38,099 nucleotides of DNA, from contig CAIYID010000054.1 of NCBI GenBank assembly GCA_903926205.1, forward strand, positions 1 through 38,099. The letters run 5' to 3'. This DNA is from an uncultured Bdellovibrionales bacterium. GTDB lineage: Bacteria > Bdellovibrionota > Bdellovibrionia > Bdellovibrionales > Bdellovibrionaceae. Made by a program: the position numbers and the translations under genes. Shown piece after piece: positions 1 to 38,099 of the stretch; within the stretch, counting starts at the first letter, position 1, and each line of letters opens with the position of its first letter. Below the pieces are notes generated by a model. It was not told where the DNA came from. It saw nothing but the letters and a program-made list of their open reading frames with translations, and searched no databases.

Positions 1-117
1 ATTCGGTCGAACTTGTTGAGTTTTTCTCGTGGAACTTATTAATAAGCCGAAGCCCAAATCCAAACAACTCGTATGAAACTGTAGCCTCACGGGGGCGGTT
101 CAGTAGGCTCTAAATCA

Positions 118-882
118 TCACCACGATAGGGGGCCAGTTTTAAACTGATGAACCATCCAGCCCCGTGCGTGGGCTTCTTTGCGTAAGTTTTCTTCTGTGG
201 CAAAAAGCTCTTCAGTTTCTGTGGCCGCGCCCACAGTCAACCGTAATTTAGCTCCTTCTAGTAGAGCTAAATCACCCATGGTGTTGCCAGAGGCAAAAAA
301 TGGCTTTTGTCCACCGGTGATTTCTAAAAGCGCCTCGAGCTTTCCTTCACGATAGGTGATTTTTCCATTTTGCTCTTTTGTAACAATATCTTTTTGCAAC
401 TTAGTTTGAACGCCGAGCACTTTTTCAAAAGGGATTCCCAATCTTTTTGCTCCGGGCTCCACAGCCCAAGCCACCGAAGCCGTGATCACAAAAACATCAA
501 CCTTGTTTGCCTGAAAATATTCAATCAATCTTTTTTGTTCTTCAAAAATTGGCAGTGGAGATTGAACGCACACAGCCGCCTCAGCCCACGCTCTCACCTC
601 AGAAATAGGATGACCTTCGTTGATTTGCGCTAACCAAAGGTAAGCCGGACGAGGATCGCCAGATTCTTTCCATTTTCGATAATATTGCCAGGGCTCTTCA
701 GGCAAATTTTTTAGTAAGCCCTGACTAATTTGATATTTAAAAAAAGCCTCTCCCAAATCTGTGTTCCAGAGAGTTCCATCCGCATCAAAGGCGGCAATGG
801 GACGTCGAGAACTCGACCTGAGTTCAGTCGCGAGCCCGGCTTTAATTTTTTCTTCGATCATCGACCAATTTTTCTGCTTCAC
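118..882 (-). CDS. HAD-superfamily phosphatase (phosphoserine phosphatase-like)
   Basis: A 254-aa soluble protein of the haloacid dehalogenase superfamily, likely a cytoplasmic phosphomonoesterase. Motif I is FDADGTLW with the nucleophile D33 and acid D35. Motif II lies around T134-S136 (VITAS), K181 may be the motif III lysine, and motif IV is GNTMGDLALL with D204. The long helical stretch between motifs I and II resembles the C1 cap of phosphoserine-phosphatase-like members, so the substrate could be a small phosphorylated metabolite, but it cannot be read from sequence. The start is GTG; an overlapping ATG two bases upstream is out of frame, and no strong SD is visible. It is transcribed divergently from the gene at 912 with only 29 bp between them. 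Family confident, substrate unknown. Confidence 0.85.
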   Translation of the reverse strand: MKQKNWSMIEEKIKAGLATELRSSSRRPIAAFDADGTLWNTDLGEAFFKYQISQGLLKNLPEEPWQYYRKWKESGDPRPAYLWLAQINEGHPISEVRAWAEAAVCVQSPLPIFEEQKRLIEYFQANKVDVFVITASVAWAVEPGAKRLGIPFEKVLGVQTKLQKDIVTKEQNGKITYREGKLEALLEITGGQKPFFASGNTMGDLALLEGAKLRLTVGAATETEELFATEENLRKEAHARGWMVHQFKTGPLSW

Positions 883-911
883 ATTTCGTAGTGTAAAGAC
901 ATAATAAGTCT

Positions 912-1361
912 ATGTCACTTTTTTTACACGTCTTGCAGCTTTCTGAAATTGATCAAATTCTTACCCTTGAGAGTCGCCACCTCAAAGACCGCGTTCCAGA
1001 TGAAATGGAAAGACAACTCCAGTCATGGAACGCCCGCTGGCGAAGAGAAGCTCTTGAGTATTATTTACCTCTTGGCTGGAGCTTTTGTGCCAAAGAAGAT
1101 TCTGAACTCGTTGGGTATTTCCTAGGACAAGCTTTTATGTACATCGACGGCCAAACCCAAGCGTTGTGGATAGAACATATGCAATTTTCAAATCTTCAAG
1201 TAAGAGATAACTTAGTGGAGCTTGCAATTAAACTGGGTCGGGAAAAACATTTGCAAAAAGTTTATTTTCCGAACGAACCGACTTTAAACTCCGCTTTACA
1301 CCCCTATAAATCTGAAGTTTGGACTCCGAGCACTCTCATGGTCAGGACAACGAAAATATGA
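912..1361 (+). CDS. Probable GNAT-like acetyltransferase domain protein
   Basis: A 149-aa soluble protein. The central segment (about residues 50-110) has an alternating strand/helix pattern, with an ELVGYFLGQAF strand and an ALWIEHMQFS strand followed by a helix. This resembles the GNAT fold, but no clear acetyl-CoA loop (Q/RxxGxG/A) is seen, so the assignment is weak. Its stop overlaps the start of glpD (ATATGA), so the two are probably translationally coupled. It may act on a substrate linked to glycerol-3-phosphate metabolism, or simply be co-transcribed. Alternative: a conserved hypothetical protein without enzymatic activity. Confidence 0.5.
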   Translation: MSLFLHVLQLSEIDQILTLESRHLKDRVPDEMERQLQSWNARWRREALEYYLPLGWSFCAKEDSELVGYFLGQAFMYIDGQTQALWIEHMQFSNLQVRDNLVELAIKLGREKHLQKVYFPNEPTLNSALHPYKSEVWTPSTLMVRTTKI

Positions 1362-2980
1362 AAAAATTCTCTCGAGAAACTCGCCTCGAAAATTTAAAAC
1401 GTATGGAAACTGAAACCTTCGATCTTTTTATTATCGGAGGTGGCATCAATGGCGCCGGCGTCGCGCGGGACGCCTCGATGCGCGGGATGAAGGTTGGCCT
1501 CGTTGAATCTTCTGATTTTGCGAGTGGTACAAGTTCACGGTCGAGCAAATTAATTCATGGTGGAATTCGCTATTTAGAAAATTTAGAATTTCATTTGGTA
1601 TTTGAAGCTCTCTCCGAGCGCCAAAAACTTTTTTCCATGGCTCCTCATTTGGTGCATCCTTTACGGTTTATGATTCCGCTTTATGAAACCGGAAGAGTGG
1701 GCATGACAAAAATGGGTCTTGGTATGTGGCTTTACGACGCTCTTTCCTTGTTTCAGGCGCCAGAACTTCATGAGCGTCTCTCGGTCCAAGAAAGCCTGGA
1801 TCGCCTACCTTTTTTAAAAAAAGATCAACTCTTGGGCTCTTATGTTTATTCAGATGCATACATGGATGATGACCGTTTGGTTCATGAAACTTTACGTTCA
1901 GCAAACGAACATGATGCGGTGATTGCTAATTACGTGAAAGCAACGGGCGTGCGCCTTTCTCCTGATGGTCAGGTTGAAGCACTCAAATTAAAAGATTTGC
2001 TCTCTGGGCGAACTTTGGAAGTAAAAGCCAGACATTTCGTCAGCACGGTTGGCCCTTGGAGTGACGAAGTGGGCTCTCAATTTTTCTCTGATTGGAAAAA
2101 AAGTCTTCGACCCACAAAAGGCGTTCATCTCACTTTTGAAAAAAGTCGTTTACCACTTTCAAGTGCGGTCGTCATGGGCACCGAAGAGCGAATTGTTTTT
2201 GGAATTCCACGGCATGAAATGGTCATCGTCGGTACAACCGACACTGATTTCTCTGGTAACCCAGAAAATGTAAATACTGAGCGTGAGGATGTGGATTACT
2301 TACTGGGAATTGTGGGAAAATATTTTCCAGGCTCGCAGATTAAAGAAAGTGACATTGTTGCCTCCTATGCAGGAGTTCGCCCCTTGGTCTCTGATGGTTC
2401 TGATACCGAAGGTAAAACTTCTCGCGAACACGTCATTTTCACAGAACCTCATGGCCTCACTTTCGTCATTGGCGGCAAATACACCACTTATCGCTTGATA
2501 GCTAAGCAGGTCATTGAACACTGCTTGGCAAAATTTCCCATTGAAGATCGTGTGCGCTGGATTCGTTGTCACACGGAGGCTCCGATTAATCCTCTTGTCA
2601 CCGAAGAATCCTTCACCGAGCGCGAACATTTACTTAGCTTTTTGCGCTTACAAACAAATTTGAACGAAAATGAAATTCATTGGCTTTCAGATCGACATGG
2701 GCCTGAGTGCATCGAAATAGTAGACCGATATGGACATGAGTTAAGCTACTCGCAATACGAAGTTCATCACGCTATAGATTACACCATGTGTATGAATTTA
2801 TTAGACTTTTTCCATCGACGAGTGCCTTATGTTTTGGCTCACAAAGACCATGGTGAAGAGTTCCTTTCTTTGATGAGCAAAGTTTTCAAAGAGCGCTTTC
2901 TCCTTTCTGACGAAGAAGTCGATCTACAAAAATCCCGATTTCATCAGGAACTTCACCATGAATTTTCGTGGAGAAAATAG
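1358..2980 (+). CDS. glpD: Aerobic glycerol-3-phosphate dehydrogenase
   Basis: A 540-aa FAD flavoenzyme that oxidises sn-glycerol-3-phosphate to dihydroxyacetone phosphate at the inner membrane and passes electrons to quinone. The N-terminal dinucleotide-binding motif is IIGGGINGAG (about residues 25-34), followed by the family signature SSRSSKLIHGGIRYLE. The GTTDTD and AGVRPL segments of the FAD-oxidoreductase fold are present, and a C-terminal helical domain follows. Length is normal for GlpD. The start was placed at the ATG overlapping the preceding stop; a longer reading frame begins at 1319, but the extra residues do not match the family. No glpK or glpF neighbour is in the window. Confidence 0.95.
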   Translation: MKKFSRETRLENLKRMETETFDLFIIGGGINGAGVARDASMRGMKVGLVESSDFASGTSSRSSKLIHGGIRYLENLEFHLVFEALSERQKLFSMAPHLVHPLRFMIPLYETGRVGMTKMGLGMWLYDALSLFQAPELHERLSVQESLDRLPFLKKDQLLGSYVYSDAYMDDDRLVHETLRSANEHDAVIANYVKATGVRLSPDGQVEALKLKDLLSGRTLEVKARHFVSTVGPWSDEVGSQFFSDWKKSLRPTKGVHLTFEKSRLPLSSAVVMGTEERIVFGIPRHEMVIVGTTDTDFSGNPENVNTEREDVDYLLGIVGKYFPGSQIKESDIVASYAGVRPLVSDGSDTEGKTSREHVIFTEPHGLTFVIGGKYTTYRLIAKQVIEHCLAKFPIEDRVRWIRCHTEAPINPLVTEESFTEREHLLSFLRLQTNLNENEIHWLSDRHGPECIEIVDRYGHELSYSQYEVHHAIDYTMCMNLLDFFHRRVPYVLAHKDHGEEFLSLMSKVFKERFLLSDEEVDLQKSRFHQELHHEFSWRK

Positions 2981-3064
2981 ATTTTCTGGAAAAGCCCGTG
3001 AGATATCCGGCGCGGCGAGTTAGACGTCTACGAATAATCATTTCAATTCAACCAACTATGCGCA

Positions 3065-3093
3065 TTGACTCTTGTTTTTTACCGGGTCAAAAT
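3065..3093 (+). promoter_or_regulatory. Candidate sigma-70 promoter of mreB
   Basis: A TTGACT box at 3065-3070 is followed after 17 bases by CAAAAT at 3088-3093, a 4/6 match to the -10 box. A second AT-rich box, TATAAA, is at 3104-3109 without a properly spaced -35. A 10-bp palindrome TAGACGTCTA lies upstream at 3021-3030. The 149-bp gap after glpD and this arrangement suggest mreB starts its own transcription unit. Prediction from sequence only. Confidence 0.4.
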
Positions 3094-3126
3094 TTCACTC
3101 AGCTATAAAATTTAATTAGAGAGTGA

Positions 3127-4173
<1,047 letters not shown>

Positions 4174-4182
4174 GGTTGAACG

Positions 4183-4653
4183 ATGTTTGACACTGAAATC
4201 AAAGCCATCGGGCTCTTTTTTTTCCTCTCCCTATTGGAGGAACGCCGAGCGATCATCGCCGCAACAAAGGCGACGGATTTGTTTTATAAAAAAATGAAAA
4301 AATCTCCACAAACAAAACCAAGCATTGTTTTAGTCATGGTTTGCAAACAAATGTGGGATAAGAGTCGAGGCAACTTTCAACGAGGTCGCCCCCGTTACAC
4401 ACCAGACTCTGGCTGGCTTTTTCCAATGGGACTGGAGTTGTCACCATGGAAGGAATTTCAAAAAACTGCGCCAGAGGACGAACTGCTGACTTTAATTTGG
4501 TCGCAGGTTTTCAAAATTTCCGATGCAGACCTTTCAACGGCTCTTGGAATCACTGAAGGAACTATTCGTTATCGCATTGGACGAGCTCTTCGTAAAATAG
4601 GTGGAATGACACAAAACCCGAGCGCACTCAACACGGAAGTGGTGAGGTCCTGA
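4183..4653 (+). CDS. Sigma-factor-like protein (region 4 HTH)
   Basis: A 156-aa protein with a clear C-terminal sigma-70 region 4-type helix-turn-helix at about residues 100-140 (ISDADLSTALGITEGTIRYR, then IGRALRKIGG). The N-terminal half (residues 1-90), where an ECF sigma would have region 2, is divergent: LEERRAIIAATKATDLFYKKM could be a remnant. It begins 9 bp after mreB and overlaps the next gene by one base (TGATG), the layout of an ECF sigma with its anti-sigma. It may be a genuine ECF sigma factor or a region-4-only regulator. What it controls is not visible. Confidence 0.7.
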   Translation: MFDTEIKAIGLFFFLSLLEERRAIIAATKATDLFYKKMKKSPQTKPSIVLVMVCKQMWDKSRGNFQRGRPRYTPDSGWLFPMGLELSPWKEFQKTAPEDELLTLIWSQVFKISDADLSTALGITEGTIRYRIGRALRKIGGMTQNPSALNTEVVRS

Positions 4654-5645
4654 TGGACAATAATTCTATTTCTTTTTCAAAAAAGGGTGAAAGAAAAATT
4701 TCTGGGTTTGTGGCCCAAGAATTACTGTATGATTACGTCACTTTTCATTTGGATCCAGAGCGAATGAAAGCGGTTGAGGAATACGTAAAAACTTCACACG
4801 AAGCCCAAGCAGATATTCAACTCATCAATGACGGTCTTGATTATGTTGAGCGCCTTTCGGAAATTCACGTTTCTGACGCTCTCTTAGAAACTTTAAAAAC
4901 TCCATCCTCTTATCTGCAGGTGTTACTACGAAAATTACGCTTTGAAGAGTGGTCACCAGGAATCAAAATGGGCCTGGAAGTGATGATCGTTGCTGTGGGC
5001 GTGATTTCTATCTCCTTGGTAATCCCCTGGCACAAACTTATGGAACTGAGTGTGTCCAAGAAAAAAGACGTTGTTCTTACAGAAGTTCAAAAAACTCCGA
5101 TGGCCGCTCAAGATGTTGAAGTGGCAGGACTGCCTGAAGAAGCCACGGTCGTTTTTCCAGACGAAGGCAAAAAAAATACAGAAGCCCCCAAGTCAGCGGC
5201 TGATATTGTGGCAAAGAAAAATCTGCCGCCACCTCCTCCTCCTCCGTCAGCTGTGAATCAAATTGCAACGAATATTCCTACGACTGAAAAACAAAAATCT
5301 GGACAAAAATCCGCTGTAGCAAAAGCAACTGTCGATGAAACTAATTCCGAAAAGAAACAAGGGTATCTTTATCGCGGAATTATGAAAGTCACGAATGCGG
5401 AAGCGGTTTCCACTAAATTTGTTGAAAAAATTAACGAACTTGGCGGACGAAAAGCCGGAGAAGTTGAGCTCGGCTGGAAAAAAGGCAATGCAAATTATTT
5501 TCACTTCACAATGCCAGAGGCGAAGTACCAAGCTTTTCTTGAATTTACAAAAAAATACGGCGGTTTAAGTCTGCAAAAAGAAAAACATGATCGCTTAATG
5601 CCGGAAGGAATTGTTCGAATTATTTTTTCGCTTGAAGAAAAATAG
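4653..5645 (+). CDS. Probable membrane anti-sigma factor with proline-rich periplasmic linker
   Basis: A 330-aa single-pass membrane protein. The N-terminal cytoplasmic part (about 20-100) has the helical look of an anti-sigma domain (LLYDYVTFHLDPERMKAVEE) but lacks the zinc HxxxCxxC motif. One transmembrane segment lies at about 106-125. The periplasmic part has a low-complexity linker with seven consecutive prolines (192-198), then a folded C-terminal domain (about 235-330) that I do not recognise. The start overlaps the stop of the sigma-like gene, suggesting coupled synthesis. The likely role is to hold the sigma-like protein at the membrane and release it on an envelope signal (inference). 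Confidence 0.6.
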   Translation: MDNNSISFSKKGERKISGFVAQELLYDYVTFHLDPERMKAVEEYVKTSHEAQADIQLINDGLDYVERLSEIHVSDALLETLKTPSSYLQVLLRKLRFEEWSPGIKMGLEVMIVAVGVISISLVIPWHKLMELSVSKKKDVVLTEVQKTPMAAQDVEVAGLPEEATVVFPDEGKKNTEAPKSAADIVAKKNLPPPPPPPSAVNQIATNIPTTEKQKSGQKSAVAKATVDETNSEKKQGYLYRGIMKVTNAEAVSTKFVEKINELGGRKAGEVELGWKKGNANYFHFTMPEAKYQAFLEFTKKYGGLSLQKEKHDRLMPEGIVRIIFSLEEK

Positions 5646-5679
5646 TGCAAATAGATTTGCAGAAACGAAGTAAAAATAA

Positions 5680-7611
5680 ATGAGTTTTTCTTATCGAAGG
5701 AAATCTAAAAAATCTCTTCGTACAATTCTGATTGTGTGGTTTCTCTTATTTGCTATTGCCCCCCTTGCCTTTTTAACTGGCTTCTCTGTAATACGATATG
5801 AAAAGGCCATCAATCGAGAGTTAGGCCGACGCCTTGAAGGCAATGCTCGAGAAGTCGCAACCATGATGACAGAATTTCGTGCTTCTTTGGTCCAAAAAAG
5901 GGATCGACACTTATCAGATCCTGCGTTCATTTATAATCTTTCTACTAATCAGGTGAATGAACTCACTGAAATTGCAAAGACTTGGATTCGTTCTGACATT
6001 GCCAGTGAACTCACTTTTTTTTCAAGAAATGGTCGCCTGCTATTATCAGAATCAAAACATGGATTGAATCTGAAGGAATTTACTCCTTCTGGGAGCAATG
6101 CGATTTATATCTCTGATGAAAATCTGGAAAAAATGAAAGAGGAGAATGAATATTCTTTCATTGAAGTCACAGAGTCGAAAAAAATCTCGCTCATTCTTTT
6201 GTCGAAAATTCAAAATCAATCCGGAAAAGCCATCGGCTTTGTTGAACAATTAATAGAAATCAACCAAGACTTTCTCAACGGACTTAAAAATCGAATGCGC
6301 GTTGAATTGATTTTAATCCGTAAAAACGCTCAAGTGATGGTTTCGACTCATCCTGATTTCTATGAATATAAAAAAGATTTTTTTAACAGTTACATTCAAC
6401 CAAATTCTCCAAGTAATTTTGAACTGACTTTACGAGGAGACCCTCAATCGTTTATCGTATATCCAGTACATTGGGGGAAATCGGATTTTTTTATCGCCAT
6501 AGGAGCCTCCAAAGGAGATGCCAACGCCGTCTTAAAAGGTGTTAACTATGCCTTTTTCTCAGTCACGGGTGCTGTTTCAATTTTACTTATTATTACCATT
6601 TTGTTGATTTCAAATTCCATCTTGCGCCCTCTGGATGACTTGGTTCAAGCAACCCAAGACCTGCCCATGAGTGATCAGTTGGTTGAAATTCCAATCAAAA
6701 GCGATACGGAGATTGGACTTTTAACAGAATCCTTCAATCAAATGAGCCGGCAAATTATTCGTGTCCGTGCGGAACTCAAAGCGAAAATTAATGAACTTGA
6801 ACTGGCCAACCAGGAATTAAAAGAAACTCAAAGCCGTCTTGTTCACTCGTCTAAAATGTCGAGTTTGGGTCAGCTCGTTGCTGGGGTGGCGCATGAATTA
6901 AATAATCCCATCAGTTTTATTTACAGCAATATGACTCATCTGAAAGAGTACTCAACTAAGTTGATTCAATTAGCCGATGCAGCCGAAGCTAATCCCGCTA
7001 ATATTAATGAACTGAAAAAAACCTTGGAAATTGATTACATCAAAGCGGATTTGCCCAAATTGGTAGCCTCTTGTGAAGACGGAGCCCGCCGTGTCCGTGA
7101 CATTGTTCTTGGACTTAGAAATTTTTCACGTTTAGAAGAGGCAAAACTTCAAGAACTTAACGTCAATGAGGCCATAGAAAGCACCTTGAATCTTCTCTTT
7201 GGAGAAATAAAAAATAGAATTCAAGTTCATAAATATTATGGAGATCTTCCCTTGGTGAATTGCTATGCAACACAAATTAATCAAGTATTTATGAATATTT
7301 TATCGAATGCAGTTCAGGCCATTGATGGGTTAGGTAACATTTGGATTACAACAAAAAAAAACCCAGCCTTAAACAGTAAAAATTCGATTATGATTTCAAT
7401 TCAAGATTCTGGAAAAGGTATTTCAAAAGATGTCATTGATCGAATTTTCGATCCATTTTTTTCAACAAAGGGAGTCGGTCAAGGAACCGGTCTTGGGCTG
7501 AGTATTTCATATGGAATTATGCAGTCTCATGGAGGCGAAATTCAGGTGAAGTCCGAAATGGGCATTGGCACTGAATTTATCATCACGTTGCCAATTAAGA
7601 AATCGACTTAA
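5680..7611 (+). CDS. Membrane sensor histidine kinase
   Basis: A 643-aa sensor kinase. TM1 is at about 15-37, then a periplasmic ligand-binding region of about 250 residues (Cache-like by size and position), TM2 at about 290-312, a HAMP segment, and a coiled coil. The HisKA domain has H405 in GVAHELNNP. The ATPase domain has an N box (QVFMNILSNAVQAI), G1 (DSGKGIS), F box (FDPFFSTK) and G2 (GTGLGLS). All catalytic motifs are intact. No response regulator is adjacent, so the partner is elsewhere. It follows the anti-sigma gene by 34 bp and may be co-transcribed with it. Its 3' end overlaps the convergent amidotransferase gene by 17 bp. Confidence 0.93.
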   Translation: MSFSYRRKSKKSLRTILIVWFLLFAIAPLAFLTGFSVIRYEKAINRELGRRLEGNAREVATMMTEFRASLVQKRDRHLSDPAFIYNLSTNQVNELTEIAKTWIRSDIASELTFFSRNGRLLLSESKHGLNLKEFTPSGSNAIYISDENLEKMKEENEYSFIEVTESKKISLILLSKIQNQSGKAIGFVEQLIEINQDFLNGLKNRMRVELILIRKNAQVMVSTHPDFYEYKKDFFNSYIQPNSPSNFELTLRGDPQSFIVYPVHWGKSDFFIAIGASKGDANAVLKGVNYAFFSVTGAVSILLIITILLISNSILRPLDDLVQATQDLPMSDQLVEIPIKSDTEIGLLTESFNQMSRQIIRVRAELKAKINELELANQELKETQSRLVHSSKMSSLGQLVAGVAHELNNPISFIYSNMTHLKEYSTKLIQLADAAEANPANINELKKTLEIDYIKADLPKLVASCEDGARRVRDIVLGLRNFSRLEEAKLQELNVNEAIESTLNLLFGEIKNRIQVHKYYGDLPLVNCYATQINQVFMNILSNAVQAIDGLGNIWITTKKNPALNSKNSIMISIQDSGKGISKDVIDRIFDPFFSTKGVGQGTGLGLSISYGIMQSHGGEIQVKSEMGIGTEFIITLPIKKST

Positions 7612-8407
7612 TTTTTTGAATCCAGGGAATGGTCTTCTCTTGCCGAGAGATCGCACCTTCCTGAAATAAATAGAGCGTTCCAGGCTCAAGACGTATCCAG
7701 TTTTCATCGTCAGTAAGAGGTGTCGTTGCAATTATTGCCACGCGGTCCTTCTCGGAAGTGACGGAACTAAAATCCACAGTTAAATCCTGATCTTTCAAGC
7801 TTGCCGTTGAAAATGGCGCTTTTCGAATAATGTGAGTAAGTTGAGTCGAACAGTGTGCGAACAGCAAATTTCCATTAGACATCAAAAAATTAAATTCTCC
7901 CTGCTGACCAATTTCTTTTGAAAGCTCTGAGATTGAGGAGAAAAGTGATTCTGTATCAGGACAAGAATTTCCATACCGAAGCCTTAACTCTTGCATCATC
8001 CAACAAAATAGTTTTTCACTATCAGTTGTGCCTACCGGAACATAAGGACCAAGTACTTTTGGATTAAAATCTAAAATATTTCCATTGTGGGCAAATATCC
8101 AATAGAAACCCCAAAGCTCTCGCATAAATGGATGAGTATTTTCTAACCGAACATCACCTTGAGTTGCTTTACGAATATGTGCTACAACATTTTTTGACTT
8201 GATTGGATAACTGCTAACGAGCTCCGCGATTTTTGAGTGCGCCGAGGGAAGAGGATCAAGGAATTGTCGCACTCCTTTTCCCTCGAAAAAGGCAATTCCC
8301 CATCCGTCCTGATGTTGATCTGTAAGTCCTCCCCGTGCTTGAAAACCGGTGAAGGAAAAACAGATGTCTGTGGGCACGTTACAATTCATTCCAAGAAGTT
8401 GGCACAT
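7595..8407 (-). CDS. Class II glutamine amidotransferase (YafJ-like)
   Basis: A 270-aa protein of the Ntn-type glutamine amidotransferase family. The nucleophile would be Cys2 after removal of Met1 (MCQLLGMN). Other conserved blocks are DGWGIAFF, the arginine block HIRKATQGDV, THPF, and the oxyanion-loop HNGNI. The protein has no synthetase domain, as in the stand-alone YafJ/DUG3-like group, so it probably hydrolyses glutamine or a gamma-glutamyl compound. The true acceptor is unknown. Its last codons overlap the convergent histidine kinase gene. Confidence 0.9.
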   Translation of the reverse strand: MCQLLGMNCNVPTDICFSFTGFQARGGLTDQHQDGWGIAFFEGKGVRQFLDPLPSAHSKIAELVSSYPIKSKNVVAHIRKATQGDVRLENTHPFMRELWGFYWIFAHNGNILDFNPKVLGPYVPVGTTDSEKLFCWMMQELRLRYGNSCPDTESLFSSISELSKEIGQQGEFNFLMSNGNLLFAHCSTQLTHIIRKAPFSTASLKDQDLTVDFSSVTSEKDRVAIIATTPLTDDENWIRLEPGTLYLFQEGAISRQEKTIPWIQKIKSIS

Positions 8408-8528
8408 GTTGCGAGATTACCGCAAAATACAACATCAACGCTAGTCCACTAGACCAAAGACCTAGTCCTCAACGCTCCTATCAATAAGCTCTTTAAATTT
8501 TTTCCAAAATTTCCGATACAAGTTTCGT

Positions 8529-9098
8529 ATGGTCAAAGATCAACAAAAACCTAGCAATTCATCGGCAGGATTTATCGCCGTGGTCTTTTTTTTGACCGCA
8601 GCAATTTTTTATTTTTATTCACAAAGAAATGACACAGTCGAAATTCCACGTGATCCAGCGACAACTCATCGCACAACGGCGGAAGCTGAGGTTTTGGTAA
8701 ATAAATATTTAAAAGAAACTAATACAAAAATTGAAAGTCAAAAAAGACTTAGTGAGGTTGAAAATAACTTTATCGTTCCTCGAATTGGGGAATTAGTGCC
8801 AATCGCACCCGATACTAAAAAAACATTTAACGTGGATGGACCCGAAGACATAAATCAAAAAAAACTCCGCGAGACTTTTGCTCCTGATGTCAGCCGAGAG
8901 GATTCAAGTCCTCGTGGCGTGATTGAAAGTCAATTAGCCGATAAGCAAAGAATCGCTGAATACGATCGAGAGTACCGACATCAATACACGAAAGCCTTCA
9001 TTGAGAATGCTCGCATTAATGGCTGGATCATCAAAGTCGACAAAAATGGAGTGGTTATACAAGCAACGCCAATTTCAGGCTTTGAAGAAAACCAATAA
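8529..9098 (+). CDS. Hypothetical single-pass membrane protein
   Basis: 189 aa. A single N-terminal transmembrane helix (about 13-31, AGFIAVVFFLTAAIFYFYS) is followed by a charged, probably periplasmic region rich in predicted coil. The C-terminal 50 residues (YTKAFIENARINGWIIKVDKNGVVI) look like a small folded domain, faintly like the energy-transducer TonB C-terminus, but the similarity is too weak to name. No functional assignment. It stands alone between two minus-strand genes. Confidence 0.7.
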   Translation: MVKDQQKPSNSSAGFIAVVFFLTAAIFYFYSQRNDTVEIPRDPATTHRTTAEAEVLVNKYLKETNTKIESQKRLSEVENNFIVPRIGELVPIAPDTKKTFNVDGPEDINQKKLRETFAPDVSREDSSPRGVIESQLADKQRIAEYDREYRHQYTKAFIENARINGWIIKVDKNGVVIQATPISGFEENQ

Positions 9099-9123
9099 AT
9101 TTAAACTAAGGAGCATGAAGACT

Positions 9124-9525
9124 TCAGTTTTTGTATAGCGACATCGGAAAATACATGCCTTTGTCTGCAAAGCTAAAATATTTTTCAGCTGAAAAGATTA
9201 AATGATCCTGCATTGGAACTTCTAGCAAACGGGATACCTTAACAATTTTTTGGGTAACAATTTTGTCTTCCCGACTGGGCTGAACTCGACCACTGGGATG
9301 GTTGTGTGCCAGCAAAAAAGCAGAAGCATTACGAGAGCAGACCGTACGAACCAAGTCACGCGGATGAATAACGCATTCATTCACAGTCCCTCTAAAAATT
9401 AAATCAATCTCCATAAGTTTCAAATTTGCATCAAGAGTTAAAAGCCACACTTCCTCCTGCAGAAAATTGACTTTTTTTCGCAACACCTCAAAAGCTTTTC
9501 GGCTGCTATTAATAATCACGAACAC
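9124..9525 (-). CDS. radC: Short RadC-family JAB/MPN domain protein
   Basis: 133 aa consisting almost only of the RadC JAB1/MPN metal-binding domain. The JAMM-type motif is complete: E24/E25 upstream, then HNHPSG (H74, H76, S78) and D87. Typical RadC proteins are about 220 aa with an N-terminal UPF0758 helix-hairpin-helix region, missing here. The family is annotated as DNA repair but its real biochemical role is unsettled; short versions are common in accessory DNA. The start is GTG at 9525 or the in-frame GTG two codons later, which has better spacing from the SD AAGGGG. Confidence 0.85.
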   Translation of the reverse strand: MFVIINSSRKAFEVLRKKVNFLQEEVWLLTLDANLKLMEIDLIFRGTVNECVIHPRDLVRTVCSRNASAFLLAHNHPSGRVQPSREDKIVTQKIVKVSRLLEVPMQDHLIFSAEKYFSFADKGMYFPMSLYKN

Positions 9526-9639
9526 CCCTTAGGATTGAATTCATAATGGAACTTCTGACACATAATTCAAATTTCTGGCCAAAAATTAAAATAAATTAAT
9601 GGGGTCCTGTGTCTGAAGTATGGACAAGTCCGGACAGCG

Positions 9640-9658
9640 CGATAGAGAACTTCTATCG
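9640..9658 (+). promoter_or_regulatory. Hairpin in the lpoB upstream region
   Basis: A perfect 7-bp stem, CGATAGA (9640-9646) and TCTATCG (9652-9658), with a 5-nt loop, lies in the 206-bp gap before lpoB. An 8-bp palindrome GTCCGGAC is at 9628-9635, and a TTTTTTCAAT repeat occurs twice before the SD. These may be regulator sites or leader structure. No definite promoter is assigned. Confidence 0.3.
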
Positions 9659-9731
9659 AATTGTTTTAGAGTTTTTTCAATGTTCTAATTGATGAATCAA
9701 AAAACGATAGATTTTTTCAATTGGAGGAAAC

Positions 9732-10328
9732 ATGAAGTTAGTTCAAGCAGTGCTCTACATTTTGTTGATGATTGGCTTAAGTCAGTGCGGACCGCAAGCC
9801 TTTACTAAAGGTGATTATGATGATGTGAACAAACAAAATCTTCTCAATGACACTTGGTCTGAATCAGACATGCAAATCGTCGTTAAAGATCTTGTGGATA
9901 AAATGATAGTTCATCCTTCGATTTCAAGTGCAAAAAGACCTCCATTGGTAATGGTGACAAACTTACAAAACAAAACCAGTGAACATATAGATACTCAAAG
10001 TATTATGGATATGGTGCGTGTCGATTTGACAAACTCTGGAAAAATTCAATTCATCGATAAAGAAGCTCGCGAAGACATCAAAGGAGAGTACGACTACCAA
10101 AACTCTGGCATGGTCAGTGGCGAAACAAAAAAAGGTCCTGGTGGTCAAATCGGAGCTGATTTTATTGTGAACGGCCGTCTTGATTCAATTGTTCAAGAGG
10201 TTGGAAAAAATAAAACCATTTATTACAAAATCACTTTGAATTTAACGAATCTAAAAACCAGTGTGATCACCTGGACTGGTCAAAAAGAAATTCGTAAGGC
10301 GTTCAAAAAGAAAACTATTGGTCTGTAA
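9732..10328 (+). CDS. lpoB: LpoB-like penicillin-binding-protein activator lipoprotein
   Basis: A 198-aa outer-membrane lipoprotein. The signal peptide ends in lipobox LSQC with C19 as the lipidated residue. The mature part matches the LpoB fold: VKDLVDKMI helix, LVMVTNLQNKTSEHIDT strand, DMVRVDLTNSGKIQFID, GQIGADFIVNGRLDSI, and a C-terminal WTGQKEIRK strand. In E. coli, LpoB stimulates PBP1B from the outer membrane; here it may activate a bifunctional PBP encoded elsewhere. SD is GGAGG. The next gene, 12 bp downstream, is the lipoprotein commonly paired with LpoB outside enterobacteria. Confidence 0.88.
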   Translation: MKLVQAVLYILLMIGLSQCGPQAFTKGDYDDVNKQNLLNDTWSESDMQIVVKDLVDKMIVHPSISSAKRPPLVMVTNLQNKTSEHIDTQSIMDMVRVDLTNSGKIQFIDKEAREDIKGEYDYQNSGMVSGETKKGPGGQIGADFIVNGRLDSIVQEVGKNKTIYYKITLNLTNLKTSVITWTGQKEIRKAFKKKTIGL

Positions 10329-10340
10329 TTAAGTCATCAA

Positions 10341-11570
10341 ATGAAGATAAGTCAGCTTTCTCTCTATTTATATCTATTGATTTTTGCCGCCTGCGCGACC
10401 TACCAGTCCAAGGTGGCAGAGTCTCGTAAAGAGCTAAAAAATGGCCAACTTCAGGAGGCACTTACCCATCTGAAGCCCCTAGCAGAAACTCCATCTGACG
10501 ATCAATTAGTTTACCTTTTAGATTATGGAACAGCTCTGCAAATTGCTGGAAAATTCAAAGAAAGTAATGAAAACTTTGCGAAAGCTGACAAACTTATTGA
10601 GCTTAATGACTATCATTCCGTGTCCAAAATTGCGATGGCAACACTCGGTAGTGAAGAAATGGTTCAATACAAAGGTGAGTCCTACGAAAAAATATTGATC
10701 AACGTGTATTCTGCTTTAAATTATTTAATGTTGAATCAGTTTGATGAAGCCATGGTCGAAGTTCGACGTGTGAACGATAAGATCAACAAAATCAGACAAG
10801 AGGGCCGAAAGAACTACGAACTTAATCCTTTTGCTCATTATCTTGGCGGTCTAATTTATGAATCCGATGGAAAATATGATGATGCCTATATTTCCTATTC
10901 TGACTCTTATAAGTTAGATAGCGCGAATCCTTTTTTACCTGAAGACTTAATCCGATCTGCAAAAAAATCAAAGCGTACGGATGATTATTCAAGCTGGAAG
11001 AATGAATTTCCGCAGGTAACTGAAAACCCAGACTGGTACGATAAAAACAAAGGTGAATTAGTCGTTCTCATACAACAAGGCTGGGGACCGGAAAAACATT
11101 TTTCTCCGGTTGATCAGCGCTGGCCGAAACTTTATGCCGTCCCGAGTCTGACCTCCGAAACAAAAATGATAATCAGTGGAGTCGGCGAGCGTCGATCTAA
11201 AATGGTTTATAACGTTGAAAAAGTAGTGATCAAAACTTTAGATGATGACGTTGGCTGGATGATTGCTAGAAAAATCGGCGCGACCGCTGCAAAAGCTGTG
11301 GCAGCAGATCAAATTCGTCAAAAAAATGAACTGGCGGGATTTTTAGCTGCCATTGCAATGAGAGTTTCCGATCGAGCCGATCTTCGGCAATGGTCGACTC
11401 TGCCAAAAGATTTTCAAATTGCAAGAACCTGGCTTCCTGCTGGTCAATACACATTAACTCTTCAGGGGCTCAATGGAAGCGGATTTCCGACTCCTGATCT
11501 TTTGGAAAACATTAAATTCTCCGTTCGCCCCGGACACAAAACCTTCCTGAGCTGGCGTAGCTTAAGGTAA
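10341..11570 (+). CDS. Lipoprotein with TPR-like repeats, LpoB partner (COG3014-like)
   Basis: A 409-aa lipoprotein with a signal peptide and lipobox FAAC (C18). Residues 25-200 are helical repeats of TPR type (NGQLQEALTHLKPLAE, GKFKESNENFAKAD, GKYDDAYISYSDSYKLD). The C-terminal 200 residues form a separate domain with many strands. The arrangement of TPR lipoprotein directly after LpoB is known from many proteobacteria, where both are linked to peptidoglycan synthase control. It shares a transcript with lpoB (12-bp gap). Exact function unproven. Confidence 0.75.
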   Translation: MKISQLSLYLYLLIFAACATYQSKVAESRKELKNGQLQEALTHLKPLAETPSDDQLVYLLDYGTALQIAGKFKESNENFAKADKLIELNDYHSVSKIAMATLGSEEMVQYKGESYEKILINVYSALNYLMLNQFDEAMVEVRRVNDKINKIRQEGRKNYELNPFAHYLGGLIYESDGKYDDAYISYSDSYKLDSANPFLPEDLIRSAKKSKRTDDYSSWKNEFPQVTENPDWYDKNKGELVVLIQQGWGPEKHFSPVDQRWPKLYAVPSLTSETKMIISGVGERRSKMVYNVEKVVIKTLDDDVGWMIARKIGATAAKAVAADQIRQKNELAGFLAAIAMRVSDRADLRQWSTLPKDFQIARTWLPAGQYTLTLQGLNGSGFPTPDLLENIKFSVRPGHKTFLSWRSLR

Positions 11571-11592
11571 GTTTCAAATTTATCCACTCATC

Positions 11593-11627
11593 AAAAAAAA
11601 GCACCGAATTCTTTCGAATTCGGTGCT
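11593..11627 (-). terminator. Intrinsic terminator of phaR
   Basis: A perfect 12-bp stem (AGCACCGAATTC at 11600-11611 and its complement at 11616-11627) with a TTTC loop. On the minus strand it is followed by eight T, ideal for ending phaR. On the plus strand a weaker T tract follows about 12 bases after the stem, so it may also stop transcription from the lpoB operon. Confidence 0.85.
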
Positions 11628-11655
11628 ATGAAATTATCTCTTTTTTGCTCAATTC

Positions 11656-12219
11656 TTAGTTATTGAATCCAGTGTTGCTGGCTCCAGGTAGAATTGGTGT
11701 GTTGTCATCATTAACTCCTGGAAGAGTTGTTGCTTTTTCAGCAGCGACTTTCGAAGTTTGATCTGCTGTAGCGCGAACCGCAGCATTTGCAACACGTTGT
11801 TCAAGATTTTCCTTCAAGCTGTCTGTCGATGCGCGCTCCAATTGAGCTGCCTGCGCCTGAGCTTGAGCTTGACGTTGCATATAATCTTGAGGAAATGCTC
11901 CTAATTTAGCCAGATAATTAGAAATGCTTCCGTTACCTGTCTGAATAATTTCTCGAAGAGTGAAAAGTGGTGCGTATTGAGACGCCTTTTTTTCAGCTTC
12001 GAAAATAATCTGAGTCAATGTTGCAGCAGTGATATCATTTTTAGACTTGTTGTCTATAACCATCACTTCTTCATTTATTCTGATCATTTTTGCAATATCA
12101 TCCAAAGTCACATAACAGCTTTGTTGAGTGTCATACAGCTTACGGTTTTGGTAACGCTTAATGATTTTCACTTTACCATTCGCGGGCTTAATGCTTTGGA
12201 CGGTGTCGATTTGGTTCAT
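11656..12219 (-). CDS. phaR: PhaR-type polyhydroxyalkanoate synthesis regulator
   Basis: 187 aa. The N-terminal PHB/PHA accumulation regulator DNA-binding domain has the hallmark IIKRYQNRKLYDTQQSCYVT (about 19-38) and LDDIAKMI. The following block (TLTQIIFEAEKK) matches the PHB_acc domain. The C-terminal third is Ala/Gln-rich and probably coiled coil. PhaR represses phasin and its own gene and senses PHA granules. No pha biosynthesis gene is in the window. The start was set at the second ATG, which has GGGGAGG 7 bp upstream; the first ATG lies six codons earlier and would overlap that SD. Confidence 0.93.
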   Translation of the reverse strand: MNQIDTVQSIKPANGKVKIIKRYQNRKLYDTQQSCYVTLDDIAKMIRINEEVMVIDNKSKNDITAATLTQIIFEAEKKASQYAPLFTLREIIQTGNGSISNYLAKLGAFPQDYMQRQAQAQAQAAQLERASTDSLKENLEQRVANAAVRATADQTSKVAAEKATTLPGVNDDNTPILPGASNTGFNN

Positions 12220-12275
12220 CAAAGTGGCCTCCCCCATTGTTCTATTTTTAACCTTTTTAGCTAGTTAATGGCCGG

Positions 12276-12305
12276 AACCTAGCCCTCACCGCCACAGCTT
12301 GTCAA
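12276..12305 (-). promoter_or_regulatory. Candidate promoter of phaR
   Basis: On the minus strand a consensus -35 TTGACA (12305-12300) is followed after 18 bases by TAGGTT (12281-12276), a weak -10. It lies 57 bp before the chosen phaR start. PhaR is autoregulated in other bacteria, so an operator could lie here, but no clear TGC-rich PhaR site was found. Confidence 0.35.
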
Positions 12306-12429
12306 GTTAACATAAGCTCAAATATAGCTACGCCGTGCATTAGTAATCTTTATAAATAGACTATTAAAGTTGCTAATAAAGTGCATTTTTAGCTCAAGTT
12401 TTTTGAGAAATGGCCGAAAGTCTTGGTGT

Positions 12430-12882
12430 ATGAAGATGACAGCCTCCAGTAATGAAATTATTGGCGAAAAACGAACACTTAGTTTAAGCGCTCTCTTATC
12501 TGTGTTCGCATTCTTTATCGTCGGAGTTATTGTATTTGGACCCTTTCTAGGAACCTCTAAGGACCAAGCGCATCAAAAGGCATTAGGAAAGGCCCAAAGC
12601 CTGGCTTACCAAATTGCGAGTCTTGATGAAAAAAGGGATGTTGAGGCGTTCAAAGACGCACAATCCAATGCCCAATCAACAGCTCGACGTAACGCCAGTA
12701 TTGCTGCCCAAGAGAGTGGCAATGCTGCTGAAAGCGGCACAATTGGCTTGGATCCATGGGGCCAGGTTTATCACTATAAAATTCGACATGAAGGTCGGAA
12801 CAAAATTGTCGATGTTTGGTCATTGGGTGAAAATGCCATTCAGACCCAAGTCTTGATTCCTTCAGAATCGCCGAAAAATTAA
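12430..12882 (+). CDS. Pseudopilin GspG-like C-terminal domain, membrane anchored
   Basis: About 150 aa. One N-terminal transmembrane helix (LSALLSVFAFFIVGVIVFGPF, roughly residues 18-38), an Ala/Gln/Ser-rich helical middle, and a C-terminal GLDPWGQVYHYKIRHEG ... VWSLGENAIQT segment. The DPWG-x-x-Y block and terminal S-x-G segment are characteristic of major pseudopilins of type II secretion. However, the classical G/FTLxE prepilin cleavage motif is absent, so it is probably a membrane protein that borrowed the C-terminal fold. Start: ATG at 12430; another ATG two codons downstream is also possible. No strong SD. Confidence 0.6.
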   Translation: MKMTASSNEIIGEKRTLSLSALLSVFAFFIVGVIVFGPFLGTSKDQAHQKALGKAQSLAYQIASLDEKRDVEAFKDAQSNAQSTARRNASIAAQESGNAAESGTIGLDPWGQVYHYKIRHEGRNKIVDVWSLGENAIQTQVLIPSESPKN

Positions 12883-12939
12883 GCAATTCATTTAAGTCTC
12901 CATTTGAGTAGGCCGAATAAGTCATCAAAGGGAGGCCCG

Positions 12940-14832
12940 ATGCTTTTTCGGCCCAATTCCAAATTGAGTTCTTCTGTCGGAAATGCTGTCTGCTTCTTCA
13001 GTTTATGCTTGGCGCTTCCTGCCTGTGTAACACCAAAAGATGCTGCAAGAGAAAGTGAAAAGTCGACTTATTACGAAGCTTCTTTCGATGATCACAACCG
13101 TGCTCCAGCGTCTTTTGTACCCTCGTCAATTGGTGGTGATAAAACACAGAATTTGGATCCTGTTTATCAACGCACTCAAGCGGATTATTATTTTTCTGTG
13201 GCAGAAGCCCAAAGCTATGACGGTGATCACCAAAAGGCAGTCGAATCATTTAAGATGGTCTTGGTCTATGATCAAGATGCCGCGCAAGTGCATTTAAGAC
13301 TTTCAGCGGAATATTTGAAATTAGGTTTAACTAATCAGGCTCTCGAGCAAGCAGAGGTTGCGGTAAGTAAAAATCCAAAATCCATCGATGCCAAATTAAT
13401 GCTTGGTGGGCTTTTGTCCTCCATGAAAGCCTATGAAAAAGCAATGATTCAGTACAATGAAATTTTAAAACAAGAGCCGCTGAACACAGAAGCGCCTCTA
13501 TACATTGGCGCCGTCTTGGCTGAGCAAAAACAGTATGACAAAGCTGTAAAATATTTCGAGTCTTTAGCCAAAAATGAAAATTATCAGACTCCTCATTTGG
13601 CCTACTATTACATTGCCAAAATTCGCTCGAGCCAGGATGGAAAACAATTTCAAAAAGCGGCAGAAGTAGCCTACAAAAAAGCTTTGGAAATTAAGCCTGA
13701 ACATGTTGAATCGACCTTAGGACTTGGTGATCTTTACAATAAATTGAATATGGAAGCAAAAGCCATTCAACTCTACTCTCACTTTCAAAAAGAGCACGGT
13801 CCAAGTGTGCGAATTGCGGAAGCTTTGGCTCCTCTTTACTTAGAGCAAGAACAATATGAACTTGCCTATGAACAGTTCGCCGTGATTGAACAAAACTCTG
13901 ACGACTCTTTAAATATTAAAGTTAAAATGGCTTTGATCTTGATTGAACAAAAAAAATACGCCCCTGCAATCACTAAATTGAACGAGGTCTTAGCGCAAGC
14001 TCCAGACAGTGATAAAATTCGTTTTTATTTAGCCGCAGTTTATGAAGAGATTAAACAAAATACGAAAGCTATTGAAAATTTTCAGCGTGTCCCTGCTGAG
14101 AGCCAATTCTTTACTGAAGCCGTTGTTCATGGCGCTCATTTAATGCGACAAAATAAAGATTTAGATGGCGCCGTCAAGTACGCAAAAAAAGCGACCGAAG
14201 CACGCAAAGATATCCCACAATTGATTGCTGTTTATTCTTCCTTGCTTGACGAAAAAGGTGATTACAAAACAGCCTTGGAAGTTTTAAATAAAGGCGTTGG
14301 AAAATTTCCAGATCATGTGCAATTGCGCTTTTTCTTAGGCACCATTCAAGATCGCTTAGGTCAAAAAGAGGCCGTGGTTCAGAATATGAAAAGAGTTATT
14401 GAGCTTGATCCAAATCATGTTCAAGGCTTGAATTATTTGGCCTACACCTATTCTGAAATGGGAGCTTCCCTTGAAGAAGCTGAAAAATTAGTACGAAGAG
14501 CCCTAGAAATCGAGCCTAAAGATGCCTTCATTATGGATACCTATGGCTGGATTTTGTTTAAAAAAGGAAAAACACAGGACGCTATCCGTGTGTTAGAGGC
14601 GGCCTACCGGATTCAGCCCACTGAAGCGGTTATCGCTGAACATCTTGGCGATGTTTATTTCAAAGCGCAAATGGTAGATCGTGCAAAAACAATGTACGAA
14701 CGAGCCGCTGAGTTTGAATCAGACGAAAAACATGCTCGTGATATTCGCTCGAAAATAACCGGGATTCAAGAGCAGGACCTGAAAAGAAAAAAAGACGTCC
14801 GTCTTCCCGCTTCAGCGACATCAGCAGATTGA
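12940..14832 (+). CDS. Large TPR-repeat lipoprotein
   Basis: 630 aa. A signal peptide ends in lipobox LPAC (C29). From about residue 70 to 600 the sequence is an almost continuous array of tetratricopeptide repeats (for example DHQKAVESFKMVLVYDQDAA, LEEAEKLVRRALEIEPKDAF, TQDAIRVLEAAYRIQPTEAV). The C-terminus is basic. It is probably a periplasm-facing outer-membrane scaffold. It resembles the BTAD/PEP-CTERM-type TPR lipoproteins found before LolB-like genes. Start chosen at the ATG with SD GGGAGG; the upstream TTG extension would include the SD. It is probably in one transcript with the following lipoprotein gene. Confidence 0.85.
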   Translation: MLFRPNSKLSSSVGNAVCFFSLCLALPACVTPKDAARESEKSTYYEASFDDHNRAPASFVPSSIGGDKTQNLDPVYQRTQADYYFSVAEAQSYDGDHQKAVESFKMVLVYDQDAAQVHLRLSAEYLKLGLTNQALEQAEVAVSKNPKSIDAKLMLGGLLSSMKAYEKAMIQYNEILKQEPLNTEAPLYIGAVLAEQKQYDKAVKYFESLAKNENYQTPHLAYYYIAKIRSSQDGKQFQKAAEVAYKKALEIKPEHVESTLGLGDLYNKLNMEAKAIQLYSHFQKEHGPSVRIAEALAPLYLEQEQYELAYEQFAVIEQNSDDSLNIKVKMALILIEQKKYAPAITKLNEVLAQAPDSDKIRFYLAAVYEEIKQNTKAIENFQRVPAESQFFTEAVVHGAHLMRQNKDLDGAVKYAKKATEARKDIPQLIAVYSSLLDEKGDYKTALEVLNKGVGKFPDHVQLRFFLGTIQDRLGQKEAVVQNMKRVIELDPNHVQGLNYLAYTYSEMGASLEEAEKLVRRALEIEPKDAFIMDTYGWILFKKGKTQDAIRVLEAAYRIQPTEAVIAEHLGDVYFKAQMVDRAKTMYERAAEFESDEKHARDIRSKITGIQEQDLKRKKDVRLPASATSAD

Positions 14833-14902
14833 GTTTAAATTTTAATTTTACTTTATGTTGTTTTTCGTGACAGGCAAATAGACCTTGGTTCATTCTTAAC
14901 TT

Positions 14903-15571
14903 ATGGACAATCAAAAATATCAAGCGATCAGTTTAAAAGTCCGATTATTAGCGACTTTATTTTCAGCTCTATTCTTCCTCCCTTCTTGTGTGACCACACC
15001 AAAACCCTACGAGGGTCGACAAATAAGTGGTCTTTGGGAGGCGAAAGCTCAAGCGAGAGATCTCGTATCAAATAAAATTACTGCGATAAGCTTGGACATC
15101 ACTGCTGCAACTCCGGCCTTTTTACGCTTGGATGTAACTGGAACTCTTGGCATAAATTTAGCAACATTAGTGATGAAAAACTCGGACGTGAAGTATGCTC
15201 TTTACCGGCAAAAAAAATTCTACCAAGGCAGCCTCTCTGATCGTGCCTTGCTTCCTCTTTTTAAGATGAATCTAAACCCGAAGTTAATCATGAATATTTG
15301 CATGGACCTTCCAATAGATGATGAAGGCTGGTCATGCAAAATCGGAAATAATAACTTGGTCGACTCTTGCGAACGAGCAACAGATGGCTTGAAAATACTT
15401 TGGTCAGAGCGAAACGGTGAAAAAAAACGAGTGGTTGTTGGCGATAAAAACTTCGAACTTCAGATTGCTTTCAAATCCTACACTCCGATGGACCAGACCA
15501 AGGTCGAGTCAAACAAGAGCCCCTTTCAGCTTGAGCCACCAAAAGATTTTACCAAGTATAAAATTCCCTAA
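14903..15571 (+). CDS. LolB/DUF4292-like outer-membrane lipoprotein
   Basis: 222 aa with signal peptide and lipobox LPSC (C29). The mature part has the open-barrel pattern of LolB-type proteins: SGLWEAKAQARDL, ITAISLDITAATPAFLRLDVTGTLG, LATLVMKNSDVKYALYRQKKFYQGS. In LolB this barrel accepts lipoproteins from LolA and inserts them in the outer membrane. Sequence identity to enterobacterial LolB appears low, so the role is an inference from fold pattern, lipobox and the preceding TPR lipoprotein (a common pairing). Alternative: another LolA/LolB-superfamily carrier. Confidence 0.6.
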   Translation: MDNQKYQAISLKVRLLATLFSALFFLPSCVTTPKPYEGRQISGLWEAKAQARDLVSNKITAISLDITAATPAFLRLDVTGTLGINLATLVMKNSDVKYALYRQKKFYQGSLSDRALLPLFKMNLNPKLIMNICMDLPIDDEGWSCKIGNNNLVDSCERATDGLKILWSERNGEKKRVVVGDKNFELQIAFKSYTPMDQTKVESNKSPFQLEPPKDFTKYKIP

Positions 15572-15657
15572 TCTAAAGACTGAAAACTTCTCTCATTTTA
15601 ATAAATATTTACATCATAGATGTACCGAAATGACCATCTGGTGCATACTATATTTCG

Positions 15658-15706
15658 AAAGGGATTCTTCGGGGTTCCTTTTATTATTGGACCATGAAAT
15701 TGGTCC
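15658..15706 (+). terminator. UUCG-loop terminator or attenuator plus second hairpin upstream of prkA
   Basis: A 10-bp stem (15658-15667 with 15672-15681, three G:U pairs) is closed by C(UUCG)G and runs into TTTTATTATT, the layout of an intrinsic terminator. Six bases later a second hairpin, GGACCA/TGGTCC with loop TGAAAT, occupies 15689-15706, just before the prkA SD (AAGGAG at 15721). The first probably ends the upstream lipoprotein transcript; together they could also form the leader of a longer prkA transcript. Confidence 0.55.
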
Positions 15707-15732
15707 TCGTCCTTCATCATAAGGAGTACCAC

Positions 15733-17808
15733 ATGGCCAACAAAATCGATCTTCAAGCCCTGGTGAAAACATGGGAATCCAAGCACGGAGCCGCTCACGC
15801 TAATTGGAGCGGAACTTTTAACGAGTACTTGGACCTCGTGAAAGAAAATCCGCGAATCACGCGAAATGCTTTTCAAAGAATGTATGACATGATTCTCGAA
15901 GCGGGCACTGAAGATTATATAGATTTTAAAAAATCCGTGGTGCGCTACAAGTTTTTTGATGATTTAAAAAGCAACGGAAAAGATGCCGTTTTTGGTTTGG
16001 ATGTACCACTCATGAAATTAGTCAATGTCCTGAAGGCCGCCGCCATGGGATATGGAACTGAAAAACGTGTGATCCTTCTTCATGGTCCCGTTGGAAGCGC
16101 GAAATCGACAATTTGTCGCATGCTCAAAAAGGGTCTTGAAGATTACTCGAAATCCAATCAAGGCGAAATGTACACCTTTGAATGGATTGATGAAAAAAAT
16201 GAACTCGGTGGTCTCTTGGGTCTTGAAACAAAAGTGTTTCCGTCCCCCATGCACGAAGAACCGCTTCTTCTTATTCCAGAGGAAATGCGCTCCGCAATTT
16301 GCGATAATTTGAATCGTGGGCAAGAAGGTTCGTACCGAGTTTCTATCCAAGGTGAAATGTGTCCTCCAAGCCGTTATATTTTCAAAGCTTTGATGGAACG
16401 CTACAAAGGCGATCTGATGAAAGTTCTTACTCATGTGCGAGTAAAAAGAATGACTCTTTCTGAAGCTGATCGAATTGGTATTGGTACCTTTCAACCAAAA
16501 GATGAAAAAAATCAGGACTCAACAGAACTTACCGGAGACATTAACTATCGCAAAATCGCTGAATATGGATCTGACTCAGATCCTCGGGCCTTTAACTTTG
16601 ATGGTGAATTCAACGTGGCCAATCGTGGCTTGATTGAATTCGTCGAAGTTTTGAAACTTGACGTGGCCTTCCTTTACGACCTTTTAGGTGCCTCTCAAGA
16701 ACATCGAATCAAACCGAAAAAATTTGCTCAAACTCACATTGATGAAGTGATTATTGGTCACACGAATGAACCCGAATATCGTCGGTTGCAAGATAATGAA
16801 TTTATGGAAGCCCTTCGTGATCGAACTGTAAAAATCGACATTCCATATATCACGCGCTGGAGAGATGAAATTAGCATTTATAAAAAGGATTTCAATTCCA
16901 ATCGAATTCGTGGCGTGAGCATTGCTCCACACACGATCGAAATGGCCGCGATGTGGGCAATCATGACTCGTTTGGAGAAACCAAAAAAAGCAAATTTAAC
17001 TCGCCTACAAAAGTTGAAATTGTATAATGGAAAAACTTTAGCGAACTACACAGAAGACAACGTTCGAGAATTGCGTAAAGAAACAATTCGCGAAGGTCTA
17101 GAAGGAATTTCGCCTCGCTACATTCAAGATAAATTATCAAATGCCATTGTTATGTCTCAACAAAACAACCGGGGTTCAGTAAATCCTTTCATGGTGTTGA
17201 ATGAACTCGAATCTGGCTTAAAAAATCATTCGCTTTTGTCGAATGAAGAACTCAAAGCGGATTACCGCGAATTGTTAGGCGTTGTTCGACAGGAGTATGA
17301 AGAGATCATCAAAGGCGAAGTTCAGCGTGCCATCAGTGCCGACGAAGGGGCCATGCAAAGACTCTGTGGAAATTACATCGATAATCTCAAAGCCTACACC
17401 CAACGGGAACGAGTTCGAAATTCCTTTACTGGAATGGACGAAGAACCCGATGAACGCCTGATGCGCTCGATTGAAGAAAAAATAGAAATTCCGGAGTCTC
17501 GCAAAGATGATTTCAGACGTGAAATCATGAATTACATTGGCGCGATGTCTTTGGAAGGCAAAAAATTTAACTATAAAATGAACGAACGTCTTCACAAGGC
17601 TTTGGAGCTTAAAACTTTCGAAGATCAAAAAGACAGTATTAAACTGACATCGATTGTCAGCTCTGTTGTCGACAAGGACACTCAAGAAAAAATTGATATT
17701 GTAAAAACTCGTTTGATAAAAGATTTTGGTTACGATGAGATTTCAGCGACTGATGTTCTTCACTATGTCGCCAGCATTTATGCTCGTGGAGACGTGAAGA
17801 ACAAATAG
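15733..17808 (+). CDS. prkA: PrkA (YeaG) AAA+ serine protein kinase
   Basis: 691 aa. An N-terminal AAA+ PrkA domain has Walker A GPVGSAKS (118-125). The C-terminal PrkA kinase domain has the usual tail. In E. coli (YeaG) and Bacillus (PrkA) it acts in nutrient-stress and stationary-phase or sporulation responses; recent work also describes protease-like activity for the family. Length is close to the usual 640-690 aa. Start ATG with strong SD AAGGAG; the longer frame from 15694 lacks family similarity. It leads a four-gene operon with yeaH (14 bp), spoVR (1 bp) and a SUI1 gene (2 bp). Confidence 0.96.
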
Positions 17809-17821
17809 CAAAGGACGTTGT

Positions 17822-18916
17822 GTGTCCATAAAAGAAGACCATAATCGGTTTCGGGATATTATTAAAGGTCGTATCAAGGAAGACTTGCGGAAATATGTTT
17901 CGCAAGGAGAAATGATTGGCAAACGTGAAAAAGACTTTGTCAAAATTCCCCTTCCACAAATTGATATCCCTAATTTTCGCTATGGCCCCAAACAACAAGG
18001 CGGAGTCGGACAAGGCGAGGGAAAACCAGGCGATGCCATGGGTGAACCGCAACCTGGTCAAGGGCAAGCCGGCGACCAGCCGGGGGATCACTTACTGGAA
18101 GTTGAACTTTCGATTGATGAGTTAGCTGAGATTTTGGGAGAGAAACTGGCTCTTCCTCGCATTCAGCCGAAGGGCATGAAGCAAATTGAAACAACAAAAA
18201 ATCGTTATTCCGGTTTAGCCCCAGTCGGCCCGCAGGGGTTACGACACTTTCGCTCATCATACAAAAAAGCCTTGCAACGATCCATTTCTTCTAAAACCTA
18301 CAACCCAAAAAATCCTATCATTGTTCCTATCAAAGAAGATTTTCGTTACCGCACGGTAAAGACCGTGAAGAAGCCAATGACGAAAGCCGTGGTCATTTAC
18401 ATGATGGATGTCTCCGGCTCTATGGGTGATGAACAAAAAGAAATCGTCCGAATGGAATCTTTCTGGATCAATGCTTGGTTGAAAAAACATTATAAAGGAC
18501 TGGAAACTCGATTTATCATTCACGATGCTGCGGCCAAGGAAGTCGACGAAGACACTTTTTTTAAAACCAGTGAATCTGGTGGAACTTTGATCAGCTCGGC
18601 TTATAAATTAGCCCAACAAATGATCGAAAAAGATTACCCGGTTCATGAATGGAATATTTATCCTTTTCATTTCTCTGATGGAGATAATTGGAGCGGTGAA
18701 GACACACGACTTTGTATTCGACTCTTGCGAGAGTTTTTTAACCCCAATTGCAATGTTTTTTGCTACGGACAAGTGGAAAGCAAATATGGGAGTGGGCAGT
18801 TTTTAAAAGACCTGCAAAAAGAATTTGGCTCAGACGAGCAAATCATTCTGAGTCAAATCGAGAATAAAGATAAAATTCTAGATTCGATTCGCGACTTTCT
18901 TGGGAAGGGAAAGTGA
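17822..18916 (+). CDS. yeaH: YeaH/UPF0229 vWA-domain protein
   Basis: 364 aa, GTG start with SD AAGGA. The N-terminus ([20 protein letters not shown]) is typical of UPF0229. Residues about 58-90 are a Gly/Gln/Pro-rich linker. The C-terminal half is a von Willebrand A-type domain with the MIDAS motif DVSGSMG and SESGGT. UPF0229 proteins are partners of PrkA/YeaG. Pairing of an AAA+ ATPase with a vWA protein resembles MoxR-VWA systems, suggesting a remodelling complex (inference). Confidence 0.93.
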
Positions 18917-18917
18917 T

Positions 18918-20438
18918 ATGGCGAATTTAACCCCTGCTCTAGAAGTAGAAAGACAACGCATTTTAAAAATTGCAAAAGAGGCTGGCCTTGATTTTTTTGA
19001 AACCATTTTCGAATTGATCTCTTATGATCAAATCAATCAATTTGCAGCTTACGGTGGCTTTCCCGTTCGTTATCCGCATTGGAAATTTGGAATGGAATAC
19101 GAGCATCTTTCCAAGTCCTATGAGTATGGTCTCTCAAAAATCTACGAAATGGTCATCAACACTGATCCCTGCTATGCCTATTTAATGGAAGGCAATTCCA
19201 TGATGGATCAAAAGTTGGTGATGGCTCATGTGTACGGTCACTGCGATTTTTTCAAAAACAATGTTTGGTTTGGAAAAACAAATCGAAAAATGATGGATGC
19301 AATGGCCAACCATGCAACCCGCATTCGTCGCTATATGGATCGATACGGATATGATGTGGTTGAAAGCTTTATCGATCGCTGCTTGAGTCTGGAAAACCTC
19401 ATTGATCGTTACTCCGTTTATTATGAGCCCAATCGCTCGAAGCAGAGCGAGGTCGCTCCTGCGGAAAAAGATTTCCTCCTACGATATGATCGCGAATACA
19501 TGAGAGATTATATTAATCCTCCAAGTTTCGTGGCAGAGCAAAAAAAGAAAATGCACGAAATGGCTTCAAAAAGGATGAAATTTCCGATAGAGCCCGAGCG
19601 CGATATTTTGCGATTTCTCATGGCCTATGCTCCGCTTGATGATTGGCAGCAAGACATTCTTTCCATCATTCGTGATGAGGCTTATTATTATTCACCACAA
19701 GGCATGACTAAAACCATGAATGAAGGTTGGGCGTCTTATTGGCACACAACCTTGATGACTCAGAAAATTATGAATGATTCGGAGGTGATTGATTATGCCG
19801 ATCACCACTCCGGCACAATGGCGATGAACCCGCAATCTTACAATCCTTACAAAGTAGGAATTGAGCTTTTTCGTGACATTGAAGAGCGCTGGAACAAAGG
19901 GCAGTTCGGCCGTGATTGGGAAAATTGCGACGATGTTAACGAAAGAAAACATTGGGACAAAAAAACAAATATTGGCCATGAAAAAATTTTTGAAGTACGG
20001 AAAATTTATAATGATGTGACCTTTATGGATGAATTTTTGACCGAAGACTTTTGCGTAAAAAATCGTTTTTTTGTTTATAAATTTAATAAACGCACAAATC
20101 AATTTGAAGTGGACACGCGCGATTTCAGAGCCATCAAAGCAAAATTACTTTTTCAAATGACAAATTTCGGTCAGCCGATCATTCGTATCGAAAACGGTAA
20201 CTTTGAAAATCGCGGCGAACTCTTGCTCTCTCATCTTTGGGAGGGTATCGATATGCAGCCCGATTTCATGACCGAGACAATGAAAAATCTTTATGCAGTT
20301 TGGACTCGTCCCGTGAATTTGCTAACCGTGCTAGATAATGAACGAATACTTTGTCGATTCGATGGAAAAGAGTGGACCCAAAACAAGCTGGGCGGCGAAC
20401 AAAACTCCGAGCCTGCCTCCGGTGAGGAAAAAAAGTAA
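18918..20438 (+). CDS. spoVR: SpoVR family protein
   Basis: 506 aa. Matches SpoVR/YcgB: ISYDQINQFAAYGGFPVRYPHW, YEHLSKSYEYGLSKIYEMV, MAHVYGHCDFFKNN, and the C-terminal GMTKTMNEGWASYWHTTLM with DHHSGTMAMNPQSYNPYKVG. Conserved histidines and a glutamate in these blocks suggest a metalloenzyme. In Bacillus, SpoVR affects spore cortex formation; in non-sporulating bacteria it travels with prkA and yeaH in stress programmes. The ATG lies one base after the yeaH stop; the SD is inside the yeaH end. Confidence 0.95.
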   Translation: MANLTPALEVERQRILKIAKEAGLDFFETIFELISYDQINQFAAYGGFPVRYPHWKFGMEYEHLSKSYEYGLSKIYEMVINTDPCYAYLMEGNSMMDQKLVMAHVYGHCDFFKNNVWFGKTNRKMMDAMANHATRIRRYMDRYGYDVVESFIDRCLSLENLIDRYSVYYEPNRSKQSEVAPAEKDFLLRYDREYMRDYINPPSFVAEQKKKMHEMASKRMKFPIEPERDILRFLMAYAPLDDWQQDILSIIRDEAYYYSPQGMTKTMNEGWASYWHTTLMTQKIMNDSEVIDYADHHSGTMAMNPQSYNPYKVGIELFRDIEERWNKGQFGRDWENCDDVNERKHWDKKTNIGHEKIFEVRKIYNDVTFMDEFLTEDFCVKNRFFVYKFNKRTNQFEVDTRDFRAIKAKLLFQMTNFGQPIIRIENGNFENRGELLLSHLWEGIDMQPDFMTETMKNLYAVWTRPVNLLTVLDNERILCRFDGKEWTQNKLGGEQNSEPASGEEKK

Positions 20439-20440
20439 AA

Positions 20441-20797
20441 ATGTCTTCGAATCTTGTTTGGTCCGATGACCCAAAAGATAAATGCCCCTCTTGCGGAGTC
20501 TTAAAAAGTCAGTGCAAATGCAAACCCAAGGAGGAGCCAGGAAAGACCTATAATTTTGTAGCTATTTTTCGACTCGAAAAAAATGGTCGAGGCGGAAAAA
20601 CCGTCACGGTTGTTGATAACTTGCCAAAACAGGATGTCTTTTTGAAAGACCTGACTAAGGAACTCAAAGCAAAATGCGGTTCCGGAGGTACTTACTCCAC
20701 TGAAGGCAAAGAAGGTTTGATTGAAATTCAAGGCGACAAGAGGCAGCAAATTAAGGTGATTTTTGACAAGAAGGGCTATAAGTACAAAGGAATGTAA
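20441..20797 (+). CDS. SUI1/YciH-type translation factor
   Basis: 118 aa. The C-terminal SUI1 domain (about 45-118; LEKNGRGGKTVTVVDNLP, LKAKCGSGGTYS, IQGDKRQQIKVIF) is that of YciH/eIF1-like proteins that bind the small ribosomal subunit and influence start-codon choice. The N-terminus has four cysteines (C15, C18, C25, C27) that may bind zinc. It starts 2 bp after spoVR and is evidently the fourth gene of the prkA operon, which suggests a translational output in the same stress response (inference). Confidence 0.88.
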   Translation: MSSNLVWSDDPKDKCPSCGVLKSQCKCKPKEEPGKTYNFVAIFRLEKNGRGGKTVTVVDNLPKQDVFLKDLTKELKAKCGSGGTYSTEGKEGLIEIQGDKRQQIKVIFDKKGYKYKGM

Positions 20798-20881
20798 TAA
20801 TTCTTGCCCTCTCCATCATCTAAGGGAATCATTTCTCAATTGGCGATAACACCAAGTATTAACAATAAAAAGGAGATTTTT

Positions 20882-21094
20882 ATGAAATTACTCGCAATCA
20901 TGTTACCTGCTTTGATGGTTGGCTCTTTGGCTTTAGCACAAGGTGCACCTGCTGGTGAGCCTGCTGCTGCTCCAGCTGCTGAAGCTCCAAAAAATGCAAA
21001 AGAAGCTAAAAAAGCTTGTAAAGAACAAGCTGCTGGCGACAAAAAAGCTTTCAAAAAATGCATGAAAGATTTCAAAAAAGGCCAAGGTAAATAA
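20882..21094 (+). CDS. Small secreted Ala/Lys-rich protein
   Basis: 70 aa. A Sec signal peptide (MKLLAIMLPALMVGSLALAQ, cleavage probably after LALA) is followed by an Ala/Pro-rich stretch and a basic tail with many KK pairs and two cysteines (KKAC and KKCM). Strong SD AAGGAG. The mature peptide is about 50 residues, highly basic and periplasmic or exported. It resembles short PsiF-type proteins, but the similarity is too weak to name. It is followed directly by a strong terminator, so it probably has its own transcript. Confidence 0.75.
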   Translation: MKLLAIMLPALMVGSLALAQGAPAGEPAAAPAAEAPKNAKEAKKACKEQAAGDKKAFKKCMKDFKKGQGK

Positions 21095-21120
21095 TTAGGA
21101 ACTTTTCCTAACTATTAAAA

Positions 21121-21145
21121 AAGCCCACTTAGGTGGGCTTTTTTT
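21121..21145. terminator. Bidirectional intrinsic terminator
   Basis: AAGCCCAC (21121-21128), loop TTAG, GTGGGCTT (21133-21140) followed by a T run, with an A run on the other side. It can end both the plus-strand gene at 20882 and the minus-strand tadA, whose last codons (KKK) are encoded by the T run. Confidence 0.92.
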
Positions 21146-21653
21146 TTGTCACGCGATCTGTGTCGTTTTCCATTGGACGCTTTCGACGTTGCTTAAAAAA
21201 ATCAGACAAAATTTTCCCACACTCTTCGGCTAAAACCCCCGAGGTGACTTCAAAGCGATGATTGAGTCGCGAGTCTTCCGATAATTGATACAAAGAGTGA
21301 ATCCCCCCGCCTTTTGGGTCTTTCGTCCCATAAACGAGGCGACCTATGCGACTTTGCACCAACATTCCGGCGCACATCACACAGGGCTCAAGGGTCACAT
21401 ACAAAGTTGCATCACTGAGCCTCCAACGATCGAGTTTTTGCGAAGCTCGGTGCACACAAATAACCTCAGCATGGCCAATGGGAGTTCTCCATTGTTCTTT
21501 TTTATTGAATGATTTCGATATGATATGGTTATCAACAACAAGAATAGCCCCAACGGGAACCTCATCTTGTTCGGCGGCCTTCTTTGCTAAGTGCAAGGAT
21601 TTCCTCATCCAAAACTCATCACTATGTCGTGGTGCATCTAAATTCTTCATCAT
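21129..21653 (-). CDS. tadA: tRNA-specific adenosine deaminase TadA
   Basis: About 174 aa. It deaminates A34 to inosine in tRNA-Arg(ACG). The zinc site HAE (H61, E63) and PCxxC (C91, C94) is complete, as are the EVPVGAILV and RIGRLVYGTKDPKGG segments. The frame is open for 62 further codons upstream, into the region opposite rpsU, but that part has no family similarity. The start was set at the MMKN pair; SD is poor, so the precise start is uncertain. Divergent from rpsU with about 100 bp between. Confidence 0.93.
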   Translation of the reverse strand: MMKNLDAPRHSDEFWMRKSLHLAKKAAEQDEVPVGAILVVDNHIISKSFNKKEQWRTPIGHAEVICVHRASQKLDRWRLSDATLYVTLEPCVMCAGMLVQSRIGRLVYGTKDPKGGGIHSLYQLSEDSRLNHRFEVTSGVLAEECGKILSDFFKQRRKRPMENDTDRVTKKKPT

Positions 21654-21756
21654 GAGAATCAGTTCATAGAAAAAATCTTTGTGATTGTCATCTTGCGGCG
21701 CCTTCGACGCTCTGATATATGAGTCTCTCATCCACATGGGAAGGAAGGTGATTTTT

Positions 21757-21963
21757 GTGGCATTAGTTAAATGCAAAGAGGGCGAAAGCTTTGAATCAGC
21801 ATTTCGACGTTTTAAAAAATCTTGCGAGAAAGCAGGCATCCTTTCCGATGTAAAAAAACGCGAACACTATGAAAAACCAAGTGTTCGATTGAAGAAAAAA
21901 TCTTTGTCAGCGCGTAAACGTGCTTTAAAGAAAACAACAAAACGAGGAAGCTGGGGAGAATAA
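21757..21963 (+). CDS. rpsU: 30S ribosomal protein S21
   Basis: 68 aa, basic. Start is GTG with the strong SD GGAAGGAAGGTGA; an upstream ATG in the same frame has no SD and no family similarity. The sequence shows the S21 pattern [37 protein letters not shown]. It heads the classical macromolecular-synthesis cluster, with yqeY, dnaG and rpoD following in the same direction. Confidence 0.96.
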
Positions 21964-22038
21964 TTCCCTCTTCATTGATTTCTTGTAAAAATCAAGAGGG
22001 GAATTCTTATTGAATTTCCCTCTTCAATTTTGAAGGAG
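21962..22038 (+). promoter_or_regulatory. Candidate attenuator between rpsU and yqeY with mutually exclusive stems
   Basis: Three mutually complementary segments: 1 = 21962-21972, 2 = 21994-22005, 3 = 22013-22024. Segments 1 and 2 can pair (one bulged G, plus an inner stem GATTT/AAATC). Segments 2 and 3 can pair over 12 bp with one G:U. Segment 3 and the next base can instead pair with the SD GAAGGAG of yqeY (22032-22038). Segment 1 overlaps the rpsU stop codon, so a terminating ribosome could decide which stem forms. Seen in sequence; mechanism inferred. Confidence 0.5.
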
Positions 22039-22047
22039 TGCCTGATC

Positions 22048-22497
22048 ATGGAAATCCGTGAACGTCTCACACTAGAAATGAAAGAAGCGATGAGAAGCAA
22101 AAATCAGCTCAGGCTGGATGCGATTCGCTTTTTACAAGCTGCTATTAAAAATAAAGAAATCGAACTTCGCCCCACTCCTATTAGCACCGAAGAGATCCTT
22201 GGCGTGGTAAAAAAATTGGTGAAGCAACGCAAAGAATCCATTGAACAATATCAAACCGCTCAGCGCCAAGACTTAGTCGACAAAGAGTCGGCGGAACTTA
22301 AAATTTTGGAAGCTTTTTTGCCGGCACAAATGGGCAAAGAACAAATCGAAAAAATCGTTGGAGATGTCATCAATGAAGTCAACGCTTCCAGTATTAAAGA
22401 TATGGGAACCGTGATGAAAGCCGTGATGACAAAAACGGCGGGAACTGCTGACAACAAATTGGTGAGTGAAATCATTCGTGCGAAGTTACAAGCTTAA
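22048..22497 (+). CDS. yqeY: YqeY/GatB-related protein
   Basis: 149 aa, soluble. It contains the full GatB/YqeY domain: LTLEMKEAMRSKNQLRLDAIRFLQAAIKNKEIE, VKKLVKQRKESIEQY, ILEAFLPAQM and the C-terminal MKAVMTKTAGTADNKLVSEII. This domain is thought to bind tRNA, as in GatB tails, but its cellular function is unsettled. The position between rpsU and dnaG is found in many bacteria. ATG at 22048 with SD AAGGAG at 9-bp spacing; a TTG extension six codons upstream is unlikely. Confidence 0.95.
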   Translation: MEIRERLTLEMKEAMRSKNQLRLDAIRFLQAAIKNKEIELRPTPISTEEILGVVKKLVKQRKESIEQYQTAQRQDLVDKESAELKILEAFLPAQMGKEQIEKIVGDVINEVNASSIKDMGTVMKAVMTKTAGTADNKLVSEIIRAKLQA

Positions 22498-22521
22498 TTA
22501 ATAAACTTTCCTAAGGAACGC

Positions 22522-24510
22522 ATGAGATTTTCTGAGGACTTTATTGAGAAAGTCAAAGATGCCAACAACATCATTGACCTGATCTCTCAACACACGCAAC
22601 TTCGTCCCATGGCCGGCGGCTATATGGGACGCTGTCCTTTTCCAGATCATCAAGAACGAACCGCTTCCTTTTCAGTTTCTGAAACCCGCCAACTCTACAA
22701 CTGTTTTGGTTGTCATAAAAGCGGTAGTATTTTTACCTTCATACAAGACTTTATGGGTTTGAGTTTTCCTGAGGCCGTGGAATTTCTTGCAAGTCGTGCA
22801 AACATCTCTATGCCGGAAGATCCAGGACCAGGGGCGGCTCAGCAAGACCAAGTCACTCGCAAGAAAAAAGCGATTATTCAAATTAACAAATTAGCTTTGC
22901 AATATTTTACAGAAAGTTTTCGTCAACTTTCGAAAGATCATCCCGTTCGTATTTATGCCGAGCAAAAAAGAGGCCTCACCGCACAAACGATTTCTGATTT
23001 TCAAATCGGTTATGCCCCAAAAGAGTGGGATGGTTTTGCAAGGTACGCAGAAAGTAAAGGCGCAAATTTGTCTGTGGCCGAAGAGGCGCGACTGATCAAG
23101 CGCCGTCAACCCGGTGACAGTTATGGAGACGGCTATCTTGACATTTTTCGCGATCGCTTGATGTTTCCAATTTTGAATCAAATGAATGAGCCCGTCGCTT
23201 TTGGTGGACGAATCATTTCTCAGGGTGAGCCTAAATATTTAAACAGTGGTGAAACTCTCGTTTTCAATAAAGGAAAAATTCTCTACGGTTTGTCACAGAC
23301 CGCGAAATTTGTTCGAGCTGACGACCAAGTTTTAGTGGTTGAGGGATACATGGATTTAGTGTCTTTGTATCAGTCAGGAATTCATAATGCCGTAGCTCCT
23401 ATGGGAACAGCGTTGACGCCTGACCAGAGCCGAATTCTTTCTCGCCTAACGAAAAACGTAATCATACTTTTTGATGGAGATGAGGCTGGCCAACGCGCGG
23501 CTGAGCGCAGTTTGCCTATTTTACTCGGCGCCGATGTTCATCCAAAAGGTTTGATTTTACCAGACGGAATGGATCCTGACGATTTTGTAAAATCACAAGG
23601 AGCGGAAGCTCTCACTCAATTAATTTCCACTTCGCCAGATTTATTTTCTATGGTGCTGGGAATGTGGCTGCGTGGATATCGTGGTGAAGCCTCTGACAAA
23701 GTGAAGATGAGTAATCTTTTACAGCCGGTTTTTGCAATGATGCAAGATCAACGATTGAAGCGACTTTATTTACAAGAGGCCGCTGAAAAACTGAAGGTCG
23801 AAGAGAATTGGCTTCGAGATGCCTTGCGCGGGACGTCCTCAAAATCCGGGTCCTATGGGGTAAATAATTCTCGAATAACCTTGGCACCGGCGATTAATAC
23901 GCCGCAGCAACCTCAACCAGATAAAAATTATACTGTTAAAAGCACCGAAAACTCGGTTGAGATTGTCTCCCTCAAGGGAGCGACTAAGATTGAGGCTACT
24001 CTCTTAGGAATCGTGTTAAAAAATACCTGTAATTTTGAATACTTCCAAAAAATGTCAGGAATGGAATACTTGATGCACCCTGGAGTTCGGGAGGTGCTGG
24101 CAAAAGCAGCAAACGCCTATAGACAAGGTCCTGATAAGTTTGATAAATTGGCCGGTCTGCTCACTTCGTTTGTGGACTGTCCGGAGTTATTATTTTCAGA
24201 GACTTTCGCTTTGGGACCAGAGGTAGCAGAAAAAAAACAGAAAGAGACTTCAGAAAAACCAGAGAACGAGGTAGCTAAAGGTTTGGATAATGATTTCGCG
24301 ATTGATATCGCGAAAGAAAACCAAAAAGAAAAACAACAGGAGACAGAGAAAAAACTTCTTGGAGATTGCTTGAAACGTTTGAGAGATCAGTTTTTGAAAG
24401 CTCAAGCCGATCAGTTGACTGCAGAGATTAAAGTGCAATCCACTCCTGAAAAATTAGAAAAGTTAATGAGTATTCAAAGAGACAGACTGGCCATTAATAA
24501 GGAACCATGA
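22522..24510 (+). CDS. dnaG: DNA primase
   Basis: 662 aa. N-terminal CHC2 zinc finger (C38, H43, C61, C64). The RNA polymerase core with TOPRIM domain shows VVEGYMD and FDGDEAG. The C-terminal helicase-binding part is diverged, with a charged low-complexity insertion (about 575-625, rich in K, E and Q), so it may be unusual for DnaB contact. SD AAGGAA. It overlaps rpoD by 4 bp (ATGA). Confidence 0.97.
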
Positions 24511-26324
24511 TGAAGACAAATAACGACAATGAACCAGTGAGACAGCTCAGCCAAGCCGAGCAAGAAGCGATGATCAAAGAAGAGATTCAGCGCATTCTTA
24601 AGCTAGCTAAGGAAAAGGGTACACTCACGATCGAAGAAATCAACGAACTCCTGCCGCCTGAAATTATTGCAGCAAGTGTTCTTGATTTTTTCATGCAGGC
24701 GCTTGAGATCAATGGTGTTGTCATCACCGATATGACGGAAGAAAAAAAGGACGACGAGAAAGAGCAATTTCTCGCTGATCCTGACAAAGAAGACGAAGAA
24801 GCTGACGAAGATGAAAAAGCGGAAAGTGAAGACGTCAAAGGCAATGATCCTGTGCGATTGTATTTGCGCAAAATGGGATCAGTTTCTCTTCTTACTCGTG
24901 AAGGAGAAGTAGAAATTGCACGTCGAATTGAAATGGGAGAACGGGAAATCGTTCGTGCCATTTTGATGTCACCTATCGGAACAGTGGAAATCATCAATCT
25001 TGGAAAACGTTTGGATGAAGGACGCATCAAGGTCAAATCGATTTTTCGAGGACTCGAAGATGAAGAAACTCAATATGATGAAAAAGAATATATCGATAAA
25101 ATTCATCAATTGATCGGAAAAGTTCACGAATACCAAAAACATGTTGCCGCCGCTTTTAAAATTTTGAGAGACGATGCGACCGGAACCGCTTTGCGTGAAA
25201 AGACGATCAAAGACGTTGAAGTTTTAAATGAAGTTTTGATGGCGAATTTTGAGTCGATCAATTTCAATAGAAAAACCATTAATCGAATTGTGATCAAGTT
25301 TAGAAACTTGGTTAATCGTCTGAACAGCTTGCGCAAGCGAATCAAAGATGGCGTTGAAAGAACTTTCACAAAAGAAGTGAGCGTTTTAGTTGATCGCTTG
25401 AAACTCATTGAGACCAATGAAAAAGAATTAGTTAAAATGACCAAGGACACAGGGCTGACCTTCGGTCGCTTCAGAACTTATGCTTTAACAGCTCAAGATG
25501 CTGACGTCCGTATGAAGCGTTTGTATTCAGAAACTGAAATGAATTATCGCTGGATCAGTGAAACTTACACGGCGATCTGGCGTGGTGAAAAAGAGGCCGA
25601 CGTTGCTAAGTCTGAACTCGTTGAAGCCAACCTTCGCCTGGTCGTTTCGATTGCAAAAAAATACACTAATCGTGGTTTACAATTCTTGGATTTAATTCAA
25701 GAAGGCAATATTGGTTTGATGAAGGCCGTGGATAAGTTTGAATACCGTCGCGGTTATAAATTTTCGACTTATGCTACTTGGTGGATTCGCCAAGCGATCA
25801 CTCGCGCGATTGCGGATCAAGCTCGCACAATTCGTATTCCAGTGCACATGATTGAAACAATTAATAAGCTGGTTCGTACGCAAAGGCACTTAGTGCAAGA
25901 GCTTGGTCGCGAGCCAATTCCAGAAGAAATTGCCGATCGCATGGACATGCCCGTCGATAAAGTTCGCAAAGTTTTGAAAATTGCGAAGGAGCCAATCTCT
26001 TTGGAAACTCCAGTGGGTGAAGAAGAAGATTCTCACTTAGGGGACTTTATTGAAGACAAAAAAGTCATCAATCCGGCAGAAGCAATTGTGAATCTGAATT
26101 TGGCGGAGCAAACTCGTCGTGTGTTGGCAACTCTGACCCCGAGAGAAGAAAAAGTTTTACGTATGCGTTTTGGTATCGGTGAAGAATCTGATCATACTTT
26201 GGAAGAAGTGGGTCAGGATTTCAATGTGACTCGTGAGCGTATTCGTCAGATTGAGGCAAAAGCTTTGCGTAAGCTGCGCCACCCTTCCCGCTCGAACAAA
26301 CTTAAAACCTTCGTCGATTCGTGA
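24507..26324 (+). CDS. rpoD: Primary RNA polymerase sigma factor RpoD
   Basis: 605 aa. Region 1.1 lies at the N-terminus, followed by a very acidic stretch (about 80-115). Region 1.2 is [22 protein letters not shown]. Region 2 is [34 protein letters not shown] with [18 protein letters not shown]. Region 3 has [12 protein letters not shown]. Region 4 has [20 protein letters not shown]. All RpoD regions are present. The start overlaps the dnaG stop, the usual layout of this cluster. Confidence 0.98.
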
Positions 26325-26327
26325 TGT

Positions 26328-27011
26328 TTATTTTACTTTGATCAATGAAACGCCCAGAGCCACTGGGCGTTTATCTTCTGAGCAACTAGAAAACTCTGCA
26401 AATTTATTCCCGATAGAAATAAAAGAGCCCTCTTTGCGAGTTTCTTGCCGAAGCAATTCATAATCATTCGGACACTCGCTCAAGCGGGCAATAATTCCAC
26501 AACCCTGACTAGTGACATCAACATCCTGTCGTATTGAGATTGGGCACGAATCAAAACCAAGTTCTTTTAACGTCGTTTTGTCCGTCGCCATGATATTCAA
26601 AGTTTTGTGATTAAAACGATAAGTCATTAAATACGCGCCTGGAATTCTTTTTGAGGGGCTTTGATTTGTGACTTCACCAGAAGCTTTATGCGTGAAAAGC
26701 ACATTCTTCATCGCCTTATCTGCCGCAAGGGTATAGGTCAGCGACCAGCGGGCTCCTATGAACTTAAGCTCACGAACAGCATAGCGTCCGTTGCCGGCGG
26801 GCTCTGGTCGCTCACTGCGCCAAAGACCACTCAGTTCAGGTGGTTCAACGACTTTTGAGTTGTCATGAAAGATTGGCTTAACCTCTGTCAACGGAAGATC
26901 CTCAGGAACTAGCGGACGAGAAGAATCTTCTGACTTTTTACCCGAGGAGCAACCGGCCAAAGTTGATATAATAAGTACGAATAAAAGCCTTTTTAATATC
27001 TTGAAATGCAT
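26328..27011 (-). CDS. Hypothetical lipoprotein
   Basis: About 227 aa. Signal peptide MHFKILKRLLFVLIISTLAGC with lipobox LAGC (C21) and following SSGKKSEDS tether. The mature domain has strand-rich stretches (ELSGLWRSERPEPAGNGRYAVRELKFIGARWSLTYTLA) that look like a lipocalin or APCDD1-type barrel, judged only from pattern. Four cysteines in the distal half. Start set at the ATG matching the signal peptide; SD is weak. Convergent with rpoD with a 3-bp gap. Confidence 0.7.
   Translation of the reverse strand: MHFKILKRLLFVLIISTLAGCSSGKKSEDSSRPLVPEDLPLTEVKPIFHDNSKVVEPPELSGLWRSERPEPAGNGRYAVRELKFIGARWSLTYTLAADKAMKNVLFTHKASGEVTNQSPSKRIPGAYLMTYRFNHKTLNIMATDKTTLKELGFDSCPISIRQDVDVTSQGCGIIARLSECPNDYELLRQETRKEGSFISIGNKFAEFSSCSEDKRPVALGVSLIKVK
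26348..26372 (+). terminator. rpoD terminator inside the convergent lipoprotein gene
   Basis: A perfect 10-bp stem AAACGCCCAG (26348-26357) / CTGGGCGTTT (26363-26372) with a 5-nt loop lies 24 bp after the rpoD stop. The T tract is short. The hairpin is part of the last codons of the minus-strand lipoprotein gene. Confidence 0.7.
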
Positions 27012-27080
27012 AAATACCAGGTTGATAGTATTTTTATTTTGAGGCAAGCAGTTTTGTTTGCTATCTCTATTGTTCGATGT

Positions 27081-27157
27081 GGGGAGTTAGCTTAGTTGGT
27101 TAAAGCAGCCGGCTCATAACCGGCGGACCGGGGGTTCAAATCCCTCACTCCCTACCA
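27081..27157 (+). tRNA. tRNA with anticodon CAU (elongator Met or Ile2)
   Basis: Folds completely: acceptor 27081-27087 with 27147-27153 (one G:U at the end), D arm GCTT/AAGC, anticodon stem GCCGG/CCGGC with loop CTCATAA (anticodon CAT at 27115-27117), T arm with loop TTCAAAT, discriminator A and encoded CCA at 27155-27157. It is not initiator tRNA: the anticodon stem lacks three G:C pairs before the loop and the first base is paired. Whether C34 becomes lysidine (Ile2) or it stays Met cannot be settled from the sequence alone. It is the integration target of the element that follows. Confidence 0.97.
27145..27157 (+). repeat. attL core (13-bp direct repeat, left copy)
   Basis: TCACTCCCTACCA, the last 13 bases of the tRNA gene including CCA. 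The identical 13-mer occurs at 37341-37353. Beyond the core the flanks differ, which fixes the element boundary. Confidence 0.9.
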
Positions 27158-27228
27158 CTCACTTGTTCAATTTCAGTATTTTTCAGAAACCAAGAAAATT
27201 TTAATAAACACAGTAATTTACGAGTGGG

Positions 27229-27243
27229 GAGCTCAATGAGCTC
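27229..27243. repeat. Inverted repeat near attL
   Basis: GAGCTCA, one A, TGAGCTC: a perfect 15-nt inverted repeat 72 bp inside the left end. It may be a recombination-accessory or regulator site. Confidence 0.5.
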
Positions 27244-27285
27244 GTTAAGCGAAAATCATTCTTTGTCATAGGCAATAATTGCGTT

Positions 27286-27319
27286 TGTAGTTGATTTGTA
27301 GTTTTTGGCTGTAGTTGAA
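27286..27319 (+). repeat. Candidate integrase arm-type sites, left end
   Basis: TGTAGTTGA occurs at 27286-27294 and 27310-27318, with a partial copy TGTAGTT at 27297-27303. The extended 11-mer CTGTAGTTGAA (27309-27319) recurs at the right end (37286-37296). Same-orientation short repeats on both sides of the element are what arm-type binding sites of tyrosine integrases look like. The 248-bp non-coding left end holds little else. Confidence 0.6.
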
Positions 27320-27405
27320 TTCTGGTGGTCTCACCATAGATGTGTGAAGAGTTGGACTTGAGCTGGACATTCAATCTTGGTCCAGACGCTTTTACTTAAA
27401 AATCC

Positions 27406-28689
27406 TCAAAATTCTGTTAACAACGACAGACCGTAAAGTGAGCTACTTGTGGTTCCATTGATTCCTGTAGAGCCAACAGTGCCGGTTATTGCTGTTTGAA
27501 AAGCATTCTGGTAGTCAAGCTTGATAACGTACTGGTTTGGAACAATCGAGAATAGAGCCGCTAACTCTAATGCGGTCTGGTTGAAATTATTGATCGTTAC
27601 AGTCGATGATCCTGGCGTAGAGGATGTCGATGAAGAAAAATTTCCTGAATAGACAGCACCTAGAATACTCAGTCGCTCATTTGTTCGCCACTGAATGCTG
27701 CTCGAAAAATTAAACTGATTTCGTGTATTGCTTTGGCTTTGGACATTTGTATCTGGATTGGTTGAGGTGCTTGCCCCATACATTTGAAATCCAATTCCTA
27801 TACTGTATGCCACCTTTGGAAATTTTCTCCCAAAGGCGAAGCCCAATGTGGTTAAGTCCCCGCCTCTGGTTGTATTGCCTGTCGTTTTAGTAGTTGCTGA
27901 GTTGGCAGTGCCGATATTTGGTGAATAGCTCAGAATCAAATCTGTATTAAAAGCGGAGTCGTCTTGTTCTTCCAGTCGATGTTGTATTTGAAGGAACGGA
28001 TTTGTAATACCCATTGAATTGTATGAGAGAGTTTGCCCACTCAGTGAAGAGCCTGCGCCGTAAGCATTTGTACTTATGGAAGTAGGCGCATATCCGAAGC
28101 CCAGGCCTGCCCCGAAGTATTTGGAGAATCCATAGCCGTATAAAGCATTGTAGGTCTCTGTCGATAGGCTTTGATTGTTAAGAGTACTTCCAGAGTTTGT
28201 GATGTTATAGACGTTTGTTGCTAGGCTTTTTGAATACTGTATCAACACCACGGATTTTCCTGCCGGTGGTTGGTACTGAATATCAGTTAGATCACGCTCA
28301 TACTCTTGGAAATAAACCGGAGCTTTCCCAGGTATTGGCCTTTGTGTTGGTTCCGCTGATTGATGATCATTTTCAAATAAGGAAAGCTCAAGACTCTGTC
28401 CTGCCACCAAATCATTGGCTGCTTTACACGTTGAAGTATCTATGGTCGATAAATTTCCATTGGATTTTAAAACCTTTAAGGGACACTGTTTGCCATCTTT
28501 GAATGTCGCGATCAGCTCACTACCAACATTAACAGAGGAGTTAGTTTGCACAATTGCTTGTCCGCGCTCTGGTAAAACCTGTTTGATCAAAATGTTGTTC
28601 TGTTCGTCCGCGCCCGCTGTTGAACCAATCAATCCAATCAAAAGAACTGCCTGAGTAAAACCAATATTTTTTTTCGTAGAAAAAGCCAT
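27406..28689 (-). CDS. Outer-membrane beta-barrel protein carried by the element
   Basis: 427 aa. Sec signal peptide with probable cleavage after STAGA (residue 27). A small periplasmic domain with two cysteines (CPLKV and TSTCK) occupies about 28-105. From about residue 120 on there is a strand-rich, Ser/Thr/Asn/Gly-rich barrel with amphipathic repeats, and the chain ends with phenylalanine (LSLLTEF), the usual BAM recognition signal. Function unknown: it could alter the cell surface, for example as phage exclusion or a pore. ATG chosen because GGGAG lies 8 bp upstream; a TTG five codons earlier is possible. Divergent from the XRE regulator. Confidence 0.75.
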   Translation of the reverse strand: MAFSTKKNIGFTQAVLLIGLIGSTAGADEQNNILIKQVLPERGQAIVQTNSSVNVGSELIATFKDGKQCPLKVLKSNGNLSTIDTSTCKAANDLVAGQSLELSLFENDHQSAEPTQRPIPGKAPVYFQEYERDLTDIQYQPPAGKSVVLIQYSKSLATNVYNITNSGSTLNNQSLSTETYNALYGYGFSKYFGAGLGFGYAPTSISTNAYGAGSSLSGQTLSYNSMGITNPFLQIQHRLEEQDDSAFNTDLILSYSPNIGTANSATTKTTGNTTRGGDLTTLGFAFGRKFPKVAYSIGIGFQMYGASTSTNPDTNVQSQSNTRNQFNFSSSIQWRTNERLSILGAVYSGNFSSSTSSTPGSSTVTINNFNQTALELAALFSIVPNQYVIKLDYQNAFQTAITGTVGSTGINGTTSSSLYGLSLLTEF

Positions 28690-28718
28690 GATGTTTGCTC
28701 CCAAAAAATAGGATCAGG

Positions 28719-28805
28719 ATGAATATTCATAGAACCTATCGGACGATAAAAGTTATTCTTTAGGTTTAAATATGTGCATATTAGATCCTATGAAAATAAT
28801 CATAG
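28719..28805. promoter_or_regulatory. Operator-like inverted repeats between barrel and XRE genes
   Basis: Three inverted repeats lie in the 155-bp divergent intergenic region: ATGAATATTCAT (28719-28730), AATATG-TG-CATATT (28769-28782), and CTATGA-6 nt-TCATAG (28788-28805). TCATAG also follows the first palindrome (28727-28732). The likely ligand is the XRE protein encoded next to it, which would control both directions. Confidence 0.5.
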
Positions 28806-28844
28806 CACTTATAAGGAGGTAAGATATTCAAAGGATTAAGGAAA

Positions 28845-29156
28845 ATGACGAAACTTCAAGTGCAATTTGGAAAGCGAATTAAAATGCTTCGGGAGTCTAA
28901 AGGACTTCGGCAGGATGCCTTTGTTAAGTTCGGAATCAATCCAAGTTATTTGAGTGCGCTTGAGCGCGGACAGAAAAATGCGACTCTTGAAATAGTTGAG
29001 AGAATTGCCGAAGCGATGGGCGTAGATGTTTTCCAACTTTTCTTTTTTGAATCGTCAAGTGAATTGCCTACTAAGGCCGAGGTAAATAGAGTCATTACTT
29101 CGTTGGATAGTAAAAAAATTCGACGTCTTTTGGATCTTTTAAAGATTCTGGAATAA
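28845..29156 (+). CDS. XRE-family helix-turn-helix regulator
   Basis: 103 aa. A Cro/C1-type HTH is at about residues 8-62 (FGKRIKMLRESKGLRQDAFVKFGINPSYLSALERGQKNATLEIVERIAEAMGVDVFQLF). The C-terminal tail of 40 residues ends in a helical KIRRLLDLLKIL segment. It is probably the element's regulator, acting on the palindromes upstream. An AAGGAGG lies 25 bp before ATG, too far for normal use; AAGGA directly before ATG is the nearer SD. Confidence 0.92.
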   Translation: MTKLQVQFGKRIKMLRESKGLRQDAFVKFGINPSYLSALERGQKNATLEIVERIAEAMGVDVFQLFFFESSSELPTKAEVNRVITSLDSKKIRRLLDLLKILE

Positions 29157-29301
29157 TATAACTCTAGCAGCAGGTTGTATCGGTGTTGAATAAAATATTT
29201 GCGTCTATTGGGTTTTGCAAAGGAATTTTGCTGCAAAAATTGGCTTGCTCGACGTGCATTAAAAGTTCTCAATAGCAATCAAATGCTGTAATTGTGAGAT
29301 A

Positions 29302-31068
29302 ATGGATCAACATGACCTTATTCAACTTGCTATTAACGTACACTATAACAAGGGCGCTTATGCTCTTCTGATTGGATCAGGCATTTCTCGTGCTGCAAGT
29401 ATTCCAACGGGTTGGGAAATTACTCAGGAATTACTTAGACAGCTGGCTTTCATTCATGGGGATCAGTTCGAAAATGATTTGGAGAGGTGGTATCTAAATA
29501 AGTTCGGAGTCAATCCAGGATACTCTGAACTTTTGGATCATCTTGGTAAGACGCCAACGGAACGGCACAATTTTCTTCGACCATTTTTCGAGCCTACTGA
29601 ACAAGAAAAAGAAGAAGGAAAAAAACAACCGACAAAGGCTCACCGTGCAATTGCCAACCTTGTCGCTACCGGCATCATTAAAGTGATAATTACTACCAAC
29701 TTTGATCGTCTTCTTGAACGGGCTATTGAGGACGTCGGAATAACTCCGACGGTGATTGCTTCAGCAGATGCAGTTGACGGTGCCACGCCAATCGTTCATT
29801 CATGTTGTACAATAGTAAAGCTGAACGGTGACTACTTAGATATCAGAGCAAAAAACACAATTGATGAACTCAAAGAACTTGATCTAAAAATTTCCGAATT
29901 GATCGACCGAATATTTGACGAATTTGGTTTAATAATTTCTGGATGGTCAGGAGATTGGGATACTGGTCTTAGATCTGCTTTAGAACGGGTAAAGGGGCGA
30001 AGATATACATATTATTGGTTGGCAAAGGAAGCGCCTAGCGTCCGCGCTAAAGCCTTGATTGACTTGCGCGCGGCTAAAGTGCTGAACATCTCGGATGCTG
30101 ATACATTTTTTGTATCTTTAGAAGACAAATTACTTTCCCTTGCGGAACTCAATCGACCACATTATTTGTCTCGGGAATTGGCTATAGCAAGCCTTAAAAG
30201 ATATCTGACCGAGGACAAGTATCGAATTAGGCTTCACGATCTAGTAATGGACGAGGTTAGCCGTATTTGCACCGCCTTCGAAACAGAGCCATTTTCGATG
30301 ACAGGTCCTCGAACTCTTAGCGCGGAAATATTAAAAAGACGTATAGATCAATATGTTATGGAAATAGAAACACTGATTTCAATTGTAGTCACTGGTTGCT
30401 ACTGGGGAAGATCTGACCAGTATGACTTATGGGTGAAGGCAATTGAAAAAATTGCCAATAGTACCCCCGATCTCGGAGGCTTTGTGGTGTTGACCTCACT
30501 AAGAGTGTTACCCGGCGCTATGCTTGTGTACGCGGGCGGAATGAGTGCAGTGGCATCCGGGAGATATGATCTTTTCTTAAGACTGCTACAGAAAGTGAGA
30601 GTAAAGAAATTAGATGATGTGTCAACAGCATTGAAGGCGTTAAATCTATTCGGTATCTTGGATGAAAGGAGCGCAAGGTTGCTGCCCGGAAGAGGGCAGG
30701 AGTGTACACCGCTTACCAATTTTGTATTCGATATTCTAAAGCCCTTTTTTAAGGATATAACGTCTGGCGAAGACGACTACCAAAGGTTGTTTGAACGTTT
30801 CGAATTTCTTTGGTCCATGATATTTGTGGACTCTTCGGAAGATCGGAGGGGCCAAAACAATGACTATGCATGGGCACCACCTGGAAGGTATGCATGGAGT
30901 GGACGTCGGTGGGGCAAGGGTATTTCTAAGGAGATTGAAGAGGAGATTCTTCGTCTAGGAGAAAAGTGGCCTCCCTTACATCAAAATCTCTTTGGTGGGA
31001 ATGTTGATCGGGCCAAAGATTGTCAGAGACTAGTAGAAAACTTCATCCCTTACTTGAATTGGACCTAA
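29302..31068 (+). CDS. SIR2-domain protein, candidate anti-phage NADase
   Basis: 588 aa. The N-terminal SIR2-like domain (about 1-290) has the NAD-binding loop LIGSGISRAASIPTGWE (23-39), TTNFDRLLE with N133 and D135, KLNGDYLD (173-180) and GWSGDWD (214-220). In ThsA-type NADases an Asn and a His are catalytic; here the His of the KLHG-type motif is replaced by N175, which may be normal for this subfamily or indicate altered chemistry. The C-terminal 300 residues are unrecognised and could sense infection. SIR2 proteins of this architecture include defence effectors that deplete NAD (DSR and Thoeris types). The SD is weak, as might suit a toxic protein. Confidence 0.85.
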   Translation: MDQHDLIQLAINVHYNKGAYALLIGSGISRAASIPTGWEITQELLRQLAFIHGDQFENDLERWYLNKFGVNPGYSELLDHLGKTPTERHNFLRPFFEPTEQEKEEGKKQPTKAHRAIANLVATGIIKVIITTNFDRLLERAIEDVGITPTVIASADAVDGATPIVHSCCTIVKLNGDYLDIRAKNTIDELKELDLKISELIDRIFDEFGLIISGWSGDWDTGLRSALERVKGRRYTYYWLAKEAPSVRAKALIDLRAAKVLNISDADTFFVSLEDKLLSLAELNRPHYLSRELAIASLKRYLTEDKYRIRLHDLVMDEVSRICTAFETEPFSMTGPRTLSAEILKRRIDQYVMEIETLISIVVTGCYWGRSDQYDLWVKAIEKIANSTPDLGGFVVLTSLRVLPGAMLVYAGGMSAVASGRYDLFLRLLQKVRVKKLDDVSTALKALNLFGILDERSARLLPGRGQECTPLTNFVFDILKPFFKDITSGEDDYQRLFERFEFLWSMIFVDSSEDRRGQNNDYAWAPPGRYAWSGRRWGKGISKEIEEEILRLGEKWPPLHQNLFGGNVDRAKDCQRLVENFIPYLNWT

Positions 31069-31533
31069 GTTTCGTCCGGTCTCGAATTGGCCAATGGCCA
31101 TAATTGAAAATCGCTTACGCATATGAACTTGCCGCTATTTTTTTTCTTTATTCGTTTCCCGAATTGCTGCCCACGCAAATCTTTACCCAATGGTCCTAAT
31201 TTCATAGTCGCAAAGATCCAGCATAAGGAAACGCCGAATATTCAATTACCCATTGCAACTATTTCCATTAGTCATTTCATAAGACGTTTTCCGTCAAGTA
31301 TTTTCATCGGTCGATTGTTGAGTTCAATTTCAATCTTTTTTTTTCAGTCGAACCTGTAACCAAGTTTGATTCACCAATTTTCTGAGTATTATAAAGCAGA
31401 TATCGAATCTTAAAGCCATGTTGGTATTTGGCGGGTCCCGCTATGAAATTGCTGGGAATAATTTTAGATTCGATAGCAGTAAGTCAGTTTGTAATTGCAT
31501 CTCATTCCGAATCATAGGAATAGTGATTTCAAT
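31069..31533 (+). promoter_or_regulatory. 465-bp non-coding region with promoter and structured leader of the replication block
   Basis: No credible gene. A candidate promoter has TTGATT (31366-31371) and TATAAA (31390-31395) at 18-bp spacing. Directly downstream, TATCGAATCT (31401-31410) and AGATTCGATA (31466-31475) form a perfect 10-bp inverted repeat enclosing an inner GCGGG-T-CCCGC hairpin (31431-31441). A transcript starting here would carry this structure in its leader. Two adjacent TGGCCA palindromes lie at 31088-31100. Confidence 0.5.
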
Positions 31534-32505
31534 ATGAAAAAATCGAAGTATCCGGCGAAAAGACGAATTTCAAGACCTCGAAAAGTTTTTGCCGACATTC
31601 ATCCTAAGTTGGAAACGACTGTAAAAATCATTAAGATCCTTCCAACTTTTGATACTGAGGAAATCCATCCGTGTGAATATGTTGATTCAAATAGCGAAGA
31701 GTTTAAACATAAGATTCATACTGCAACATCTGCTGAGGAATTTTTTAAAATTGCTAAATTTGCAACACCAAGTAAAGTTCCAAAATCTGAATATGTTAAA
31801 CATTCTCTTGAATTCTTGAATGTGAATATTCCTAAACAAATAGACACAATTCTAGCTGGAGAGAGTGTTTCAGCCTTTATTAAAGATCGGATTAAATATT
31901 GGAATTCCAGTATGGAGTTTGTCACGGATGACCTCGTGAATGGAAAGCGGATTCATTACAAAGATTTAGGTGCTCTTCGCAAATCTATTCTGGTGACCGG
32001 AAAGTTTCCCATTAAAATAGAATTAGCCGACAAACTCTTACAGCAATTCTATTGCGAGAATCGTGCGATAGTTCTTTTAACTGATTTGTCTATTAAAGAA
32101 GATCCTAAACTGTTTGAAGACAATATCCTGTTGAAGTCGTCGCTTCAGACAAAGTCTCTTTTTCTTTATGGTGTCCGCTTGGACCCATGTCTATTGCGCA
32201 CGGAGATCGGTCATTGGTTTCTTTCTCACTTTCCTTGCTTCAATTTAAAGGAAGTCCACCAACTAGGATCGGCCATCGAAAGGTCAGGTTTAGAGAAAGT
32301 GACGGAGCGCCAACAAAATATCGCTATGCGACGAATTCTACTTATATTGAAGTCCATTGAGCCTAGTGTGATGAGTTTAAACGACCCTCAATTACATGAA
32401 TTTATAGAGAAACAAGGTTATTGGAAAAACTCAAAACACTCGTTAGTGACACTTACAAGAGCCCGCCAAGCTATCTTTGGAAAGGCTCCCACAAATCCTT
32501 CCTAA
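31534..32505 (+). CDS. Hypothetical protein of the replication block
   Basis: 323 aa, not recognised. The N-terminus is strongly basic (KKSKYPAKRRISRPRKVF), suggesting nucleic-acid binding. The rest is a mixed helical soluble sequence without transmembrane segments or obvious catalytic motifs. It precedes the element's DNA polymerase by 77 bp in the same direction and may act in replication, for example as a primase-like or accessory factor (speculative). Start set at the ATG at 31534; the frame extends to a TTG at 31495. Confidence 0.6.
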   Translation: MKKSKYPAKRRISRPRKVFADIHPKLETTVKIIKILPTFDTEEIHPCEYVDSNSEEFKHKIHTATSAEEFFKIAKFATPSKVPKSEYVKHSLEFLNVNIPKQIDTILAGESVSAFIKDRIKYWNSSMEFVTDDLVNGKRIHYKDLGALRKSILVTGKFPIKIELADKLLQQFYCENRAIVLLTDLSIKEDPKLFEDNILLKSSLQTKSLFLYGVRLDPCLLRTEIGHWFLSHFPCFNLKEVHQLGSAIERSGLEKVTERQQNIAMRRILLILKSIEPSVMSLNDPQLHEFIEKQGYWKNSKHSLVTLTRARQAIFGKAPTNPS

Positions 32506-32582
32506 ACATTTGTAGGAGTTTAATAGTTTTTGATCCTCTATGCTTCGCCCTGGGTTTAATTCAGGTAAAAGTGAGGCGAAAG

Positions 32583-34256
32583 ATGACTATAACGGCAATT
32601 GATTTTGAAACGTGTTCGGTTGGATTCTTTGATAAAGAGCCAAAGAAAAATTGGAAGGGGCATCCTAGGTTGGCTACTCCAATTATTCTGTCTTTCCAAA
32701 ATTCTGACACTTGTGGAGTTGTCGAATTGGAGAAGAGTGAAATTAGGCCACCTGTGACTTCAATGGTAGTATTTCACAATGCGGGCTTCGATCTACCTAT
32801 CGGTGAGAAAGTCGGTTGTTGGAGCGTTCAACATATTAGGCATGATAGTTTTGATTGCACTGCGACGCTGGCGAGACTGTCACACAACTTGAGACCGGCA
32901 GGCCTCAAAAACTTAGCCATTCAAATTCTCAATGAGGAAGTGACTTCGTATGAGGCGACGAAGGAAGAACTTTCGAAATTTTTGGAATATGCAAAGAAGG
33001 ATGCCGAGTTTACCTATCGATTATACCCGATATTGAAATATGAGATCGAGGCAAAGGGTATGCGACGCCTTTACGAAGAAGTAGAAAAGCCATTCATTTT
33101 GATCAATATGGAATGTCAGCAACATGGTCTCCAAATTGAGCGACAGAAAGTCAATGAGCTGGTCCTTCAACTTGACAATGAAATTGAAAAATTAAAAACC
33201 AAATTTCCAAAAAACCTGAATACAGCCTCGTCGACTCAGTTGAAAGTCCTTCTTTACGATGAGTTGGGCCTTCCCGTGCAGTTTCAAAAAGGCAGGCCCT
33301 CAACGTCACGAAAGGTTCTTAAAAAATTGAGCTCCAACGCGATGGTGAATCAACTTCTCGAATTGAAGGAAGTTCGAGCGAAAATATCACAAATTAAGCA
33401 ACTTGAACGATTTACTGACCCAATTACTTCGAGAATACATCCATTTGTGAATCCTTTGGGTGCCGACACTGGGCGAGCGACCTCATCCAATCCCAATTTA
33501 CAGAATATTGACAAGAGTTCAGCGCTTCGGGAAATCTTTATTGCATCTGCGGGCCACAAGCTTCTGGTTTTTGATTTCTCACAGATTGAGCCCAGAGTTT
33601 TGGCTCACTTTCTTCCAGGTTCTTCATTTGCGAACCTTTTTGAAACTGATGATGATTTCTATCTTAAGTTGGCCTCGAAATTTCTAAATCACATCGAAGT
33701 TGAAAAGTCGATTAGGGAAGTAGCCAAGCTTGTGATTCTTGCGACCTTTTACGGCATGGGAAAAAACCTACTTTCCTCAACGCTCAATATCACGCCGCTA
33801 CAAGCCGAAGATATTCTCAATTCATTTGAACTGAGTTTTCCGGAAATAACCACTTTCAAAAATAGAGTTGTCAGTTCAGCGCGAGATAATGGATTTGCGA
33901 CTGGCTTGCTAGGACGTCGGCGCTATATTGAAAATCTCAATAGCAAGGACAAGTTTCTTTGTGCTCGTGCCGAACGACAAGCTTTCAATGCCGTAATTCA
34001 GGGGTCAGCGGCCACGTTATTCAAATATAAATTAATTCAGCTCAGGCATGCGCTGACAAGGGAGGTCCGTTTTCTTCATCACGTGCATGATGAGGTAATT
34101 TTAGAAGCACCTGAGGCTATTGCAGCTGTATCAAGTGACGTCTGTTTGAAAGTTCTAGAGTCACCAGTCGACTGGTTTTCTGTCCCCATCAAGGTTGAAG
34201 GTGGAATCGGAAGCAATTGGAAAGAGGCGAAGAATCAAAAAATGGAAAGAAGGTAA
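32583..34256 (+). CDS. Family A (PolA-like) DNA polymerase with 3'-5' exonuclease
   Basis: 557 aa, phage/plasmid type without a 5'-nuclease. Exonuclease motifs: D7-E9 (AIDFET), N66 and D70 (FHNAGFD), Y136 and D140 (YAKKD), so proofreading is probably active. Polymerase motifs: A at D331 (DFSQIEPR), B at R378-Y390 (with K382), and C at H502-E504 (HVHDE). The position equivalent to E. coli F762 is Leu (L386). Viral PolA with Leu there has been linked to temperate life styles. Start at ATG 32583, where the exonuclease motif begins and GAGG precedes; the open frame upstream overlaps the previous gene. The preceding residues lack similarity. Confidence 0.93.
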   Translation: MTITAIDFETCSVGFFDKEPKKNWKGHPRLATPIILSFQNSDTCGVVELEKSEIRPPVTSMVVFHNAGFDLPIGEKVGCWSVQHIRHDSFDCTATLARLSHNLRPAGLKNLAIQILNEEVTSYEATKEELSKFLEYAKKDAEFTYRLYPILKYEIEAKGMRRLYEEVEKPFILINMECQQHGLQIERQKVNELVLQLDNEIEKLKTKFPKNLNTASSTQLKVLLYDELGLPVQFQKGRPSTSRKVLKKLSSNAMVNQLLELKEVRAKISQIKQLERFTDPITSRIHPFVNPLGADTGRATSSNPNLQNIDKSSALREIFIASAGHKLLVFDFSQIEPRVLAHFLPGSSFANLFETDDDFYLKLASKFLNHIEVEKSIREVAKLVILATFYGMGKNLLSSTLNITPLQAEDILNSFELSFPEITTFKNRVVSSARDNGFATGLLGRRRYIENLNSKDKFLCARAERQAFNAVIQGSAATLFKYKLIQLRHALTREVRFLHHVHDEVILEAPEAIAAVSSDVCLKVLESPVDWFSVPIKVEGGIGSNWKEAKNQKMERR

Positions 34257-34258
34257 CA

Positions 34259-34543
34259 ATGGAGGTTTCGGAAATAAAAGTTTTTCTGGTGAAAGGAAAT
34301 TCGAAATTGAAGGCGAAAGCCCATGTCACTGTTCGAACTGAAAATGGCTGGGAATTGACATTGAAGGGTCTTCGTATTCACGACGATGGAATAAAAGCTC
34401 CGTGGGTTGGTGTCCCAACGGAGCGTTATTCAAAAAATGGTAAGGATGAGTATACGGAGATGCTTTGGATAAATCAGACTGCGCAATCTGATTTATATCC
34501 CAAAGTGCTCTTTGCATACAAAGAAAAAATTAGAACTGCCTAG
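34259..34543 (+). CDS. SpoVG-like protein
   Basis: 94 aa. Pattern MEVSEIKVFLVKGNSKLKAKAHV, LTLKGLRIHDD-GIKAPWVGVPTERY, YTEMLWINQTAQSDLYPKVLFAYKE follows the SpoVG fold (MEVTDVR..., IRVI.G..G.FVAMPS, VL.EYE). SpoVG binds DNA and RNA and modulates gene expression; copies occur in phages and plasmids. It starts 2 bp after the polymerase stop, with SD GAAGG inside the polymerase end. Assignment by pattern only. Confidence 0.6.
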   Translation: MEVSEIKVFLVKGNSKLKAKAHVTVRTENGWELTLKGLRIHDDGIKAPWVGVPTERYSKNGKDEYTEMLWINQTAQSDLYPKVLFAYKEKIRTA

Positions 34544-34552
34544 CTATCGTTT

Positions 34553-34629
34553 CAAAACGTTCGGTTGCTAGGGCTCCATATGGAGCGTTCCAAGGGCGGT
34601 GCGAAGCGCCGCCCTTGGAACAAAACGTT
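34553..34629 (+). other. Putative rolling-circle replication origin
   Basis: In the 146-bp gap before the HUH gene: direct repeats CAAAACGTT (34553-34561 and 34621-34629), a 12-bp palindrome CTCCATATGGAG (34574-34585), and a long hairpin with a 12-bp perfect stem (34588-34599 and 34609-34620) extended by three pairs to a GAA loop. Its tip is GCGAAGC (34601-34607), known as an exceptionally stable DNA mini-hairpin. AACGTT recurs after the rep gene (35501-35506). No T run follows, so it is not an intrinsic terminator. The nick site is not identified. Confidence 0.55.
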
Positions 34630-34689
34630 TCTCGACGGTCTCGAAAGTGGATCGAAGGGATAACTACGCCTAAAATTTTAAGGAAGATT

Positions 34690-35493
34690 ATGAATGAAAA
34701 AAAAGCGTCTAAAAATATCTCTGAAGAAACTCTGAATAATTCCCTTGTTTCTTTTGAGCGTAATTCCAACACGAAGGAAAATCTGAAGTTCGCAAACTGT
34801 CGAACAAAAGGCTATTCGCTGGTCTCGGAACTCGACCCAGACAATCTATTTTCCTATTTCAGAACATTTTGCAAATCCTATACTTGTCCCTACTGTGGCC
34901 CACGCAAGGCTGTTCTTATGAAGCATCTTATCATGGCAGCTATGGAAAAGTTTGGTCTCAAAGTCTTCCTGACATTGACACTAGACCCAAAGAGCTGCTC
35001 AGCCGAGGAGTCAGCCAGATACATCAAAAGGGTCTGGAATAAATTTCGAACCATCCAAAAGCGACATTTCAAAAGGGGGCTAAACTATATTCACGTGCTG
35101 GAATTTCAAAAGAGTGGATACGCCCACTTGCATGTTCTAATCGACTCATATGTGGACTGGGAATGGCTTAAACAGGCTTGGGCAAGTGTCGGTGGAGGTA
35201 CGATTGTTGACGCTAAGAAGGCAGATCTGGGAACGGCAAAATATTTGTCCAAGTACCTTTGTAAAACCTTAACAAGATTTGCTGGCCAGAAGTTTCGACT
35301 CATCTCAACGTCCAGGGGAATCAAGCTTTCTGGCTTATTGGAAAAGAAGTCCGCGAAGTTCAGTTTTCAAAAAATTGAAATGTTGGAGGCCCGCAAGATT
35401 TTAAAAAATCGAATCGAATCGGATATTAAGAATCGGCGGGATGAAGTTATCGGGTTTAAATCAACGAGGCGGCTTCATGTTGAAAATGTATAA
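34690..35493 (+). CDS. rep: HUH-superfamily rolling-circle replication initiator
   Basis: 267 aa. A cysteine cluster near the N-terminus (C37, C61, C66, C69 in CPYCGPRK) suggests a zinc knuckle. HUH motif 1 is FLTLTLD (93-99), motif 2 is HLHVLID with H146 and H148, and motif 3 is AKYLSKYLCK with Y185 and Y189. The YxxxY pair is the phiX174 gpA-type (superfamily I) arrangement for continuous rolling-circle replication. It would nick the origin just upstream. ATG at 34690 has SD AAGGAAG; the frame runs back to a TTG at 34615, inside the hairpin, which is unlikely. Confidence 0.9.
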   Translation: MNEKKASKNISEETLNNSLVSFERNSNTKENLKFANCRTKGYSLVSELDPDNLFSYFRTFCKSYTCPYCGPRKAVLMKHLIMAAMEKFGLKVFLTLTLDPKSCSAEESARYIKRVWNKFRTIQKRHFKRGLNYIHVLEFQKSGYAHLHVLIDSYVDWEWLKQAWASVGGGTIVDAKKADLGTAKYLSKYLCKTLTRFAGQKFRLISTSRGIKLSGLLEKKSAKFSFQKIEMLEARKILKNRIESDIKNRRDEVIGFKSTRRLHVENV

Positions 35494-35495
35494 CG

Positions 35496-35506
35496 AACGT
35501 AACGTT
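35496..35506. repeat. AACGT inverted repeat after rep
   Basis: AACGT-A-ACGTT, an 11-nt perfect inverted repeat 2 bp after the rep stop and containing the AACGTT word found twice in the putative origin. It may be an extra initiator-binding site. Confidence 0.4.
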
Positions 35507-35517
35507 AGGGGGATCTT

Positions 35518-35916
35518 ATGACAGGCGAACAATTCAACCTTCCAGTGCACTTTCCCTGCTTTTTATGCGGGGATTTGGTCGACTTAAGGATTGATAAAAA
35601 GAAGCACCCCTATTGGATTTGTGATGCTTGTGGAATTCAAGCCTTTATAAGGAAAAGAATCGGAATTGCCAAATTAGAGTCCATTAATTCAGACCCGGAA
35701 ATCTATCGGTTTCTTGATGCCGGGGATTGTGTTCGAAATTCTGAGATTCTCAGGCTTAAAGCACGAATTGAATTAATTAAAACCGAAATAAATAATTCTG
35801 ATGATTTAATTTCTGATTTATTTGTGAATACTCCTGAAAAAAATAAATACATTAAACGGCTCAAATCGAAATTAAAGGTATTAGAGACTGAATATCAACA
35901 TAAATTAATTAATTGA
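35518..35916 (+). CDS. Zinc-ribbon and coiled-coil protein of unknown function
   Basis: 132 aa. An N-terminal zinc ribbon has four cysteines in two CxxC pairs (C14, C17, C35, C38; FPCFLCGD and WICDACGI). Residues about 75-130 form a charged coiled coil. Strong SD AGGGGG. It lies between rep and the excisionase-like gene in the same direction, so a role in replication or its control is likely but unproven. The ribbon resembles those of transcription or replication accessory factors. Confidence 0.75.
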   Translation: MTGEQFNLPVHFPCFLCGDLVDLRIDKKKHPYWICDACGIQAFIRKRIGIAKLESINSDPEIYRFLDAGDCVRNSEILRLKARIELIKTEINNSDDLISDLFVNTPEKNKYIKRLKSKLKVLETEYQHKLIN

Positions 35917-35945
35917 TAAAAATAATCCCTATTTTTGAGGTATAC

Positions 35946-36176
35946 ATGCGCAGAAATATTAATTCGCTCTTTGAAATTCATTCGACTACAGAAAATAAAC
36001 AAATGCCTAAAAGACAGGATTGGTTTTCGTCAAAGGAAGCGGCTGATTATCTTCGAATTCCCGTCGGCTCACTTCGTAATATGGTCAGCAACGGTGGATT
36101 AAAGCCGCGTGGCCGAGTGGGACGCCTCAACCGCTTTCACATTGACGACCTCATTGAGCTCCTCACTAGAAAGTGA
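35946..36176 (+). CDS. xis: Excisionase-like helix-turn-helix protein
   Basis: 76 aa. The HTH_17/MerR-type domain is at about residues 26-75 (WFSSKEAADYLRIPVGSLRNMVSNGG, then KPRGRVGRLNRFHIDDLIELL), as in recombination directionality factors. It sits directly before the integrase gene with a 7-bp gap. ATG at 35946 has GAGG upstream; an ATG at 36003 (MPKRQDWF) is an alternative. Could also be a transcription regulator. Confidence 0.8.
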   Translation: MRRNINSLFEIHSTTENKQMPKRQDWFSSKEAADYLRIPVGSLRNMVSNGGLKPRGRVGRLNRFHIDDLIELLTRK

Positions 36177-36183
36177 GTATTTA

Positions 36184-37278
36184 ATGGGAATCAGATTTGA
36201 CCCTGCGACAAACACGTGGACGGCATCTTACAGCAGGCGACCTGGACCTGGTGTTGCACCAATTTCGAAAACGGTTAAAAAAATTGGTTCGGAAAAGGCT
36301 GCACAAAAGGTGCTTGAACAGATTATGTCCGACGTTATGGATAAATCAAAATTTAAGTTAGCGCCGCGATGGTCGTTTGTCGTTGAAAAATATTTCGATC
36401 AAACGGCGGCGACGGGGATTTCCGGAAAAACATTGGAAAATTATCGGTACAATATCATCGCGCATACTTTTCCTAAGTGGGAGAAATTGTCGGTTCAAGA
36501 TATTACAGCTAAGCAGATTTTGGAAGTGATCAACGTGGACTTAAAAGACAAGGCTTCGTCGCATCGGAAATATGTTTTGAAAATTTTGCGGAACATTTTT
36601 ACTTTTGCAGTCAACGAAGATTTTGTGTCCCGCAATCCAACCCCAAGCATCCACTTCAAAAAGCAAGAAAAGCTCAAAGGCGTTTTAACTAAGGATCAAG
36701 TGATGCTGTTTCTCACCACGGCAAAGGAACTAAATCATGAGTGGTATCCACATTGGTTTATGGCACTTTACACAGGAATGAGAAACGGTGAGCTGTATGC
36801 TTTGAAATGGGATCGAATAAATCTTGAGAATAATTTTATCGTGATTGATTCAGCATGGAATAACGTTGACGGAATTAAATCGACGAAATCAGGCGATGAT
36901 CGCATCTTAGAAATTGCTCCCGATTTGCGATATTTGCTCGCAGAACTGAAAGTAAGAAATGGTGACGGTGAATTTGTACTTCCTCGGATTAGTTCGTGGA
37001 ATAAAGGCGAGCAGGCGCGAGAGCTTCGAAAGTTTTTAATAGGCCTTAATCTGCCACAAATAAGGTTTCATGATTTGAGAGCGACCTGGGCGACATTGCT
37101 TCTGTCATCCGGACTGGAACCAATCAAAGTTATGAAAATGGGTGGTTGGAAGGATTTAAAGACTCTTCAGATTTACATCCGAAAATCAGGGATTGATATC
37201 AAAGGATGCATGGAAGGGTTCTCTTTACACAATCCCTCCGCGAAATCGGCAAAAGTTTTCCACTTGTCTGCAAGATAA
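36184..37278 (+). CDS. int: Tyrosine recombinase (integrase)
   Basis: 364 aa. The N-terminal AP2-like arm-binding region (about 1-58) is followed by a SAM-like core-binding domain (60-155) and the catalytic domain. Catalytic residues: R200 (GMRNGEL), K232 or K235, H296 and R299 (HDLRATWA), W322 in place of the second His, and nucleophile Y331 (LQIYIRKSG). All are intact. It is transcribed toward attR, 62 bp away, at the end distant from the tRNA. SD is weak. Confidence 0.95.
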   Translation: MGIRFDPATNTWTASYSRRPGPGVAPISKTVKKIGSEKAAQKVLEQIMSDVMDKSKFKLAPRWSFVVEKYFDQTAATGISGKTLENYRYNIIAHTFPKWEKLSVQDITAKQILEVINVDLKDKASSHRKYVLKILRNIFTFAVNEDFVSRNPTPSIHFKKQEKLKGVLTKDQVMLFLTTAKELNHEWYPHWFMALYTGMRNGELYALKWDRINLENNFIVIDSAWNNVDGIKSTKSGDDRILEIAPDLRYLLAELKVRNGDGEFVLPRISSWNKGEQARELRKFLIGLNLPQIRFHDLRATWATLLLSSGLEPIKVMKMGGWKDLKTLQIYIRKSGIDIKGCMEGFSLHNPSAKSAKVFHLSAR

Positions 37279-37285
37279 AATAATA

Positions 37286-37296
37286 CTGTAGTTGAA
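37286..37296 (+). repeat. Candidate integrase arm-type site, right end
   Basis: CTGTAGTTGAA, identical to the 11-mer at 27309-27319 near the left end; 44 bp before the attR core. See the left-end entry. Confidence 0.55.
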
Positions 37297-37340
37297 CAAG
37301 GTGTAGAGTTGGGTGATATCAATCAGTTAGATTGAGTCTT

Positions 37341-37353
37341 TCACTCCCTACCA
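37341..37353 (+). repeat. attR core (13-bp direct repeat, right copy)
   Basis: TCACTCCCTACCA, identical to the 3' end of the tRNA at 27145-27157. It is the chromosomal tRNA end displaced by integration; a few bases to its left (TC, then TTT) also partly match the tRNA. Confidence 0.9.
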
Positions 37354-37360
37354 TTTATCA

Positions 37361-37386
37361 AAACCCGCCACTGAGCGGGTTTTTTT
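37361..37386 (+). terminator. Intrinsic terminator next to attR, probably the tRNA's original one
   Basis: AAACCCGC (37361-37368), 6-nt loop, GCGGGTTT (37375-37382), then T through 37386. It lies 7 bp after the attR core. The tRNA at the left end has no terminator directly downstream, so this one probably served it before integration. It now can end the integrase transcript. Confidence 0.85.
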
Positions 37387-37453
37387 ATGCCCAGAATTTG
37401 CTTAGAGAAATTGCTTATTACACTGAGGTTATTTGGTTATCACGGGCTGTTTT

Positions 37454-37870
37454 CTATATTTGAGGAACTACCGACCCGCCATCCACAGCTTTTTTGCATA
37501 CGCCCTTAGAAATAAAAATTTGCAATGCGCTATTAAGCTCCCCTTCTCCATCAACGTCGAACGCGAGTCGACTTGGATCACTCGAATTGTCAAATTGAGC
37601 CTCTCCTACAACATAGCCATCTTTTTCTAAGAAAATATCGTATTTCTGAGTAAACCATCCCAATGGCCATTTCTGGGCCTTCACATAAACGCAATCCAAT
37701 GATTTACACATATAATTGATCACACTAGGGTTACTCTGATTTACAGAAACCACAGCATATTCATCACTCGCACAGTTAACTTGAATTTGCTCTTCGCTAT
37801 TTACACCGGCATCAGCAAAAACTGCTGAAGTCATTAAGGACATTCCCAAAACAAGTAAAATTGTTTTCAT
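37454..37870 (-). CDS. Small secreted hypothetical protein
   Basis: 138 aa. Sec signal peptide MKTILLVLGMSLMTSAVFADA, probably cleaved after VFA. The mature part has four cysteines (VNCAS, MCKSLDC, KGVCKK) that could form two disulfides, and a strand-rich body. No family recognised. It lies outside the element, on the chromosome side of attR, facing the terminator. The ATG at 37870 is the one matching the signal peptide; a GGGTG lies upstream. Confidence 0.7.
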   Translation of the reverse strand: MKTILLVLGMSLMTSAVFADAGVNSEEQIQVNCASDEYAVVSVNQSNPSVINYMCKSLDCVYVKAQKWPLGWFTQKYDIFLEKDGYVVGEAQFDNSSDPSRLAFDVDGEGELNSALQIFISKGVCKKAVDGGSVVPQI

Positions 37871-37991
37871 AAATGCACCCATTCTACCTAATTACCGACA
37901 GAAATTATTTCCTGTCATCAATAACTCTAAAGTTAGCTCTGTGTTTGTGGAAATATAGAGGACTTGTCCCACCTAGTCGTTAGGGTTTGAA

Positions 37992-38026
37992 AGTCGGGTT
38001 CCCCAGGATATTATCCTGGAACGACT
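37992..38026 (+). promoter_or_regulatory. Long imperfect hairpin before the last gene
   Basis: AGTCG (37992-37996) pairs with CGACT (38022-38026); inside, CCAGGATA-T-TATCCTGG (38003-38019) is a perfect 8-bp stem. The complete arm pairs over 15 bases with two 2-nt bulges. It is 30 bp before the ATG at 38057, so it may lie in a leader. There is no T run after it. Confidence 0.45.
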
Positions 38027-38056
38027 AAATTCTCTCCGAATGAGAAAGGAACCCAA

Positions 38057-38099
38057 ATGAAGAAAACCAATATTACGAACATAAGTCAATTGAGCCAGG
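38057..38099 (+). CDS. Start of a gene cut by the window end
   Basis: ATG followed by an open frame to the window end (MKKTNITNISQLSQ...), with AAAGGA about 6 bp upstream. Only 14 codons are visible, so no product can be named. Confidence 0.45.
   Translation, partial: MKKTNITNISQLSQ

What the first reader, a model, noticed from the sequence alone, without database searches (positions are those of the whole stretch)
34553..34629. Putative rolling-circle origin capped by the ultra-stable GCGAAGC mini-hairpin
Immediately before the HUH gene is a 12-bp perfect stem extending to 15 bp with GAA loop, tip GCGAAGC, flanked by direct repeats CAAAACGTT and preceded by palindrome CTCCATATGGAG. d(GCGAAGC) is known as an extraordinarily stable DNA hairpin, reported in the phiX174 origin region, and this initiator has the phiX174 gpA-type two-tyrosine motif. 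The structure thus may be the double-strand or single-strand origin.
Basis: partly seen in the sequence, partly recalled or inferred. Interest (0 to 1): 0.68.

Follow-up and report, generated by a model that had tools for sequence, protein, structure and literature searches.

The report
Conserved three-hairpin pseudoknot before rep gene
Just before the replication-starter gene of a small mobile element sits a set of three back-to-back hairpins tied by a pseudoknot; a distant relative keeps the shape although many of its letters changed in matched pairs, so it is a real functional part, probably of the element's replication origin, but the 'special' GCGAAGC tip is not the part that matters.

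Summary
The hairpin is real and far beyond chance, and it is one third of a larger structure. Between the spoVG-like gene and rep lie three abutting hairpins with no spacer: A 34539-34572, B 34573-34586, C 34587-34621. The loop of A (34555-34561) is complementary to the 7 nt at 34624-34630, which makes a pseudoknot. One relative was found (G338 = JACMQW010000033.1, an Oligoflexia MAG). It has the same pol-spoVG-rep-Zn-xis-int order (Rep 47% aa identity) and the same array at the same place. In B+C, 8 of 20 pairs changed on both sides, none on one side, none broke; 2 of 7 pseudoknot pairs also co-vary. In the relative the tip is TTA, so GCGAAGC is not conserved. All G.U pairs are on the rep-sense strand. 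No Rfam family matches. The carrier is a ~10.2-kb element in a tRNA-Met gene that carries a SIR2 defence candidate. Best reading: an origin-type structure (sso and/or Rep-binding part of the dso) that forms on single-stranded + DNA. A regulatory leader of rep mRNA is nearly as likely. Nicking was not testable here.

The parts
34539..34572 (+). Hairpin A: CCTAGC / GCTAGG plus inner ATCG / CGGT stem, 12-nt loop that carries the 5' pseudoknot strand
   Evidence: RNA fold of both copies gives the same architecture: interrupted stem, 10-12-nt loop
34555..34561 (+). Pseudoknot 5' strand AAACGTT (in the loop of A)
   Evidence: 7 perfect pairs with 34624-34630; relative AACCATT/AATGGTT, 2 of 7 pairs changed on both sides; crossing the loop of one copy with the tail of the other leaves at most 4 pairs
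34573..34586 (+). Hairpin B: GCTCC ATAT GGAGC (5 bp), abuts A and C
   Evidence: relative GCCCC AAGT GGGGC, same length of 14 nt
34587..34621 (+). Hairpin C: GTTCCAAGGGCGGTGC GAA GCGCCGCCCTTGGAAC (16 bp with one T.G); the hairpin of the finding
   Evidence: relative GTTGGGAGGACGAGA TTA TCTCGTCCTCCCAAC, 7 of 15 pairs changed on both sides, none broken
34624..34630 (+). Pseudoknot 3' strand AACGTTT, overlapping conserved TTCTCGA (34629-34635)
34656..34672 (+). Conserved block AGGGATwwCTACGyCTA, 15-17 nt before the rep start codon in both elements; candidate nick site or operator (role inferred only)
   Evidence: identical to the relative's AGGGATTTCTACGTCTA outside the three degenerate positions; 0.03 expected in the window at <=2 mismatches
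34690..35493 (+). rep: HUH initiator, REP_ORF2-G2P; HLH at residues 146-148, Y185 and Y189 in YLSKYL
34259..34543 (+). spoVG-like gene, directly upstream of the structure
   Evidence: SpoVG, E 3e-5, below Pfam's cut-off; 47% identity to the relative
32421..34256 (+). Element-encoded family A DNA polymerase (start codon uncertain)
   Evidence: 47% identity to the relative's copy
35518..35916 (+). Small protein with a CxxC...CxxC pattern, conserved in the relative
   Evidence: 32% identity
35913..36176 (+). HTH_17 protein, excisionase-like
36184..37278 (+). Tyrosine integrase
   Evidence: 49% identity to the relative
27145..27157 (+). attL: 3' end of tRNA-Met(CAT), TCACTCCCTACCA
37341..37353 (+). 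attR: TCACTCCCTACCA, followed by a terminator hairpin with a T run that was probably the tRNA's own

Best explanation
It is a structured single-strand module of the replication region of a tRNA-integrated element that replicates by rolling circle. Shown: three abutting hairpins plus a probable pseudoknot between the first loop and the bases after the third hairpin, kept by compensatory change, on the rep-sense strand, directly upstream of an HUH rep gene in two distant hosts. Inferred: after excision and circularisation, Rep nicks near this region (the conserved block AGGGATwwCTACGyCTA at 34656-34672 is my candidate site) and copying runs through rep. The displaced + strand folds this module. 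The folded strand then serves as the single-strand origin for second-strand synthesis and/or as Rep's recognition structure at the double-strand origin, perhaps with help from the element's own polymerase. What counts is the shape, not the letters; the GAA tip is incidental.
For: Structure kept while sequence changed: B+C 20/20 pairs in both copies, 8 double changes, 0 single; slid controls reach only 45-53% paired. Pseudoknot 7/7 in both, 2 double changes. Same place in the same gene order in another family of the phylum. All wobble pairs are T.G on the + strand and would be A.C on the other strand, so one strand is selected. It fills the only sizeable gap of the pol-spoVG-rep-Zn-xis-int operon in both elements, where an origin would be expected if it is not inside a gene. 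A second conserved block follows it. Close functional precedent: sso1 of ICEBs1 and the pBAA1 sso have three stem-loops, ICEBs1's acts in one orientation only, and pBAA1's tolerates new sequence if the fold stays (PMC4595007). No terminator tail was found.
Against: The same facts fit a leader of rep mRNA about equally well: sense strand, just upstream of the start codon, a pseudoknot, G.U pairs. RNA parameters give one common fold of hairpin A for both copies, DNA parameters do not. Only two sequences exist. No nick site is known for this Rep, and no known sso or dso sequence was recognised. Known dso sites of gpA-type initiators need no such structure and can lie inside the rep gene (own knowledge).
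Confidence: 0.48

Rival explanations
1. It is a cis-acting RNA in the leader of rep within the pol-spoVG-rep operon. The pseudoknot, perhaps bound by Rep or another protein or by an antisense RNA, sets how much Rep is made and hence the copy number.
For: Sense strand, 50-60 nt before the rep ribosome-binding region; pseudoknot and G.U pairs are typical of RNA; RNA fold z -6.3 and -5.7; the same fold of hairpin A under RNA parameters in both copies.
Against: No pairing with the ribosome-binding site or start codon that is kept in both copies, and no terminator or promoter found. No riboswitch or Rfam family matches. Loops are not RNA tetraloops of the stable kinds; hairpin C has triloops in both copies. 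The AGGGATwwCTACGyCTA block is not explained by it.
Confidence: 0.36
2. An RNA processing, stability or insulating element inside the operon (for example an RNase III or transcript-end site) that separates pol-spoVG from rep expression.
For: A long, stable stem in an intercistronic gap.
Against: Does not explain the pseudoknot or the zero-spacer triple array kept in both copies; no T run after the stem on either strand.
Confidence: 0.09
3. One reading: a phiX174-like origin whose key feature is the d(GCGAAGC) mini-hairpin.
For: GCGAAGC is present at the tip; Rep has the two-tyrosine motif.
Against: The tip is TTA in the relative; the heptamer occurs at its chance rate in the window.
Confidence: 0.03
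4. A chance palindrome or artefact.
For: Only two sequences are available.
Against: 0 of 40 whole-window shuffles give such a stem; 8 double and 0 single changes in 20 pairs.
Confidence: 0.01

Closest known systems
Single-strand origins of rolling-circle plasmids and ICEs (pBAA1 sso, ICEBs1 sso1)
   Same: Array of three stem-loops on the strand displaced in rolling-circle replication; function in one orientation; secondary structure matters more than sequence (PMC4595007); next to the HUH nickase gene
   Different: sso1 lies downstream of nicK, this lies upstream of rep; no shared sequence was recognised; no pseudoknot is mentioned in the passages read; not tested for activity
phiX174 / REP_ORF2-G2P initiators and their double-strand origins
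   Same: Rep belongs to REP_ORF2-G2P with HUH and YxxxY
   Different: No phiX174-like nick sequence was recognised by eye; the candidate origin here is associated with a conserved structure; the element is a tRNA-integrated unit with its own polymerase and no capsid gene recognised
STAXI motif (PMC2864571)
   Same: Pseudoknotted module near genes for DNA-handling proteins and integrases; RNA versus ssDNA open
   Different: STAXI is a pseudoknot repeated two to three times, often with UUCG loops; here one long-range pseudoknot spans two other hairpins; no Rfam hit
Rep leader pseudoknots of IncI/IncB-type plasmids (own knowledge)
   Same: Pseudoknot upstream of a rep gene
   Different: Those replicate by theta mode and the pseudoknot touches the ribosome-binding region; here it lies about 50 nt upstream and no antisense RNA is known

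Membership tests
REP_ORF2-G2P (PF23343) rolling-circle initiators | Profile match over the curated cut-off | tested here: met
   54.9 bits against 27.8; PHROG 3419 rolling-circle initiation E 8e-14
REP_ORF2-G2P (PF23343) rolling-circle initiators | HUH motif and two catalytic tyrosines (YxxxY) | tested here: met
   HLH 146-148 and Y185/Y189 invariant in both copies
REP_ORF2-G2P (PF23343) rolling-circle initiators | Nicking activity at a specific site | not testable with these tools
   needs purified protein
Single-strand origin (sso) | Stem-loop array on the displaced strand | tested here: inconclusive
   array present on the rep-sense strand, T.G only on +; that + is the displaced strand is assumed from other RCR replicons, not shown
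Single-strand origin (sso) | Sequence similarity to a known sso type | not tested
   no sso library at hand; full-text search found no matching description
Single-strand origin (sso) | Lowers ssDNA and stabilises an RC plasmid, orientation-specific | not testable with these tools
   bench assay
Double-strand origin of phiX174 type with GCGAAGC hairpin | Conserved GCGAAGC mini-hairpin | tested here: not met
   TTA loop in the relative
Known structured RNA (Rfam 15) | Covariance-model match at the gathering score | tested here: not met
   none in the region
Intrinsic terminator | GC-rich stem followed by a T run | tested here: not met

The most novel reading that the evidence does not exclude
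A pseudoknotted single-strand structure that serves twice: as ssDNA it is the origin (or Rep-binding site) of the element, and as rep mRNA leader the same fold is bound by Rep, so that Rep meters its own synthesis against the amount of single-stranded origin.
Probability: 0.1. Interest if true: 0.78.

Novelty: new variant of a known kind. Interest (0 to 1): 0.5.

Why it matters
Origins of REP_ORF2-G2P replicons outside phages and small plasmids are largely unmapped (own knowledge). Here covariation marks the functional nucleic-acid part to the base, on one strand, with a probable pseudoknot that I did not find described for any rolling-circle origin in the papers searched, in a defence-carrying element that brings its own DNA polymerase. 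Compensatory mutants of three helices and the pseudoknot would directly decide between ssDNA and RNA action.

Tried and rejected
More relatives of Rep: PF23343 and Rep in 369 and 148 genomes of the phylum, genome contigs twice (14, 42), viral contigs with Rep, SpoVG, polymerase and integrase (20, 43, 53, 52 with 54, 81), phages and plasmids by tblastn (16, 17, 47, 48). Only the G338 element (also returned as L023) is a true relative; the phage and plasmid Rep hits are at most 33% identical over part of the protein.

Covariance model R1 of B+C in 369 genomes: only the two elements; the four weak hits in other genomes lack a Rep-like gene and look like chance.

Sequence pattern of the conserved tail in viral contigs: 18 hits, none behind a comparable hairpin.

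SpoVG and polymerase searches of the phylum (84, 86): the element's versions occur only in these two genomes; all other hits score far lower and look like host genes.

Rep structure prediction: pLDDT 42, too poor to use; a sequence search of PDB gave only a weak Helraiser hit, E 0.05.

Rejected: terminator, tRNA or Rfam RNA, chance palindrome, and importance of the GCGAAGC tip. An alternative pairing of the 3' pseudoknot strand with the start codon region in L019 is not kept in the window, so an RNA switch of that kind was dropped.

Full report
What is there. The window is a whole contig of a 3.34-Mb genome. Its right part holds an element of about 10.2 kb between a 13-bp repeat: TCACTCCCTACCA is the 3' end of tRNA-Met (27145-27157) and recurs at 37341-37353. 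A terminator-like hairpin with a T run, probably the tRNA's own, follows the second copy. The element carries an outer-membrane-like gene, an XRE regulator, a SIR2 protein that matches PADLOC's candidate defence family PDC-S65 (E 5e-198), an unknown gene, a family A DNA polymerase, a SpoVG-like gene, rep, a small CxxC protein, an HTH_17 protein and a tyrosine integrase. No capsid gene was recognised. Rep is a REP_ORF2-G2P protein over the curated cut-off, with HLH and YLSKYL.

Hairpin C (34587-34621) is 16 bp with one T.G and a GAA loop. It abuts hairpin B (34573-34586), which abuts hairpin A (34539-34572); there is no unpaired base between them. 0 of 40 shuffles of the window contain a stem like C. 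The region folds at z -5.1 (DNA) and -6.3 (RNA).

The relative. Of about 369 genomes of the phylum, one (G338; public contig JACMQW010000033.1, titled Oligoflexia bacterium) holds the same gene series pol-spoVG-rep-Zn-xis-int with 32-57% identity; its integrase lies beside what looks like the 3' end of another tRNA gene. Between spoVG and rep it has the same three hairpins: A 13427-13393, B 13392-13379, C 13378-13346 of L019, minus strand, again without spacers. B has the same 14 nt. In B+C all 20 pairs form in both copies, 8 have changed on both sides, none on one side only; sliding the partners by 1-3 columns leaves 45-53% paired. Crossing the 5' arm of C of one copy with the 3' arm of the other leaves 11 and 9 of 15 pairs. 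With two sequences this is a count of changes, not a phylogenetic test, but selection on pairing is hard to avoid.

The pseudoknot. The loop of A contains AAACGTT, complementary to AACGTTT just after C. In the relative the same positions read AACCATT and AATGGTT: seven pairs again, two changed on both sides. Each alone has a chance probability of about 0.007-0.008 by shuffling loop and tail. On the pseudoknot plus B alone the shuffle control is weak (68/500), so this helix is likely, not certain. In the relative they do not.

The tip. In the relative loop C is TTA, so GCGAAGC is not conserved. The heptamer occurs four times in the window, as chance predicts. That some DNA mini-hairpins are extraordinarily stable is established (PMC10527192); the report of d(GCGAAGC) in the phiX174 origin I know only from memory.

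Strand. Every wobble pair in the structure is T.G on the rep-sense strand (two in each copy). On the other strand they would be A.C. The functional strand is therefore probably +, either as rep mRNA or as the displaced strand of rolling-circle replication, which in several known replicons is also rep-sense (own knowledge). This does not separate the two.

What it most likely does. A rolling-circle element needs a double-strand origin and profits from a single-strand origin. The only sizeable gap shared by both elements in the replication operon is this one, and besides the structure it contains a second conserved block, AGGGATwwCTACGyCTA, 15-17 nt before the start codon. ICEBs1 and pBAA1 show that a three-stem-loop array can be an sso, orientation-specific and tolerant of sequence change (PMC4595007). 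I therefore favour origin function (0.48) over an mRNA leader (0.36). For the leader speak the RNA-like pseudoknot and G.U pairs and the more uniform fold of A under RNA parameters; against it, no pairing with the ribosome-binding site that is kept in both, and no Rfam match. The nick site, the use of the element's polymerase and the order dso/sso are inference.

Novelty. No described family matches. The kind of thing (structured replication or leader element beside rep) is known; the particular fold, three zero-spacer hairpins with a pseudoknot across two of them beside an HUH rep and a family A polymerase, I did not find in the library searched. Hence a new variant of a known kind, with two members.

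Noticed in passing
29302-31068: SIR2-domain protein that matches PADLOC candidate defence family PDC-S65 nearly full length (E 5e-198), carried by the element.
   Followed up: partly
32421-34256: The rolling-circle element encodes its own family A DNA polymerase, of a clade found in only two genomes of the phylum; unusual for an RC replicon.
   Followed up: partly
34469-34496: A 14-bp inverted repeat (ATAAATCAGACTGC/GCAATCTGATTTAT) inside the 3' end of the spoVG-like gene, about 45 bp before hairpin A; not seen in the relative.
   Followed up: partly
27145-27157 and 37341-37353: 13-bp att repeat in tRNA-Met; a terminator hairpin lies directly after the second copy, so about 10.2 kb were probably inserted between gene and terminator.
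   Followed up: yes
L021:1313-3871: Another Rep (weak REP_ORF2-G2P match) with a YefM/YoeB-like pair lies between two similar hairpins (GATTCAAGGATGA.../GGTTCAAGGATGA...) in inverted GC-rich surroundings; may be a small mobile unit.
   Followed up: no
31123-32505: A stretch of about 430 bp without a convincing gene between the SIR2 gene and an unknown 336-aa gene of the element; the latter has no match in Pfam, PHROGs, NCBIfam or PADLOC.
   Followed up: no
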